This document shows, in pieces, positions 1 through 64,000 of a stretch of 64,000 bases of DNA. The notes beneath the pieces were generated by a model. It ran no database searches and was not told the DNA's origin. It was given only the letters and a program-made list of their open reading frames with translations. The translations under genes were made by a program, and so were the position numbers. The stretch covers positions 248,001 through 312,000 of the forward strand of contig JABRWF010000003.1 of assembly GCA_018343915.1 (NCBI GenBank). Reading direction: 5' to 3'. The DNA comes from Agroathelia rolfsii. Its lineage: Eukaryota; Basidiomycota; Agaricomycetes; Amylocorticiales; Amylocorticiaceae. Position 1 is the first letter of the stretch. Each line of letters begins with the position of its first letter.

Positions 1-3000
1 AGAGGTAATTTGATTTCTTCCAACCGACATTTACGATAGAGAGCAGATCTTTCAGCAGCAGATTCTTGGATACTGTCATTCTATGGGACAATAACAAACC
101 AATTAGATATATCATCAATGGCTTGAAAAGTGAAGTCGATACCATGGTGGAGATTTCTTTGAGTGTTTGATCGAGAGCCTTCGAAGACTTTCCCATAATG
201 CTCTTTGCTTTATCAACAGCAGAATCTGCTTGGTCTCGAGCAGCCACCACTTCACCAAGACGAATTTGTAACTGTGAAATACCAGCTTCATCTTCTTGAA
301 TTTGTTTTTGGATACGTTCTCGATCAGCTTCCAGGCCGTGTTGGACTGATTCTTCAGATGCAATAGTGCTGTGGCATCTACTGAGTCGCTCTTCGATGCT
401 TTGCAGTTGCTCTTCTTCAAACGATATCCTATATTCTATCTAAGAGTCATGCAAATAGTAGAAACAATCCAGAACGTACTGATTTATGATGCGAGCAATT
501 TGTGTCTCATAACGAAGCCTCGTCTCACTTTCGGACTGGGCTAGCTTCAGCTGCCGATTTTCGTATTCGCGAATATTAGGGACGCCAATCCTATGGCAAA
601 AGTCTTCGAATACATTGTCTTCTGCTTCATTGACGATGGATGACAGTTCTTGTATCTGTCCTACTAATTTATCATAGGCTTTTTCCAGCTGTGTCCGAGT
701 CAGTACGATCACTTGTTATTATCTGTGGGAAACGAACTTTGGTAAGCTCAGACTGTGATTTCTTGATTTCTCTTTCAAGATGTTTGAGTTCATCCGCACT
801 ACCAGATAAGCGGCGCTCGGAAATGGACTGTTGTTTGTGTTATTCACTCCTCTTTGTGAATTCAAGAAACGGCTCGCCTGATCATCTCTTGCGACTACTA
901 ACGCCTGTTCCAACCTCCCTATCTCAGAAATAAGGCTTTCATCCGCTTTACCTCTTGGCTTATTTTTCTGAAGCTCCCGTAGTTGTCCCATCAGAGCGTC
1001 TCTGAGTCTGTAGAGTCCTTTTATACGAGACTTTAGAACCACTTCAAACTGAATTAGAAATAATGCCCAACCTTGAATTTCTTTTTCTTCCCACTTCTTG
1101 CCGCTACCGTGCGTACTTTTACCACCAGTCATAAGACCACTTTTATGGATAATCGTACCCTCAAGAGTAACCGCTTCAAGAGCAGTCAGCAAGTTGTACC
1201 ATATATTCCAGATATGTTACCAACCTTTAACTTCCTGGTTTTTCTCCCAGCAAACGTATCGCGCTACATCGATCGTATCGCAGACGAGAGCATTTCCGCA
1301 CGCATGATGCATGGCCCGCTCAACAACATTCTCAAATTGGATGCAATCCACCGCTAACCGAGCGCCCTTGGCAAATGATCGGAATTTGTCATTAATTGGC
1401 TTTACCTGGATTGTGTCAAGAGGAATAAAAGTAGCCTGGCCCGCTCGTTGATTGCGCAGGTACTAAATTCATGTGAGAAAAGGCCATGCTGAAGAGAAGG
1501 AATGAAAAGGCACTTCAATACAATCGATGGCCGTCTTTTCCTCGTCCACAACGATAGCGTCAATGTTGCGACCGAGAATAACTGACACGGCTGTCTCATA
1601 TTTGCGCGCAATCGGCTTGCATAAGTCGACAACACGACCACGAACACCTACAAGGGTAATTAGGATAATTGAGGTCGAAGGAAAAGTTAGGGGTACCTGG
1701 AAATATACGCTGAAGACTGGCCAGATTTTCCTTCTGCTTGACGTCCCTGTCGCTTTCATTTTTGTCCAGGCCGGCCTGCAAGATTTGACCCATGACAGAT
1801 TCCAGCTTCTCATTTGCCTCAGCCTCTAATTGACTGATAAAATATAAGATATTGGCCATTGAAGCCGCGTGAAAAGAAACTAACGTTATACGGGCTCGCT
1901 CCGATTGATGATTTTGTAGCTCCTGTTTTACATTTGCCAGTGAAGCGGATAATTCTGCGATCTTTTCCGAGAGCTCCGTGTTACGCTCTTTTTCCTTACG
2001 TCTATCATCTTGCAGAGCTTCTCTCTTCTTCTCTAGAGCAACGTGTTTCTCCCGGAGTTGATTCAGAGATCTTCCTGTCGTTTTTTCGTCTCGCGTGAGC
2101 GTTTCAAGGGATTGGCGCTCATCAACAGCTAAGAGAGCAGCCGATGCTTTCCTGAAGAATTATCAGCTATGAGCTTTACACAAAATACTGAAGTCTTACA
2201 ATTCCCGATATTCCTCGAGTGATGATTGCCCAAGTGAAAGATTTTGCTCAGCTGCTTTTCTCTGCGCTTCTGTATACATCAATTGGTTAGCCTCGAAAAG
2301 GCTCGAAAGAAAAGCGATATAACCTTGAATATTTGCAGCAGCTTTTTCTGCGCTGGCAAGTTCTCGTCTGAGATTGTCCAAAAGTTCCTGCTTCTTCTTT
2401 ACGTCTTTTTCAATTTGGGCGCTCAATTCCCGGGTTTTTTGGACTTTGCGGGTGGAATGAGTGATATGCGCCTCTGTCGACACAAGTTCGGGACGCTACA
2501 CAGAACGGTCTTATGAGCACAGAAACCATAGCACACTGACGTGAACAGATAATGTACCTTGGACTCGAGAGCCTTCTCTGCCTTTTTAATGCGTCGTTCC
2601 ACGTCCAAAACGGCATTGCGAATTTTGGCCTGCTCTGCACGTGATTTAGCGAGGTCAGATTCATGCACTTTGCGCTGCTGTCGAAGGGAAGAAAGTTTCT
2701 GGTTCTCTGATTTGATACGGGCAATGTTAGTTTCGATAGACTTTTCGATGCAGTAGAGCTTATAAACAATGCGTCGAAGTATTGCGTTATCCTGGACAAT
2801 GATGTGAGTTGAAATTCTGATCCGCTTGTAAGGAGTACATACCCTCTCCTGACAAAGCGTATTGAACCGTTCGGCTTCGCCCTTTTGCTCCTTATATTGC
2901 TTTATCTCCCCAGCGATACCACGTCTTTTAGTAAAATTGAAGGTTGCGTTTTCGGTTGCTCGATCCTGAGCTTCCTTAGCTTTCTCATACTCGGCCTTGA

Positions 3001-3660
3001 GCTCGAGTGAGCCGCTGATCTGTTCTATGAGTCCGGTAAGCTGTATAGGCGACTGAGACGCAACAGCTTCAACATCTCCTTGGAAAACAAGGAAGTTTTT
3101 AGCTTTGACAAGAACATTATGGGATATCAGGGCGGCGTTATAAGCGGCGTATGTAACGACTTTGCCGTTGAGTTTGTATTCTGAAGAGCCAGTCAAGAAA
3201 ATCCTGGGACACATAACACTCAGACCAATGTTACCTCGTCAAAGAAAAAAGAACTCACGTCCTCTGAAAGCGCCATTCCTTCCCTGTCTGGTCTAAGTAG
3301 ACGGCCATGACCCAAGCCTTGTTCGCTGTACCCTCGCCCGCATCATCGTCATTGCCATCGTCGTCACCTAAAGACGAGGGTGCATTGCTATCTTTTCCGA
3401 GCCTTCTTCCACGATATATGAGATCTCTTAGTTGGCTACTTCTTAGTTGTGCACTTTTGACACCGAGGACGAAAGAGATCGCGTCCATAAGATTGGATTT
3501 GCCGGCGCCATTTGGACCGATGACAGATGTAAAGTTGCGGAACGGACCAATGGTTTGATGGCCTCTAACCCTAGTGTTATTCAAGATCCTTTGTGACAAA
3601 TTTTCGAGTTGCTCGCCTGTAAGACTTGAAATCTGAGAGCTCGATGCGGACCAGAGGCAT
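1..3660 (-). CDS. SMC1: SMC1, cohesin ATPase subunit (3' end beyond window)
   Basis: Encodes the SMC1 subunit of cohesin, the nuclear ATPase ring that holds sister chromatids together. The start is the ATG at 3660, giving MPLVRIELSDFKSYR, the usual SMC1 N-terminus. The next exon (about 3255-3585) carries the Walker A motif GPNGAGKSN followed by FVLGVKSAQLRSSQLRDLIYRGRR, diagnostic of SMC1 rather than SMC2, 3 or 4. A long coiled coil follows (about 2200-2950), then the hinge around 1000-1700 with GVRGRVVDLCKPIARKYE and GLMTGGKS. The distal coiled coil runs to the left edge; the ABC signature, Walker B and C-terminus lie outside the window. Several introns of 50-70 nt interrupt the gene. It is divergent from the RAP1-type gene over a 241-bp shared promoter. 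Family identity is certain; exact inner exon ends were not all worked out. Confidence 0.95.
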
Positions 3661-3901
3661 TACGATAGACGACCGTGTATGCAAGAGCGCGTGAAGCGGA
3701 GAATGAATTAAACTGTGACAATCGACGCGTTCATCACGTGACCATGAGCATAGCTCTGCTTCGACTGCAATTGTAACAGGTAAGTTAGGCACTCCAAGCT
3801 GTGGCATATGGTGGAATCCAACAATATATTAACATCAGTAAAAATTGGATAGACATAATAAGACAAATATCGCCCAGGCTCGCTGTGATTGACGCACTGA
3901 A
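3661..3901. promoter_or_regulatory. Bidirectional promoter SMC1 / RAP1-type gene, with MCB-like box
   Basis: Only 241 bp separate the two divergent start codons. The stretch contains ACGCGT at 3725-3730, the MluI cell-cycle box bound by the MBF factor in yeasts, and CACGTG at 3735-3740, an E-box type site. Yeast cohesin genes are known to be controlled through MCB boxes at G1/S, so a similar role here is an inference from position and sequence only. Confidence 0.5.
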
Positions 3902-6570
3902 ATGCCGCATACGTATGTTATAATTCAGTCCCACTCCGCCACACTGGCCTACTGGGCATAGGTCGCATAAATGTCCCCATTTATTGAAACGACCTTTAAG
4001 TACATACACATCGCGGGAGGATGAACTATTAGCTCGTTTCCTCGCAGAACATCTTCCGACTAAAGAAGATGGCTTATCGGGCAAGAATATATATAGGCTT
4101 CTGGAGACTGTAAGCGTCTTTTCAAGAAAATTCCTTTTCTTATAACATCTGTGACGTCGCGCTCAAACCTACATCAGTATGATTGGGCAAATTCACATTC
4201 CTGGCAATCGTGGCGGGATCACGTTATCAAAAACGAACGAAGATTCAAACACCTCATTGCTCAGGCCAGGGAATCAAAAAGTTCTGCTGTGATTCAGAGT
4301 GAACCCGAACAACATCACTCAGTACATAGCAGTGATTATATCCAAAAGCGGAAGCCTGTTCATGATGTCGTAGGTGTAGTTGCTATCTACCGTTATCGTA
4401 CTCACTATAATCGCATCTCTACCAGGATCCTCGTAATCTGCCAAATAAACGCCTCAAAATAAATTCACAGAGTCAACTAAATTCGCGGCACAATCAACGC
4501 GTAGAACCTGAGGAAATAAACACATCACCCTCTTTGATATCCGCTAACAGGTTACCGGGAAATAATGCTACCAATCCACCGTCATTGCACGGGAATTCCT
4601 CGTAAGCGGTCCCCTGTTCTACGGACTATCTTGTTTTTTTTTTCAACTGCCTTGTTAGTAATGCGCGCCACCTAGGGCCAACCACTGGCGAAACCAATAC
4701 AGAATTGCAAACAGCTGGGTCCATTTCTAAAGCGTCCAAAACAAAAACTGCCCGCAAACAATACAATACATTATCAGAACCATCGAGATCATCTAAATTA
4801 CTAGCTGGTGCACAAGAGGCTCATACAAGGGCGTCTACTCCTACCATTTACCGTGAATCAACCGAGATACCTACCGCAGCTGATTTTCCAGAAGCTCCGC
4901 TGCCAGAAATCTTTCCTGCGAGCTCACGCAATGATGAAGCGCTCGCCATCGCCGTCCCCCGGGCCCCCTCTCAAGAACATTCGCTTCCTATCAATATCAG
5001 TCATGCACCTTATGACAATATCAAAGGTCGCGAGGCCGTTGAAGACCCATATCTCTCTGAAGGAGACGATCAAACGGACAAAATTGCCCAAGAGTTTTCT
5101 AAGCTCGCCGAACTTGTTGAAACCAGAACGAAACCCAAGGACCGTACAGCGCATCTAAACCCTGTTACCGGATCATCATCGCACAAAATGCCAACAAAAG
5201 GTGCTCGAGCCCCTCTGCAACCGATTCTTCGGCACTCCACTTCTCGCACTATAGCATCCTCCGCCCATCGGGGCGCAGCAGAATCGCCATCAATAGATTG
5301 GAGTCGCATGGCGAAGTCCACTACTGATGTTTCCAAAATCTTCGGTATTGCACCCTCTCTGAACGATCCGGTCCATTCTACTCCCGCTCGTGTTGAAAAA
5401 CAACGTGATAAGCGGCATCGAGTTTCTCTGGACCCCCTGTACTTGCGACGTGGCACTCCATCTGATCTCAGAACGAGGAATAGTGATACTCGGGACCTGT
5501 CGTCCAGGCGCTCCTATCTGCTCACAGAAGATGCTAAGGAAGAGGGCATCAGTGTCGCCGCCCACTCCCTCGTCGAAGAACTTTCTGCCCAGTACAATGT
5601 AGAGAAAGACTTAGTCATGGCACTTTTATCAAAGCACAAGTCCTTCCCCAAAGTTCATGTCAATCTTGCGGAACTACGGAGCAAAATCAATTCGTTCGTC
5701 GAAGACAGTATAATGCAACTTCTGGATGATCCAGACGGTGAAGACACGTCTCTATCGTTACCATCGCGTATTTTGCCCGCAGCAGAGTCAAGTCCGCCTC
5801 GGCATCATCCGAGAAGTTCTCATTCATCTACCAAACTATCTATATCACCCATAAGAAAAGGTTATCTAGTTAATCAGGACGAGTACCAACCTCTAGAATC
5901 TACCCGCGCCGCCAAGTTCGTCCGTCTCACACGCGCCGGGCGCGCCGAAGAGGCCATCCGTAATGAGCATCTCCATGCCAGTAACGGTGGTGCCTCGCCA
6001 CGAAAACTGCCATATGATTCCTCCGCAACCAAAAGTCGTCTTGGGATTGATAGCTTAAGTCTGCATGTCACACCTCAAATAAGATATCGGAAAGAGCGCG
6101 CCGCCCAGCATGCAAATGGAGGGCGTGAAGATTCAAGTGAATCCGGCACTTCTGCCGACGAGCTACCAATTCCCGTAGCTGAGAGGAGCAATGATGAGGC
6201 ATCGAACGAAGGATCAAGGGAAATGACGCAGGAAATGAGCGACGCAGAATGGGAAGAACAAGAAGAAAGAAGTGAACAGGCCAAGGAAGAAGTAAGAGAA
6301 GAACCGGGGGAAGAGGAAGAAGAAACCGAATCAGCTGCCGAAAACGAGATATCCCAAGATGAACCAGTTGCGAAGAGGGATACAGCCACTCAAACCGGAT
6401 CTGAGAAAGTGATAAGACACTGGCAGAAGGGCGGTGATTGGGAGACTGGGGCCTTGGAGACCATTCGGGCAGGAGATGAGGCACAAATATCTGCATTAGA
6501 AGATCAAATAGGAAGACCGGCATTCCTGAGACTCGTAAGAAAGGCTATGGAAGATAGCATACGCTCCTAA
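3902..6570 (+). CDS. RAP1-type Myb-domain protein, putative telomere-binding protein
   Basis: A predicted 812-residue protein from exons 3902-3912, 3962-4109, 4178-4369, 4426-4601 and 4659-6570; introns are 49-68 nt and the exon sum is an exact multiple of three. Near the N-terminus the spliced sequence reads TSREDELLARFLAEHLP, then LSGNKIYRLLE-like residues (here LSGKNIYRLLET), then HSWQSWRDH. That order is the signature of the RAP1 Myb domain that binds telomeric DNA or shelterin partners. The rest is low-complexity and charged, with a Glu-rich stretch near 6240-6340 and the C-terminus ending in a short helical segment. No BRCT domain lies before the Myb domain, unlike many fungal RAP1 proteins, and I cannot see a clear RAP1 C-terminal domain. 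The tiny first exon is the least certain part. It could be another nuclear protein with a RAP1-type Myb domain. Confidence 0.7.
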
Positions 6571-6678
6571 GTACTAGAATACCAAAAAGAAATCTATCTA
6601 CGTCTATGTGATCTCAAAGAAACTATATACATGTAATCTAAAAAAATTAAAAAAATACTCATCGAGGTGGACTATGAT

Positions 6679-9440
6679 CTAAACATTAATCTCGGACGCC
6701 GCAGTGCTTTTGAGGTCCTCATCATGCGCTACTGGGGTTTGCGCCTCCATATCATCATCTATCGTTCTGCTTTGCTTGGCCGCTTTTTTCGCCTTCAAAC
6801 GTGCTTTCACTTCGTTCTTGAGCTGCTTGTCATCAGCACGATTCAATTCGTGTTGCCCGATCATAGTGACGCTGGCGATGAATGCAATCGCCGTGCAAGT
6901 AACGGTCATATAAAACATGCGCCGGAAACCGGTAGTATAGCCTTGTATGATGACTGCACGTTGCTCCTCTAACCAAATTAATGTGATTAGCTACTGTAAT
7001 ACTATATATACTATTACTTACCTGTCAGTGATAGGGTTCCCTTATTGATGCTCGTAGGGTCGTTAACGATAGTCTGTACTTGCTCATCAGACAGCGACAA
7101 CGTGGCCAATGCTGCCCGGAGTGTATTGTTCACGATAGAGGCAGCGATGGCCAGTGAGAGTGTAGATCCAAAAAGACGGACAAAGTTGCGCACGCCGGTG
7201 ACAACTGCCATTTCATGGCGTGGAACGGCAGCTTGTGCAGCAATGAGAGAGCTGGGCAGTGAAGAGAACATTTGAATTCATGGTCGTAACGTTCATTTAA
7301 AATGATACACAAACGTTTGAAAAGTCTGACCGGCTCCAACAGCTGCCATGACCAGAAAACCAATGATCTTTTTGTTTGAGGTTTCTTGATCGATGGTGGT
7401 TTGTAGCCCTTGTGCCACGGTCCAGATTGCAAAGCCGCAAATGATGAATGGGCGATATTGGCCTGTGCGAGATGTGACATTTCCAGAGATGAAAACAAAT
7501 ACGGCTATTCAAGAAAGTAGGATTTGGTTTGTTTGTAAGGGGTAGAAGACCAACCGAGTATAGGCAAAACTTACGAATAACAGCAAGGAATGGCAACATA
7601 AGTAAGCTGGACTTCACTGGAGATGATCCCCGGACTAGTTGAAGAAACTGTGGGATATAATACAGCATCTATTCATATGACTCAGTACCAAGCTTGAGAG
7701 AGCGATGAGACAAGGCCTACAGAAAAGAAGGTCATTCCGCTATATTAATAATGGATCGAAATCAGTACTCCAAATGTATTCGTATCTTCAAGTTAGACAT
7801 ACTTCATTAAGGTAGCAATGTAAACTCCGCTGACGGTTTTGTTTCTAAAGATATGCACTATGACCGGTAAATACTACAGAATTACACAATGATGAAGACA
7901 TGTTGATTACCTGGGATAATCGGCAAGGCGGCAAATTTGGCTTCCCAGATCAAGAACAGACACAAGATAAATACACCAATAATCAAGGGCGCCAGCACCG
8001 GCGCAGAAGACCACGGATATGTTACGCCACCCCTAAATCATCTCAGTCACAAGCGATAAACTCAATGATGCTATAAATACCAATTAAGACCAAGCTGGTT
8101 CATATTTACCCGTTAGAAATGCTCGGGTACGCTTCATTAATATGTCAGAGCTCACAAGGATTAATACCGAGCTTGCGATAGTAAGTCCAGAGCCGGCATA
8201 ATCAATCTTCAACAACTTTTCACGAACTCCACCAGGGATGGGCTTGAATGGAACAAGGAATATGGAAGTAGTTATTGCGATTCCGGCCAGAGGTAGATTG
8301 ATCCAGAAGCACCACCGCCTATTGTATAAGCGATGATGAGAAGTCCAGAGACACATTCGAGAACATACTACATAGAAAGAGAACAATCCATTTACTCACC
8401 AGGTAGTGTACCTAAGAAACCCGATGAGATCGAACCAAATCTGAGAAAGTCAAAACTTACTCCGAGAAGACGCCTCCTAGAATTGGACCAACACCATTGG
8501 AAATAGCGATAATAGCTTCATTTATCCCTTGATATTTTCCTCGGTCTTTTAGGGAAACAACGTCGGACATACTGCGTGAAAAATTAAGTCAGAAGCATTA
8601 GCAAAATGGACGAAAGAAAGAGCTTACATGATCAAGACCATAGTGATGATAGCTAAAGAAAAAGATGAAATAACAGGCTGCGAACATAGACAAATCAACC
8701 TACCACCACCGCCAACTCCTTGAAAGGCCCGGAACACTATCAACTGACAGTACAAACACTGAATTGATATTCAATTGAATATGAGGAAGAAATTACCTGA
8801 ATCATCGTCTGAGATAGAGCGCAAGCAAGAGAAAAGAGCCAAAAGATGGCTAATGACAGAAGCAGGACTATTTTTCGCCCAAAAACGTCTGACCAACGGC
8901 CATACAATGGCGTAAAAGCCAAACTAGATACAGATCCGAAATGAGCGCATATATCTTACGATATAAATGCAGTATAATAAAAACCTGGTTAACAAATAAG
9001 CCGTCGCGACCCATGCACTCTGGTTTCCGGAATGAAGGTCTGAAGATATTTGAGGTAGCGCAGTAGCAACACTATTTAAATATAATAATACATATGAGCA
9101 GATCTGGGTCTTGGTACTAAAATGTATTTTTTTACACTGACATAGTTTGGTCAAGGAATGAACATGCCAGCGCAGTGGATAAACCAGCAAACACCCCTAA
9201 CAGTTGCTTGACGGGCAGGAAGTTTGTTTGATCTGCTAGACCATGAGGGGGTGTACGAGAACCAGAAATACCAGGCTCGGGCTCTCTTTTGGCATCTATT
9301 GGATCAGATATTTTGGGACTTGGCGTGCAGGGGACAGAGCCCGCGCCTAGTGAAGACGCAACCATCTTTGGTACGTTAGCGGTGGGACCTCCCGATTCCA
9401 GTGCCGTAGGTATCTCAGATTTTTCGTTGGGAGTGGTCAT
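6679..9440 (-). CDS. MFS transporter, DHA2 drug:H+ antiporter type (14 TM)
   Basis: A plasma- or vacuole-membrane secondary transporter. From the ATG at 9440 a hydrophilic N-terminal tail of about 70 residues is followed by LLGVFAGLSTALACSFLDQT and VATALPQISSDL, the first-helix pattern of the DHA2 family. Later exons give SAWVATAYLLT and the MFS motif A PLYGRWSDVFGRK (about 8880-8915), then CFWINLPLAGIAI near 8300, characteristic of 14-helix drug and siderophore-type carriers. A basic C-terminal tail ends at the TAG at 6679. About eight short introns break the gene. It converges tail to tail with the RAP1-type gene, only 108 bp away. Substrate cannot be told from sequence; toxin or drug efflux is the family default. 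Confidence 0.85.
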
Positions 9441-10558
9441 AACGGAGGTCGTAAGGCTTGCACAGGACAACTGGAGGACAATGGCTCTATAAGTAGAACA
9501 CCAAGGTGCAAGCTTCGTACAGCCCTCAGGCAACCAACAGGATTATCCGGGTCTTTATCTTACGAGAAACACATTGTTGTGGTACATCGTCCGCACTTCG
9601 GGGGGATGAAACCTTCATCCTTCTGGTCCGACTGGGTAGCGTTGATGCTTCCGCGCTCGGCTTCTCGGTACAGTGGCTCATTTTGAGAGTAGCCGAGTGT
9701 GCCGATTGGATATACGTAGCCTATAATGCGGCATCTCACGGCAGAAATTCTAGTTCTCCAGGAGGTCGATGCATTCCAGCGTTTCAGTACCTACATTCTA
9801 GATCGTTTGCACGACATAGGTTGCTGGAAATTCATTCCATATGAGATCAGTCCCGAGGATTTGTCGACACAACTGCTATTGCAAAAGGCTGATTAAGTTT
9901 TAGATTACTTTACTTATTGTTTCCAGCTAAAAGTTGACGTCAACTACGAGAATCACTACAAAGTCCGTCCGTGGTTTTTGTAACCTGCGTTTAGTATACG
10001 TATAATGTTTGTGATGCACGCGGTATCCCCTCTCTCGCCAGATCCATACCGGGAAGTTGAACAAATGATGGAGTGCTACCCCCATTTCTGCACCAAGTCC
10101 CGCGGACTGTGCTATGCATCGACGTATCAAGGCGGAGGGTTTCTGCCAGGCTCGGTCAGTTTCTGGCATAGAATTTGAAGTTGAATAGCATGAGACCAGT
10201 TGATATCTGGATCAGGCATCGTCATAGACATTTTTGTGAGCAAAATTTAGCCTAGATTGGGTCTGAAGCCTTGAAAAGGACCCTGCATTGTGATGTACGT
10301 CAGTCTCAATCGCTTGAAAGTGAAAGCTATACGCCGCAAAAAAGAAGATTATATGCATGCAATTGCCAGTGTCACGCTGTTGCATCCAGTGCATGGCTTG
10401 CGATTCATTCAGACGGAAGCATATCCGCGACTTGCGGCGGCGTGCAACTTGAAGTCAACAACTACAAGTCCGAGTCTCTGCATTGCCTTGCAAGTTTACC
10501 ATAACGTCACTGTCGACTGACTTTTCCAATCCAGCTGCTTTTATCAAATACAACCGCA
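9441..10558. other. Intergenic region between divergent MFS transporter and CDC73
   Basis: About 1.1 kb with the promoters of both neighbours. The open frames inside (for example 9506-9844 plus and 9927-10169 minus) have no recognisable domain and no conserved look. Apart from the palindrome at 9933-9944 I see no structured element. Confidence 0.6.
9933..9944. promoter_or_regulatory. Palindromic CRE/ATF-type site
   Basis: GTTGACGTCAAC is a perfect 12-bp palindrome around TGACGTCA, the binding site of ATF/CREB-type bZIP factors such as fungal Atf1. It lies about 490 bp before the MFS start and 615 bp before CDC73. A second half-site, AACGTCAC, lies about 55 bp before CDC73. Function is inferred. 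Confidence 0.35.
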
Positions 10559-12009
10559 ATGGCAGATCCTCTGTTGACACTAAGAGCATCTATCAAGTCT
10601 TCAACACCCATTACATATACTGATGCATCGGGAACACCGACGGCCTCCCTCGCGTCTGCAAGCCACATCGTGCTTGCACCAGGTCGATCGTTTCCAAAAT
10701 CAATTGCTACACGATTCCGCTCTTCTCCAACAGAGCAGACCTTCTGGAGGCTAGATGCTCTATATGTTGCCTGGCTGTTACGCGCCGCACCTGCAGCGGA
10801 ATACATGCGACAAGCAAGGGAGCACGGCCTGGCCGTGGGCTTCGTGAGCGTCATGGAGCGAAAAGGAGTTGTGGACTGGCTTGAGGGAAAGACTGAAAAC
10901 CACGAGAGGATTGTACCACTCGAGGGTATGACTCAGGAACTGCCATTGTCTATGTATTGCGATCTTACCCAACTTCATCTACTCTAGGCGAATCCACAAC
11001 GCCTCCTGGTTCTCCCTCAGCTCCAAAAACTAGCCTCGCAACCCCTGCGTCTTCGAAGAGGCCGGTTACAGAAACTACAACCGCGCCATCTACAAAACGG
11101 AAATACGTTCCAGATGCGGCTGACATTACAGTTGTAAAGAAGATCAGAGCAAACGAAGTGGAACTTGCAGATCGTACTAGTGTCTTGCGAGGCACAAAGA
11201 CAAACAACTTCAGCTCCATACGCCAAGCCTTCTCCGATAGGATGAAGAAATTACGGGAAGCCAGCAAAGCCGGGGTAGTAGCACCCTCAGTACCGGCAAT
11301 TGACCCTAAAATGCAGGCGCGCAAAGCCAGTATGTCCTCTCCCCATCCAAGAACAAGGTTTTTGTCATTTACATTGAATTGTCAGAACATATGTATCCTA
11401 TCATCATGATCTCATCTTCCCCAACGTCCCTTGTGACTATGCACAATGTCAAACGATTTTTGGAAGAAGCAGTGTAAGTTCTGCGCTAATTCCTACTCCG
11501 TTATACCCTACTCACTACGTGTGAAGATTCGAAGCCCCTACTGAAGCACGAGCTCGTGCTATCGCTGAAGGTAATCCTCGCGCCGAAGATATGATACCTA
11601 TATACCGCAAAAACGCTCGGTATCATGTCATTGACGGTGTGGAGGCATTATCCAAATTTGGTGCAGATGCCTGGGATCGGGTAGTTTGCGTGATGACAAC
11701 AGGACAGACCTGGCAGTTCAACAAGTATCAATGGAAAGAACCACGTGAATTGTTCCATCATGGTCAGTTTATACACTTGCCTTGTTTCTGATGTCAACTG
11801 ATTTTAGTAATAATTATCTTCCAACAGTAAAGGGGTTCTATGTCTGCTGGTCAAATGACCCCCCAAACTCCAAAATCAGAGATTGGAACGTCACTGAGCT
11901 CAAGGTCAGCGCACACCAACGTCACTTGGATAAATCCGTCGTCGCACGATTCTGGGAGAGTTTGGATGCATGGACGATGGCCAACAAGCCGTGGCTGGCG
12001 AAAAGCTGA
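10559..12009 (+). CDS. CDC73: CDC73, Paf1 complex subunit (parafibromin orthologue)
   Basis: A nuclear subunit of the Paf1 complex, which travels with RNA polymerase II and promotes histone modification and elongation. Exons 10559-10925, 10988-11329, 11386-11473, 11527-11762 and 11828-12009 sum to 405 codons. The N-terminal part starts MADPLLTLRASIKS and includes FPKSIATRFRSS and the WRLDALYVAWLL helix typical of the family. After a poorly conserved middle comes the Ras-like C-terminal domain: PIIMISSSPTSLVTMHNVKR, MIPIYRKNARYHVID, FGADAWDRVVCVMTTGQTWQ, GFYVCWSNDPPNSKIRDWNV and HLDKSVVARFWESLD. At 404 residues it is close to yeast Cdc73 (about 390) and shorter than the human protein. Ends 321 bp before the convergent ABC transporter stop. 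Confidence 0.95.
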
Positions 12010-12330
12010 AGAAACATTCTACCTGCACGTGAGACAGGCTTTCATGTTTCAATGTATGACGGAGAAACACTTCTCCACGTCAATCGGGTTTACATATCCA
12101 CCTATCTTATATATGTGCTTTCGTGTTGCTTTTTTGTGTATGACTGACAATTAATGAATGAAATAAAAACAGAGTCGATGTAAGGAGAGCTAGCGTAAAA
12201 CGAAACAAAGGAAAGCAAATACGACGGCGTGTATAATGTCCGAAATAGTAGCCAATAAGTATAAGTAAAAATGCATCGCGAGTGTTCGATAAGTCTATGC
12301 AGTGCGTGGCAGGCAATATAGTAACAGTGT
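12010..12330. other. Shared 3' region of convergent CDC73 and ABC transporter genes
   Basis: A 321-bp A/T-rich gap holding the two 3' untranslated regions. No gene or repeat is visible. Confidence 0.6.
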
Positions 12331-15300
12331 CTAGCACATTCGCCACTTTCCTCTGCTCTCCGCGATGTCCTCTTCGGAGACATTGTTTCTTCTAATAACC
12401 TTTAAAAATACGCTTTCTAGATTGGCCTTCTCTACCGAGAACGAGCTCTCCTGCGTGGATAGAACATGGAATAGGCGGCGCAACGACAGACCACCAGCGC
12501 CGTCACCTTGGCTTTGGATGGGCACCTCAAATCGTGTCGCGACATCGTCTGCCATTTTGGCCCCGGATATTTGGGACATGAGCTCTTGCACGTGGAGGAT
12601 ATCTTCACGTGTCCGTGCAGAGAAGTGGACTTGGTACGTGGCATAACGGTCTTCTAAGTCCTTGGTTGTACCAACAGCTATTATATGCCAAAGGTTGAGC
12701 AATAAAAACGGGACGAAGTATCAAAACCAGACTGACCCAGCACTTGCTTTGCCATGATACCGACTTTAGTGGCAAGAGCGGAAGCCTCCTCCATAGAGTC
12801 TACATATCAATGCTTGAGCACAACAACAGAAACATTATTCAATGGGGAGTAAACGCACGTGTCGTAATAACAACAGCTTTGCCAGCAGCCACAGTCCGCA
12901 GTGTGGCCCACATCTCACGTTTCATCTTGGCATCAATGCCGGTAGAGAATTCATCGATCAGAATGACATGAGGGTTTCCTATTGCACGCGAAATGAGCCC
13001 ATGCCATTACTTACATACAAGGAACCAAAAGACATACCCATAAGAGCTACCGCCAATGACAGCTTCCTCTGATTTCCTCCTGATAGCTTACTTGCAAGGC
13101 GATCGGCGTAAGTAATCAGTGCCGTCGCACGAAGTATCGCATCGACGTTCTCCTCCAGTTCCGATCCACTACGGAGACCCTTGAGGCGGCCGTAGACAAT
13201 CAGATGTTCACGTACGGTCAGCTGAGAGTCTATGGCGGTGAACTGCGGGCAGACCCCAAGGGCAAGCCGGGCCGTGCGGGGGTGATAAACGATGGAGGTT
13301 TCGTTGAGAAGAACGTCGCCCCTGTCCGGAACAACATCACCCCCTGGATGACCGCATGAGCTTTTTTGATTAAGACGTATATGAGATCGCGAATGTTACT
13401 CACTTATCATGTTGAACGTAGTCGTCTTGCCAGCACCTTGGTAATATCTTAGCAAGACCATGTGCACGATGAAGTCATGTACTCACCATTCGGCCCGAGC
13501 AAAGCAAAGACGGTATCCCGTGATACACCAAAACTGACATTGTCCACGACCTTCTTCTTCCCATAAGTTTTGGAGATGCCGAGTACACGAAGCAAGTCGT
13601 TGGACCTTGCGACGGCAGCAGCCTCCGCAACAACATCGGGTTTTCCAGACACAGCGTCACTGTTTTCTGCAGAGGAAGTAGAGTTGCCGCCTTTCCTCGC
13701 TCTTTCGATGAGGGATTTCGGAAGGATTGAGCCGGAGTCGACCCAGACAAGCACGATGAAGAGGGCTATGATCCAGCCGAAGAGATAGACAATCGGGCCT
13801 CCGTATCTTTATGCTGTTAGAAAGCACCGTTGATCGCATTTCAGTCCACATTACCTCATAATATCTCCCATGGATGACGTATCGACAACATTGGTTCCGT
13901 CGCAAAGAAGGGAAAATAGGTTAACGGAAACGAACGACGCCCTCAACTGATGACAATGAGCATCTATTTCTCAATGAGACTCGTTACGAACTTACCACGC
14001 TAGCAACAGGCGAGATTAAGGAGAGTGTGAAATCTGGAAGGATAATGCCTGTTACTACATGCATTTGTTCTGCCTTTATGGACGTACGAATGGTTGTTAT
14101 GATGTGACTTGCTGAAGATGTCTTGGCGTATGTCAGCGTGAGCAAGTATCCGGCAAGGTAAAGCAAGAACATAATGACTGGGGTATTCATCAGGCTTAGT
14201 TAAATAAAGTTCTTGTTAATTATTCTTACCTTGATAGCCTGCTGCTAGCGAGAATGCAGCAAGCGGCGATGACACCACCAAAGAGACACAGTAGGAGAAC
14301 AAAGCGCCCTAGAGATGATATCAGTACTGATATTATCATGATTTCATCTTTCTGTGTACATACAGCAATGCCGTATAAGACCAAAACGACCCACTGATTT
14401 GGTTTTATTACTATTAGTGTGCATGCCACAAAATTTGGAAAATATAAAAACAACGTACAAATATCCCAAGGCCGTGAAATTGATTCGAAGCGGCAGCCCA
14501 GACGATGATTACAATTGTGGCGACGATTATGCTAAAGATAGAATCAAAGAGCAGGTGCCCGAGCCACAGGGAAATGGGGTCCGAGAGACCATTAGAGAAT
14601 TGCATGGCCTGGACGGCCGACCTTCGCTCTCTTGAGACGTATAAAGAAAAGAAGGCGGGATACACTGCCTACGAGTAAAAAAAAAGTCAGTTAGGATAAA
14701 GTAATACTATGAAGATGCAGGCTTTACCATCGCAGCGCCAAAGAAGGCTACCCATTTCAAAGCGACAAGAGTACCAGCGTCAACGGGTGGGAATTCCTGG
14801 AAGCTGGCTTCGATAAGGGATGGTCCACGATCTCCAGCATTGCTGGTTGAGTTGAGAGCATGATTATACAACAGGTTGGACACCAAATTGAGCATTGCGG
14901 GGCCATTAATTCCGGGAGGTGTACTCTCCTACAACATTTTGTTAATCAAAAACTCACGGGGTGTGCAGTTATGGAAAACGCACATATGCTAGTAGGGATG
15001 ATCCTGACTGTAGATCAACAGAGACACCACCTAAAGCTAAGCTCTGGTAATCTTGCTGTATGGTGGAAATGAAGGTCTGGTTGTTGGCGATGTTTTGGAC
15101 GTAAAGATTTCCGACATCCTGCTGTAAGACAGTCTGGAGCACGTCCGATGGAGATGCCAAAATGTTGTCTGACCCTCCAGAAGTTTCAGATAGTGATGAG
15201 AGAGGCAAGAAAAGCGGAATGCTTGAAACGTTTGTAAAGTGTGTGATGCAAGACTGCGGCCGGTTGGACATGAAAAAGAGAGGTATGCATGAGCCAGCCA

Positions 15301-18300
15301 CGGCAACTAGTATAGCTAGGAAGAGGCTTATCCAACTACGCCTGGTGATCAATACTCTTTTATAGAAAATTACAAGAGCTTGCTTGAGTTTGGATTGAGA
15401 GCGTCCGTTAGTCAGCTCGACAGCTTTCTCAGCCTGAACGGTGACGACTGGGAGGACGACCGAATCATCCTCTGATGACATTCGTTTTTCCGACTCCGAC
15501 TTGGACAATTCGGCCTGGTTTTGTTCCATCAACGTCAGGAAGACAGATTCGATGGAGCTGTTGGACACGTCGTATGAAGAGAGACCGGTCTCCGATTCCA
15601 TGAGTTCCAGGACCTTCTCAACTTCGTTGGTATCTCTGATGCCAAGTTGATAGCTGTACTGGGACGGGGAAGAAGAGACAACAGCTGTCCTTGGTGCCAG
15701 AGTTCGAATACGTTCAAGCAGTGGCAAGGGATTGATAGCTCCTTCCTTCTCCAACCCGTGCGCTTCTTGGAAGTTGACATGGAGAGTATAACCCTCGCCA
15801 AATCGGGATTTTAGTTCGACTGGAGTTCCTAATGCAACTAGTTTTCCAGGAGCAGCAAGGATGGCAATATTATCGGCGAGGAGATCGGCCTCGTCAAGGA
15901 ACTATATGAAAATACTCTTAGGTGCTGTTTAGATTGCTTCCAGCTAGCTTGGAGCTTACATGAGTCGTGAACACAATAGTTCTGGTGTCACGCACGGCGG
16001 TTAATGTCCTCCACAGGGCTCTGCGAGACAACGGATCGACTCCGGATGTACACTAAACGATGCATAAGCACCAGGTACCACAGTAGTGGTATAAAACCCT
16101 ACCTCGTCAACAAGAAGAACTAAAAAAAAAAAACTTCAGTTCTACGCGCATCGAAGCAGAATCAGAGAAGCAACATACGTTTGGATCCTCCGACCAAACC
16201 GCAAGCCAACTGCAACTTTCTCTTCTGCCCACCAGAAAGGGCATCTGCATTGGCGTATATCTTCTTAGCCAAATCACAGTCTTTCAAAAGCTGTACGATA
16301 TCATCACGAGGTGCACCATTAGGACGTTTAATTGCCTCCCAGACGTGAACGGTCTGGTGGCAAGAAAGCTCCGGGAACAATACGTTCTTCTGTGGTACAA
16401 TCCCCAAGTCGCCACGAGCAGGATGCTTCACACCGCCCTCGAATGCGATAGAACCACTACTTCTATCGGCAAGTCCACCGATAATGGAGAGCGATGTTGA
16501 CTTTCCAGCACTAGGAGCATTCAAATTAGCCTGTTATGTTCATTACAAAAAAATGGGATCATGTACCCATTAGATCCTAGCAGCACGAAGATGCCATTCT
16601 TAGGTATATTGAATGAAAGATCCGCGACAGCCGTGATAGTCCCTCTATTTCGGCCATACCAGGTCCTGTTTGTGAACTTCTTGACCAAATTCTTAATGGA
16701 CACGGCTGTGTCGGAAGGCATGTCTTTAGCTGCTGCTTCATTTGAACTCTTGCGGCGACCGAACGAGAACCAAGAGCGACGCCCAGTAGATGGCTCTCGG
16801 GGGTCGTAGAGGCGTCTCTCGATAAGGACACCAATCCATGGCCACAAGAAGATATCGATCTAAATCATCTGTTAGTATCAGGATGAAATCAGTCGTCAGT
16901 GATGATACTTACGATGGCAGCGATGAGAATGGGAAGGAGCATCAACCCGTCATCAGGATCATTCTTCAAAATGTTGGTTGCCAACAAGTGGTTTTCGAAT
17001 CCACAGATAGCCCGGATAGCAAAAATGTAGAAACCAGGAGGGAAGATCAGTGTGAATATAAATGCAGCGCCGGTACTTGCATGGCTGAAAACAAGGGCTA
17101 GTATGGCGAAAACAATGCTGAGGAAGGTTGCGGAAATGGCTGCAAGCTGTGGGCTCTTTCCAAATGGCGCGGCGACGAAGAGTGCCCAGGAGGCCAAGGA
17201 AAATCCAAGGAGAAGATGCACTACGAGGATGAGACCCGCATTAGTAGCTGTGAATATGCGGTAGTGCCATATCAATGCTACGATTATCCAAGCAGGCAAA
17301 TATGCGAGGGATATGCTCGTAATCCACGATCTAGATTTACACGGTCAGCCTTGCTTGACAACAGAATATAAGGCGCCATACATTATCCTTGCAGAGTCTA
17401 GTAAGCCAGAGGCTTTCATTAATCCAGTGAGACCGTTGGCTCGTTCACCGCCGAAGGAGCCAGGAAGTTGATAAGATATACCAATAAAACAAATGAACCT
17501 TGATACAAGCATGGTTAGTCTTGAGCGTGGGTCATCCAGTATAAATAGGTTTACAAGGCAATAACCAAAAGAGTGCGCAGCCCTCGTATATAACCTAAGA
17601 AATCGAAATAAGAGATATTGTTCTTTCAAAATATGTTTACAACTTACTCAGACGAATATCACGATACTGTTCCGCGTTCGTGGCAATAGTAAATGGCCAC
17701 TCCAGTGGGGTTGAAGAATTTGTATTGGTAGTCAACTCCATGATAGCCTTATCCACGGCCCACTGAAGCGGCAGTATCCTCTTTTCAAAATCACCCGTAT
17801 GTCTCACGACATCCACATGAAATAAACCACCATCTGCACGGATGGTGTATTTGACACTCTCTGAGCTCTTCTCCTGTTGCGGTATAGAATCAAATTGGAC
17901 GGCAGCGAAGCACTCCGAGAACAGATTAAAGTTCTGTGGACATGTTTTCGGGATCTGAGAGGGCGACCCGACTTGCTTGACGGCGTTGAGTTGGTAAGGC
18001 TTGAAATCTTGTGTCACACGATCCATGATATCTTGAGGTGTGAAGATTCCGGTCTTGTTCGTGCCATCTGCCCAGATCAATGACAAGGACCCATCGAACT
18101 GGGAGGCAAGGGAATGCACAGGCGCGGGAGAGCCAATGCCATAGTTGTTTGGCTTGCTCAAGAATAGTTGTGCGACTGCAAGGAAGATCCCGTATGCGAC
18201 AGGGAGTATGAAACAGCGGAGGAGGTTGAGCTGTCTCGTCCAAGACAAGTGTCCCGTGGTCAGTAATTGTTATGCATAAACAGGATGTATCGACGACGCA

Positions 18301-18373
18301 CAAATGGATGTTTAGAGAGCACAATCCAGTTCTTCCAGAACAGAGCCCAGAATTGCCGGAAAAAGAGAGACAT
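12331..18373 (-). CDS. Full-size ABCA-like ABC transporter (TM-NBD-TM-NBD)
   Basis: A membrane ATPase of roughly 1,600 residues with two half-transporters. The start at 18373 gives MSLFFRQFWALFWKNWIVLS, the usual ABCA opening (cytosolic helix then TM1), followed by a large luminal loop (about 17650-18120). NBD1 spans about 15850-16850: the Walker A GSNGAGKST is formed by splicing an intron out of its middle, followed by the Q-loop segment LGIVPQKNVLFPELS, C-loop LSGGQKRKLQLA and TTHFLDEADLL H-loop. NBD2 spans about 12600-13750 with LLGPNG again interrupted by an intron, CPQFTAID, C-loop KLSGGNQRKLSLA and an FSTGID Walker B. Both NBDs end in the ABCA hallmark SSIESVFLTLM / ANLESVFLKVI. About 20 short introns are present. 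Such transporters often move lipids; the substrate here is unknown. Divergent from the SDR gene. Confidence 0.9.
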
Positions 18374-19067
18374 TGTCCAGCAGGTCAGGTAAGGTGTCTA
18401 AGCAACGTTCAAGGGTTGACTTCAAGCCGTGTACATCCCAAGCCTGATTTAAACCAAGGATAAAGGGAAATAAAACCTACCTATGCACTGCGGAGAACCA
18501 GCAGTCAAGGTCGTGTTGATGATGATGGTTTCCTCGTTCGTTACAGAGTTTGCCGGCCGTCGATTTCTCGGGGTTTCCAGCGCCCATCTCAGAGGGACCT
18601 CCTTCCCCTGGGCGTCCCTCAAAATAATGCATGATCAAATAAACACACTACCTTATATGCAAGCTACGCTGAACAACCATACCAATTAGCCCGATCTTTT
18701 GGACCATCATAATAGCACTAATGGGTATACAGCATAGAATTAGTGGAAATTGTTTACTACGTCATAAGCGAGGACGAAAACTTGTCAATCGGATGCAAAA
18801 AAAGTAGGCTGAATTCAACTTCGAAAAAGGCACGAGACTGCACAGCCACTGCCGGACTCCGGTTACTTCCTTCCCCGGACAATCTGGGGATCCACCCCAC
18901 CGAGGCTGCAATTGAAAAACATGACGAGCCAAGGTCACCATCCAACGGCCACAACCTAGCTGTGTACTCCTATAGTTGTTCGGAATATCTACCGCAGTTA
19001 GAATGTCTCTTCCAGGTCTGATTCTGTTTCTGGCTATGGCTGCGGCGCTACACGTTACTTATTCATC
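18374..19067. other. Intergenic region, ABC transporter / SDR divergent promoters
   Basis: About 690 bp without a convincing gene. The small open frames are short, overlap on both strands and match no family I know. Confidence 0.5.
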
Positions 19068-20560
19068 ATGCTGCGGCGGTCTTTTTACCCCGGCTCTGAT
19101 ATACTAGACTTGTCTGTTCCCAGTCTTTTCAATGTCCAAGGCAAGATTGGTATGAACATGAGGAATAAGACGCTATGAATTTTCGCTAGCAAACTAACAT
19201 GCTTTTAAGCCCTTGTCACTGGAGGTGGAACTGGAGTTGGCAAATCTATCGCTGCAGGCTTGGCTTTGAACGGCGCTAAAGTTTATATTGCGGCAAGGAA
19301 GGAGAAGCTGTTAAAAGAGGTGCGCTTTATTGTATACATGTGTTGCTACTATAACCCATTCGCTTACGCTGATTGCTGCGCAGACCACTGAAGAACTCAA
19401 CAGCCTAGGGAAAGGCAAAGTTGAATACATCATTGCAAATTTGAACGTCAGGACATATTTGGTCTCGGTTCCATAAGTAATGGAATATTAACGCGTATTA
19501 TTTAGACAAAGGCTGGATGCGACGCACTGATCGCCGAAATCAAGAAGCGCGAATCCAAACTACACATTCTGGTTAACAACTCGGGTGTCACATGGGGTGC
19601 TCCCTTCGACGACTTTCCGGAAGAGAAAGGATGGGACAATGTGTTTGCTATCAATCTCAAGAGTATTTTCTACAGTTAGTCTACCTATCAATTTGAACTG
19701 GGATTCGTACTTATTTGCCATCTTGTGGTACTAGTGACGGCTGGGTAAGTTTGTTCCTCTTGGATGACGCAGTTGTTCCCTCTCTCTGAGATGTAGTTGT
19801 CTAGGCTCACCCCTCTCCTGGTCAAAGACTCGAATAATGTTGACCCTGCCCGAGTCATCAACATATCCTCTGCTACGAGTTTGTCGCCCCATCCCGATAG
19901 TCCCTTGAGCGGAGAGGGTCACGGCACGTGGAGTTGTTCGTTTCTCAATCCCTTGTCTCTTGTCATGCACTGAGTTGAAGTATTATAGATAACACAAGCA
20001 AAGCTGCGGGTCAATCATATTTTCTTGGATCGTGCATGCTGCAATAGGCAACTGAGTCTTTGAATTTTTGCAGTGAACCACTTGACACAGGTCCTCGCCG
20101 TAAAATTAGGCCCCCAACATGTCACGTAAGGCCCAAAACTGCCTCAAAAAGTGCTTTTTTTTTTTTGCTGAGAAACTAAATATTACAGCGTTAATGCCAT
20201 ATTACCCGGGTAAGCAATCATCCACCACGGAAAAGGCATGCAAAGCTGAAGCTGAAGCTATTCGAAAAGTCTTTTCCCCACGCGAATGACAGCATTCGGG
20301 TTCAAAGCTGCTGGTGACATGATGGTGAAGGCACAACCCACTGGTGAGTGAGAGGATTGGGTCAAACATTGAGTTAGAATTGCGTGATTGATATAAATTG
20401 ACCCTGCATCGTGCGTTAAATAGGCCGTGTTGGTATTCCTCAAGATTTGGCAGGTGTAGCATTGTTCCTTGCCTCGCCTGCTTCGTCCCATGTGACGGGC
20501 GCGTTGATCGCACTGGATGGAGGACAGACCTTGGCCACTGGTGGCGTTGCAAAGCTGTAG
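19068..20560 (+). CDS. Short-chain dehydrogenase/reductase, classical SDR
   Basis: An NAD(P)-dependent oxidoreductase of the classical SDR type. The ATG at 19068 opens MLRRSFYPGSDILDLSVPSL, followed by LFNVQGKIALVTGGGTGVGK; the latter contains the cofactor motif TGGGTGVG after an intron at 19150-19209. LHILVNNSGVTWG gives the NNxG motif, VINISSATSLS the catalytic serine region, and splicing joins T to AT to give Y-N-T-S-K, the intact YxxxK catalytic pair. The C-terminal part reads VNAILPG, FPTRMTAFGFKAAGD and SSHVTGALIALDGGQTLA. At least seven short introns occur. The overall pattern is close to fungal RhlG-like 3-oxoacyl reductases, but the substrate is not determined. The gene stands alone, convergent with a small minus-strand gene. 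Confidence 0.88.
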
Positions 20561-21133
20561 GACGACCCTATACCAAGTGTAGGATAGGATGAATTTGTAT
20601 CGACTTGAAGCCTGAATGGACATCACAACAATACCATAAGTACATCAATAACAGCGAAAAAAAGACGACGAATGAGCGAACTAAGGCGTGATATCGACTA
20701 TCTAATCGGCAATGTGTGTATCTGTACGCGTATGTGTGCATGCGATTTTTATTTTAAAAAAATCTAGCGACGACCATAATAGTGGCAAAGGTAATAAAAA
20801 AAAAAAAAAAAAAAAAAGGCAGGTATTTGCTTGAAATTCGAAGTGAAGACGGGGGGTATCATGATAATGTACAGCAGCATCTACATCAATTTCTTATTAA
20901 AAAAAAAAAAAGAAAAAAGGATGACGCTAGATGCGGTCATAAGGGTGCGTGAACTGTCAGAATGTCGACAATGACCAGGGGGCATGTGATTTCCGGCTTG
21001 ACTTGGCCACATCGATCATAGGGTTCTGTGCGGGGTCAAAGTGAAAGTGGAGTGGGCAAAATGGGCGGTGACGATGACGAGATGTGGGCACATACATATT
21101 GTTAAATGTTTTTGTTGCTACAAGATACAGCTG
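20561..21133. other. 3' flank of SDR gene, A-rich
   Basis: About 570 bp between convergent genes. It holds two A-rich runs but no gene that I can support. Confidence 0.5.
20796..20817. repeat. Poly(A) tract of 22 bases
   Basis: An uninterrupted run of A in the gap after the SDR gene, with a second A-rich run near 20899-20917. No element ends or target duplication are visible around it, so a retroposed tail is not supported. Confidence 0.7.
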
Positions 21134-21568
21134 CTAGAATTCGTCTCGTTTCCTCCTCTGTCGTGGTTCTTGGACATCGATGCGCAGGATGCCACTCCTG
21201 GAGTTGAGGCTGCCCAGGACGCTTTGTTTGACGGAAGACCAGCGCGCCTGTGGGACGCTGAGGAGTTGTACGTCGCTCAAAGCGCCTACCTGACCGACAT
21301 GGTTGATGGCTTCGTTCAAGTTCTCGAGACTGCGAGGGTCTGCCGCGAAGGAGGAGGAGGGGCTGATGGTGACAGTGATGTATGCGTTTGCCTCATAGTC
21401 GAGGGCATGTGGGACAGATGGGGAAGCCATGAGCAGGGATGTGGCAGTAGTAGTAGTAGTAGTAGTAGTAGCAGCAGCAGCACCAATAAAAGTGGATGCA
21501 GGAGATAGGAGCAAGAGTAAGTGCAGGAGTAAGGACAAGGGCAAGCCTGAGAGCAGGTGACTGACCAT
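21134..21568 (-). CDS. Small secreted or ER-resident protein, unknown family
   Basis: An intronless 144-residue frame. I chose the ATG at 21568 (G at -3 and +4); the frame extends upstream without another ATG. The first 25 residues, MVSHLLSGLPLSLLLHLLLL onward, are a strong signal peptide or anchor. A low-complexity Ala-Thr stretch then comes from an ACT/GCT microsatellite. The body contains YEANAYITVTISPSSSF and SLENLNEAINHVGQVGALSD and looks like real globular coding sequence. The C-terminus is KRDEF, reminiscent of but not equal to K/HDEL-type ER retrieval signals. I do not recognise the family. It is divergent from the inositol kinase gene. Confidence 0.55.
   Translation of the reverse strand: MVSHLLSGLPLSLLLHLLLLLSPASTFIGAAAATTTTTTTTATSLLMASPSVPHALDYEANAYITVTISPSSSFAADPRSLENLNEAINHVGQVGALSDVQLLSVPQARWSSVKQSVLGSLNSRSGILRIDVQEPRQRRKRDEF
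21445..21483. repeat. Trinucleotide microsatellite (AGT then AGC)
   Basis: About eight AGT triplets run into four AGC triplets. On the minus strand they encode the Ala-Thr tract of the small secreted protein, so length changes would stay in frame. Confidence 0.85.
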
Positions 21569-21878
21569 GACTCGCGCGCCGAGCAGCTGCAGCGTCAAGT
21601 CTTTGTCTTAGATCCGATCAAATGACACAAATGGAGCCTTGCTTATCTTACGTAACCACGTGGCGTAAGCAAATGGAAGACGCCTGAATATTCTATTTAG
21701 AAATCTTTTATTGACCGCCTCATCCATGGCTGACACATTGGCACTCTACCAGCCACAGCCTGAGCTCGCATTGCCTGCAGGTCTTCATTCTTCATCTGGT
21801 AAGCACTTGTCCTTGGTTCCTTCGCATCATTATATCCTATTGTCGCTCTCTGTCCTGTACTTCTGTCAGAGACACACC

Positions 21879-23106
21879 ATGACCATCACTAAATCATCCT
21901 TCCTTCAAGTCGCCGGCCATCCTGGCGTACAGTCAAGCGAGGATGGCAGCCTTCTTATCAAGCCTGCTCTCCCCGTCGAACTTGATTTTTATCAGTCTGC
22001 CGCATCGGAACCGATCCTAGAGCCCCTACGCCCGCACATCCCTCAATTCCTCGGCACTCTCAAGGTCGAGGGTCATGCGCGCGAAGACCCATCAGGAGCC
22101 ATCACCCACTTTCAACCCCTCAAAAGCGGCAGCGACAAATATGGCCCACCAGATGAGTGTCTCCAGATGGATTGCAGCTTATAGAAGCACGAGTACTTAT
22201 CTTTCCGGATTTCCCCTATCTACTCAATATAGTCTTAGAAAACCTAGCATATCCTTTTGCGAAGCCGAACGTGATCGATATCAAGCTTGGTTCAATCCTG
22301 TACGATGAATATGCAAGCCCCGAGAAAAAGGAGCGCATGATTGAAAAATCCCGCATATCAACCTCTTTTGAAACGGGCATACGAATAACTGGCTTTGCGG
22401 TAGGTATTGGTCGATATTTCATTTCATCGTCTCTGTGGGGCCCAATTTGTTGCTGCGCACAAGCACTCATATGGTTAACGGGGGTTGAATACTGTGGAAA
22501 GGTTCCCAGTTTTTTTTTTTTTACTGACTCTCATTCTCTCCAAAGCTATACGATCGCAACAAGGCAGAATTTGTCAAGACGGACAAGACCTATGGCTACT
22601 CGCTCAAGCCCTCCACTCTTCCGGAGGGCTTCGAAAGATGCTTCCCTGTTGAATCTCCATCATCGATCGCCGAAGAGAACGACGTTGGCACCGCACTACC
22701 TGCGGATGTTCTATATCCAATCTTACTTGCGCTTCGAGAAGACATCACGGACATACTTGAGGTCATGAAGGAGATAGAAATCAGGATGATTGGGGCCAGC
22801 CTTCTCATCATCTACGAGGCCGATATCGATAGGGCTGAGCAAGGCCTCATACGGCTGTTCTCCGAACCAGACGAGAATGTCGACCTAAACGAAGACGATA
22901 ACGAAGACGAGGAGAATGAGGAAGGACCATCAAAACCGGTACCGTATACAGCTAAACTAATTGACTTTGGTCACACGCGGCTCGCGCCTGGTAAGGGTCC
23001 CGATACGGGTGTAATCCAAGGGCTGGAGACAGTCTTGAACCTTTTAGAGGGAAGGATCAGTTCAGTTGAGAGATTGCTTAGTGACGACAGTAATGTCAAG
23101 AATTAG
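21879..23106 (+). CDS. IPK2: Inositol polyphosphate multikinase (Arg82/IPK2 type)
   Basis: Phosphorylates inositol trisphosphate to higher inositol phosphates in the nucleus and cytosol. I place the start at the ATG at 21879 (context ACACCATG). Key signals are FLQVAGHPGVQSSEDGSLLI, ending in KPALPVELDFYQ; then PNVIDIKLGSILYDEYA with the family motif PxxxDxKLG; TGIRITGFAVG; the SLL-type segment GASLLIIYEAD; and KLIDFGHTRL with the metal-binding IDF. Together these fit IPMK better than Kcs1-type IP6 kinases. An acidic insert (NEDDNEDEENEE) precedes the IDF motif. Introns lie at about 22159-22231 and in 22400-22545. An upstream ATG at 21726 is in frame only if a strong GTAAGC..CTGTCAG intron (21799-21869) is left unspliced; splicing would put it out of frame, making it an upstream ORF. 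Confidence 0.88.
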
Positions 23107-23353
23107 ATTAATTATACTAATGCTGGGTATTTACAATCCTACCACACCTGGCAATTGCGGGCATATTGTATTTATTATACTGTACCAGACAATCAATGTC
23201 CCTTTACGAGGTTAGCAACTGTCCGGTAGAAGTAGAAGAAACGGGAACCGTAAGTGAGCGTCTCCGATGCTCTAAATGTAAATGAACTCCGTAACGAAGA
23301 ACAGATAAAAGTAAGAATTTGTCCGTGGTGTTCCGAATACTCTGAGATGATGC

Positions 23354-26300
23354 CTATGAGCTTAATACTTTGCACTTGGTTATGGCCGAATCGATAACTT
23401 CTGTCCACTCCTGGCTGTCTCTTGCTGACAAGGCACGCAGGGCAATCGTTTCCCCACCCCGTGGGTAGGACGTAGAAAGCTGGAATTGGGTGGCGTCTGA
23501 ATTTATACACGATTTAATCAATTTGTGTGTATGTGTCAAAAAAATAAGAGTTCAATAGTTACCCCGTGTGTTATGTCCAACTCGCGCCTCTCTGAGGGGT
23601 ATCGGCTGTTTAGGACAACAGGTTATTCATATGTTACAAGCACAGAAGGAGACAAACTGACCATGCGATACAGTGCCTTTGTAGCTTCGTCAGTCAAGAT
23701 AAGGAGATCGGTACACAAAAACGCCCGTAGTTTGCGTTTACTCTTGGCTTTATAGATGATACCCTCGCGAAGAAGCTTGCGGGGCTCCATGTTAAACGTT
23801 GGCGCTGTGAGATCCAAATGTCTGCCGAAAGGATTGAATTAGGAGACCGGAAGAATGTGACGACTTGTTGGAGAGAAAAGAAAGCCTTACCCCTGTCCTA
23901 TCCAAAGGTTCTGGGAGATGGCCTTCAGCCTCTCAGTGCCTTCGTTGTCTCTGATGGTCTCGTTGATATGATCGAGAGTCTCTTCCACTGTTTTCAATGC
24001 AGCTGAGATATCTTCCCGATCGGCGGGATCTTCAGTGTATGCCAAAACCTGACGTATGCAAACCCTCCGCGTTAGAAACATACATTCAGTGACTTATATT
24101 TCGGGCTTACTTGACGCAAGAGCAGTGGATAGCGGGTTAGGCGTTGCACTGAGTTCAAATGTTATATTGGCGATCAAATGAGAAAAGTTATTAATATCAT
24201 CCTTACTTGGTGCTAGGAGATAGCTCGAGAGATCCAGGTTTCGGACTGATGGGTCGTCATCTCGTATGTGCTAGTGTGCCTTTCTCAATACCAATCCGAG
24301 AGAGAGAAAATTAGTAAATGGATCAGCTTACCTGCAAGTGAGCGGCCAACTGTGAATTGGAAGTTCGGAGGTCCTGCAAAAACTTAATGGCTGCTCCTTG
24401 GTTGACGCAGTAATCCTGGATTACATCAATAGTATCAGTGAACTAGATTAATTGAATGTCAAACGCCACGCTTCTAACCTGATAGACACCCATATTGAAC
24501 ATATTGTCCTTGAGAATGTCTCCGATCTTGTCAATATACAATCTGCAATCCTTTTGCCTTTCTTCCAGAGAACTAACAAATGTCTATGGGTAAAAAATAA
24601 ATAAATAAATTAGCAGATGTGTACATGTTGAATATAAGGTTAGTCTCACAGTATTGACGAGAAGCAGATCCTCGACATTGGAGAATATGACGTCGACATC
24701 TTTGGCATCAATGATTTCAATAACATCGGAATAGAACACCTATCACGGGAACATGATTCAGGCTTCTTGATGGTGGAGAATTAATGACATGACTTACTTC
24801 TACGATAAGCTGAAGATCGCGAACATATGCCGCCTCCGTTGCAATAAGCTCGAAAATAACCTGCAATCATGGGATCAGAGCTCGCTCAAGCTCCGGAGCA
24901 AGCAAAACCCAACCTCTTGGCGACGTCTTTCTCCTGATGGTATGTCCTGCAAGACACCTTTATCGACCAAACTAGCCCAAGACTAACGCTCACGGCTTAG
25001 CAGCTCATCACGGGTCATGGCACACACAAAAGAGAACACCCACCGAGCCAAACGCCAACTCTTCTTGATTTGGGCTCATCTGCGCGGAAGGAGGGCGATT
25101 CAAAATGGGTGCCGAGATAATTGGCGTGGTCTTCTTCTCGATCTCCGGTGTCTTGCTCCGGCCCAGGAAATGCCTCAGTGTGTGTGTAACACCGGTCCGT
25201 AAGCCGCCTTCGGATGTGTTACTCTCCTTGGATGTATTAGCGAACCGCAGTGAACTGGGAGATGAAGGCGTGGAAATCGAAGAAAGTGATGAAAGCAGAC
25301 TTGCATCAAAGGATGCAGCCGAAACCCTGTTGCTGTTGCTGTTGGCTTCATCACGGGCTTTCTTAAAGTTCTCATATCGGTCGAATGCGTCATCGATCTG
25401 ACCCTCAGGCAATGGCGGTAAGTCTTTTACAGAAGATGCTGAATGCGTCGATATATGCTGAGGGCGCTTAGGTACGGCAAGTGGACCTCCTGAAGCGGGA
25501 CCTTCATCTCTATTGTCTGTCGGCGGTAAGCGACGCTTACCAGACGCCTTGCGTCGCATAGGAGGCGGTGGTGGAGGCGGCGCCTTGTCCGTCTTTACAA
25601 TCAGGCCAGCCGCCTCCAAGACCCGCATGCGCTCATGTTCTCGGGCCACACGCTCGTTTTCATCTTCCTCTTCTGATTCCGAGAATGACATGTACTCTGA
25701 ATCTGAAGCATCTGTCTCGTCTTCCTCCTGCTGCATCTGTCGTTGCTGCGAACCCACAACATTCTTGGCAGGAGATGGTGCAGTCACAACAGTAATAGGG
25801 CTGGGTGTCTCCGGAAAATCGCCTCTTTCAAGCACTGGAGAGCGAGTCGCAACTGAGCAGAAAAAAATATCCAGAATATAGAATTGTGATTGTAAGTCGA
25901 GGGTACATGTAAAAAGAAATAGAAAAAGAAATGCAGCATTTCAGCCTGTGTTATGACGGTAAACAAAAGGGAAAAAAAAAGATAAGGTACGTGCGGAGGA
26001 TTGGACTAACCCTCTAACTCGATATATGCAGCGGGAACGATAAACACCACGCCATCCTTCTCAGCTTTCCACCAGCCGCCTTCACTTTGGTCAATGATAG
26101 TCAAAATATCCCCTTCAGCAAACGGCAGTTCATCGGGATTTTCACCGGTATACGAAAACAGAGCACGCGCTTTGGCTATCCGATCATTAGCAAAAGATCG
26201 TCGAGAAAATAAATTTGTACTTACAAGGTTGAATCTGCTGTACATATGTCTGCGGGAAGAATCCTGATTTACGGTTACCACTCAGCAAGGTTCCATACCA

Positions 26301-29300
26301 CCAATCACCGCCTGACTTGGAGGGATGAGCAGTTAGAATCATGTTCTCTCCGAAACCTAAGGAAACATTAATAAGAACACTAAAGCTGCGAAGGCCAGTC
26401 GACGCACTAAGATCCTCCGGTTTTTGCCCTTCAAACGCATACAGAGACCATACGCGGAACTCTGCAAGAAAATGATGAATATATTATCAAGCGCATAAAA
26501 ACAACCAAGCGTCCTCACCTTGCGATCGGTCAATATCTGCCATAGGATCATCGGCTGCTGGGATCTCAGCCTCTTCAACCTGAATATCGGGCACACCAGC
26601 CGGAGTCATATACTCATCCTCATCCTCCTCAGTAGTGGACGGCAAGTTAGGAATGATGGAGAGGCTTGGCGGTGCGGGAGGAGCTGCACTTTGATCAGCA
26701 GCCAAGCCATTGTACCAATCAACCGAGTACCGAGAGGCATTAGACTTAGGCTCATCGTCTCGGCTGACCGGCCCAGGCGCCTGGACAGAGGGCGGCACGG
26801 GAGGCGACAGAGGTCGCGGGGCTGCGCTGATGTGCGCGGGCGGAGCAGCATCCCCAACAACGCTGCCAGCAGCACCAACTCCGCTGCGATCGTTGGTTAC
26901 AGTTTTTCGGAGCTTAGCCCCAGCCTGGATGGCATTGAAGAGAGCACCACGATCGCCGCTGGGCGCAGGCGCGGCGGCGGGAGCAGGGGGTGCTGGTGGA
27001 GCCGCAGGGGCCATAGGAGGTGGTGGCGGAGGCGGAGGTGCCGAGCCTGTATCAGCAGCTGGTGCGCTAGGTGCAGGAGGCGCAGGTGGAGGTGGCGGAG
27101 GAGGGGTCGGCACAGCAGCAGGGGACATCGCAGCCCTACCTGGGCCAGGACTTGCCGATTGTGGTGCGGGACTAGAGGGCAACACGCTACCAAAGAGTTG
27201 CTGGGCAAGGTTTTGTCGAGCGCCGCGAGAAGAATTCAGTTCGTCATCACTGTCACTGTCATCCTCCACCTCTTTGATTTCATCCCAATCATCGTCATCT
27301 ACCGGTGCGGTATGGTATGAAGTCTTCACTGGGGGTGCTATCGGGGCGGGGCTCTTCGAAGGTGTTGGGACAGATACCGGGGTGGCCGCCTGGGGCTTGA
27401 AGAATGGATTATTAGTGCTTGAAGGCGCAGCCGGAGGAGTGGGAGTGGATGATCCCTCCTTCATGAGTCGACTGAACGGATTATTGGGCTTATCCACTGG
27501 TGGAGATGTTGCAACTGGAGGGGGAGGGGGCGGGGGCGGCGTAGGAGGTGAAGCCGGAAGGACGGGTGCGGGAGGCGCAGGTGGAGGGGGCGGTGCTACC
27601 GCAGGTGGCGGGGTAGGCGAGGCTCTTTGAGGAGGCGTGACAATGACAGGAGAGGATGTAGCCGAATCACTCTTTGCATTCAATAGTGCTTGTCTTCTGG
27701 CTTGGTACTGCTCCTCTGCAATGCGCGCCTCTTCCTCTTCGCGTTCTAGTGCGCGCAACCTCTCCTCACGAGCCTGGCGTTGCTTCAGCAATGCTTCTTG
27801 TCGCTCCCGCATTCGTTTTTCCTCGGGATCCTCCTCCTCTTGCACAGGTGCTGGTGGGGGTGCTGGTGGTGCCACTGGTGCAGAAGGTGTTGGAGTACTG
27901 GCAACAGGGGCCTTCAACGCAGGTTTCCTGGGAGGTGGTGGTGCCGGTGCACGCTTCGGTGCAGGTGGAGGGACCTTTGGCGTAGGGGCAGGAGGAGCGG
28001 CCGTGGGAGTAGGCGCGGGTACGGGTGCCGAAGTTGGGGTTGGCGCTGGGCCAGTCGCAGTTGGAGTAGGCGTTCGCCCTTCCTTCAGGGCTTTCTCTCC
28101 TTCCAAACGCTCCCGTCTTAACCTTTCTCGCTCTTCTGCCTGACGCTCGGCCTCTTGCGCCTTCGCCTCTGCATCCCTCTTTTCCTGTGCTAATCTGTCC
28201 TCGACAGTGCTATCAACCGTAGGTGAGGGTGTCGACACCACACCCAACGCCGCCTTACGAGCTTCCAAGCGACGTTGACTCTCCGCTTGGATCCACGCCT
28301 TGCGCTCCTCTGGAGTCATGTTCTTGAAGCTTGGCATGGGCGAAGCCGCCGGCTTGGGCGCGGTGGGTGGTGGATTAGCGATCGTACTTGTGGGAGCAGT
28401 AGCCGGCGGAGGAGGGGGTGGCGATCGCGCAGATGTTGTGGGAGGGGAACGAGGGCGATCATAGTCCCGACGGGGTGGAGATGGATCTCTGCGATATCTA
28501 TCCCTATCCCTGTCCCTGTCCCTATCCCAGTCATCGTGGTCACGGTCGCGGTCGTAGGGGCTTCGAGGTGAACGGGTGTCCCAACGATCATCCCGATCTC
28601 TGTAGTTGGACGAATAACGATCGTGATCTCGGTCATCGTATCTACCAAATCTATCGTTCCTGCGATCCCGCTCTCTATCCCATTCACGCTGCTCTCGTTC
28701 CCTCCTGGCCGCCCTGTCAGCAATCCTGCCTTCAAGCTCAGGAACCGTCTCATGCATAATCTTCAAGAGCTCGCGCTCGAGGCGACGACGTTCTTCATCC
28801 TTGCCAGTAGTCCTTGGACCGCGAGACAAGTAATCCAAATCCTCTTGCAGGGTTCTGATGCGTCCACGGAGACGCTGCATCTCACGATCAAGATCATCGT
28901 CTTCCTGCGTACGAGAAGCCTCGTCGTGTTTGGCCTTGTCTAGCATCTTGCTGGTGTTTTCGAGCTGCCGCTTCATGTCATTGAGATCAGCAGCTGGATC
29001 ATCCAATTCAGATCGGGTACGGATAGCGCTCCGATCCACATGCCGTGCCTTGGACTTGTAATAGCCTCCAGGTGGGCTGGCATCGTCGAACTTGTAAACA
29101 GTCGCATCTTGTCGGCTGCCTGCACCTGGGGCAGTCGAGTTGAAAGACCGGTCCTTGAGGTAAGACACGGGCACATCCGGAGTCCTGGCGCGGGTAGTGT
29201 CATTCTTGAGGATATCCTTGACAAGGTTGACTGAATCATCGAGGTCACGGTGGGATGGGGGTACAAGCTCGGCAGGTAAAACATCAGGTAGTTCATTTCC

Positions 29301-30397
29301 ATTAAGACCTAAAATTCTGTTAAACGACAACACGTGCATAGTAATGCTTTGACCACTTACGTCGGTAAATAAGGCCCATTGCGACATGGAATTCTGCCAT
29401 GTTGAGTTTTCCACGGTTGTCACCATCTGCGAGAGACCTATAGCAAACCATGAGGTTTTATCAAGCGCGATCGCGTGAGAAGCAGACATTACCAGATCTT
29501 GGCAAGCTCGTGTTTCGGCAGACCGCTATGCCCAAAGACTTCCAACGCAGTTTGTCCGGATATAAATCCAGTGCCTTGCGTATCCCACGCCCTAAAGGTC
29601 TGATCATAGGTCTTCTTTTCGGCCTTTGAGAGTGTCCAGGGGATCTTGGGCGCAGCGGTTCCACGTTGCTCCTGGTTGTGCTGTTGGATAGACTGCTGTA
29701 GTGTCAATCCACCAAACTGCTGCTGAGGGGGAGCTGCAAGCTGGGGTGCACCACCAGCGCCGTATGGCGCGGAGAGATTGGCAGGCATGAAGGTACTCTG
29801 CATCATCTGCAATCGCGGATCCACGAAGCCGGTAACTTGGGGAACAAGAGGCGCTAATCCCCCGCCACCACCGAAACCACCTGCGCCAGGGAACCCAGTG
29901 GGCTGGGAAATGAGACCTGGGCCGGGTGAGGGAGTAAGAAGTCGATTGTTGTGTTGTAGCTGCGATCCTAAAAGCCCCGTTTGCTGTTGCTGTGGTTGTT
30001 GAAACTGACTTGGAATCGGCGGCACCGGTGGGGGAGGGGGTGCTTGACGCTGTTGGAAGCCTCCAGCGGGGAAACCAGTAGCTTGGGGCTGTAAGAACCC
30101 GGACGGTCCAGGGAAACCTGTCTGCTGCAGTTGCTGGAATCCAGTCTGTTGAGGGTGTTGGAAGCTAGCTTGCGGTTGTTGCTGGAGACCAGGCGTCTGG
30201 GTTTGGAACCCAGGCCTCTGGCCAGGAAATCCAGTTGGCTGGGGCATAATACCACCTAGATTCTGCTGCTGGAACGCGGGCTGCTGAGGTTGCTGCTGCT
30301 GGAACTGCTGTTGAAACTGGGGGTTATTGTTTACGAAGCCGGTTTGCATGGGATATTGGTAGCCAGGCTGGCCCTGACCCTGACCCCATTGCGCCAT
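23354..30397 (-). CDS. Intersectin/Pan1-like endocytic scaffold (EH, WH2, SH3, RhoGEF, PH)
   Basis: A very long scaffold of about 2,000 residues, resembling Cryptococcus Cin1 and animal intersectin. In order: a Gln-rich N-terminus (30397-29750) with LxxQxTG motifs IMPQPTG, LQPQATG, LISQPTG and LVPQVTG, known in yeast Pan1 as Prk1/Ark1 kinase sites; an EH domain (about 29720-29270, WTLSKAEKKTYDQTFRAWD, HELAKIW); a coiled coil (28980-28750); an Arg-Asp-rich tract (28700-28450); a proline-rich region with two NPF motifs (NNPFSRL, NNPFFKP, about 27400-27500); a WH2 motif (ALFNAIQAGAKLRKTVTNDR, about 26880-26950); two SH3 domains (about 26470-26010); a linker; a DH RhoGEF domain (about 24850-23900) with YLLAPMQRLTRYPLLL-like order; and a PH domain ending at 23354. 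The splice joining SH3 to linker (YIELE to VATRSPVLERG) confirms one gene. No C2 domain follows the PH domain. Likely acts at cortical actin patches, linking Rho-family GTPases to actin assembly. Confidence 0.88.
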
Positions 30398-30878
30398 GAT
30401 TGTTGGAACGGTTGAGGAAAAGGACAGATACTGGCGTCGACGCCGTCGAGGACGACTGGCATACGACGACCGTGTTCCGTTGTGATCTCATCGCTTTCGA
30501 TCTCCGCTCGACGGAGTCTGAATTACAACGCGTCGCAGATTCTTCATCTCGGTCATGCACCAGTCATGGTTCATCTAATAGCATTATTCAAGTTCACTCG
30601 TAATATGTCTCTTTGGACCGTACTCTTGGATTACAGACTATAACTACACATCAAGGCACCGGTTGAGTTTTTTATTTACTTATTACTTTGAACCAACCAG
30701 CCTAGTGTCTCTACTTGGTTTCTACGAACTCAGACCCATCACTGAATCAGCGGCGATATTCAGTTTTGCTAATTTCACTTTCCACGTAGATTAAATTTTG
30801 GAAGAGATAAAACTACTAATTACATTTCTTTTTCGATGTTATACAAGCTTATTTTATACGTTACAAAGTTGATTTTGC
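30398..30878. other. Promoter region of the scaffold gene and 3' flank of sHSP copy 1
   Basis: A 480-bp gap between two genes read in the same direction. The half next to the scaffold start is G/C-rich and alternates with CTGGCGTCGACGCC-like sequence; no gene is visible. Confidence 0.5.
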
Positions 30879-31567
30879 TTAGTTGATAGTAATTCGGGCA
30901 CCAGCTGGATCCCGTTGCTCTGGCTTAGGAATCAGCAGCTTCAGCATTCCATCCTCCAACTTGGCGGTGACTCCTTCTCCTGAAGGCGACACTGCTTGCG
31001 GAAGCCAGACGGTCTGGCTGAAGATGTGTTCTGAGTAGTGCTTTGGCTGCTGAGAATCAGATGATCCTGCTTCTACTGCTCGTTAGTATAATTCCATAAT
31101 TTCGGATCTCCACAAAACTGTCAAGTGGTATTCTTACTTTTAGTCGCATCTTGGGTCTGTTGGCTTGTGGTCGCATCAGTAGTACTGGCTTCTGTCGCTG
31201 CTGTGGGTGTTGATTGCTCCTGACGATTGTTGTCCCAGCCGGAGCTCCTGACGACGCGAGCCTTGATCGACACGCTCCGTCCGTGATCTCCGATTCGGAC
31301 GTCAAGATCTTCCTTCTTTACTCCCGGAAGCTCTGCCTCGACCACGTACGCCTTGCCATCCTCAGACTCATGTAAGATGTGTCGTGGCACTCGGAAAGTG
31401 CCCCAATTGTTTTGGTTAGGGCGTGAAAGGGCGCTGCTGCTGTGGCCGCGGCGTTGTTGTTGGTTTGCACGCTCGTAACTGTAGGGTGCATAATAGAAGT
31501 TGGAGTGGTAGAAGGGATCATCGAAAAACGGTTGGATCTCAGAGAAGAGTTGGTGTGTGAGCGACAT
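30879..31567 (-). CDS. Small heat shock protein, HSP20/alpha-crystallin (copy 1, intact)
   Basis: A 208- or 209-residue chaperone that holds unfolded proteins. The ATG at 31567 gives MSLTHQLFSEIQPFFDDPF, then an N-terminal arm, then the alpha-crystallin domain from HILHESEDGKAYVVEAELPG through VRIGDHGRSVSIKARVV, a Thr/Gln-rich insert, and after one intron (31076/31079-31137) FSQTVWLPQAVSPSGEGV and KLEDGMLKLLIPK. It ends in ARITIN, providing the C-terminal I-x-I motif used in oligomer assembly. The acceptor has the form GAGCAG, so two in-frame 3' splice sites three bases apart are possible. A paralogue lies about 8 kb away in opposite orientation. Confidence 0.93.
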
Positions 31568-31889
31568 GATGAATTAAGGGGATAGCGGTTAGTTGTGTGA
31601 GTAGTTGTGTTACTTGGTGACTTGAGTTGGGCTGTTTGATTTGATGAGGACTAGGGGCATCTAGGACAGCGTTTTTGTACTCGCGTCTGGGTGTGATGTA
31701 CGGGCATATTGACACAATACATGAAAGCATAACGAAATGTCTGGAAAACTCGGATTATGGGCGGATCGTCCGTAATCCACACTATGTATTGTGTCTATAG
31801 GAGCTCCAGTAATTCAAGCATGTACCAATACATACCAGACGCGTCTGCACGTCTCTGGAATGTTCACTTGCCTTTTTCGTCATCTAATA
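31568..31889. promoter_or_regulatory. sHSP copy 1 promoter with TACAAAA box and heat-shock-element dyad
   Basis: Read on the minus strand, TACAAAAACGCTGTCC (about 31665-31679) sits about 105 bp before the ATG, at the same place as TATAAAAGCGCTGTCC in copy 2. Further upstream GAATGTTC at 31858-31865 is one GAAnnTTC dyad of a heat shock element. Function is inferred. Confidence 0.5.
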
Positions 31890-32075
31890 TACAGTCGCAC
31901 CCCTTTATAACAATACAGTCGAACCCCTATTAGCCCATACTGATCGGTAACGCCAAGATAGTATCGTTCACAAGGGATTATAGGTGAACAGGGACGGACT
32001 AAAAATAAGCAGACAATTGTAGTGGATAGGAATCCACTTACGTCGCGCGGTAATACTAATAGAGGTGCGACTGTA
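31890..32075. mobile_element. Tc1/mariner-like MITE with nested terminal repeat
   Basis: 186 bp bounded by TACAGTCGCACCCCTTTAT on the left and, read inward from the right end, TACAGTCGCACCTCTATTAG. Each end reads TA-CAGTCG, fitting the TA target duplication of Tc1/mariner elements. A second copy of the left terminus, TACAGTCGAACCCCTATTAG, begins at 31914, 24 bp inside, and matches the right end better. There is no transposase frame, so the element is non-autonomous. Confidence 0.75.
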
Positions 32076-32755
32076 TTTGCTATGTCGTCATTAGTTCGAG
32101 AGTCGATGATAAAGAAGCCTTGAGTGCCTTTGCATTCATTTCAGTATTTGCGACTTAATGCATTATGCACTATCATTCTTATCATTTTTCAGCTCGAAGT
32201 GACACTTTGAATATTGCAAGTGGGCATTATATGGACTTGATTAGCTTGACTATGCAGTAGATGTTTCACCTTATGTGCATTTCCACGTGTAGAAAGCATT
32301 ACACAAGTTGATGATTACTTCTCGTAGGAGTGTATACAAAAGTAATATGGTACAGTACCTGGTGTCTCCAAGGTGACGGAGTTTTATGCATGCACGCTAA
32401 TATCATGACAGTTAACGGTGACTCAAGTCGGTAAAGATTCAAATCACTTGAGTTCTATGACAAGAAATAACCTGGGTAACACGCAAGCGGATGAAACATC
32501 CAAACATATATCGAGAATGAACGTAACATACATGTACTATCTTACAGCTTACCAAAACAGATCTTGTCACCCACCCGAACCGTGTGTTATATGCGCTTCA
32601 GACACATCCACCTACATGTACTACTAAAGAAAGCAAAACGAAAGCAATAAAAAATTTGATGGAGTGAAAAAGAAAAAGGACATAAATAATGAAAAGAATA
32701 ATCAATTGAACGCGCTCGAGAACAAGGAATGATACCGGATAACAACAAACCAACT
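32076..32755. other. Intergenic region between MITE and EH-domain gene 2
   Basis: About 680 bp, A/T-rich, probably including the 3' untranslated region of the downstream minus-strand gene. The only open frame (32418-32627 plus) is short and unrecognisable. Confidence 0.5.
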
Positions 32756-35700
32756 TCAGATTATTGCACTGATTTTCCTACTAACCTTCCCGACATAGCT
32801 TGTGCGCCATTTGTACTCGCGCATGGTGAGATCATGGTTTCCTTCGTCGCGTTTCTCTTTATAGTCGTCACAATATTGATGACGCGAATGGGGAGCAAGT
32901 GAAGAGATAGAGCGCTGCATGCGCATGGACAAAGACCGTGAGAAACTATGCGAGCCAGAGCTTGAGGATGGCATAGTCGAAGACGTGCCGAGGAAAGGTG
33001 GAATTGACATTCCAGATGGCGGAGGCAAAGCGAGGCCCGAACTTGACTCAAGCGTAGGCTGACCGAACTCATTCACGATCCGGAGGTCATCATGACTATG
33101 ATTGCCGTCGTTCTGGTCAGCTTCTGCCTCGCCTTCTTCAGCATGCTCCTCAGCATTATCTTGCCTCAGCTGTTCGCCTTCGACGATGCTCGTAAATGCT
33201 CCAGCAGGCGCGGACACCGTCCGTTGATGCACCCTCATAGCCACGACCCGGCTCGATTCTACGCCTTCCCCATCTCTATCTGGGCGTTCCTCAGTATCAG
33301 CGATCGGGCTACCGTCGCCCTCACCCTCCTCACCTACCACCATGGTCGTGTTTCGCTTCCAGCCAGCATCAGCCAAAGTCCTCTGCTTTCCTCTCCAATC
33401 ACCTCTCAACGCAGCACTATCATGGCCAGCAACAGCTTCGCCAGTTGGCACAACATCCATGATCGAAGAAGAGACCGCCCTAAGACGCTTGATCGAGTAC
33501 CTCCTCGACCCATGCGGATCGTGGAGCCTTGGCTTGCCCACGATATTTGAATCGCTTCCATCAGCGGACATAGAACGCATGGCCTCTGTCAGAATGTGGG
33601 ACAGGGATGAAGGCAGCTCGTCCAAAGGATCAACAATGGAGATCGTTGCCTGTTCGGATGCCCCTCGCTGCAACGGCGACGCAGGAGTGACCGGTGTTTT
33701 CGGTGCACCGGCATCTGCGGGAGAGAGAGGCAGTGTGGTTGTGGATGGTGGAGCAGACGCAGCAGCTCCAGAGGATGGTAGATCCGCGTTGGAGATGGAT
33801 GGCCCAAGCACCGGACTTGATATATCACTCATTAAGCCTTCCGCTTCTGGAAGCGTGTGGTGGATTTGTATCTCTGTACCCTGCTCGCGTTCAGGCTCAG
33901 GTGCTGGTTCATGCTCATACTCTTGTTCAGGAGAGGCGACGACTAGAGCAGGAGACATTATCGCTGGTCTGTCAAAATTGGAACCATCAGCCTGAGCAGT
34001 GACTTCGGACTCCTGTGTCAGCAATGAATCCAAAGGATCTATAGAGGGGATAGAAGGATCCTCCGAGGCCGGACGGGCTGTTGTAAATGGAGACAAGTCC
34101 ATTTCCCCACTTGCATTCAAAGGCGAACGGAGAACTCTCAGAGGGGAAAGTTTTCCTGTCTTCAGGGACGCAGACAGCGGGACTACAGCGCCGGGAGATA
34201 TCTTCTCACGATAAGATGCTAGAGAAACCGGACGCGGAGCGATAGGAGGAGGTCTGCGTCGTTCGGAGGATCTGCGCGGAGACAAGGGTTCATCCGCGTC
34301 CTTGGGTAGGGACACCACAGACGTAGATGGGTCCGATTTCACACTCGTAAAAGCAGAAAGGTCAGCCTCACGAGAGGGTGGCTCACCAGCCAAGGGAGAA
34401 GTCTTCTCTACGGTCGGAGAAATCGACTTGGGCGCTGGGACTGAGACTGGCGACGTTATTTTGGAGACTGGCGATGATTTGGAACGATATAGCGCCAAAG
34501 GGGGCGGTCGTGCCGGGATAGCCGGAGGGATACGGGGAGGGGGTCTCGGTGGCTTGGGAGGTCTACGAGGTGATAAAGGTGCCATTGAGCTGGTGCCGTC
34601 TTGATCACCTTGCTCGTCGGCCGGCGACTCGAATGGATTGACTGCTGTGGATGGTGAATTATCCTCAATATTGGGTCGGTTCTCTGACACAGCCGCAGAT
34701 GTAGAGTCATAAGCTTCGGAGGAAGGAGACTGATCGGTTAGATTATCGAATAGGTTGACTTCGGGAAGCCTGATAGGGATAGGGGGAGGGGGCCTACGCG
34801 GCTCGGGTGGCCTGCGAGGTGATGAGGGCTTCACCGGGTCAGCACTTTCTTGCTCCTGCGGCGGATCTGGCTCGAACGGGTTCGTCACCATAGAGAGGGG
34901 AGTAGGTTGTGAGACATCAGGCTGTAACATGGGGGCATGTGCTTCATCAGTGAAGACAGGTTGGTTTTCCACATCACGGGCAGAAGCTGCAATAGGCTGA
35001 GATCTGGAGGGAGCTTTAGGAGCGGGTCTCTTTGGCTTGGGCAGCCTGTGGGGTGGTAACGGTTCCGTTTGATCATTGTTGTTCTGATTTTGTGGTTGAA
35101 CTGATTCGTGAATAGCTAGTGTAGATGGACTGTCGGGGTTGTCATGCTGCGCTACAGTAACATTGACAGACGAAGAAGCCTCGGAGGATGATTGAGCTGC
35201 CGCGCGGTCAGCAAGTGCTGCTTCAGCCTGGAGAGTTGAGCGTCTTCGGGGCCTCAATGGGGAAACAGCACGGGGTGGTGGCCTTGTGGGATGTATATTT
35301 GCCAAGGTCGTGTTTTCTACAGTAGCGCTAGTAGAAGGAGCAACAGTCTCTAAAGGCGTCTCAGAAGGGGCCAGCTGGGATGCACTGTACGGTGGTGGTG
35401 CTTCCATAGGTATGTGTGATGGTGGAATCACTGCACCCTCTAGTACTGTTTCGCTTATGGTTTGGGGTCCAGCAGGTTGGATTAGCTGCTCAGACTGCGA
35501 TTGCGACGGCGACAGAGAGCGAATAGGCGATTCGGGTCTGTTTGAAGGATCACGGCCCCAAGCAAAGGTATCCACAGAATGTTCATCATCCCAAGGATTT
35601 GGCAAACTGCGAGATGAAACAGAAGGAGGGCCGAATGGAGAATGTGATGGGGAAGGAAATTCCATCATGGTCGCCAGACTTCGTCGTAATTCGGGCGGTC

Positions 35701-36803
35701 GTGGAGGTATCGGAGGGGGGATATCGGGGTGGCGTTCGCCATCCCCGTCTTCGTAGTGATAGCGCTGTACGGGTGTTATAACTGGTGATACAAGATCCAC
35801 GGCAGGTTGCGAAGACTCGGACGGGCCGGCAAGGTCTAGGGGTTGGGTCGGAAATGATGGCCTTCGATCGAGGTAAGATGTAAGATCCTCGGCGGGCAAC
35901 ATTTCTGCCGGGAGCTCTTCTGGAATTGAGATTCCATGTAGACCTAGAAGATCAAGAGTAAGTGTAGGTGCATTACCACGAAACAACAGAGATTGAGAAC
36001 AAAACATTATAACCAAGATTTAGAATACTATACCAATGTATAAATAAATAAATAAACTTACGCCTGATAATAAGGGCAAGAGAGATAACGAAACCCTCCA
36101 GACTGAGCTCTCCCTGGTCATCGGAATCGACAATATCCCTATATTGTGAGAGGAAATGTATGCAGGTAAGCATACTCATCGACGCATGTGTACCATATCA
36201 AAAGCGCCAAGAACAATATTGTGGAAACAAAGATACAGACCATATTTGCGCAAGAATATCTCGGTCTAACTCTGCTCTATCAAATATTTCGACTGCCTTG
36301 TTCCCTGGGACATGAACGCCGCTCCTGGTTTCATCCCATGCATCGAACACATATGCATAGGCCCTTTGCTCTGTCTCTGACAAGGTCCAGGACAAGTTAG
36401 AGCACTGACGAGTGGCAAAGAAGTGGGTTATTGTTTGTCCATCGTTGAATGAAGATGGGATAAGATAGGAGCAAAATGTTTCAACAGTGCTATTCGGTAT
36501 AGCCACAGCCTGAGTGCCATCCCCAGCCTGAGTCGGCGCAGTGCTGCCGGGACTAGTGTCACTGGTAGCTGGAATTGAATTGGATGAAGGTGTTGCTCTA
36601 GTCGATGATAGATTTGAAGCAATATTATCCGTGCGCCGCTGCTGAAAAGAGAGATTCCTTCCGTTGTTGCTGCAATTAGAGCTGGAGGCATTACTAGCAA
36701 CGGACTGCTGGTTAGCAGATCGATCACGTCGACGACGGAGCAGACCGAAGCTGCCCGTGGCGTGGCGCGGCGCGTGTTGCGCCGACGCCCCTATCTCGGC
36801 CAT
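32756..36803 (-). CDS. EH-domain, proline-rich, NPF-motif protein
   Basis: About 1,270 residues from the ATG at 36803 (MAEIGASAQHAPRHATGSFG). After a basic, Ser-rich arm comes one EH-like domain split by introns: NLSWTLSETEQRAYAYVFDA, then DRDILAQIW (about 36240-36400), then DIVDSDDQGELSLEGFVISL (about 36070-36140). The next exon opens LHGISIPEELPAEMLPAEDL, the same linker pattern (NELPDVLPAELVPP) that follows the EH domain in the neighbouring scaffold. The remaining about 1,000 residues are disordered, with repeated SPRRPPEPRRPPPPIP-type modules (about 34250, 34530, 34800, 35030) that look like SH3 ligands, and two NPF motifs, VTNPFEPD and AVNPFESP, which are EH ligands. The C-terminal end is tentative. 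Probably an endocytic adaptor; no closer family is recognised. Confidence 0.75.
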
Positions 36804-37577
36804 GGACTACGAGTATTGAGTATCTAGGAAACTCGAGCTGGGCAGACGAAAGAGATGGGTTGAAGTTGAGGAGCAGCGGGCGCAGCTGCGCACTTATCCG
36901 AGTGCTGTTCAGTTGTTGCAATCGCACCGGGCCATTGGCAGTTGCCCGTCCGAGTGACTATATACATTATGGCATCATAGGTCGGGAAACAGTGCATCGT
37001 GTATCAGGATGGAGCCGGCTACGAGATCATCCTCGTCTGGTTCTTCGTCTTGTTTATTCGTGCTCCAAGGTGTCTGGCTCTGAAGATGAAAGTCCCGGTA
37101 ATCGTTGGCGATCATGTCATTGTTCGGGCCTTCTAGGTACAAGCGATATATGGCTTGGCTTGCTTGATTCAAGAACAATATAACTCATTCAATAACCATC
37201 AGGTTGGCAGTAATAATGTCATGATCCTTGTTTTTGATGGTCAACAGTCTACTGCAACCCCAGGCTACTAATATTCAGCTTTTCATTTATTATTATTTAT
37301 TATTTTATTATTTTTTTCAAATTCTGAATGAGCTCGCATTCCTAGCCGTTTTCCCGAGTCGGAATTGTGCCTTCACTAACTTCGTACCCCTGAAAATGTT
37401 CTACAAACCAAGTCTTCATCCCCAATCCATCCGGTAACCACTCCGGACTCTGTATATGTCCTATTGCTCCCTTGAAACCTCTATAAAACATGGCTGGTGA
37501 ACCGGTGTTCGAATAACATTGTTTTTCCCATCCATTTTCTGTCTCTCTTTCGCATCCTCCCAGTCATTACTATTCCC
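36804..37577. other. Divergent promoter region, EH gene 2 / GH12
   Basis: About 770 bp. TATAAAAC at 37482-37489 sits about 95 bp before the GH12 start and is a likely TATA box. A minus-strand frame at 36975-37178 has a protein-like acidic composition but no start or partner exon. Confidence 0.5.
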
Positions 37578-38786
37578 ATGCTCGGAGCTATTCCTGCCAT
37601 TCTTTTACTTGTTTCTAGCGCCTTTGCTTTGCCATCCGATGGACTGAAGAAGCGTTCTTCTCTTTGTGATCAATGGGACTCTCAGTCCATTAATAATGGC
37701 TATTATACTTTTTACAACAATCTTTGTACGTCGTAATATTTCATATTGTATTTAACTTGGTCTCATTCTAGAACAACATTAAAGGGGTATGTGGGATTGA
37801 ATATTGTATCCTTTGTGGGATGAAGACCGATGTACATTCTTAACTATTCACTCTAGAACGAAGGTATGGGACTTGGCCATAAATTGAAGCCGTGATGCTG
37901 ACTTCCTGCCTTAGCCCAAGCTACATCCGGCAGCCAATGCTCCAACGTCCTGTATAACTGCGGGACTGAAGTCTCCTGGACAGTTTGTACCCCCATAGGA
38001 ACGTAATCAAAACAAAGGAGACTCACTCAGCCATTATTGTAGACGACCTACTCTTGGGCCGGCGGTCATGGCCAAGTCAAGTCCTACTCAGAAATCGCCT
38101 ACCTTGTTGGCAAGGAGCTGACTGCCATCAACACCATCCCTTCTTTTTGGTCTTGGTCATACTCTGATGCCTCTTCCGATCTTGTGGCCGACGTCTCGTT
38201 AGTTCATATCATCTCTCCATCAAACATAGACTGCATACTAAATATTTTTTATCAGATACGACATGTGGCTCGGCGCCGCGGCTACGGGTACGCCATCATA
38301 CGAGATTATGATCTGGCTTTCGGCTCGTGGCGGGTAAGAGTTTGCTCTATTGATACCCTAGCTCGCATATACTGGGCTAAACATGAATCGCAGAGCATTG
38401 CCCGCTGGCTCCTCCATTGGCACTGTCACAATTGCTGACCACACCTGGACTCTGTACAAAGGCACCGTTTCTACCTGGACCGTCTATTCCTTCGTTACCG
38501 CCGACGGCGAGATTACTTCATTTGATAACGACCTTAAACTTTTCTTCAGTACGTTTGTTCAGACAGATACCCACCTCTTTGAAGATGATCTGACTTTTTT
38601 TCAAGCATACTTGGTCGAGAACCAAGGTGTTAACAACTCGATCTATGTCCAGAGCATTGACTCTGGGACTGAGGCGCGTTTTTTATTTATCTCATTTGTA
38701 TTGTTTTGTTCATTAGAAATCCCAAATAGCCTTTTGAAGGATCCGCCACTTTCACGACGACAGGCTATCAGGTTACTGTATCGTAA
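37578..38786 (+). CDS. Secreted GH12 endoglucanase with micro-exons and a GC-AG intron
   Basis: A 245-residue family 12 beta-glucanase acting on cellulose or xyloglucan outside the cell. MLGAIPAILLLVSSAFALPS is a signal peptide, with a KKR propeptide end. Family landmarks: LCDQWDS, YYTFYNNLW, SGSQCS, AGGHGQVKSYSE, TIPSFWSWSYS, SYEIMIWLSARGG with the nucleophile Glu, STWTVYSFV, FFTYLVENQG, and SGTEPFEGSATFTTTGY with the acid/base Glu. Exons: 37578-37725, 37785-37786, 37857-37863, 37915-37982, 38043-38197, 38256-38333, 38394-38548, 38606-38673 and 38730-38786, sum 246 codons. This requires a 2-nt and a 7-nt exon to give LWNEAQATSGSQC, and a final intron that begins GC rather than GT. If the last intron is not removed, the catalytic ending is lost. 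Length and ending GYQVTVS fit the family. Confidence 0.8.
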
Positions 38787-39392
38787 TTCGATTTTCCATT
38801 ATATTTTTACGCTTGTAGACAAGCCTTACTTCACTTTCCGTTTATATCACCATCGATTAAATGATCATTGCTGATATGCAAATCCTACTTGAATTGTTAG
38901 TAGGTGATATAGAAAGATATCGTCGATCTCAGTGTTTGCAAGGAGGATGTCAAAAGTGTGCGCAGAAAATTACAGTAGTTTTCAACCTCTGTTGGGTGAC
39001 TACGAATATCGACAAAATCAAGAGAAGTTTGTGGGAAGCTGCTAGATTCACCACGAAGTTGAGCAATAATAATACAATTCTCCACTGACGAAATGATGAG
39101 ATGTCACGATACCATAAAGAGGAATGGAGCATTCCAGAGCTCAGAAGAACGACCTGGACTTGGATCCACAATTCAAGAGTGCCCAATCTATTCGTTAACC
39201 AAGCTTCGAGATAATTCTCAATACAACCAGAGTAAAGATGCATTGCGTCGATTCATACATATACACTACTCATACATGAGTATAAAAGCGCTGTCCTTGG
39301 ACATTCTTAGTCTTCATCAAATCAAGTAGCTCAATTCAACTCACTAACAACACTACTACTTACACAACTAACCACTATCCTCTTAATCCATC
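38787..39392. promoter_or_regulatory. sHSP copy 2 promoter: heat-shock-element array and TATA box
   Basis: The gap after GH12. At 39121-39150 five-base units GGAAT-GGAGC-ATTCC-AGAGC-TCAGA-AGAAC alternate GAA and TTC blocks with two poor units, an imperfect heat shock element about 245 bp before the ATG. TATAAAAG at 39281-39288 is the probable TATA box. The stretch from there to the ATG resembles the same stretch of copy 1. Confidence 0.55.
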
Positions 39393-40031
39393 ATGTCTCT
39401 TACACGCCAGCTCTTTTTTGAGCTTGAGCCCTTCTTCTCCGACGATTTCTTCCGCCACTCCAACTTCTATTACCCACCCTATTCCTACGACCGCTCAAAC
39501 CAACAAAACCGTCGCGGCCAAGGCAATGGTGCCCTATCTCTTTTCAACCAAAATAACTGGGGCAGTTTACGAGCTCCGCAACACATCTTGCACGAGTCTG
39601 AGGACGGAAAGGCATACGTGGTCGAGGCAGAGCTTCCCGGAGTGAAGAAGGAAGATCTCGACGTTCGAATCGGAGACCACGGACGAAGTGTATCGATCAA
39701 GGCTCGTGTTGTCAGAAGCTCTGGCTGGGACAACAATCGTCAGGAGCAATCCACTTCCTCTACCACTGCGGCACCAGGGAATACCGAAAAGACTCAGGAG
39801 GTGAAGAAAGGTATGTCGAATTTTTTGTAATATGTCAAATTCCATAGCATATACTGACCACGAACAGAAACAGGATCATCTGAAGTCGCCAATGCTGCTT
39901 CCCAGCAGCCGAAACATTACTCGGAGCAAGTGTTCAGTCAGACGGTCTGGCTTCCGCAAGCGGTGTCGCCTTCAGGAGAAGGAGTAACGGCCAAGTTGGA
40001 GGATGGAATGCTGAAGCTGTTGATTCCTAAG
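39393..40031 (+). CDS. Small heat shock protein, HSP20 (copy 2, C-terminal frameshift)
   Basis: Paralogue of the gene at 30879-31567. Exons 39393-39810 and 39868-40031 give 193 residues. The arm MSLTRQLFFELEPFFSDDFF and the alpha-crystallin domain match copy 1; 58 consecutive residues from HILHESEDGK to RQEQST are identical although 18 codons differ silently. In the last exon copy 1 reads CTGAAGCTGCTGATTCC whereas this copy reads CTGAAGCTGTTTGATTCC (40011-40028), one base longer. The frame then reaches a TAA at 40029-40031, so the last 18 residues, including the I-x-I motif (ARITIN), are lost. The ancestral ending is still readable in another frame to 40077. It may be a recent mutation or a sequencing error. 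Confidence 0.85.
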
Positions 40032-40077
40032 CCAGAGCCACGGGATCCAGCTGGTGCAAGAATCACAATTAACTAAG

Positions 40078-40718
40078 CAATCAACAGGCTGTATACCATG
40101 TAAATTAGCCATTTTGTGATAACAGTATACTACTTCAGCATCTAATTTACTCGCGCGTAGGATGAATGGCCTACAGATGTCACATGATTGTGCGTGTAAA
40201 GAGTAGACTGGAGATGGGAATTTCGAACAGAATTGCTATAGTAATTGTAAAAATAAACACTATGACTACACGGACTTGGAATTAATAATAGGACCAAGTC
40301 GTGCAAGCTTGTTCTCGTCAAAGCACTTCGTTCAATCCTTCCGGTGCAACTTTGGCAAAGTAAACACACGCTAAGATTGTGGTGATCATAATGATTGAAT
40401 GCGCCTCATTTTGCATTGGACTCATGTCAAAATACATGTTAAATGGTGCAAGGCAGAATCGAGATCCCGGTGGGTTAGGTAACGGAAAATATAAAGTGAG
40501 TGGCAGTAAATTGGCTACGGTACAGCCTAGCTCAACGTCACATGACCGTGCGTTCAAAGAGCGGGCCGAAGATCCTCGTCAGTCGGCAACAACATCATTG
40601 CGTTCTGTTTTCTGCATCAAAATTGGCTTCACGATCTCATTTATAGACCAATACCACTACCATAGTACTAGAACTTATACCAGCAACGAGCACATAAGAC
40701 CATCTTCTACGCATAGAC
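40078..40718. other. Intergenic region, sHSP copy 2 to OPA3
   Basis: 640 bp of 3' flank and OPA3 promoter. No gene or repeat stands out. Confidence 0.5.
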
Positions 40719-41665
40719 ATGGCCAGTGTTAAACTTGCAACCTTAGCTATCCGGGTGAGCAGCCATTTCTCGAGTTTCGGGGACAACCTTAGCTGAATCG
40801 CCCAGGGGAGACGGCAGCCAAACCCATCAGTAATCGTATAAAGCAGCAGGCTAAGGAGTGCGCCAGTCTTATGCTCTTTCCCATTTAGTTTATAATGAAT
40901 GTGATTGTGATTGGCCATTTGTAGGCATGAATCGTTTCGCAACTTTTGCGTTTCGCTCGCGCAGACGATGTACCGCACTGAAGTGCGCCTAAGGCAGAAC
41001 TTTCTTGGTGAACCTGCTAAACATATCCGGCCTCTGTCTGAGACAAGGTATGTATCACCACCCAATCATGAGAGCTTTCTTATCTGACGTCTTCATCGAA
41101 ATGCTCTCGAATGCAATAGGGCCATCGAGAACGGAGCTAACTTCATTGCCGAAGGATTCCTATTTACCGTTGCTGCGGGACTGATTATGGCAGAAACCTG
41201 GCGCTCTTCTCGCAGCGCGTCGAAAAGGCGTGATTCAGTGGATGAAAGTCTCGAAGAGCTAACGAATAAAGTCAAGGAGATACAAGAAAAGCTCAGTTCG
41301 TTCGAGGAAACGTATAGCACTAAGCTGGACGAGGAAAAGCAGCGGTAGGTCACCTCTAAGTCTCTCACAATCATAGAACTTTGCTGTAATTTTGTCATAT
41401 TTCTCAACCTCCTCTTTGCGGAAACAGGAACGATGATCTGGCACGAATACTAGAGCGGATCGTCGAGACAGGGCTGAGGGGCGGCTGGGCAGAGTTCGAA
41501 AGCACTCCGTTGCAGATACCAAGAATATCACTCTCGCGAGCAACGTCTATGACTAAAGCACGGCAGCAAAATGGTAATGATACAGTGCCAGAGCAAGGAC
41601 ATGAAATTTCAACATCCTCATCCTCGCCATCATCGGATAATATCTCACCCTCGTCTTCGGAGTAG
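40719..41665 (+). CDS. OPA3: OPA3-like mitochondrial protein
   Basis: A conserved protein of mitochondrial membranes; the human homologue is mutated in optic atrophy type 3, and its molecular role is not settled. Exons 40719-40754, 40811-40857, 40925-41047, 41120-41344 and 41428-41665 sum to 223 codons. The sequence opens MASVKLATLAIR, then AKPISNRIKQQAKEHESFR, RTEVRLRQNFLGEPAKHIRP and AIENGANFIAEGFLFTVAAG, which follow the family closely through its single hydrophobic segment. A predicted coiled coil comes next (ELTNKVKEIQEKLSSFEE), and a Ser-rich tail not shared with the animal protein ends at 41665. Confidence 0.92.
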
Positions 41666-42976
41666 TTACATGCAAGGATAAATTCCTATGCATTTTCTAG
41701 TGCCGCGTGCTATAGTCTTTTTGAACATTTTGATGTCGATAAGTGCTTTTCTTAGCTTCGCTAGTAATAATTATAATACCGTATGCTCTTTCGATTTAAA
41801 TTAAGAAATACCACTTCAACTTTGCCTTTTCAGTGCCCTCATTTCGTGGACCTATGCACATGTATCTATTTCTGCCTCAATTGGTTACGTTACTGCTATT
41901 GCTTGCTTCGACGATTACGCGATAATGCTTCCATTCGTTTATGACTGAATCTGGCCACTGCTGTTGCTGTTGCTGCTACTTTGCATCTGCTGTCCGGACG
42001 TCATGCCTGTATGTCTTTGGCTGTATATGCTACTTCACATCTGATATCCAGCATCATAGCTATATAACTGGCTCCGGTCATGCCTACGCATCTCTGTATG
42101 TTGCAATTATTTACGTGTATGCCCGGCATGAGAGCACCATGATTGCAAGGGCTAATCATAGCAAGAGAACAGAATGGGGACAAAGTGAACTAGTCCAAGA
42201 GAAAAAATATCTATGGCTACTGAGAGTAATGCGTCAGTAGTGGGCAATCTAGTAATTGGATGTTCCGAGCGAACGATTGACGTTAGAGACTGATGCAAGC
42301 TGATGTGCATGAAATATATTAATAAGATATAAGTTCCAGTCCTTTCAGTTTCCCTTACAGTGCGCGGACAAAGACAAATAGCGATATATATAATCAACGA
42401 ACCTATAAGTGACTTGACCAGAGGACAACAGAATGGATGGGAATACTAAGAGACTGAGTCCGATATGAGTTAGATAAAGTATTACATACAACAATGCACT
42501 TTTTTGTAATTTTTGCAACTTTTATTTAAGGTATTCCAGCCTGCCGATAGTAAGCAGGCAAAAAAAAGGGAAGTAGACCCTCTTTCTTCCTTCTTGAAAA
42601 GAAGAGATAAGAGAAGTAAAGGGGGAGGTTAGGGCTGTGCGCTTTCTCGTACTAGTATACTAAAAATAAAGCAGAAAAAGACAACAACAGGAGGGGAAAA
42701 TGGATATAAAAAATAGATAGCTAGAAATATTATTGCCACGGAATAAAACATACTTACGTTATCGAAAAGGAGACGAAAAAATAGGAAAATAGACATGTTT
42801 TCAATAAACAGCCAACTTCCGGAAGAGAGAATCTCCGGACATCCATAAAAGTGTTCTACGAACATAAAATATTAAGAATAGACAAATCAAACACCAACAG
42901 AGAACAGAGTAGGGGAGATAGAGGGCAAGACCAAGGGTATGGTTCACCACAGTATAGTGAATAATACACAGTGCAT
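41666..42976. other. Intergenic region between convergent OPA3 and GMC genes
   Basis: About 1.3 kb, A/T-rich with short CTG/TGC repeats near 41955. The open frames are short, low in complexity and unrecognised. Confidence 0.5.
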
Positions 42977-45455
42977 TTAAGCGTCCTCAAGGATGAGGTC
43001 GGCAGCCTTGAGCGCGATTGCGTAAGCGGTAGACATCGTGTGCGAGGTGATCTCGTAAGGAAGAATGCCGGCATCAACGACGCGCAGGTTTTTAGTACCA
43101 TAAACACTGAGCAAAAAGAATCAGGTGAGCATGGAAGCCATATTGGATAGCGAAGTATATTGGAGGACGTACTTCAAGCTAGGAGAAACAACACCACCAA
43201 GGAGACGGGGCAAGAGAGCAGTCGAGCCAGCCTACGACAATCCCAGCCAAAAGTTAGAAATGGACTTGAATGTACAGATAATTCATTCACATACCCAGTG
43301 TGAAGCTGCATACGAAGTCTCCTTCAAATAAGCCGCCCATTCGGCATCCGTGCCGTTGGCACCAATCGAGGGCGAGGCATAGGCGTCCGCAATGACACCC
43401 TCAAATGGCGCAGATGTAAACACTTCGCGACTCTTGCGCGCAATCGCAATAGAGCTCTGCAGGTCGAACTCGTCCGAGAGCAAGCGCGGCACAATTTGCG
43501 GCGATGCAAATGGATCACTCGAGTTGATGTGCACCCAGCCACGACTAAGAGGGGTCAAGGGCCAGAAAACGGCAGTCATGACTTCGGGATAGGATTCGCC
43601 GATGAATTCGATGATTGGCACTAAAGGTAGGCAAGGTCAGAAACTGGTGTCTTCCATGGAATTAGTATTGAGGTATTCTACGCACTGCCTTCATCGACGA
43701 TGAGGGTAATAGCGGCCTCGAGGATGGCCATGGCACCAAGAATGTTGTTAGATGCTCCAACTTCGACTAGAGCTGTGGCACGAGAGATGATTGACTCTTG
43801 CAAGGCGGTCGCAACGTTCGTAGCGTCTGTGTGCCATTGTGCTGTCAGCGGGAAAGGCACTCGAAGACATTCGTGCGAGCAACTTACTATCTCCGTACAA
43901 CTCATAGATGTTAACAAGTGAGATATCGGGAGCAAAGAGATTGATGTTATCAATAAGCTGGGTGTTGTTCACGTATGCATCCGAAACAAGTGCAGAAGTA
44001 CTCGTGCCGGGCTGATCTACAAGGTTGGTACCCACGCCGGGAAGATTGACAAGCTGCTTGATACCGGCTTTTTTAAGGACACTGTGGTACATGACCCTAT
44101 TAGTTACTAATTTTAGCAGGTAGATATTTTGACTCACTCCTTGCTACCAATACCAGATCTCTCAAGCAGTGGCGCACTGCCGAGTGCACCAGCGGCAAGG
44201 AGGACCTCCTTGTTTGCCGAAACAGAATAGAGCGTGTTCCCGCTGATGGTCTGGTTGCCAAACTGAACACCGGTTGCGGTCGTACCATTGAAGACGACGT
44301 TAGTGACATGATAGCCAGTGAGGACCGTGAGTGTGTCGCGCTGCTGGGACTCGGGGTAAAGCAAAGCCCAAGCAGCAGATGAACGGCGGTTAATGTTGGA
44401 TTCCTCGTCATACCAGATAGTCCAGGATCTAGAATATTATCAGTCGAAAGTTATGTAGAATGACTATGATAACATACGTTGAAGCAGAGACGACGTTCGT
44501 GCGGTTGCTCAGGTCACCTGTAACGGTCAGACCCGGAAAAGCGATAGGGACAGCCTCTTTGTAAAGCTTTTGTCCGAGGGGGATACGCATAGGGGTCTGA
44601 GGGTGTAACAGATTAGAATCCAAGGCGCACACTCAATGAAATTCGATACACACAGGGAACGAAGTATTGACGACGCCATTGTAGCCGTGGACAGCGGGCA
44701 GAACATCAGCGCCTTCAGCAATTTGAGTAGCGTCAGGTTTGATGTTGCGCTCAATCTCGGCCATATACTAGAACAGCCCATAAATACGATTAAAACAAAT
44801 AAATAATGTTATATGCCACCAAAATCAACGTACGGGCTCGAGACTGTTCCAGTTCCAACCTGGATTACCAAGGTACTCAAGGAGGTTAATCTCCCCTTTA
44901 GTAGGTCTATACCAGACCATGCCGTTGATGGAAGTCGAGCCACCAACGCAATACTGTGTGTGCCATAAGCGAGCTATATGTGATCTGGGAAAAAGGAGAA
45001 CATACACCCAAGTCAATCTCCCAACCGGCACTGGAGCCATCCTCATTGCTGGCTGGGTACTTGTAGTTGCAATATGTGCCCTGATTGTCAGACAACATTT
45101 GATCAGATCAGGGGTGCCTAGCATAGAAATGGACTATGGGGGTTGCATACCAGTTCGCCACGCAATTCTGCGTTATATACAGCGGCAACGTCTTTAGCGT
45201 CAGGACCTGCCTCGATGATAAGGACAGAGTAGCCTTTCTCGCTAAGCTATAAACATCATTCTACGTATTAGTGTTCTGTTTGGGAGACGAAAACGCTATG
45301 ATCCTATGTACCTTGTTACCGACGGTAATACCAGTCAGGCCAGCGCCAACAATGACATAGTCAAAGGTCTGATTGGCAGCAACGGAACGATCAGAGGTAA
45401 TGACGGTGGCTGAAGCAGCGCCTGCGAGAGCCAAAAGGGCAATAGAGGACAACAT
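42977..45455 (-). CDS. Secreted GMC flavoprotein oxidoreductase (AA3 type)
   Basis: An FAD-dependent alcohol or sugar oxidoreductase of the GMC family, commonly used by wood- and litter-decay fungi to supply peroxide or reduce quinones. The ATG at 45455 opens the signal peptide MLSSIALLALAGAASATV. Then come FDYVIVGAGLTGITVGNKL (dinucleotide binding), IIEAGPDAKD, YCVGGSTSINGMVWYRP (GMC signature 1), and LLAAGALGSAPLLERSGIGS (signature 2) near 44150-44220. The C-terminal active site has ASHW near 43310 and TSHTMSTAYAIALKAADLIL near 43020-43060, giving both histidines expected. About ten short introns occur. Substrate class (aryl alcohol, glucose, other) cannot be fixed from sequence. It ends at the TAA at 42977. 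Confidence 0.92.
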
Positions 45456-47239
45456 GGTGACTAAGAAGAAGGGTCCGTAAGGAATTTGCTGGACAGTAGC
45501 CGCAGACAATTTATACCGGAAGCGCCAGGTGAAATGGATGAAGAGAGTATCCGCCGGTTAGGAGAAGTGTACCAACTGCCGAAGCCGATTAACTCGGAAA
45601 GATCGCTTTATTTCCAGCAAATTCGGATATAATTCAGGTCGTCGTTTCGCGCTCCTGACGCATAAGCCAGGGCGTCTGAAGGTTATTGATCATTAAAAAA
45701 AAATAGTACTGCATGTTGCTTGGGTATGCAGGGAAGAGGCAGAGGCTAAGCCATCATTTGGATCATATCCTACAGCCGGCGCGTGGCAATCAGTCAGGCA
45801 CAATAGAAAAAAAAGGAAAGAAACAAGAAGCATGTCGATCCCCTGAAGAAGCATTGCAAGCAAAAGCGTTTGAAAGATGTTGCTTGTTCATTGCTATCTA
45901 TTTGATTTTCGTTCTCCTTTTGAAGACGCATTCTCGAGTAAATAATCAACTATTGCACCCGATTGCTGTATGGTTCCCATGGCCTGCGTCACCTATCCGG
46001 CGTATCCTCCGAGAACCTCATGTCTCTCTTTCACTATTCACATGAGTATAATTTACTGAATCGGCCACTAAAATTTTTGTTCTTTCTGCACATGTGCCAT
46101 GTACGATGTTGGGGTCAAGAATATATCTACAGATGGAATGAAAACGACTTGACAATTGCCAGGTCGATCGTCTATGTCGTCGCGATGGTGATCCTAGTTG
46201 CCGTACACCGGCAGGAGCTCCGAAACTGTTCCTTGCCCGAACCCGTTCGATTTTGTCATAGCGTTTTATGTCAACTCTATCAGTCCAGGTACCTCAGTCT
46301 GGATCATATTCACCGGATTGCATACGGGACCGGTACTTGTATACAGTAGAACCTGTCTAAAGTCTTTCGGCTATAAAGTCATAAACTTCTTTTGCTTCCC
46401 AAGTCTGTAAAGTCATATTTCCCCACGCCAGAGAATCTGCTTAGTCACACGCCATATAAGGCATGTTCCCGAATGCTATGCAAGATAATTTCCAAATAAA
46501 GCATCATGACAAAGCATTGCTCTACTGACTTGGACTACCGGCAAAACTCTGGCCCGGAGTGAGTTTATTTTACTCATACCTTAGTAAAGTCTTAATCCCC
46601 TGGGCTTGGCACTACCGATCATAAGACTTAAGACAGGTTTGACTGTATCTTGATTTATACATCGCACAGTATATGAATAGAACACACTTCTGTTAAATAA
46701 TTTTTGAGAGTTGTAATGATAGTTGCAAACTAGAACCATGGTTTTCCGTCGGTTTGGCCATCCTTATTTTATTTGAATAATAAAAGGACACGCACAAGGA
46801 TCACAATATTTTTCCTTGTGAATCTCCACTGCGCATACATCACTTAGAAGTTTCTTATGCAGGCTTCGAAGTATTGGATCATTGACTAACTCGGAGGTCT
46901 CAACACATAAGGGAAACGATACTGGCATCATCCACAATGACGATCTGTTTCCTATACACCTCAAAATTCTCAAAATTGAATGTGAAATGATGCTTCATTG
47001 TGCACAACAATAATTGTATATACATAATCTGATCATCATTCTCAACTTGAAGCACTCAACACAGTCTTGCAAGTCAACGGCGGAGTTACAAACACGTGAA
47101 GCGGAGCCACAATCCAGCGTGAGCGTGACCTTTGTCATCGTAACAGGCCGTCACAAGTACCACCCACTCCTCATTCCCGAAGCATTAGCTTGCTTCAAAT
47201 CCCTTGCTCCGTCCTCGTCCTCCTTCCAGACCTCCTTAA
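45456..47239. other. Large intergenic region, GMC / eIF2A divergent
   Basis: About 1.8 kb. It contains the MITE at 46342-46647; the rest has no recognisable coding sequence. The frame at 45713-46045 has no domain. Confidence 0.55.
46342..46647. mobile_element. Second Tc1/mariner-like MITE, 306 bp
   Basis: The left end reads TACAGTAGAACCTGTCTAAA and continues GTCTT; the right end, read inward on the other strand, is TACAGTCAAACCTGTCTTAA continuing GTCTT: 22 of 25 positions match. Ends are TA-CAGT as in Tc1/mariner or pogo elements. The core repeats TAAAGTC several times (near 46374, 46407, 46585) and holds no transposase. Confidence 0.75.
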
Positions 47240-49565
47240 ATGGCCTCAAATATCTCCCAGCAGTACGCTTGTGAGCGCTCTATACTTTAATGTACAGTTT
47301 CTATCAGCCGTTTCTGACACGCTCGTTGCGACTTAGTCCGTGCACAGAAGAGCCTAGGTCTCATCGGTGGCTCTCCCAATTACGATCCAGTTGATGGCTT
47401 CACTGGACCGGATGTCCCCGCACGCACATACAAGTACAGCTCTGATGGGAGACTTTACGCCTATGCATTGCCTACGGTGTCCGTACAACAAAACTCTCAT
47501 CTATCGCATCACAGGGGATGATTGACATGAAATTTGCGATCGCAACTGTAGGGTCAGGATATATCAGGCAGAGGGTGCGCAACTGCTCAAGGAACTCGCG
47601 CTATCCAACGTCTACGAGCTGAACTTCTCTCCACGGGCGACCTACCTTTCAACCTGGGAGCGGCCGGGTGCGTTCTCCTTTTTTGACGTAATCTTTCATT
47701 GCATATCTTCATACTCGTGAACAGTTAAGCTGGAGGACGGCGCCCAACACAAGAACCTGCGTATTTTCTCCGTCTCGACTGGCGAGGAGCTCGCCTCGTT
47801 TTCGCAAAAGTCGCAAGAGAATTGGGATCTACAGTACACCATCTCCGAGTCGCACGCGATCAGGCTCGTCAGTCAGGAAATCCAAGTTTTTAAACCCGCA
47901 GAATGGTCCAAGGGTATTGTTGACAAGCTCAGAGTAGAGGGTGCTACCAGCATTGCTCTCAGTCCCGGCCTGAACCCGTCCGTGGCTGTTTTCGTTGCGG
48001 AGAAGAAGGTACGTAGGTTGATGGTACTCAGAACACCTTTTCAATACTAACGCGTCTCGGTGTAGGGTGCTCCTGCTAGCATTAAAATCTACGGCCTGTT
48101 GTCTCTTTCATCGCCACCGACATGCCAAAAGACGTTCTACAAGGCTGATCGGTCTCAGATCAAATGGAACACGCTCGGAACACAGGTCCTTTTACTTACC
48201 CAGACGGACGTGGATGCCAACAACAAAAGTTACTATGGCGAAACTGGGTTATACTTGCTCAGCTCTGTCGGCAACTTTGACTGTCGTGTTACGTTGGACA
48301 AAGAAGGTCCAATTCACGATTTTACTTGGAGTCCCAACTCTAAGGAGTTTGGTGTCGTATATGGCTGTTGGTCTTCATGATCTCTCTTATTATCTCGTAC
48401 ACGGCTCATGGCGCAAAACAGATATGCCTGCCAAGACGGTGATATTCGACCAACGTGTCAAGCCTGTGCATGATTTTGGCTCGGCGCCGCATAACTTTAT
48501 CTCGTTCAACCCCCATGGGCGCCTTGTCGCCTTGGCTGGCTTCGGTAACTTGGCCGGCAAAATCGATATTTTTGACCGTCGCACGCTGAACAAAGTGACG
48601 ACGATTGACGCGCCCAACACGTCACACTGCGAATGGTCGCCTGACGGACGTTTCTTGCTCACTGCGACGCTTTCGCCGCGTCTGCGGGTGGACAACGGCA
48701 TCAAGATTTGGCACTGCACTGGCCCGCTTATGCATGTTCACCTCGTTGAGGAGCTCTACCAGGTCTCCTGGCGCCCCACGTCCGTGGACGATGTCCCACC
48801 GTTTGGACAGGGCTTGCCGCCTGCGCCCGCACCGAGCGCGAGCGTCGCGAATCACGCAGCTCTATCAAAGCCGGCACCGACCAAACCCGCGGGGGCTTAC
48901 CGTCCACCCGGTGCACGGGGCCTGGCGACCCCGTCGATCTTCAAGCGTGAGGACGAGGGCGGGGTACCCTCTAGTGGTACATCGTCACCGCAGCGCTCGT
49001 ACAGTCGCAGCCCTGCGCCACCTGGGTCTGCGCCGAATGGGCATTATCAGAATGGCAATGGACATCGGAAGTATGTGCCTGGTGCGCCTCAGTCTCCGCC
49101 GCCGGGCGAGGGAGGCGGCAAGGCGCCGAAGAAAAAGAAGCAGCAAAACCAGCATAGCAAGGATGAGAGGCAATCGAACAATAATGCCAACAACAATAAA
49201 CAAAATGGCAATTCGCGCAATGTCAGCCATTCTCCTGCTCCGCGCGCTGGATCGATGGAGATCAAGTTGAATGGGCTGCCGCAGGATGTAAGTACGTCGG
49301 TGCCGCCGACGCCCGGCGGGGAGGGAGGACTCGATCCTACCGCCAAGAAGATGCGGAACCTCAACAAGAAGGTAGGCTGCCTATCTTTATATATGGTAGT
49401 TGCGGTCAGCTCACTGTGTCTTTATGTTTATAGCTCAAGGCCATCGACGAGCTCAAGGAGAAGCAAAAGCGTGGTGAACGTCTGGAGGCCACGCAACTTA
49501 AGAAGATTGAGGGTGAAGCGGAGATCAGGAAGGAGCTGTCAGAACTTACGCAGCCTGCTTCGTGA
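47240..49565 (+). CDS. eIF2A, translation initiation factor 2A
   Basis: A cytosolic WD-repeat-like beta-propeller protein that can bring initiator tRNA to ribosomes independently of eIF2. The start exon 47240-47270 reads MASNISQQYA and is followed by RAQKSLGLIGGSPNYDPVD. Landmarks are AYALPTVVRIYQAEGAQLL, FSPRATYLSTWERP, ENWDLQYTISESHAIRL, KWNTLGTQVLLLTQTDVD, SYYGETGLYLLS, DFTWSPNSKEFGVVYGYMPA across an intron near 48373-48420, FSFNPHG-like FISFNPHGRLVALAGFGNLA, and HCEWSPDGRFLLTATLSPRL. A proline/glycine-rich basic linker (48800-49340) leads to the C-terminal helix LNKKLKAIDELKEKQKRGER. It ends in QPAS at 49565. Family identity is firm. Confidence 0.94.
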
Positions 49566-51264
49566 TGATGGGTCCTGTATCCATATCTATTTTCCTTCTC
49601 TCTCTCCTCTTCTACGGTCCCGCATTTGTTTTTACCTTTTTCTATAGTATCATTAGCATCATCACTCTCTGATGCTCATGAACTATGCATGCATTTCAAT
49701 CTTGCTGTTCCTCACCATCACTTCTCTTTTCTGGTTTGTGAGCCGTCAGCGTACCTGTGTGCTCGTTTACGGAGCAGTGATTTTTTTCACCGGCTTGAAG
49801 ATGACGACGACGACGATGATGATGATGGTGATGACTCCAACTTTACAATATATACTATGCTGGATGTATTTATAAGGGCAATTACTAGGGGTATAATCAA
49901 GGGTGTACTACGGATTGGAGAAACTGTCATGTGTTGTGAAGGCAACTTTTTTGAAGATGAAACCGGTAGTTTCCGTCAGTTGCGAATGTCGGAGGCGGGG
50001 CTGTGTTTGCGGACATTTTTGAAGCCATATGGCTACAGCAGCCACTAGCACCACCGGCAAAGATGATGCCTATGTGATCTCACTTGCTGCAACTCCCATC
50101 CTTGCTTAGGTACTGGCAAGTCTGAGTGCATATTCGAGACTTGGGCCTAGGTAAAACATTACCTGCTTCGAAACGATCTTCCAAGCCTTTGACTACGGTA
50201 CAACCATCAAAGCATCCTGGAAACTAGGCGCTGAAGTCGATAAACGACCTCAAGGTTGCTACTGCATGGAGTGCACATCCATCATCGTCATCATCCTCAT
50301 CTTCGACACCATCACCGACACCATCAACGCCTCTTGATGCAACGTCCACTTAAACAGTTTATGCTTCTCTCGGTGTTTGATAGAATGCGTTTGTTAGCAT
50401 CCCACTCCCAGTGGCGTTGTGCTGACACGCATATGCTATTTGCTCACTCTGCATGATACATTTTTTTGGACCGTTTGACTATTTCTCCGTGCCGTCGAAT
50501 GGCCGAAGAGTAATTCTGATTTCTCCATATTGTGTTATTCTTCGTTCTGCGCAGCCCGGGAGTCTCAACTAATGTGCCCTATACGGTAATCACATTTAAA
50601 TTACAGACCACCTCGTCATTGACCTATGTTTGACCATGGACGCCAGGCAAAGTACCCCTGATATTATTCCCGATGCCGCCAATTGATTAGGACTTGAAAT
50701 GCTCTCTTGATTATGTCTATCTTTGAGACGTTATGACACCACCATGATCGCTCCTTCCATTTAGTATATTGTGTGGGCTTGTGTATGCACAACAGATCGT
50801 CTCTCGGTTACGTCCTCGTAATCACAGTCACAAGCAGTGCCCCCCGGATCAGATTGAATCCATGTCGCATTGATCCCCCTTCCTCCTGGTACGCATCCAT
50901 GCATGCGTGAGGTGCACAGAATGATGCGGATGATGGAAGGGGATGAGATGGCAGTGGTATCCCCGCTTGATCAGCTTGGAGTCTTCCATGCCGTGGGTGG
51001 CTCGATAGGGATGGTAAGAAGTATAAAAGCTCGTGGTTCAACCGAGCTATGATTCTCCAGCAGTGCTCACTTCCACACACCAACACATCCTCTTTTCTCT
51101 TCGAGGCACCGGTTGCCCTCCTCACGTTTTCTTTCTTTCGTTCGCTCTTCGTTTTTTTTTCGACTCGCTCTTCTTTTCATCGACGATCATCCCGAGACTC
51201 ATACACACTCTCCTTCTTGATTAATTCTCTTTAACTTTCATCCTCTTAATCACCTAAGTTCAAA
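49566..51264. other. Intergenic region before the repeat-peptide gene
   Basis: 1.7 kb with short GAT/CAT repeats (49800-49830, 50270-50330) and no gene I can support. Its right end is the promoter of the repeat gene. Confidence 0.5.
51022..51029 (+). promoter_or_regulatory. TATA box of the repeat-peptide gene
   Basis: TATAAAAG lies 236-243 bp before the ATG, followed by a pyrimidine-rich leader (51120-51240). This layout is usual for strongly expressed fungal genes; the leader length is inferred. Confidence 0.5.
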
Positions 51265-53367
51265 ATGGTTGCCTCCTCCAAGATCGTTTTTGCTGCCGCC
51301 GTCGTTGCTGCTTCCACCCCTGCTTTCGCAGCTCCGTGAGTATACCCCCTATCATTCTGAATGGAGATTCCATGAGGCTGACTATATGCACATATACAAT
51401 AGCATTGATGCTCGCGCCTCTTCTTCTGGCAAGAGCTCTTCTTCTAGCACTGGTTCTTCGATTGCCAGTGGTGTCCTGGGTAGTGCCGTCTCTGGTGCTG
51501 CCAACTCGAGTAAGTTATACAATTATACCTTAAATATGATAGTTTTGACATTGATCTGATTTTTATTTAACAGTCGTTACCGAAGGCATTGAGGGCATTG
51601 AGAGCCTCTTCCACCGTGAGCTTGAGGCCCGCGCCTCCTCCTCTGGTAAGAGCTCTTCCTCTAGCACTGGTTCCTCGATTGCCAGCGGCATCCTGGGAAG
51701 CGCTGTTTCTGGTGCTGCTAACTCAAGTAAGTTATACAGCCGTCCTAAATTTGATAGCCTTGACATTAATCTGATCTCACCTTTATCAAATAGTCGTCAC
51801 TGAGGGAATTCAAGGCCTCGAGAGTCTGTTCCGCCGTGAGTTCGAGGCCCGTGCTTCCTCTGGCAAGAGCTCCAGCTCTGGCTCCTCGATTACCAGTGGC
51901 GTCCTCGGCAGTGCTGCCTCTGGTGCTGCCAACGCTGGTGTTACCCAACTCATCCAAGGCATTGAAAGTCTGTTCCACCGCGAGCTCGAGGCCCGCGGTA
52001 TCGGCAGCGACATTGCCAAGAGTGCTGCTAGTGGCGCTGCCAACGCTGGTGTGACCCAGCTCATCCAAGGCATCGAGAGTCTCTTCCGCCGTGAGGTCGA
52101 GGAGCGCGGTATCGGCAGCGACATCGCCAAGAGCGCAGCTAGCGGTGCTGCTAACGCGGGTGTGACGCAGCTCATCCAGGGCATCGAGAGCCTACTCCGT
52201 CGCGACCTCGAGACTCGTGGCGTTGGCAGCGACATCGCCAAGAGTGCCGCCAGTGGTGCTGCCAACGCTGGTGTGACCCAGCTCATCCAGGGCATCGAGA
52301 GCCTCTTCCGCCGTGAGGTCGACGAGCGCGGCATTGGCGGCGACATTGCCAAGAGCGCAGCGAGTGGCGCCGCCAACGCTGGTGTGACCCAACTCATCCA
52401 GGGTATCGAGAGCCTCTTCCGTCGCGAATTGTCCTCCATCCCCGAGGGACACGGTCCCGAGATCAGCACCGGCCTGACCCCGGCGCAGATTGCGAGCCTC
52501 CTCAACACCTTCCAGAACCGTGGTATTGGCGGTGACATCGCCAAGAGCGCCGCCAGTGGTGCCGCCAACGCGGGTGTTACCCAGCTCATCCAAGGCATCG
52601 AGAGCCTCTTCCGTCGCGAGCTCGAGACCCGTGCTTCATCTGGCAAGAGCTCTTCGTCTGGCTCCTCGATCACCAGTGGCATCCTTGGAAGTGCGGCTTC
52701 TGGTGCTGCCAACGCTGGTGTCACTCAGCTCATCCAGGGTATCGAGAGCCTCTTCCGCCGCGAACTCGAGACTCGCGGTATCGGCAGTGACATCGCCAAG
52801 AGTGCTGCTAGTGGCGCTGCCAACGCTGGTGTGACCCAGCTCATCCAAGGCATCGAGGGTCTCTTCCGCCGTGAGGTCGAGGAGCGCGGCATCGGCAGCG
52901 ACATCGCTAAGAGTGCCGCCAGCGGTGCTGCTAACGCGGGTGTGACGCAGCTCATCCAGGGCATCGAGAGCCTGCTCCGTCGCGACCTCGAGACTCGCGG
53001 TATTGGCAGCGACATTGCCAAGAGCGCCGCGAGCGGTGCCGCCAACGCTGGTGTCACTCAACTCATCCAGGGCATCGAAGGCCTCTTCCGTCGTGAGCTC
53101 GAGACCCGTGCTTCGTCTGGCAAGAGCTCTTCGTCTGGCTCCTCGATCACCAGTGGCATCCTTGGAAGTGCAGCTTCTGGTGCTGCCAACGCCGGTGTCA
53201 CTCAACTTATCCAGGGCATCGAGAGCCTGTTCCGCCGTGAGCTTGAGACGCGCGGCATCGGCAGCGACATCGCCAAGAGCGCAGCAAGCGGTGCCGCCAA
53301 TGCTGGTGTGACGCAGCTCATCCAGGGCATTGAGGGCCTCTTCAGGAGGGATGTGGATTTGGATTAA
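51265..53367 (+). CDS. Secreted tandem-repeat precursor, putative Kex2-processed peptides
   Basis: A 634-residue protein from exons 51265-51335, 51403-51509, 51574-51726 and 51794-53367. MVASSKIVFAAAVVAASTPA is a signal peptide with cleavage near AFAAP. All the rest is 14 tandem units. Most are 37 residues: an acidic spacer ending in Arg (ELETR, EVEER, DLETR), then GIGSDIAKSAASGAANAG, then VTQLIQGIESLF, then Arg-Arg. Five units replace the GIGSD part by an ASSGKSSSS segment (48 residues when complete). Twelve units end in Arg-Arg and two in His-Arg. No transmembrane, cysteine or enzyme motif exists. The layout fits fungal Kex2-processed repeat precursors such as Ustilago Rep1 or Candida Ece1, but the peptide itself matches nothing I know. 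Predicted products are weakly charged and amphipathic at the C-terminal half. A structural cell-wall role without cleavage is the alternative. Confidence 0.85.
51403..53352 (+). repeat. 14-unit coding tandem repeat (111- and 144-bp units)
   Basis: Unit ends, taken at the dibasic codons, are at 51612 (His-Arg), 51832, 51976 (His-Arg), 52087, 52198, 52309, 52420, 52612, 52756, 52867, 52978, 53089, 53233 and 53344. Spacings are 111 bp for GIGSD units and 144 bp for ASSGKSS units; one unit is 192 bp because of an insert. Units 3-6, 9-12 and 13-14 repeat the same order of types, so there is a higher-order repeat of four units. Confidence 0.92.
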
Positions 53368-53793
53368 AGGATTGGATTGTTTTTGATTATTAACTTTTTG
53401 AAAAAGAGCGGGCAATGAAAGAAAATGTGCCGCCCTACGACATCATGACAAGTATATTATTTATTTAACTTATCTCTAGCACATAATGTACTTTGTCTGT
53501 ACAGGGTAACTGCAACTATTGGATGTGTTGGACCTGTGTTTGTGAAAATATTTGTCGATATATATGCTGTTTATCAAAAATGATACCAAGAGGAGTGTAG
53601 TAAGATAACAAAAAGATAAGGAAAAGTCTTGTAATCGAGTAACAAATACTGAAATGATCGGTCGCGTGGCGGCCGGCAGCTTGATGAGAGGCCATAATTG
53701 GCGTGTGGGGTCAGACCACTTTCTCCTCTGTCTCTCTGCTGCAATCGTCTCTCGCCCCGGGCATCCTCTCCACCCTCCCACCACGTCCCGAGA
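53368..53793. other. Short intergenic region, repeat gene to GH5
   Basis: 426 bp holding the 3' untranslated region of the repeat gene and the promoter of GH5. Nothing else seen. Confidence 0.5.
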
Positions 53794-56467
53794 ATGCCCC
53801 AGATACCCAGATACTCGCCAGCTACTGGAAAACCAACCCCAGACTACTTTATTCATACTCTCGATTCGAACTTCGTCGATAACCATGGTCGAACCCTGCT
53901 CTTGCGCGGCGTAAACTTGTCTGGTGCTAGCAAGGCCCCCGTTGAACAGCAATCACAAGTACAAGAGGGCTTCTGGGAGGAGGCGGAGAAGGGCGGACTG
54001 AGCTTCGTCGGAAGGCCGTTGAACGTTGATGACGGCTCGGCAGATATTCATCTACGGCGTCTCAAGGGATGGGGATTTAACATGCTAAGATTTCCAATAA
54101 CTTGGGAATCCCTAGAGCACGAGGGCCCGTAAGCTATGCATATTTTGCTAGAAAACCACAGTGAAGTCTGACAGACAGTCTACAGTGGGAAATACGATTA
54201 CAACTTTATGGACTATACGATTCGAGTGCTTAGGAAATGCAAGGAATATGGTTTCAAAGTGTACCTAGACCCGCATCAGGATGTAGTAAGTGAACTTGAA
54301 ATTCGTGTTTGTACCGGTGTCTTCACTAAACACCTTGTAGTGGTCTAGATTCAGTGGTGGCTCTGGAGCACCATATTGGACTATACCCGCGTGCGGTATC
54401 AACCCACGCAACTTCACCGCTACCCAGGCCGCCATCGTTCATTGCGAATACCCATCAACTCACGATGCCGACCCTGCCTCGTTCCCCGCCATGATCTGGT
54501 CGACCAACTATGGCCGCCTCCTCTCGCAAACCATCTTCACCCTCTTCTTCGCCGGTCGGGACTTTGCTCCATTATGCGTCATCGATGGCGTCAATATCCA
54601 AGACTACCTGCAGCAGCACTACATTGCCGCCTTTGGAGTGCTCGCCGACCGGATCCGCGACGCGGGTGGGCTCTACGATGAATGCATCATCGGATGGGAT
54701 AGTATGAACGAGCCGTTCGAGGGCCTTGTTGGATGGCAGGACCTCAACGTCGCTCCCACATCTCAAGGGTCGACGTTGAAGAAAGGCACATATCCATCTC
54801 CCGCACAATCTTTCCGTCTAGGCATGGGCCAGGAACAGACTGTCGATCACTGGTCGTTTGGTACCTTTGGCCCGAAGAAAGATGGGACAGTTACGGTCGA
54901 CCCTAAGGGGTACAAGATCTGGTCAGAGCCTTCGACCGAGCCCAATGGCGTGCATTCACGATGGGGGTGGAAACGTGATCCCAAGTGGAAATTGGGCACC
55001 TGCGTTTGGGCGTTACATGGTGTCTGGGACGTCGAGACGGGATACATCCTCCGACCCGACTACTTCCAGAGGACTCCTGGGTCCAGTGAAGCTGTCGAGT
55101 TCGTTTCAAAGTACTGGAAGCCCCATTTCGAGGTATATGCGCGACGTCTTCGTCAGGCCCATCCTGAGGCTATTCTATTTGTCGAGCCACCTGTCTTCGC
55201 ACTGCCTCCTCCTGTGGATGAGGAACATCTTAAGGGTCGATGCGCATATTCAGGACACTATTATGACGGCCTGACACTTATCACTCGTCACTGGAGTTGG
55301 TTCAACGCGGACGCACTTGGGCTTTTGCGTGGGAAATACAGATCAACGATCGAGGCGGTCAAGATCGGTGAGGGTGCGATACGCAAGTCTCTTCAGGAGC
55401 AGTTGCACATGCTTCAAACGGACGCGGATATCCTCGGCCCGTATCCGACCATCATTGGGGAAATCGGCACGCCATTCGATATGGACGGCAAACGCAGCTA
55501 CGGCTGGACAGACAATGGACGTTATCTGGGTGATTACTCTCGTCAACAGCGCGCGCTCGACGCGAGCTTGAACGCCGCCGACGGACCCAATAGGTTAAAC
55601 TATACCGTTTGGACATACGTGCCTGACAACTCGCACGAGTGGGGAGATGGTTGGAACATGGAAGACCTCAGTCTCTGGAGTGTCGACGACATGCGTAAAT
55701 TCAAGCCTAGGATCGGCGCCTCCATGTCCGCCTCCTCGTCGACGGCTTCAAGTATCAGAAATAGCAAAGGCAAGGCCAGAACATTTGTACGACAGGTGTC
55801 CGACTCTGTGGCTTCTTCCACAGCGACGCTGCAGACGGCATATGTTCAGTCGGAGCAGCCTTCTCCTATCTCGAATTGGCGTAACGCTTATGACTTCCTC
55901 ACCGACGGTGCACGTGCCGTTCAGGCATTCAGCAGGCCATTCCCAGTCGCGACCGTTGGGCTTCCTCACAGTATCCAGTTTGATATCAAGAAGGCCGAGT
56001 TCAAACTCACTGTGCTCGTGCGCCCCGAAGATGCACCCGTACGAAACAGACATGGTGATGGTGCAAGTGGTGATGACGACCTTGCTACGGAGATCTACGT
56101 CCCCGTCGTTACCTATGCACACCCGAGCCTCTTGCCCGTGGACGAAGACGAGGACGGGTTCGCCAACAAAGACAGCCTTGACTCGCTCACTGATACGGCA
56201 CCATCGTTCTCAACCCATAATCTGGCAGACTCGGCCCAGGTGGATGTTTCGGTTAAAGTGAGCGCTGGACGCTTTGCGATCGAGGGACAGACGCTCCGTT
56301 GGTGGTATCCTGTTCCGTCAGAGGGCCGGGAGCCAGTAGAGTATACTCTAACACTCACGCGGGGTGCTGGACCTATCAAATTTTCATCTTCTGCGGATGT
56401 TGGTGCTGGTGGATTTTGTTCCTGGTTGGATACGTTCTGTCCTCCAGACATTTGTACTATCATGTGA
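53794..56467 (+). CDS. GH5 glucosidase, EGCrP/steryl-glucosidase type
   Basis: An 853-residue family GH5 beta-glucosidase, exons 53794-54128, 54186-54285 and 54341-56467. It resembles the fungal endoglycoceramidase-related proteins (Cryptococcus EGCrP1 and EGCrP2), which remove glucose from glucosylceramide or ergosteryl glucoside. Landmarks: [66 protein letters not shown] with the acid/base Glu of [16 protein letters not shown], and [19 protein letters not shown] with the nucleophile Glu. A C-terminal beta domain follows (about 55900-56400). There is no N-terminal signal peptide, which fits an intracellular enzyme. It is followed by a sterol glucosyltransferase on the same strand. Which of the two lipids it prefers cannot be told by reading. 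Confidence 0.9.
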
Positions 56468-57172
56468 AATATGTGCGTTGATGCCACGGAAGGCACCAAG
56501 TAGCAGGGTTTTTTTTCTTTCTCTTATAAAGATTCAGGGAGTAAGAAGTGATATCTTCTTGCGTTCCCTCGTTGCCTACAATTGATGCTATTGATGACTG
56601 GACATGACCTTTTTTTTTTTTGCTTGCTACATATGCTACGATAGGATTCCATTTTATCTTGTAAACTGCAATCTTGTGTATTCATATTATTGACCTTTCA
56701 TTTTTATTTATTTTACATCACCGATGATAATGCATACAATCGAATATTTATCGAAAAATGGAGATTGGTTTTTGATGATAATGGTGTCTGTTAGATCAGA
56801 AGGTCTGAATATCGTGATACATGATGCGGATCACATGCAGCTGCAGCCGCGGCGAGAGGCAGCTCAATAGCCACTGGCAGGAGCCGCAGTGCGTCATTGT
56901 TGACGGCCGCACGTAGTACGCTCAGGCTAGTACAAGCATCAAACCAGTGGATTTCTCAGTCACTGGCAATATCGTGGTCATCGCTCGAATACCAGGTCTC
57001 TATACCAGCTTGTTCAATTGTGTTCTACTGTCTGCTGGTCTTCCATTTCCAAGTCATCCAGCTTGAAGCCACTGAGCTAACCAAACTTGAACTAAGTGGC
57101 CGATTGTTTTGCGTTTCTCAACTCAGACATTACAGCACGTTTCAGTGCAGTAATTAAATTACCATTGCTGAA
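56468..57172. other. Intergenic region, GH5 to sterol glucosyltransferase
   Basis: About 700 bp, A/T-rich at first and then mixed. No gene or repeat recognised. Confidence 0.5.
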
Positions 57173-60100
57173 ATGTCTCCTGCCCCTACTGGGGAGAAGC
57201 AATTTCACATGCAAGAGACTGAATTGGACGACGAGCAACTTACGGCCACCTCTACTAGTAGATCTTCACGAAGTTATGTATCCAATCTTGAGAATGCTGC
57301 AAGGTGATGAGGGCCAACATGTATAAGAGGGAAACATCGGCTTAATATGACATATTACATTCATCACCAGTAATACTCAGGCCAACAACCAGATCAGTTA
57401 GCAAATAATACCGTAATTCTCAGATCCTCTCATAACTTAGAATCCCCGGTTATCAGACTATACTCAATACGAAGCTAATGGTAAGCTTATCACACCATAC
57501 CCTATATCAGCTCTTTCACTGAAGTTATCACCGGCTTCTTTAGGCAAGGGTCTTGCATCAGTTGCTCACATCACTCAAGATGGTCGCATAACTGTCTCCA
57601 TTAATTTAAGGAGACATCTTCCTGATCTCCCAACTGCGTATACTCCCGAAGTTGGAGAGTCAGATGTCGATGTGAATCAATGGGCCGAATGTCCCGGTAT
57701 GAATATTGTGATCATGATTATTGGAAGTCGAGGTAACCTTGCGCAATGGAAATCTCATCCGCCGAAAAAGCTTATCCCTTTTCACTTTAGGCGACGTACA
57801 ACCATACCTAGCTCTCGCACGGAGGCTCATCAAAGATGGCCACCGTGTCCGCATTGCTACTCATGAGACATTCCGATCGTTCGTTCGTACAACCGGCGTT
57901 GAGTTCTTCAGCATCGGCGGAAATCCTCAAGATCTGATGAGCTACATGGTTCGGAGTGAGTATAATTCTTATATTTTTCGCCTCGATTTTACAACGCTCC
58001 CAGATCCGGGCCTCATTCCTGGAGTTGAATCATTACTTAATGGCGATATAACCAAGAAACGTAAAATGCTTTCGGAGGTCAGCACTAATTATAGTCCAGT
58101 GGGATATGAACTCACCATTTCATTCTCTCAAGATGATTGACGGTTGTTGGAAAGCATGTCATCAACCGGACGATGAGTCCGGTCGAGCTTTTGCAGCTGA
58201 TGCTATTATATCCAATCCTCCTGCGTTTGCACATGTTCATTGTGCCGAAGCTTTAGGAATTCCTCTATTGCTTTCGTTTAGTAAGTTCATTCATGCGGAT
58301 CGACCTATCTTCTAAAGTATTTCCTCTTCTTTGCAGCCATGCCTTGGTGAGTCATTGTTACTCTGGTTGGTCGATTGCGTTCTTACAATTTTGCTATCAG
58401 GACGCCAACAACAAGTTTTGTACACCCACTCGTGAACATAGTTCAGTCCAACGCTGGACGTGGTCTCACAAATTATCTTAGTTATGCTCTTGCCGACGTG
58501 CTCACTTGGCAAGGGTAAGTTTATCTATAACTATTTTTTGATAGGCTGCAATTATCAATACCTCTATCAGAATCGGGGACATCATTAACCAATTTCGTGT
58601 CAAGACTCTGGGTTTGGCTCCTCTTAACATGCTATCTGGGCCTAGCATAGTCGACCGCTTGAAGATTCCTTGGACATATTGTATGAGCTCTAATCTTGTC
58701 CCGAAGCCTGATGACTGGAAGAGCTACATAGGTAAATTTCGTTCCGCTCAAGCCGTATTCAAATACTCAACAATAGACGATCGCCAGATATTGCGGGATT
58801 TTACTTTTTAGAGTTGGCGACGGATTATAGCCCCTCTGAAGATCTTGTCCGGTTTTTAGCTGCTGGACCTCCCCCTCTTTATATTGGGTATGTCCAGCTA
58901 TTCATCTTCAGACCACCAAAAATATTTATATTTAACGTTCCTCGATTCAGATTCGGATCTGTAGTAGTCAACGATCCAAGGAAAATGACCGAAACCATCT
59001 TTAATGCGACACGATCCGCAGGCACTCGTGTGTTGCTCTCGTCTGGATGGGGTGGACTTGGTGAAATGAACGTACCTGAACATGTATTCATCGTGAAGGA
59101 TGTACCACATGATTGGCTATTCGACCATGTATCGGCTGTTGTGCATCACGGGGGAGCCGGGACCACTGCAATAGGACTAAAGAAAGGAAAACCGACTGTG
59201 GTCGTTCCTTTCTTTGGAGACCAGCTGTTTTGGGGTATGTCACAAAGCACATCTATTATTTCTCAGATGATTGTCTTAACGAGGATTGATAGGTAACATG
59301 ATCTACAAAGCTGGCGCGGGTCCGAAACCAATCCCACAAAATGAACTTGACGTACAAAACCTGACGGACGCGATCAGATTTTCTCTTAGTCCTCCTGTGA
59401 AAGTCGCAGCCGAAAGATTGGCTCATCAAATCGAGAATGAGGTGCGTGTGTACGTACTTGCAACCCTGCACTATCCAGGATCATCGTGCTTTTCATGCTT
59501 TGTTTTTCTGACATAAAGGGTTTTATTTCTCTATTAGAACGGAGTTGAACGAGGTGTAGAATCATTCTATCAGCATTTACCGCTACTGAACATGCGCTGT
59601 GACTTGGATTCCACTCAACTGGCGGTCTGGTGGTCGACAGAATATGTGGGAGCTTTTAACTACTTCCCCTAGGAAGAAGCTACTAATGACGCTCGAAAAT
59701 TAACAGTGCTTGAAAATGAGCACATTTGCAGCTCAAGTGCTGGCTGACGCTCAGAAGCTAGAACTCAAGAATTTAGACATTCACAGTCTGTCCCATTTCC
59801 TCTTTCTTTTTTGTGCATATTGTAACCTTCATAATCAACACAGGACCCAGAGAATACGAATCTAACAAAAAGGTATTAGATCCAGTCACGGGTGGAGTTG
59901 CGGCGATATTCTGGACTGTGACGCATTGGTATGGTGGTATTGCACAAATATTCTAGTACGCCAAATCATCTTGGAATTGGAGTACATGCTGCTCAGCAAC
60001 TATTTGTGCAGCTCGCCCGTGTCTGGTATTGTAAACACCACTGTTGCTATTCCTAAAGGTAGGCATAATCAGACACCTGATGTTTCATTCCATGTGTACC

Positions 60101-61038
60101 ATGTTCATCCCGGGAAACAGGCATCTACAAGATCGTTACCTCAATACAAGAAGGATTTCAAAATATGCCTAAACTGTACGGCTCGGAAGTTCGCCAGCCG
60201 GATCCTGTGACAGACTTTACGAGTGGTGTGAAACAGGCTGGCAAGGTGAGGTTTCTCTTCTTTTGTATCAAACTGCGGAATTGGCTTCGGTAACACCAAG
60301 TTAGGGATTATTCTACGGTTACTACGATGGTATCACAGGTCTTGTTCGCGAGCCTTATGAGGGCGCCAAGAAAGAGGTACATACGAGCATTTGAGGTGCT
60401 GCATTATGCATGCTGACCACGGTTTTCTCATGGTATCAAAGGGACTCGGAGGTGCCATTAAAGGTGCCGGTCGGAGTTGTAAGTACATGCACCGTGGTTA
60501 TCTTTAGCCAGTGCTTTGTCTCTGCGATTTATTTATTATTTCATTTACAATTTTTCTAGTCGTCAACGCGACTGTTCGGCCTGCCGCTGGGATCGTGGGC
60601 GTCGCGGCTTATCCAATTCAGGGAGCATTAAAGAACGTGCAGAAGATCTGGACTCCAGACAAAGAGCACATTCAACGTGCGACCCGCGTTCAAGACGGCG
60701 TTGAAGCGTTCAGTAAAAGCACGCCGTCGCAGCGTGCTACCATATTACAGAGGTTCAAAGAACTCAAAACAACCACGAAAGAAAGACGAAATTCATATCG
60801 TCAATGGGCCGAGAGGGTGATCTACTCAGGAGAGGATTCTCCTATGTCTCCTGGAATGCATAATCATACAGGCGATGATCGTATTTCATCAGAAATCAGT
60901 TCCGGCAGGCCTAATGCTCCCGTGGATTCGAAGTCATTGTACCAAGGTGCTGGTGCTAGCGGATCTAATATTGCTAATGATGAACAATATGAGCGTGATC
61001 TTGCAATTGCCATGAGGCTTTCACTTTTGGAAAAATGA
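57173..61038 (+). CDS. Sterol 3-beta-glucosyltransferase (GT1, Atg26-related) with C-terminal UIM
   Basis: Transfers glucose from UDP-glucose to ergosterol. A likely first exon at 57173-57303 starts MSPAPTGEKQFHMQETELDD; how it joins the exon near 57437 is unresolved because the phases do not match, so an extra small exon may exist. Then KGLASVAHITQDGRITVSIN, IVIMIIGSRGDVQPYLALAR (donor split by an intron), DAIISNPPAFAHVHCAEALG, IPWTYCMSSNLVPKPDDW, PPPLYIGFGSVVV, and VVHHGGAGTTAIGLKKGKPT, with the PSPG-like HHGGAGTT. About a dozen introns follow. The C-terminal extension keeps the family segment GLFYGYYDGITGLVREPYEG and ends in DEQYERDLAIAMRLSLLEK, a good ubiquitin-interacting motif. No GRAM or PH domain was seen at the N-terminus, unlike yeast Atg26. 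Confidence 0.88.
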
Positions 61039-61253
61039 GTATATTAGTATCAACACACATGTATGATGAGGATTTGCAGGAGATAGCAGTACTAAATATT
61101 ATTTTATCATACAAAGGCCTTGGCACTAATACATGTACATGATGATCGGCGAAATGCCCTATCTAAAATACAGGTAATCAAACTAAGTGCATGTTCAGAT
61201 ATCAGAGGTTGATACACGCATACCTTTTCATGGAAAAAAAATAACTATAATTA

Positions 61254-62350
61254 TTACACGGGGTTGTATGCCACGACGTAGGCCGTTCGATGATGCGTTT
61301 CCTCCACCCGTCGTTTTTTCTCCATTTTGACTGCCCAAATTGCGGACCCGGCAGCCGTTGTGAGTAAAAACAACATGCTCAATCCTGGAATGAGCTGCAA
61401 TGCAAGATGCACCGTCCCGAACCTGTGTTGATTATTTATTTATTTATTGAGTATATGGCCTATGCTATTTGCTCTTGGTGGCCTGACACGTACCACATGT
61501 ATTTGCGATTTCGTTGTGCAATATAAGCCTCCCTTTCGCGACGCTTCATCCCCATGAGCTTAAAGTATCGCCAATGTTGCAATGGCCCAGCACGATATCC
61601 TGTCAAAATGAGAAAAACAGTTGTCCCGGCGATAGGGAAAAAAGTGAGAGGAAAGAGAATGATAAGCTCAAAGATTTGACGGAAGGAGAAGGGGCTATAA
61701 ACGGAGGATATTCTGTGTTTCCCTAATCTTTCAACGGGGTCTGAGGCATTTGTATTGATTGCTCGGCCTTTGGATACGAGATCTTCGAGGCCTTCGTGGA
61801 TTAGAATCTTTCATCAATGAGGATAAACGGGATGCTCCAGTATAAATCAGCGTGAGGGCTCACTGCATCGAAAATGTCTACCAAGGTTTCGTCCACAAAA
61901 AATGCCTCAAATAAGAGTGCTACGATAGCGGCCCCCTCCCCGAGCACAAGCAGAGCTGCATTGACCCAGGCAAGGGCTTTCCCATAGAATATGGCTAGGA
62001 AGGCGACTTGCGGTAGGTATATCCACATGAATAAATTGATGTAAACGATAAGAGACAACACGAAGCATGGGAAGAGGCGACCGCGCAGTAAAGGCCATAG
62101 GAACGGATGTGTTATGAAGTAATACATCCCCTACACATCATGTTGTTAATGGAAGCTTTTGCGAGTACACTATCTCGGGCAGAGGTCGATATACTTTGAA
62201 TGGGTACAACCAGGGAGAGCTGATAGCGACATGGACTGGGTCTGCGAGGAGGGGAATGGATTCAGAGTCTACTGTTACTGATGCTGGTAGATGATTCTGG
62301 TGATTGGACACAACGACAACATGAGGAGATCGTGCTGGATAATCAGCCAT
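61254..62350 (-). CDS. EI24 / Lds-Rrt8 type multi-pass membrane protein
   Basis: An integral membrane protein of roughly 300 residues. The ATG at 62350 opens MADYPARSPHVVVVSNHQNH, a hydrophilic tail. Then YYFITHPFLWPLLRGRLFPC, several membrane segments (VLSLIVYINLFMWIYLPQVA, LAWVNAALLVLGEGAAIVAL), the loop LVDIFDAV, a segment ending IILFPLTFFPIAGT, and FLILTGYRAGPLQHWRYFKL, which is the most conserved signature of the fungal outer-spore-wall Rrt8/Lds and EI24 group. A last membrane helix and basic tail end at the TAA at 61254. In yeast these proteins sit on lipid droplets and help spore wall formation; the role here is inferred from family only. Three or four introns. Confidence 0.75.
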
Positions 62351-63430
62351 TTTTCTGAAATAGATTAAAGCTGCTGTATGCCTGCCAGGCCTCGCCTAAG
62401 TAATAAGTGTAAGTGGTAAGTGGTAAGCAAAAAGAGACCTTGCAGAAGCGTGCCACTGGCATTGGCAGTGCTGCGCTTGAGCGGAATTATCCGCTACATC
62501 AACAACTTGACAAATTAGGAAGTTACCACTTCGCCCGAGTCCATTCTCTCACTAGGCCATCACTATCTTACATGAAATTCAAATCAAATAAGATAACTCA
62601 AAAAACCCTCAAAACTTGTCAGGACACCACACGCACGGCAATCACACGATGATAGCTGACTGCATGTTATTTCTGAGCCTGATCTACGCCTAGCTTGTAC
62701 AAAGCACGCCTTTCCATCAACAGAGAGGCCACTTAATTCAGCGAACCACTCTGGTTTGTCCGTAAACCGAAGCCTGGCACAAATATTTGGCTTGTTATCA
62801 TCCGAGTTTGGAAGGCGTTGTAGGGTTTTTGTGCCCCACATGGCTCCTGGGTGTTTTTTTAGGCCCCATCGAATGCCGGGTGGAGCTCGGAGAGAGCCGT
62901 TCCCCCAAAGCTCCGTCGTAGCAGAATCCACAGGGTCGGCTAATGATGAGGTAAGGGCCTCGGGTAGACTTATTGTTCGGCTAGCTGGAATATCGATACA
63001 TTTTATCTGGAGCAAAATGGCACCAGCTCCTGCTCTCTACTCAAGACATGCCAACGGGTGTGTGGATAGCCTAGTAGTTGAGGGTGTTGGAACCCCTTCC
63101 AATCATCACGCTTTCTTCATACTATACGCTTGCAATCAATCAACTTGAACCATGCGGATATCCGGCCGTGAACTGACAGCCATGTTTGTGTGGATGCGAT
63201 AACCGCATCTATTGTTCCGAGGCAAATTCAAGTTGATCAATGGAAGAAGGGCCATTCCGGGCATTGACGCCGTCCCTCCATTGTCCGCTGTGAAACATTA
63301 GCCCTGTGTAAAGGGTCAAGATAGGTTATGATAAATAGGACCCATGGCGGCGAATCGTACCAGCTAACGACGCTTCTTTTCCCCTTCCACGACCTTTCCT
63401 TTTTTTTTCTTTCTTTCTTACTAGGCAATC
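62351..63430. other. Divergent intergenic region, EI24-like / GH18-like
   Basis: About 1.1 kb. Open frames at 62584-63015 (minus) and 62756-63148 (plus) overlap each other and resemble no family. A pyrimidine-rich leader (63375-63425) precedes the GH18-like start. Confidence 0.5.
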
Positions 63431-64000
63431 ATGCCTTCTTACTGCCCCTGGTTCTCTTTCGTTTGTGTCTTGCTATGCTCTCTCTTTGCATCCTTTGGCT
63501 ATGCTCTGCCCCTGGTGGGCTCACAATTCGATAATCTTGATGCTCAAGCGCGCAGAATCCTCGAGCGCTCTACGCCAGCCTCCCCTCACTTTGTCGTCTA
63601 CAGGCACGCTATTTCTTTAATGAATATTTCATCTACATCTCATCCTATATCTCTAGTGACGCATCTGTCTCTGGTACTACCGGACCACCTGATGTTTCGG
63701 AAGTCTCTGTACGTCTTCATGTCTCTGAGATGATAATGACTTACTGATTATTCTGTCTTTAAAAGGGATTCAATGTTTTGTGAGCATCAAATGTATACTC
63801 GATCTCGACTTTATTCTGATAGAGGCCACTTCAGCATCTTATCCTTCTTGTTAACCGAAGGTGCCTATGACAAGGCGGAAGAATGGACGTCACTGACTGC
63901 TGATGAACGCTCATCCATCAAGAAGCAGTATGCGGATGCTGGTATCAGTCTCATTGTGAGCCTTTTCGGTGAGTGTATGGTTTCTGAGCGCGGATTAGAC
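63431..64000 (+). CDS. Secreted GH18-like (chitinase-type) protein, 5' part only
   Basis: The gene runs off the right edge. MPSYCPWFSFVCVLLCSLFA is a signal peptide, followed by a short linker and, after removal of an intron at 63604-63656, PHFVVYSDASVSGTTGPPD. Further exons give LSFLLTEGAYDKAEEWTSL and IKKQYADAGISLIVSLFG, which fit the first strands of basidiomycete GH18-type barrel proteins; the catalytic DxxDxDxE motif would lie outside the window. The intron after VVY begins GC instead of GT (AG then GCACGC) and ends CTCTAG. An inactive chitin-binding relative cannot be excluded. Confidence 0.6.

Follow-up and report, generated by a model that had tools for sequence, protein, structure and literature searches.

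The locus considered here, a gene at positions 51265-53367 of the plus strand (stop codon included) in a 64,000-nucleotide window of the Agroathelia rolfsii genome, raises the question of whether its repetitive product is a precursor from which many secreted peptides are released and, if so, which residues mark the sites of cleavage. The gene model summarized in Table 1 requires three introns, each of the GT-AG type, and gives a spliced product of 634 residues. This splice model is supported by two paralogues in the same genome (A and B), in which the position and phase of intron 1 and the phase-1 introns within units recur. The N-terminus is hydrophobic and is followed by AFA-AP, and is signal-peptide-like as judged by hydropathy only. 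Past residue 30, the highest 19-residue Kyte-Doolittle mean is 1.28, the customary threshold for a transmembrane segment being 1.6, and by that measure no such segment is present. Tyr, Trp and Cys are absent from the entire 634-residue protein. The original prediction that the protein has no other domain stands insofar as no credible domain was found, although the Pfam profile FLYWCH_u scores 68 bits against a cut-off of 36; no single stretch passes alone, and the match was rejected as an artefact of the repeats. A PDB sequence search with exon 4 returned nothing up to E = 1, and the AlphaFold2 model consists of separate helices with no overall fold (mean pLDDT 53.7, pTM 0.24).

Table 1. Predicted precursor gene and associated features, in window coordinates.
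Positions	Strand	Feature	Basis
51021-51028	+	TATA box GTATAAAA, core promoter common to two paralogues	
51051-51264	+	Presumed 5' leader, 71% pyrimidine	
51265-53367	+	KEP-type precursor gene with three introns; product of 634 aa	predicted from sequence
51265-51335	+	Exon 1: signal-peptide-like segment MVASSKIVFAAAVVAASTPAFAA plus two bases of the following codon	hydropathy
51336-51402	+	Intron 1, phase 2, after codon 23; identical codon and phase in both paralogues	
51403-51617	+	IDAR site, then unit 1 with Ser-rich core and SLFHR end; split by intron 2	
51510-51573	+	Intron 2, phase 1, within unit 1	
51618-51837	+	Spacer ELEAR, then unit 2 with Ser-rich core and SLFRR end; split by intron 3	
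51727-51793	+	Intron 3, phase 1, within unit 2 at a position equivalent to intron 2	
51838-51981	+	Spacer EFEAR, then unit 3 with Ser-rich core and SLFHR end	
51982-52425	+	Units 4-7, 4 x 37 residues: 5-residue acidic Arg-terminated spacer, 30-residue G[IV]G[SG]D core, RR	
52426-52521	+	Unit 8, long acidic spacer ELSSIPEGHGPEISTGLTPAQIASLLNTFQNR	
52522-52617	+	Unit 8, GIG core, ends SLFRR	
52618-53349	+	Units 9-14, all with RR end; 9 and 13 Ser-rich, 10, 11, 12 and 14 of GIG type	
53350-53364	+	C-terminal tail DVDLD past the final RR	

The TATA box and the pyrimidine-rich leader noted earlier upstream of the gene are both present, and the two paralogues retain the TATA box together with much of the leader. 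GC3 is 0.66, compared with 0.40-0.61 in eight other open reading frames of the window and 0.52 and 0.56 in the paralogues. The gene may be strongly expressed.

The 14 tandem units described in the original prediction are borne out in the spliced translation, and the repeats are also detected by Tandem Repeats Finder. Twelve units end in RR (LFRR in ten, LLRR in two) and units 1 and 3 end in HR. The cores, nine of GIG type and five Ser-rich, range from 30 to 44 residues. The start GIGSDIAKSAASG, previously ascribed to the units in general, occurs exactly or as a one-residue variant in nine of the 14, the first half being Ser-rich in units 1, 2, 3, 9 and 13. A single Arg precedes the core in every unit, as had been claimed for an acidic spacer, with the correction that the spacer of unit 8 is 32 residues long. 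Inter-core stretches measure 5-32 residues in the window protein and are longer in some units of P0008 and of Clavulina, and the cores remain alike. The cores are near-neutral, rich in Gly, Ala and Ser, and predicted to be helical. Their supposed amphipathic character applies to the C-terminal half and not to whole cores: the helical moment exceeded that of shuffled sequences (p < 0.05) in none of the eight whole cores tested, and in six of the eight when the last 18 residues were taken, both failures coming from paralogue A.

Comparison of the nine GIG cores with one another gave a pooled dS of 0.80 and dN of 0.027, a between-unit dN/dS of about 0.03, and five codon combinations, including AGG-AGG, encode the 12 RR pairs. 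Strong purifying selection acts on the core. Because of the difference between dS and dN and the varied codons of the RR pairs, the repeats are conserved beyond chance, and a chance origin of the repeat was ruled out by the synonymous/non-synonymous contrast. Purifying selection on both core and RR at the codon level is counted here in favour of a Kex2-processed precursor.

That the gene encodes a Kex2-type polyprotein precursor is well supported, and it is in this respect that the label of an undescribed peptide system fails, because precursors of this kind are already described as the KEP class (PMC6339444, PMC7329392; PMC9769878, in part). KEPs were surveyed in 2019-2020 (Le Marquer, 2019; Umemura, 2020; PMC6339444, PMC7329392), and in mushrooms, where they are common and, according to the part of PMC9769878 consulted, of largely unknown function, they have been demonstrated by peptidomics (Vogt, 2022). 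Between KR, RR, KK or RK sites, the window protein has three or more repeats in the range of 8-100 residues. Cutting at RR and KR divides it into 13 pieces of 103, 85, 37, 37, 37, 64, 48, 37, 37, 37, 48, 37 and 5 residues, the first exceeding 100 because unit 1 ends in HR. As in KEPs, including those of Agaricomycetes, a signal-peptide-like start is combined with many near-identical repeats between dibasic sites, without a domain or, by hydropathy, a transmembrane segment; unlike in known KEPs, there are two candidate sites per unit, and the paralogues mostly lack dibasic sites. Judged by eye, the core sequence is unlike the C. cinerea, Lentinula and Pleurotus peptides named in the consulted part of PMC9769878. 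The literature search yielded nothing joining Clavulina, Kex2 and a repeat, and the family was not found named in the literature covered, although it may already stand in the supplementary lists of the surveys; it seems to be new within the KEP class. A Ste13-type pheromone precursor was considered and rejected, as none of the 14 unit ends is followed by XA or XP, the continuations being EL, EF, EV, DL or DV.

Of the 40 Arg residues of the protein, 12 occupy P2 of the RR pairs, and the other 28 are the candidate scissile residues, 14 ahead of cores and 14 at core ends. In all 28, P4 is occupied by Leu, Ile, Val or Phe. When Phe is counted as aliphatic, the pre-core Arg lies in an aliphatic-x-x-Arg motif in 14/14 units, close to the expanded Kex2 motif LxxR (PMC8528282, PMC6258133, both in part). 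The odds of an aliphatic P4 in 14/14 are 1e-9, or 8e-6 over the 8 distinct spacers, both figures treating related spacers as independent. Kex2 is reported to prefer an aliphatic P4 and to accept a variable P2, with five alternatives to Lys (PMC8528282, in part); Thr or Glu, two of these alternatives, is found at P2 of nine of the 14 pre-core sites. Asp at P3, described as unfavourable in the same part of that paper, occurs in two of them (IDAR and VDER). At the core ends, P1' is acidic in all 14 units, and an acidic P1' has been reported at Kex2 cleavage sites (PMC2515848, in part). Several C. cinerea KEP products made in Pichia appeared to end after a single Arg (PMC9769878, in part), which recalls the pre-core Arg here. 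The genome contains two kexin-like loci with a subtilase and a P domain (C7:497089-498328 and C6:570455-571703). Our reading is that the conserved code may be the wider kexin motif, aliphatic-x-x-Arg with Phe included. Because all 28 Arg residues fit this motif, one protease could free both the cores and the short acidic linkers, and the second trimming step proposed earlier may be unneeded, since the single Arg residues themselves lie in sites near LxxR.

Alternatively, though we find this somewhat doubtful, kexin might cut at RR only, so that peptides of 37 or 48 residues would keep the acidic spacer and the single Arg would stay uncut or, as the original prediction suggested, be cleaved by a second enzyme in a later step. 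RR is the classical site, double units would simply remain at the two HR ends, and the pipelines of Le Marquer and Umemura cut at dibasic sites alone. A basic P2 is also retained in two sources seen in part: PMC6258133 names LXXR, yet its summary of the site has Lys or Arg at P2, and in the viewed rows of the PMC2515848 matrix, which do not extend to Ala, Glu and Lys, only Arg scores at P2, the rows for Met, Asn, Pro, Gln, Ser, Thr, Val, Trp and Tyr being 0. However, cutting at RR and KR would yield from the paralogues just five pieces (93, 96, 47, 68 and 154 residues) and four pieces (137, 95, 47 and 266 residues), compared with 17 and 19 at aliphatic/Phe-x-x-Arg, and the pre-core Arg is as constant as the Arg of the unit end, being present in 22/22 paralogue units as it is throughout the window protein. 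By this RR/KR cutting of our own, distinct from the published pipelines, neither paralogue has three or more repeats between dibasic sites. If aliphatic-x-x-Arg is the site, the dibasic residue would be dispensable, and the paralogues would escape KEP pipelines that are restricted to dibasic sites.

The paralogues provide a natural experiment within one genome. Arg is at P1 in 21 of their 22 core ends (the remaining end is PP, without Arg), and P2 is basic in only seven; P4 is Leu in 13 and His in nine. The commonest P2 substitute, Gly (7/22), lies outside the alternatives given in the consulted part of PMC8528282, as do Ser, Gln and His. A basic P2 accompanies His at P4 in 6/9 ends and Leu at P4 in 1/13 (Fisher p 0.007), but this trade-off is not independent evidence because each class corresponds to one of two unit types that share descent. 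With the scissile Arg retained and the dibasic residue mostly lost, monobasic cutting by kexin in basidiomycetes becomes open to direct test, and dibasic-only surveys probably undercount such precursors.

Loss of a basic P2 at 15/22 paralogue core ends, with the remainder of the unit retained, would also be expected if the product were a secreted wall or matrix protein of helical repeats that is never cleaved and in which the Arg pairs are incidental. The original prediction had named loss of Arg-Arg with conservation of the rest as a pattern that would speak against it, and this pattern appears at P2 in the paralogues but neither beyond this genome, where 57/67 core ends carry RR or KR, nor at P1, which is Arg at 100/103 core ends in the 18 proteins counted. 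(A regular expression found 107 core ends in these proteins, of which four were set aside as not being core ends, namely TN (paralogue A), IQ and RS (both P0002) and EK (P0008). Six of the 103, four in P0001 and one each in P0002 and P0013, have no upstream Arg in the span searched, and 93 of the other 97 have a full P4-P1; because the N-side table is built on whichever Arg lies closest upstream, it includes some false core starts, and neither it nor the core-end table covers P0016-P0021.) In Ramaria all seven core ends are KR, and such a replacement of RR by KR is what preservation of the protease site would predict. Considering also that AlphaFold2 predicts no compact fold and that the inter-core stretches differ widely in length and sequence, an uncleaved protein is quite improbable.

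Homologues, all hypothetical proteins found by sequence search, occur in Cantharellales, Gomphales and Russulales, with distant ones in Agaricales, so that the family extends to at least four orders of mushroom-forming fungi. They include proteins of Ramaria (P0001), Clavulina (P0002-P0007, P0009-P0011), Bondarzewia (P0015), Artomyces (P0018) and Mycena (P0019-P0021). Features in common with the window protein are numerous core ends matching IESLF[RK]R, pre-core stretches of the [ED]LEAR/ELETR type and, mostly, a [DE]LD C-terminus (16/24 family records), whereas the repeats of these homologues are fewer or more diverse. The Clavulina proteins have an additional second repeat of about 40 residues; those of Mycena are remote matches (E 2e-6 to 5e-5) with barely any tandem arrangement. 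Pfam matches above the cut-off in P0001, to Voltage_CLC (one stretch) and UvsW-1 (no stretch), were read as artefacts of repeats or composition.

We consider it fairly probable that the product is a KEP cut by kexin both at the core ends and after the pre-core Arg, giving linear peptides that act extracellularly at a surface or interface. The signal peptide would take the precursor into the secretory pathway, and Golgi kexin would cut past Arg at two kinds of site in each unit: the C-terminal end of the core, LF[RH]R or LLRR ahead of Glu or Asp, and the end of the pre-core stretch, L/V/F/I-x-x-Arg ahead of Gly or Ala. The predicted products are 14 linear helical peptides, acidic linkers and the C-terminal tail. 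The basic C-terminal ends would then probably be trimmed by a Kex1-type carboxypeptidase, and the mature peptides, small helices of near-neutral charge and partly amphipathic, would most likely act at a surface or interface such as the cell wall, the air-water boundary or a competitor's membrane. A bolder proposal, doubtful when taken as a whole, is of an Agaricomycetes family whose real code is aliphatic-x-x-Arg and not Arg-Arg, with kexin cutting both sides of the core, a helical coat or signal outside the cell, and a [DE]LD tail that aids sorting of the precursor.

As to function, we favour linear peptides that work at a surface outside the cell, and put the surface role itself forward tentatively. 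The role favoured within this explanation, possible by analogy, is that of surface-active coat peptides similar to those of the Ustilago maydis repellent Rep1. The plan is shared: Rep1 has twelve amphipathic repeats, each of 34-55 residues, with Kex2 sites in between (PMC4617103, PMC2515848, both in part). However, Rep1 peptides form amyloid-like fibrils (PMC4617103, in part), whereas the cores here are predicted to be helical, and its last piece is of 228 residues as against a 5-residue tail. No smut-fungus protein, and no sequence relation to Rep1, was found among the named matches of the sequence searches. The protein would not be a hydrophobin, another coat protein considered and rejected, because it has no Cys; the hydrophobin hallmark is a pattern of eight Cys.

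A membrane-lytic precursor like Candida Ece1 is unlikely. Ece1 is likewise a polyprotein cut by Kex2 into helical peptides of about 30 residues (PMC12153327, in part), and the window protein resembles it in layout and core length, its cores being predicted to be helical with a C-terminal half that is amphipathic and hydrophobic. However, Ece1 gives eight peptides from seven KR sites, with one active core among seven others, in contrast to fourteen related cores here, and the Candida peptide is likened to cationic antimicrobial peptides (PMC12153327, in part), whereas the eight cores tested carry net charges of -2 to +1. With this charge and the helical moments given above, no amphipathic helix resembling cationic lytic peptides was found, and Ece1 was absent from the named matches of the sequence searches.

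The cyclic RiPP reading, in which the cores would be modified as in dikaritins or ustiloxins, is unsupported and very improbable. It could draw on the 36 rows of UstYa matches across the genome and on a UDP-glycosyltransferase fragment near the gene, but none of the 36 lies in the window; the nearest on the contig (C3) is at 4.15 Mb, more than 3.8 Mb from the gene at 0.30 Mb. The protein offers no Tyr, Trp or Cys, and its cores are long for this class, in which they are usually shorter than 30-44 residues. The UDP-glycosyltransferase fragment is located about 5 kb downstream, at 58736-59296.

The window gene appears, from its sequence, to belong to a kind of precursor that is already known, the Kex2-processed repeat proteins (KEPs). 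The definition of KEPs dates from 2019 (PMC6339444), a survey of 1461 strains followed in 2020 (PMC7329392), and peptidomics demonstrated them in mushrooms in 2022 (PMC9769878). The peptide system is thus not undescribed as a kind, contrary to the original prediction. The peptide family itself seems new: a literature search, survey supplementary lists excluded, found no published description of it.

Three GT-AG introns of 64-67 bases each are needed for the reading frame of the window gene (Table); intron 1 is in phase 2 after codon 23, and introns 2 and 3 are in phase 1 at an equivalent position within units 1 and 2. The spliced gene bears out the predicted 14 tandem units with Arg-Arg (12/14) and His-Arg (2/14) ends. 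The single type of peptide of about 30 residues that had been expected holds for nine units, whose core is 30 residues long, G[IV]G[SG]DIAKSAASGAANAGVTQLIQGIE[SG]L[FL] (GIG core), and not for the other five, whose cores of 41-44 residues have a Ser-rich first half and a second half as in the GIG cores or similar. A single Arg directly precedes all 14 cores, and in 12 units it ends a five-residue acidic spacer (ELEAR, EFEAR, EVEER, EVDER, DLETR or ELETR); core 1 follows IDAR and core 8 a 32-residue spacer ending in FQNR. An acidic spacer with a single Arg at its end, of no stated length, had been proposed for every unit. This long spacer contains LTPAQIASLL, perhaps a second peptide; stretches of similar pattern, LxPxxIxxLL, are present in P0002 (from Clavulina) and in the family protein P0008, with looser versions in two proteins of Mycena. 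Among the nine GIG cores with their Arg-Arg, the residue is invariant at 28 of 32 positions and silent differences are plentiful (dS 0.80, dN 0.027; 36 pairs of cores pooled), and the 12 Arg-Arg are encoded by CGC-CGT, CGT-CGC, CGC-CGC, CGT-CGT and AGG-AGG. Because dN is far below dS and the Arg-Arg codons vary, conservation between units acts on amino acids, not on DNA.

Table. Coordinates of the genes and other features (L009 and L010, extracted stretches carrying paralogues A and B, in local coordinates; C, contigs of the A. rolfsii genome; other positions, window)
Feature	Location	Strand	Remarks
Window gene	51265-53367	+	Order: MVASSKIVFAAAVVAASTPAFAAP, 14 repeat units, DVDLD, stop
Early units split by introns, window gene	51403-51793		Phase 1
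Long spacer of unit 8	52426-52521		
[DE]LD tail, window gene	53350-53364		
Paralogue A	L009 5037-3190	-	480 aa, six introns; gene model on genomic DNA
Early units split by introns, A	L009 3903-4814		Phase 1
Extra ORF flanking A	L009 6682-7392		
Paralogue B	L010 5199-3016	-	567 aa, seven introns; gene model on genomic DNA
Early units split by introns, B	L010 3861-4988		Phase 1
Extra ORF flanking B	L010 6825-7460		
eIF2A			Upstream neighbour of window gene; Pfam
GH5 C-terminal domain			Downstream neighbour of window gene; Pfam
UDP-glycosyltransferase fragment	58736-59296		Pfam
WH2 motif			One window ORF; Pfam
Subtilase-domain and P-domain matches	C7:497089-498328		
Subtilase-domain and P-domain matches	C6:570455-571703		
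UstYa match pair	C2:1966834-1969023	-	
UstYa match pair	C2:1992456-1994645	+	

Two further family genes, paralogues A and B (dS 0.34, dN 0.07 between them), emerged when all 8 contigs of the genome (37.7 Mb) were searched, and searches with P0001 (from Ramaria) and P0008 gave no additional locus among the best-scoring candidates. A signal-peptide-like segment is common to all three genes, as are the intron that follows codon 23, the DVDLD tail, and a core promoter and leader that include an identical TATA box. A and B, like the window gene, also have phase-1 introns within early units, which are split at the same place, and later units are intron-free. Because these introns are in phase 1 at one position, the exons are symmetric one-unit modules, and this arrangement, with the intron absent from later units, suggests that exons were duplicated and that a unit lacking the intron then spread. 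Since the flanks of A and B share further similar ORFs, both genes may be part of a segment that was duplicated between contigs C2 and C1.

The 40 Arg residues of the window protein comprise 12 at P2 of Arg-Arg, 14 at core ends and 14 before cores, and at all 28 that are not P2 the fourth residue before the candidate cut (P4) is Leu, Ile, Val or Phe. In the paralogues the same P4 rule holds for 22/22 Arg before cores and 13/22 core ends, the remaining nine having His at P4. Over 18 proteins, P4 is Leu, Ile, Val, Met or Phe at 76/93 N-side and 94/103 C-side sites, compared with 26% of residues generally, an enrichment that is descriptive and carries no test, because the sites are related by descent. 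Cutting after aliphatic/Phe-x-x-Arg would give 29 pieces from the window protein and 17 and 19 from the paralogues, whereas the dibasic rule, by which kexin requires a basic P2 and cuts at Arg-Arg, would give 13, 5 and 4. The dibasic rule agrees with a summary of Kex2 sites that, in the part consulted, keeps Lys or Arg at P2 (PMC6258133), and with a matrix excerpt in which, among rows that do not include Ala, Glu and Lys, P2 scores 0 for every labelled residue except Arg (PMC2515848). Gly, the usual P2 in the paralogues, is absent from the P2 alternatives in the published sections consulted, and two sites of the window protein have Asp at P3, reported there as unfavourable. However, products of some Coprinopsis cinerea KEPs expressed in Pichia appear, in the available portion of the report, to end after a single Arg (PMC9769878). 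Aliphatic-x-x-Arg is probably the better account of the candidate cutting sites than Arg-Arg.

Homologues that have lost Arg-Arg and kept the rest, which the original prediction had set as its refutation, do occur, mainly as the paralogues, and the loss concerns P2 only. Among 103 core ends of 18 proteins (107 before removal of four regex artefacts), P1 is Arg at 100, P2 is Lys or Arg at 76 and P1′ is Asp or Glu at 82. The respective counts are 14/14, 12/14 and 14/14 in the window protein, 21/22, 7/22 and 22/22 in the paralogues, and 65/67, 57/67 and 46/67 outside the A. rolfsii genome, where the Ramaria protein has KR at 7/7 ends. The non-dibasic ends, mainly from the paralogues, are GR, SR, QR, PR and HR, with one PP. 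P2 is likewise not basic at 10/67 ends outside the genome; of these ten, one end of P0008 has RR one residue further on and two of P0015 (from Bondarzewia) have RR or SRR some residues later. The family has, as a candidate feature, two aliphatic-x-x-Arg sites per unit, with the dibasic residue mostly gone in the paralogues; experimental proof of this feature would set the family apart as a variant among KEPs.

Three protein searches, a check that the original prediction had proposed, returned 5, 14 and 9 family proteins, at least 21 of them distinct; these counts are lower bounds, each search having scored only about 8000 candidates that shared most words. Named members come from Ramaria rubella (Gomphales), from Clavulina sp. 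PMI_390, whose genus belongs to Cantharellales, from two Russulales (Bondarzewia mesenterica and Artomyces pyxidatus) and, as weak matches (E 2e-6 to 5e-5), from three species of Mycena (Agaricales; order looked up for M. polygramma), so that the family, as judged by similarity, spans the class. P0008 (JGI source) is a close relative with the C-terminal end GIGSDIAKSAASGAANAGVTQIIQGLESLFRRDVDLD. A [DE]LD C-terminus is found in 16/24 family records, and the eight lacking it include fragments and odd ends. Its carriers are the window gene, the gene ends in L009 and L010, P0001, P0003-P0008, P0014, P0015, P0018 (from Artomyces) and P0019-P0021 (from Mycena). In the window protein this tail, possibly a sorting signal, stands after the final candidate cutting site.

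In eight family cores the net charge lies between -2 and +1, and Gly, Ala and Ser together account for 41-61% of residues. Helical amphipathicity of the last 18 residues exceeds that of shuffles in six of the eight (p 0.011-0.042) and not in the two of paralogue A (p 0.09, 0.30); over the whole core it does so in 0/8. AlphaFold2 (exon 4 with 15 relatives) places separate helices in a string with no overall fold (mean pLDDT 53.7, pTM 0.24), a picture that weakly favours a polyprotein over a folded protein. The plan of the window precursor is the same as that of Ustilago Rep1, which acts at the hyphal surface (PMC4617103), and of Candida Ece1, which yields a lytic peptide (PMC12153327), as described in the excerpts consulted. 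Because the charge is near neutral and the copies are many and alike, we favour a surface or interface role for the candidate peptides over a lytic one. For C. cinerea, the consulted part of one study gives no visible phenotype for six kep knockouts and no antibacterial activity for the synthetic KEP peptides tested (PMC9769878), and KEP function may for this reason be visible only in biotic settings.

At two places in the genome, matches to the subtilase domain and the P domain are found side by side, the combination present in kexin. Four of ten window ORFs have a Pfam match, and no biosynthetic cluster was seen among these ten around the window gene; the UDP-glycosyltransferase fragment could be a tailoring enzyme. 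A cyclised peptide is unlikely, because none of the 36 rows of UstYa matches genome-wide is near the window gene. Two UstYa match pairs on contig C2 have identical scores in mirrored order, which suggests an inverted duplication of this gene pair.
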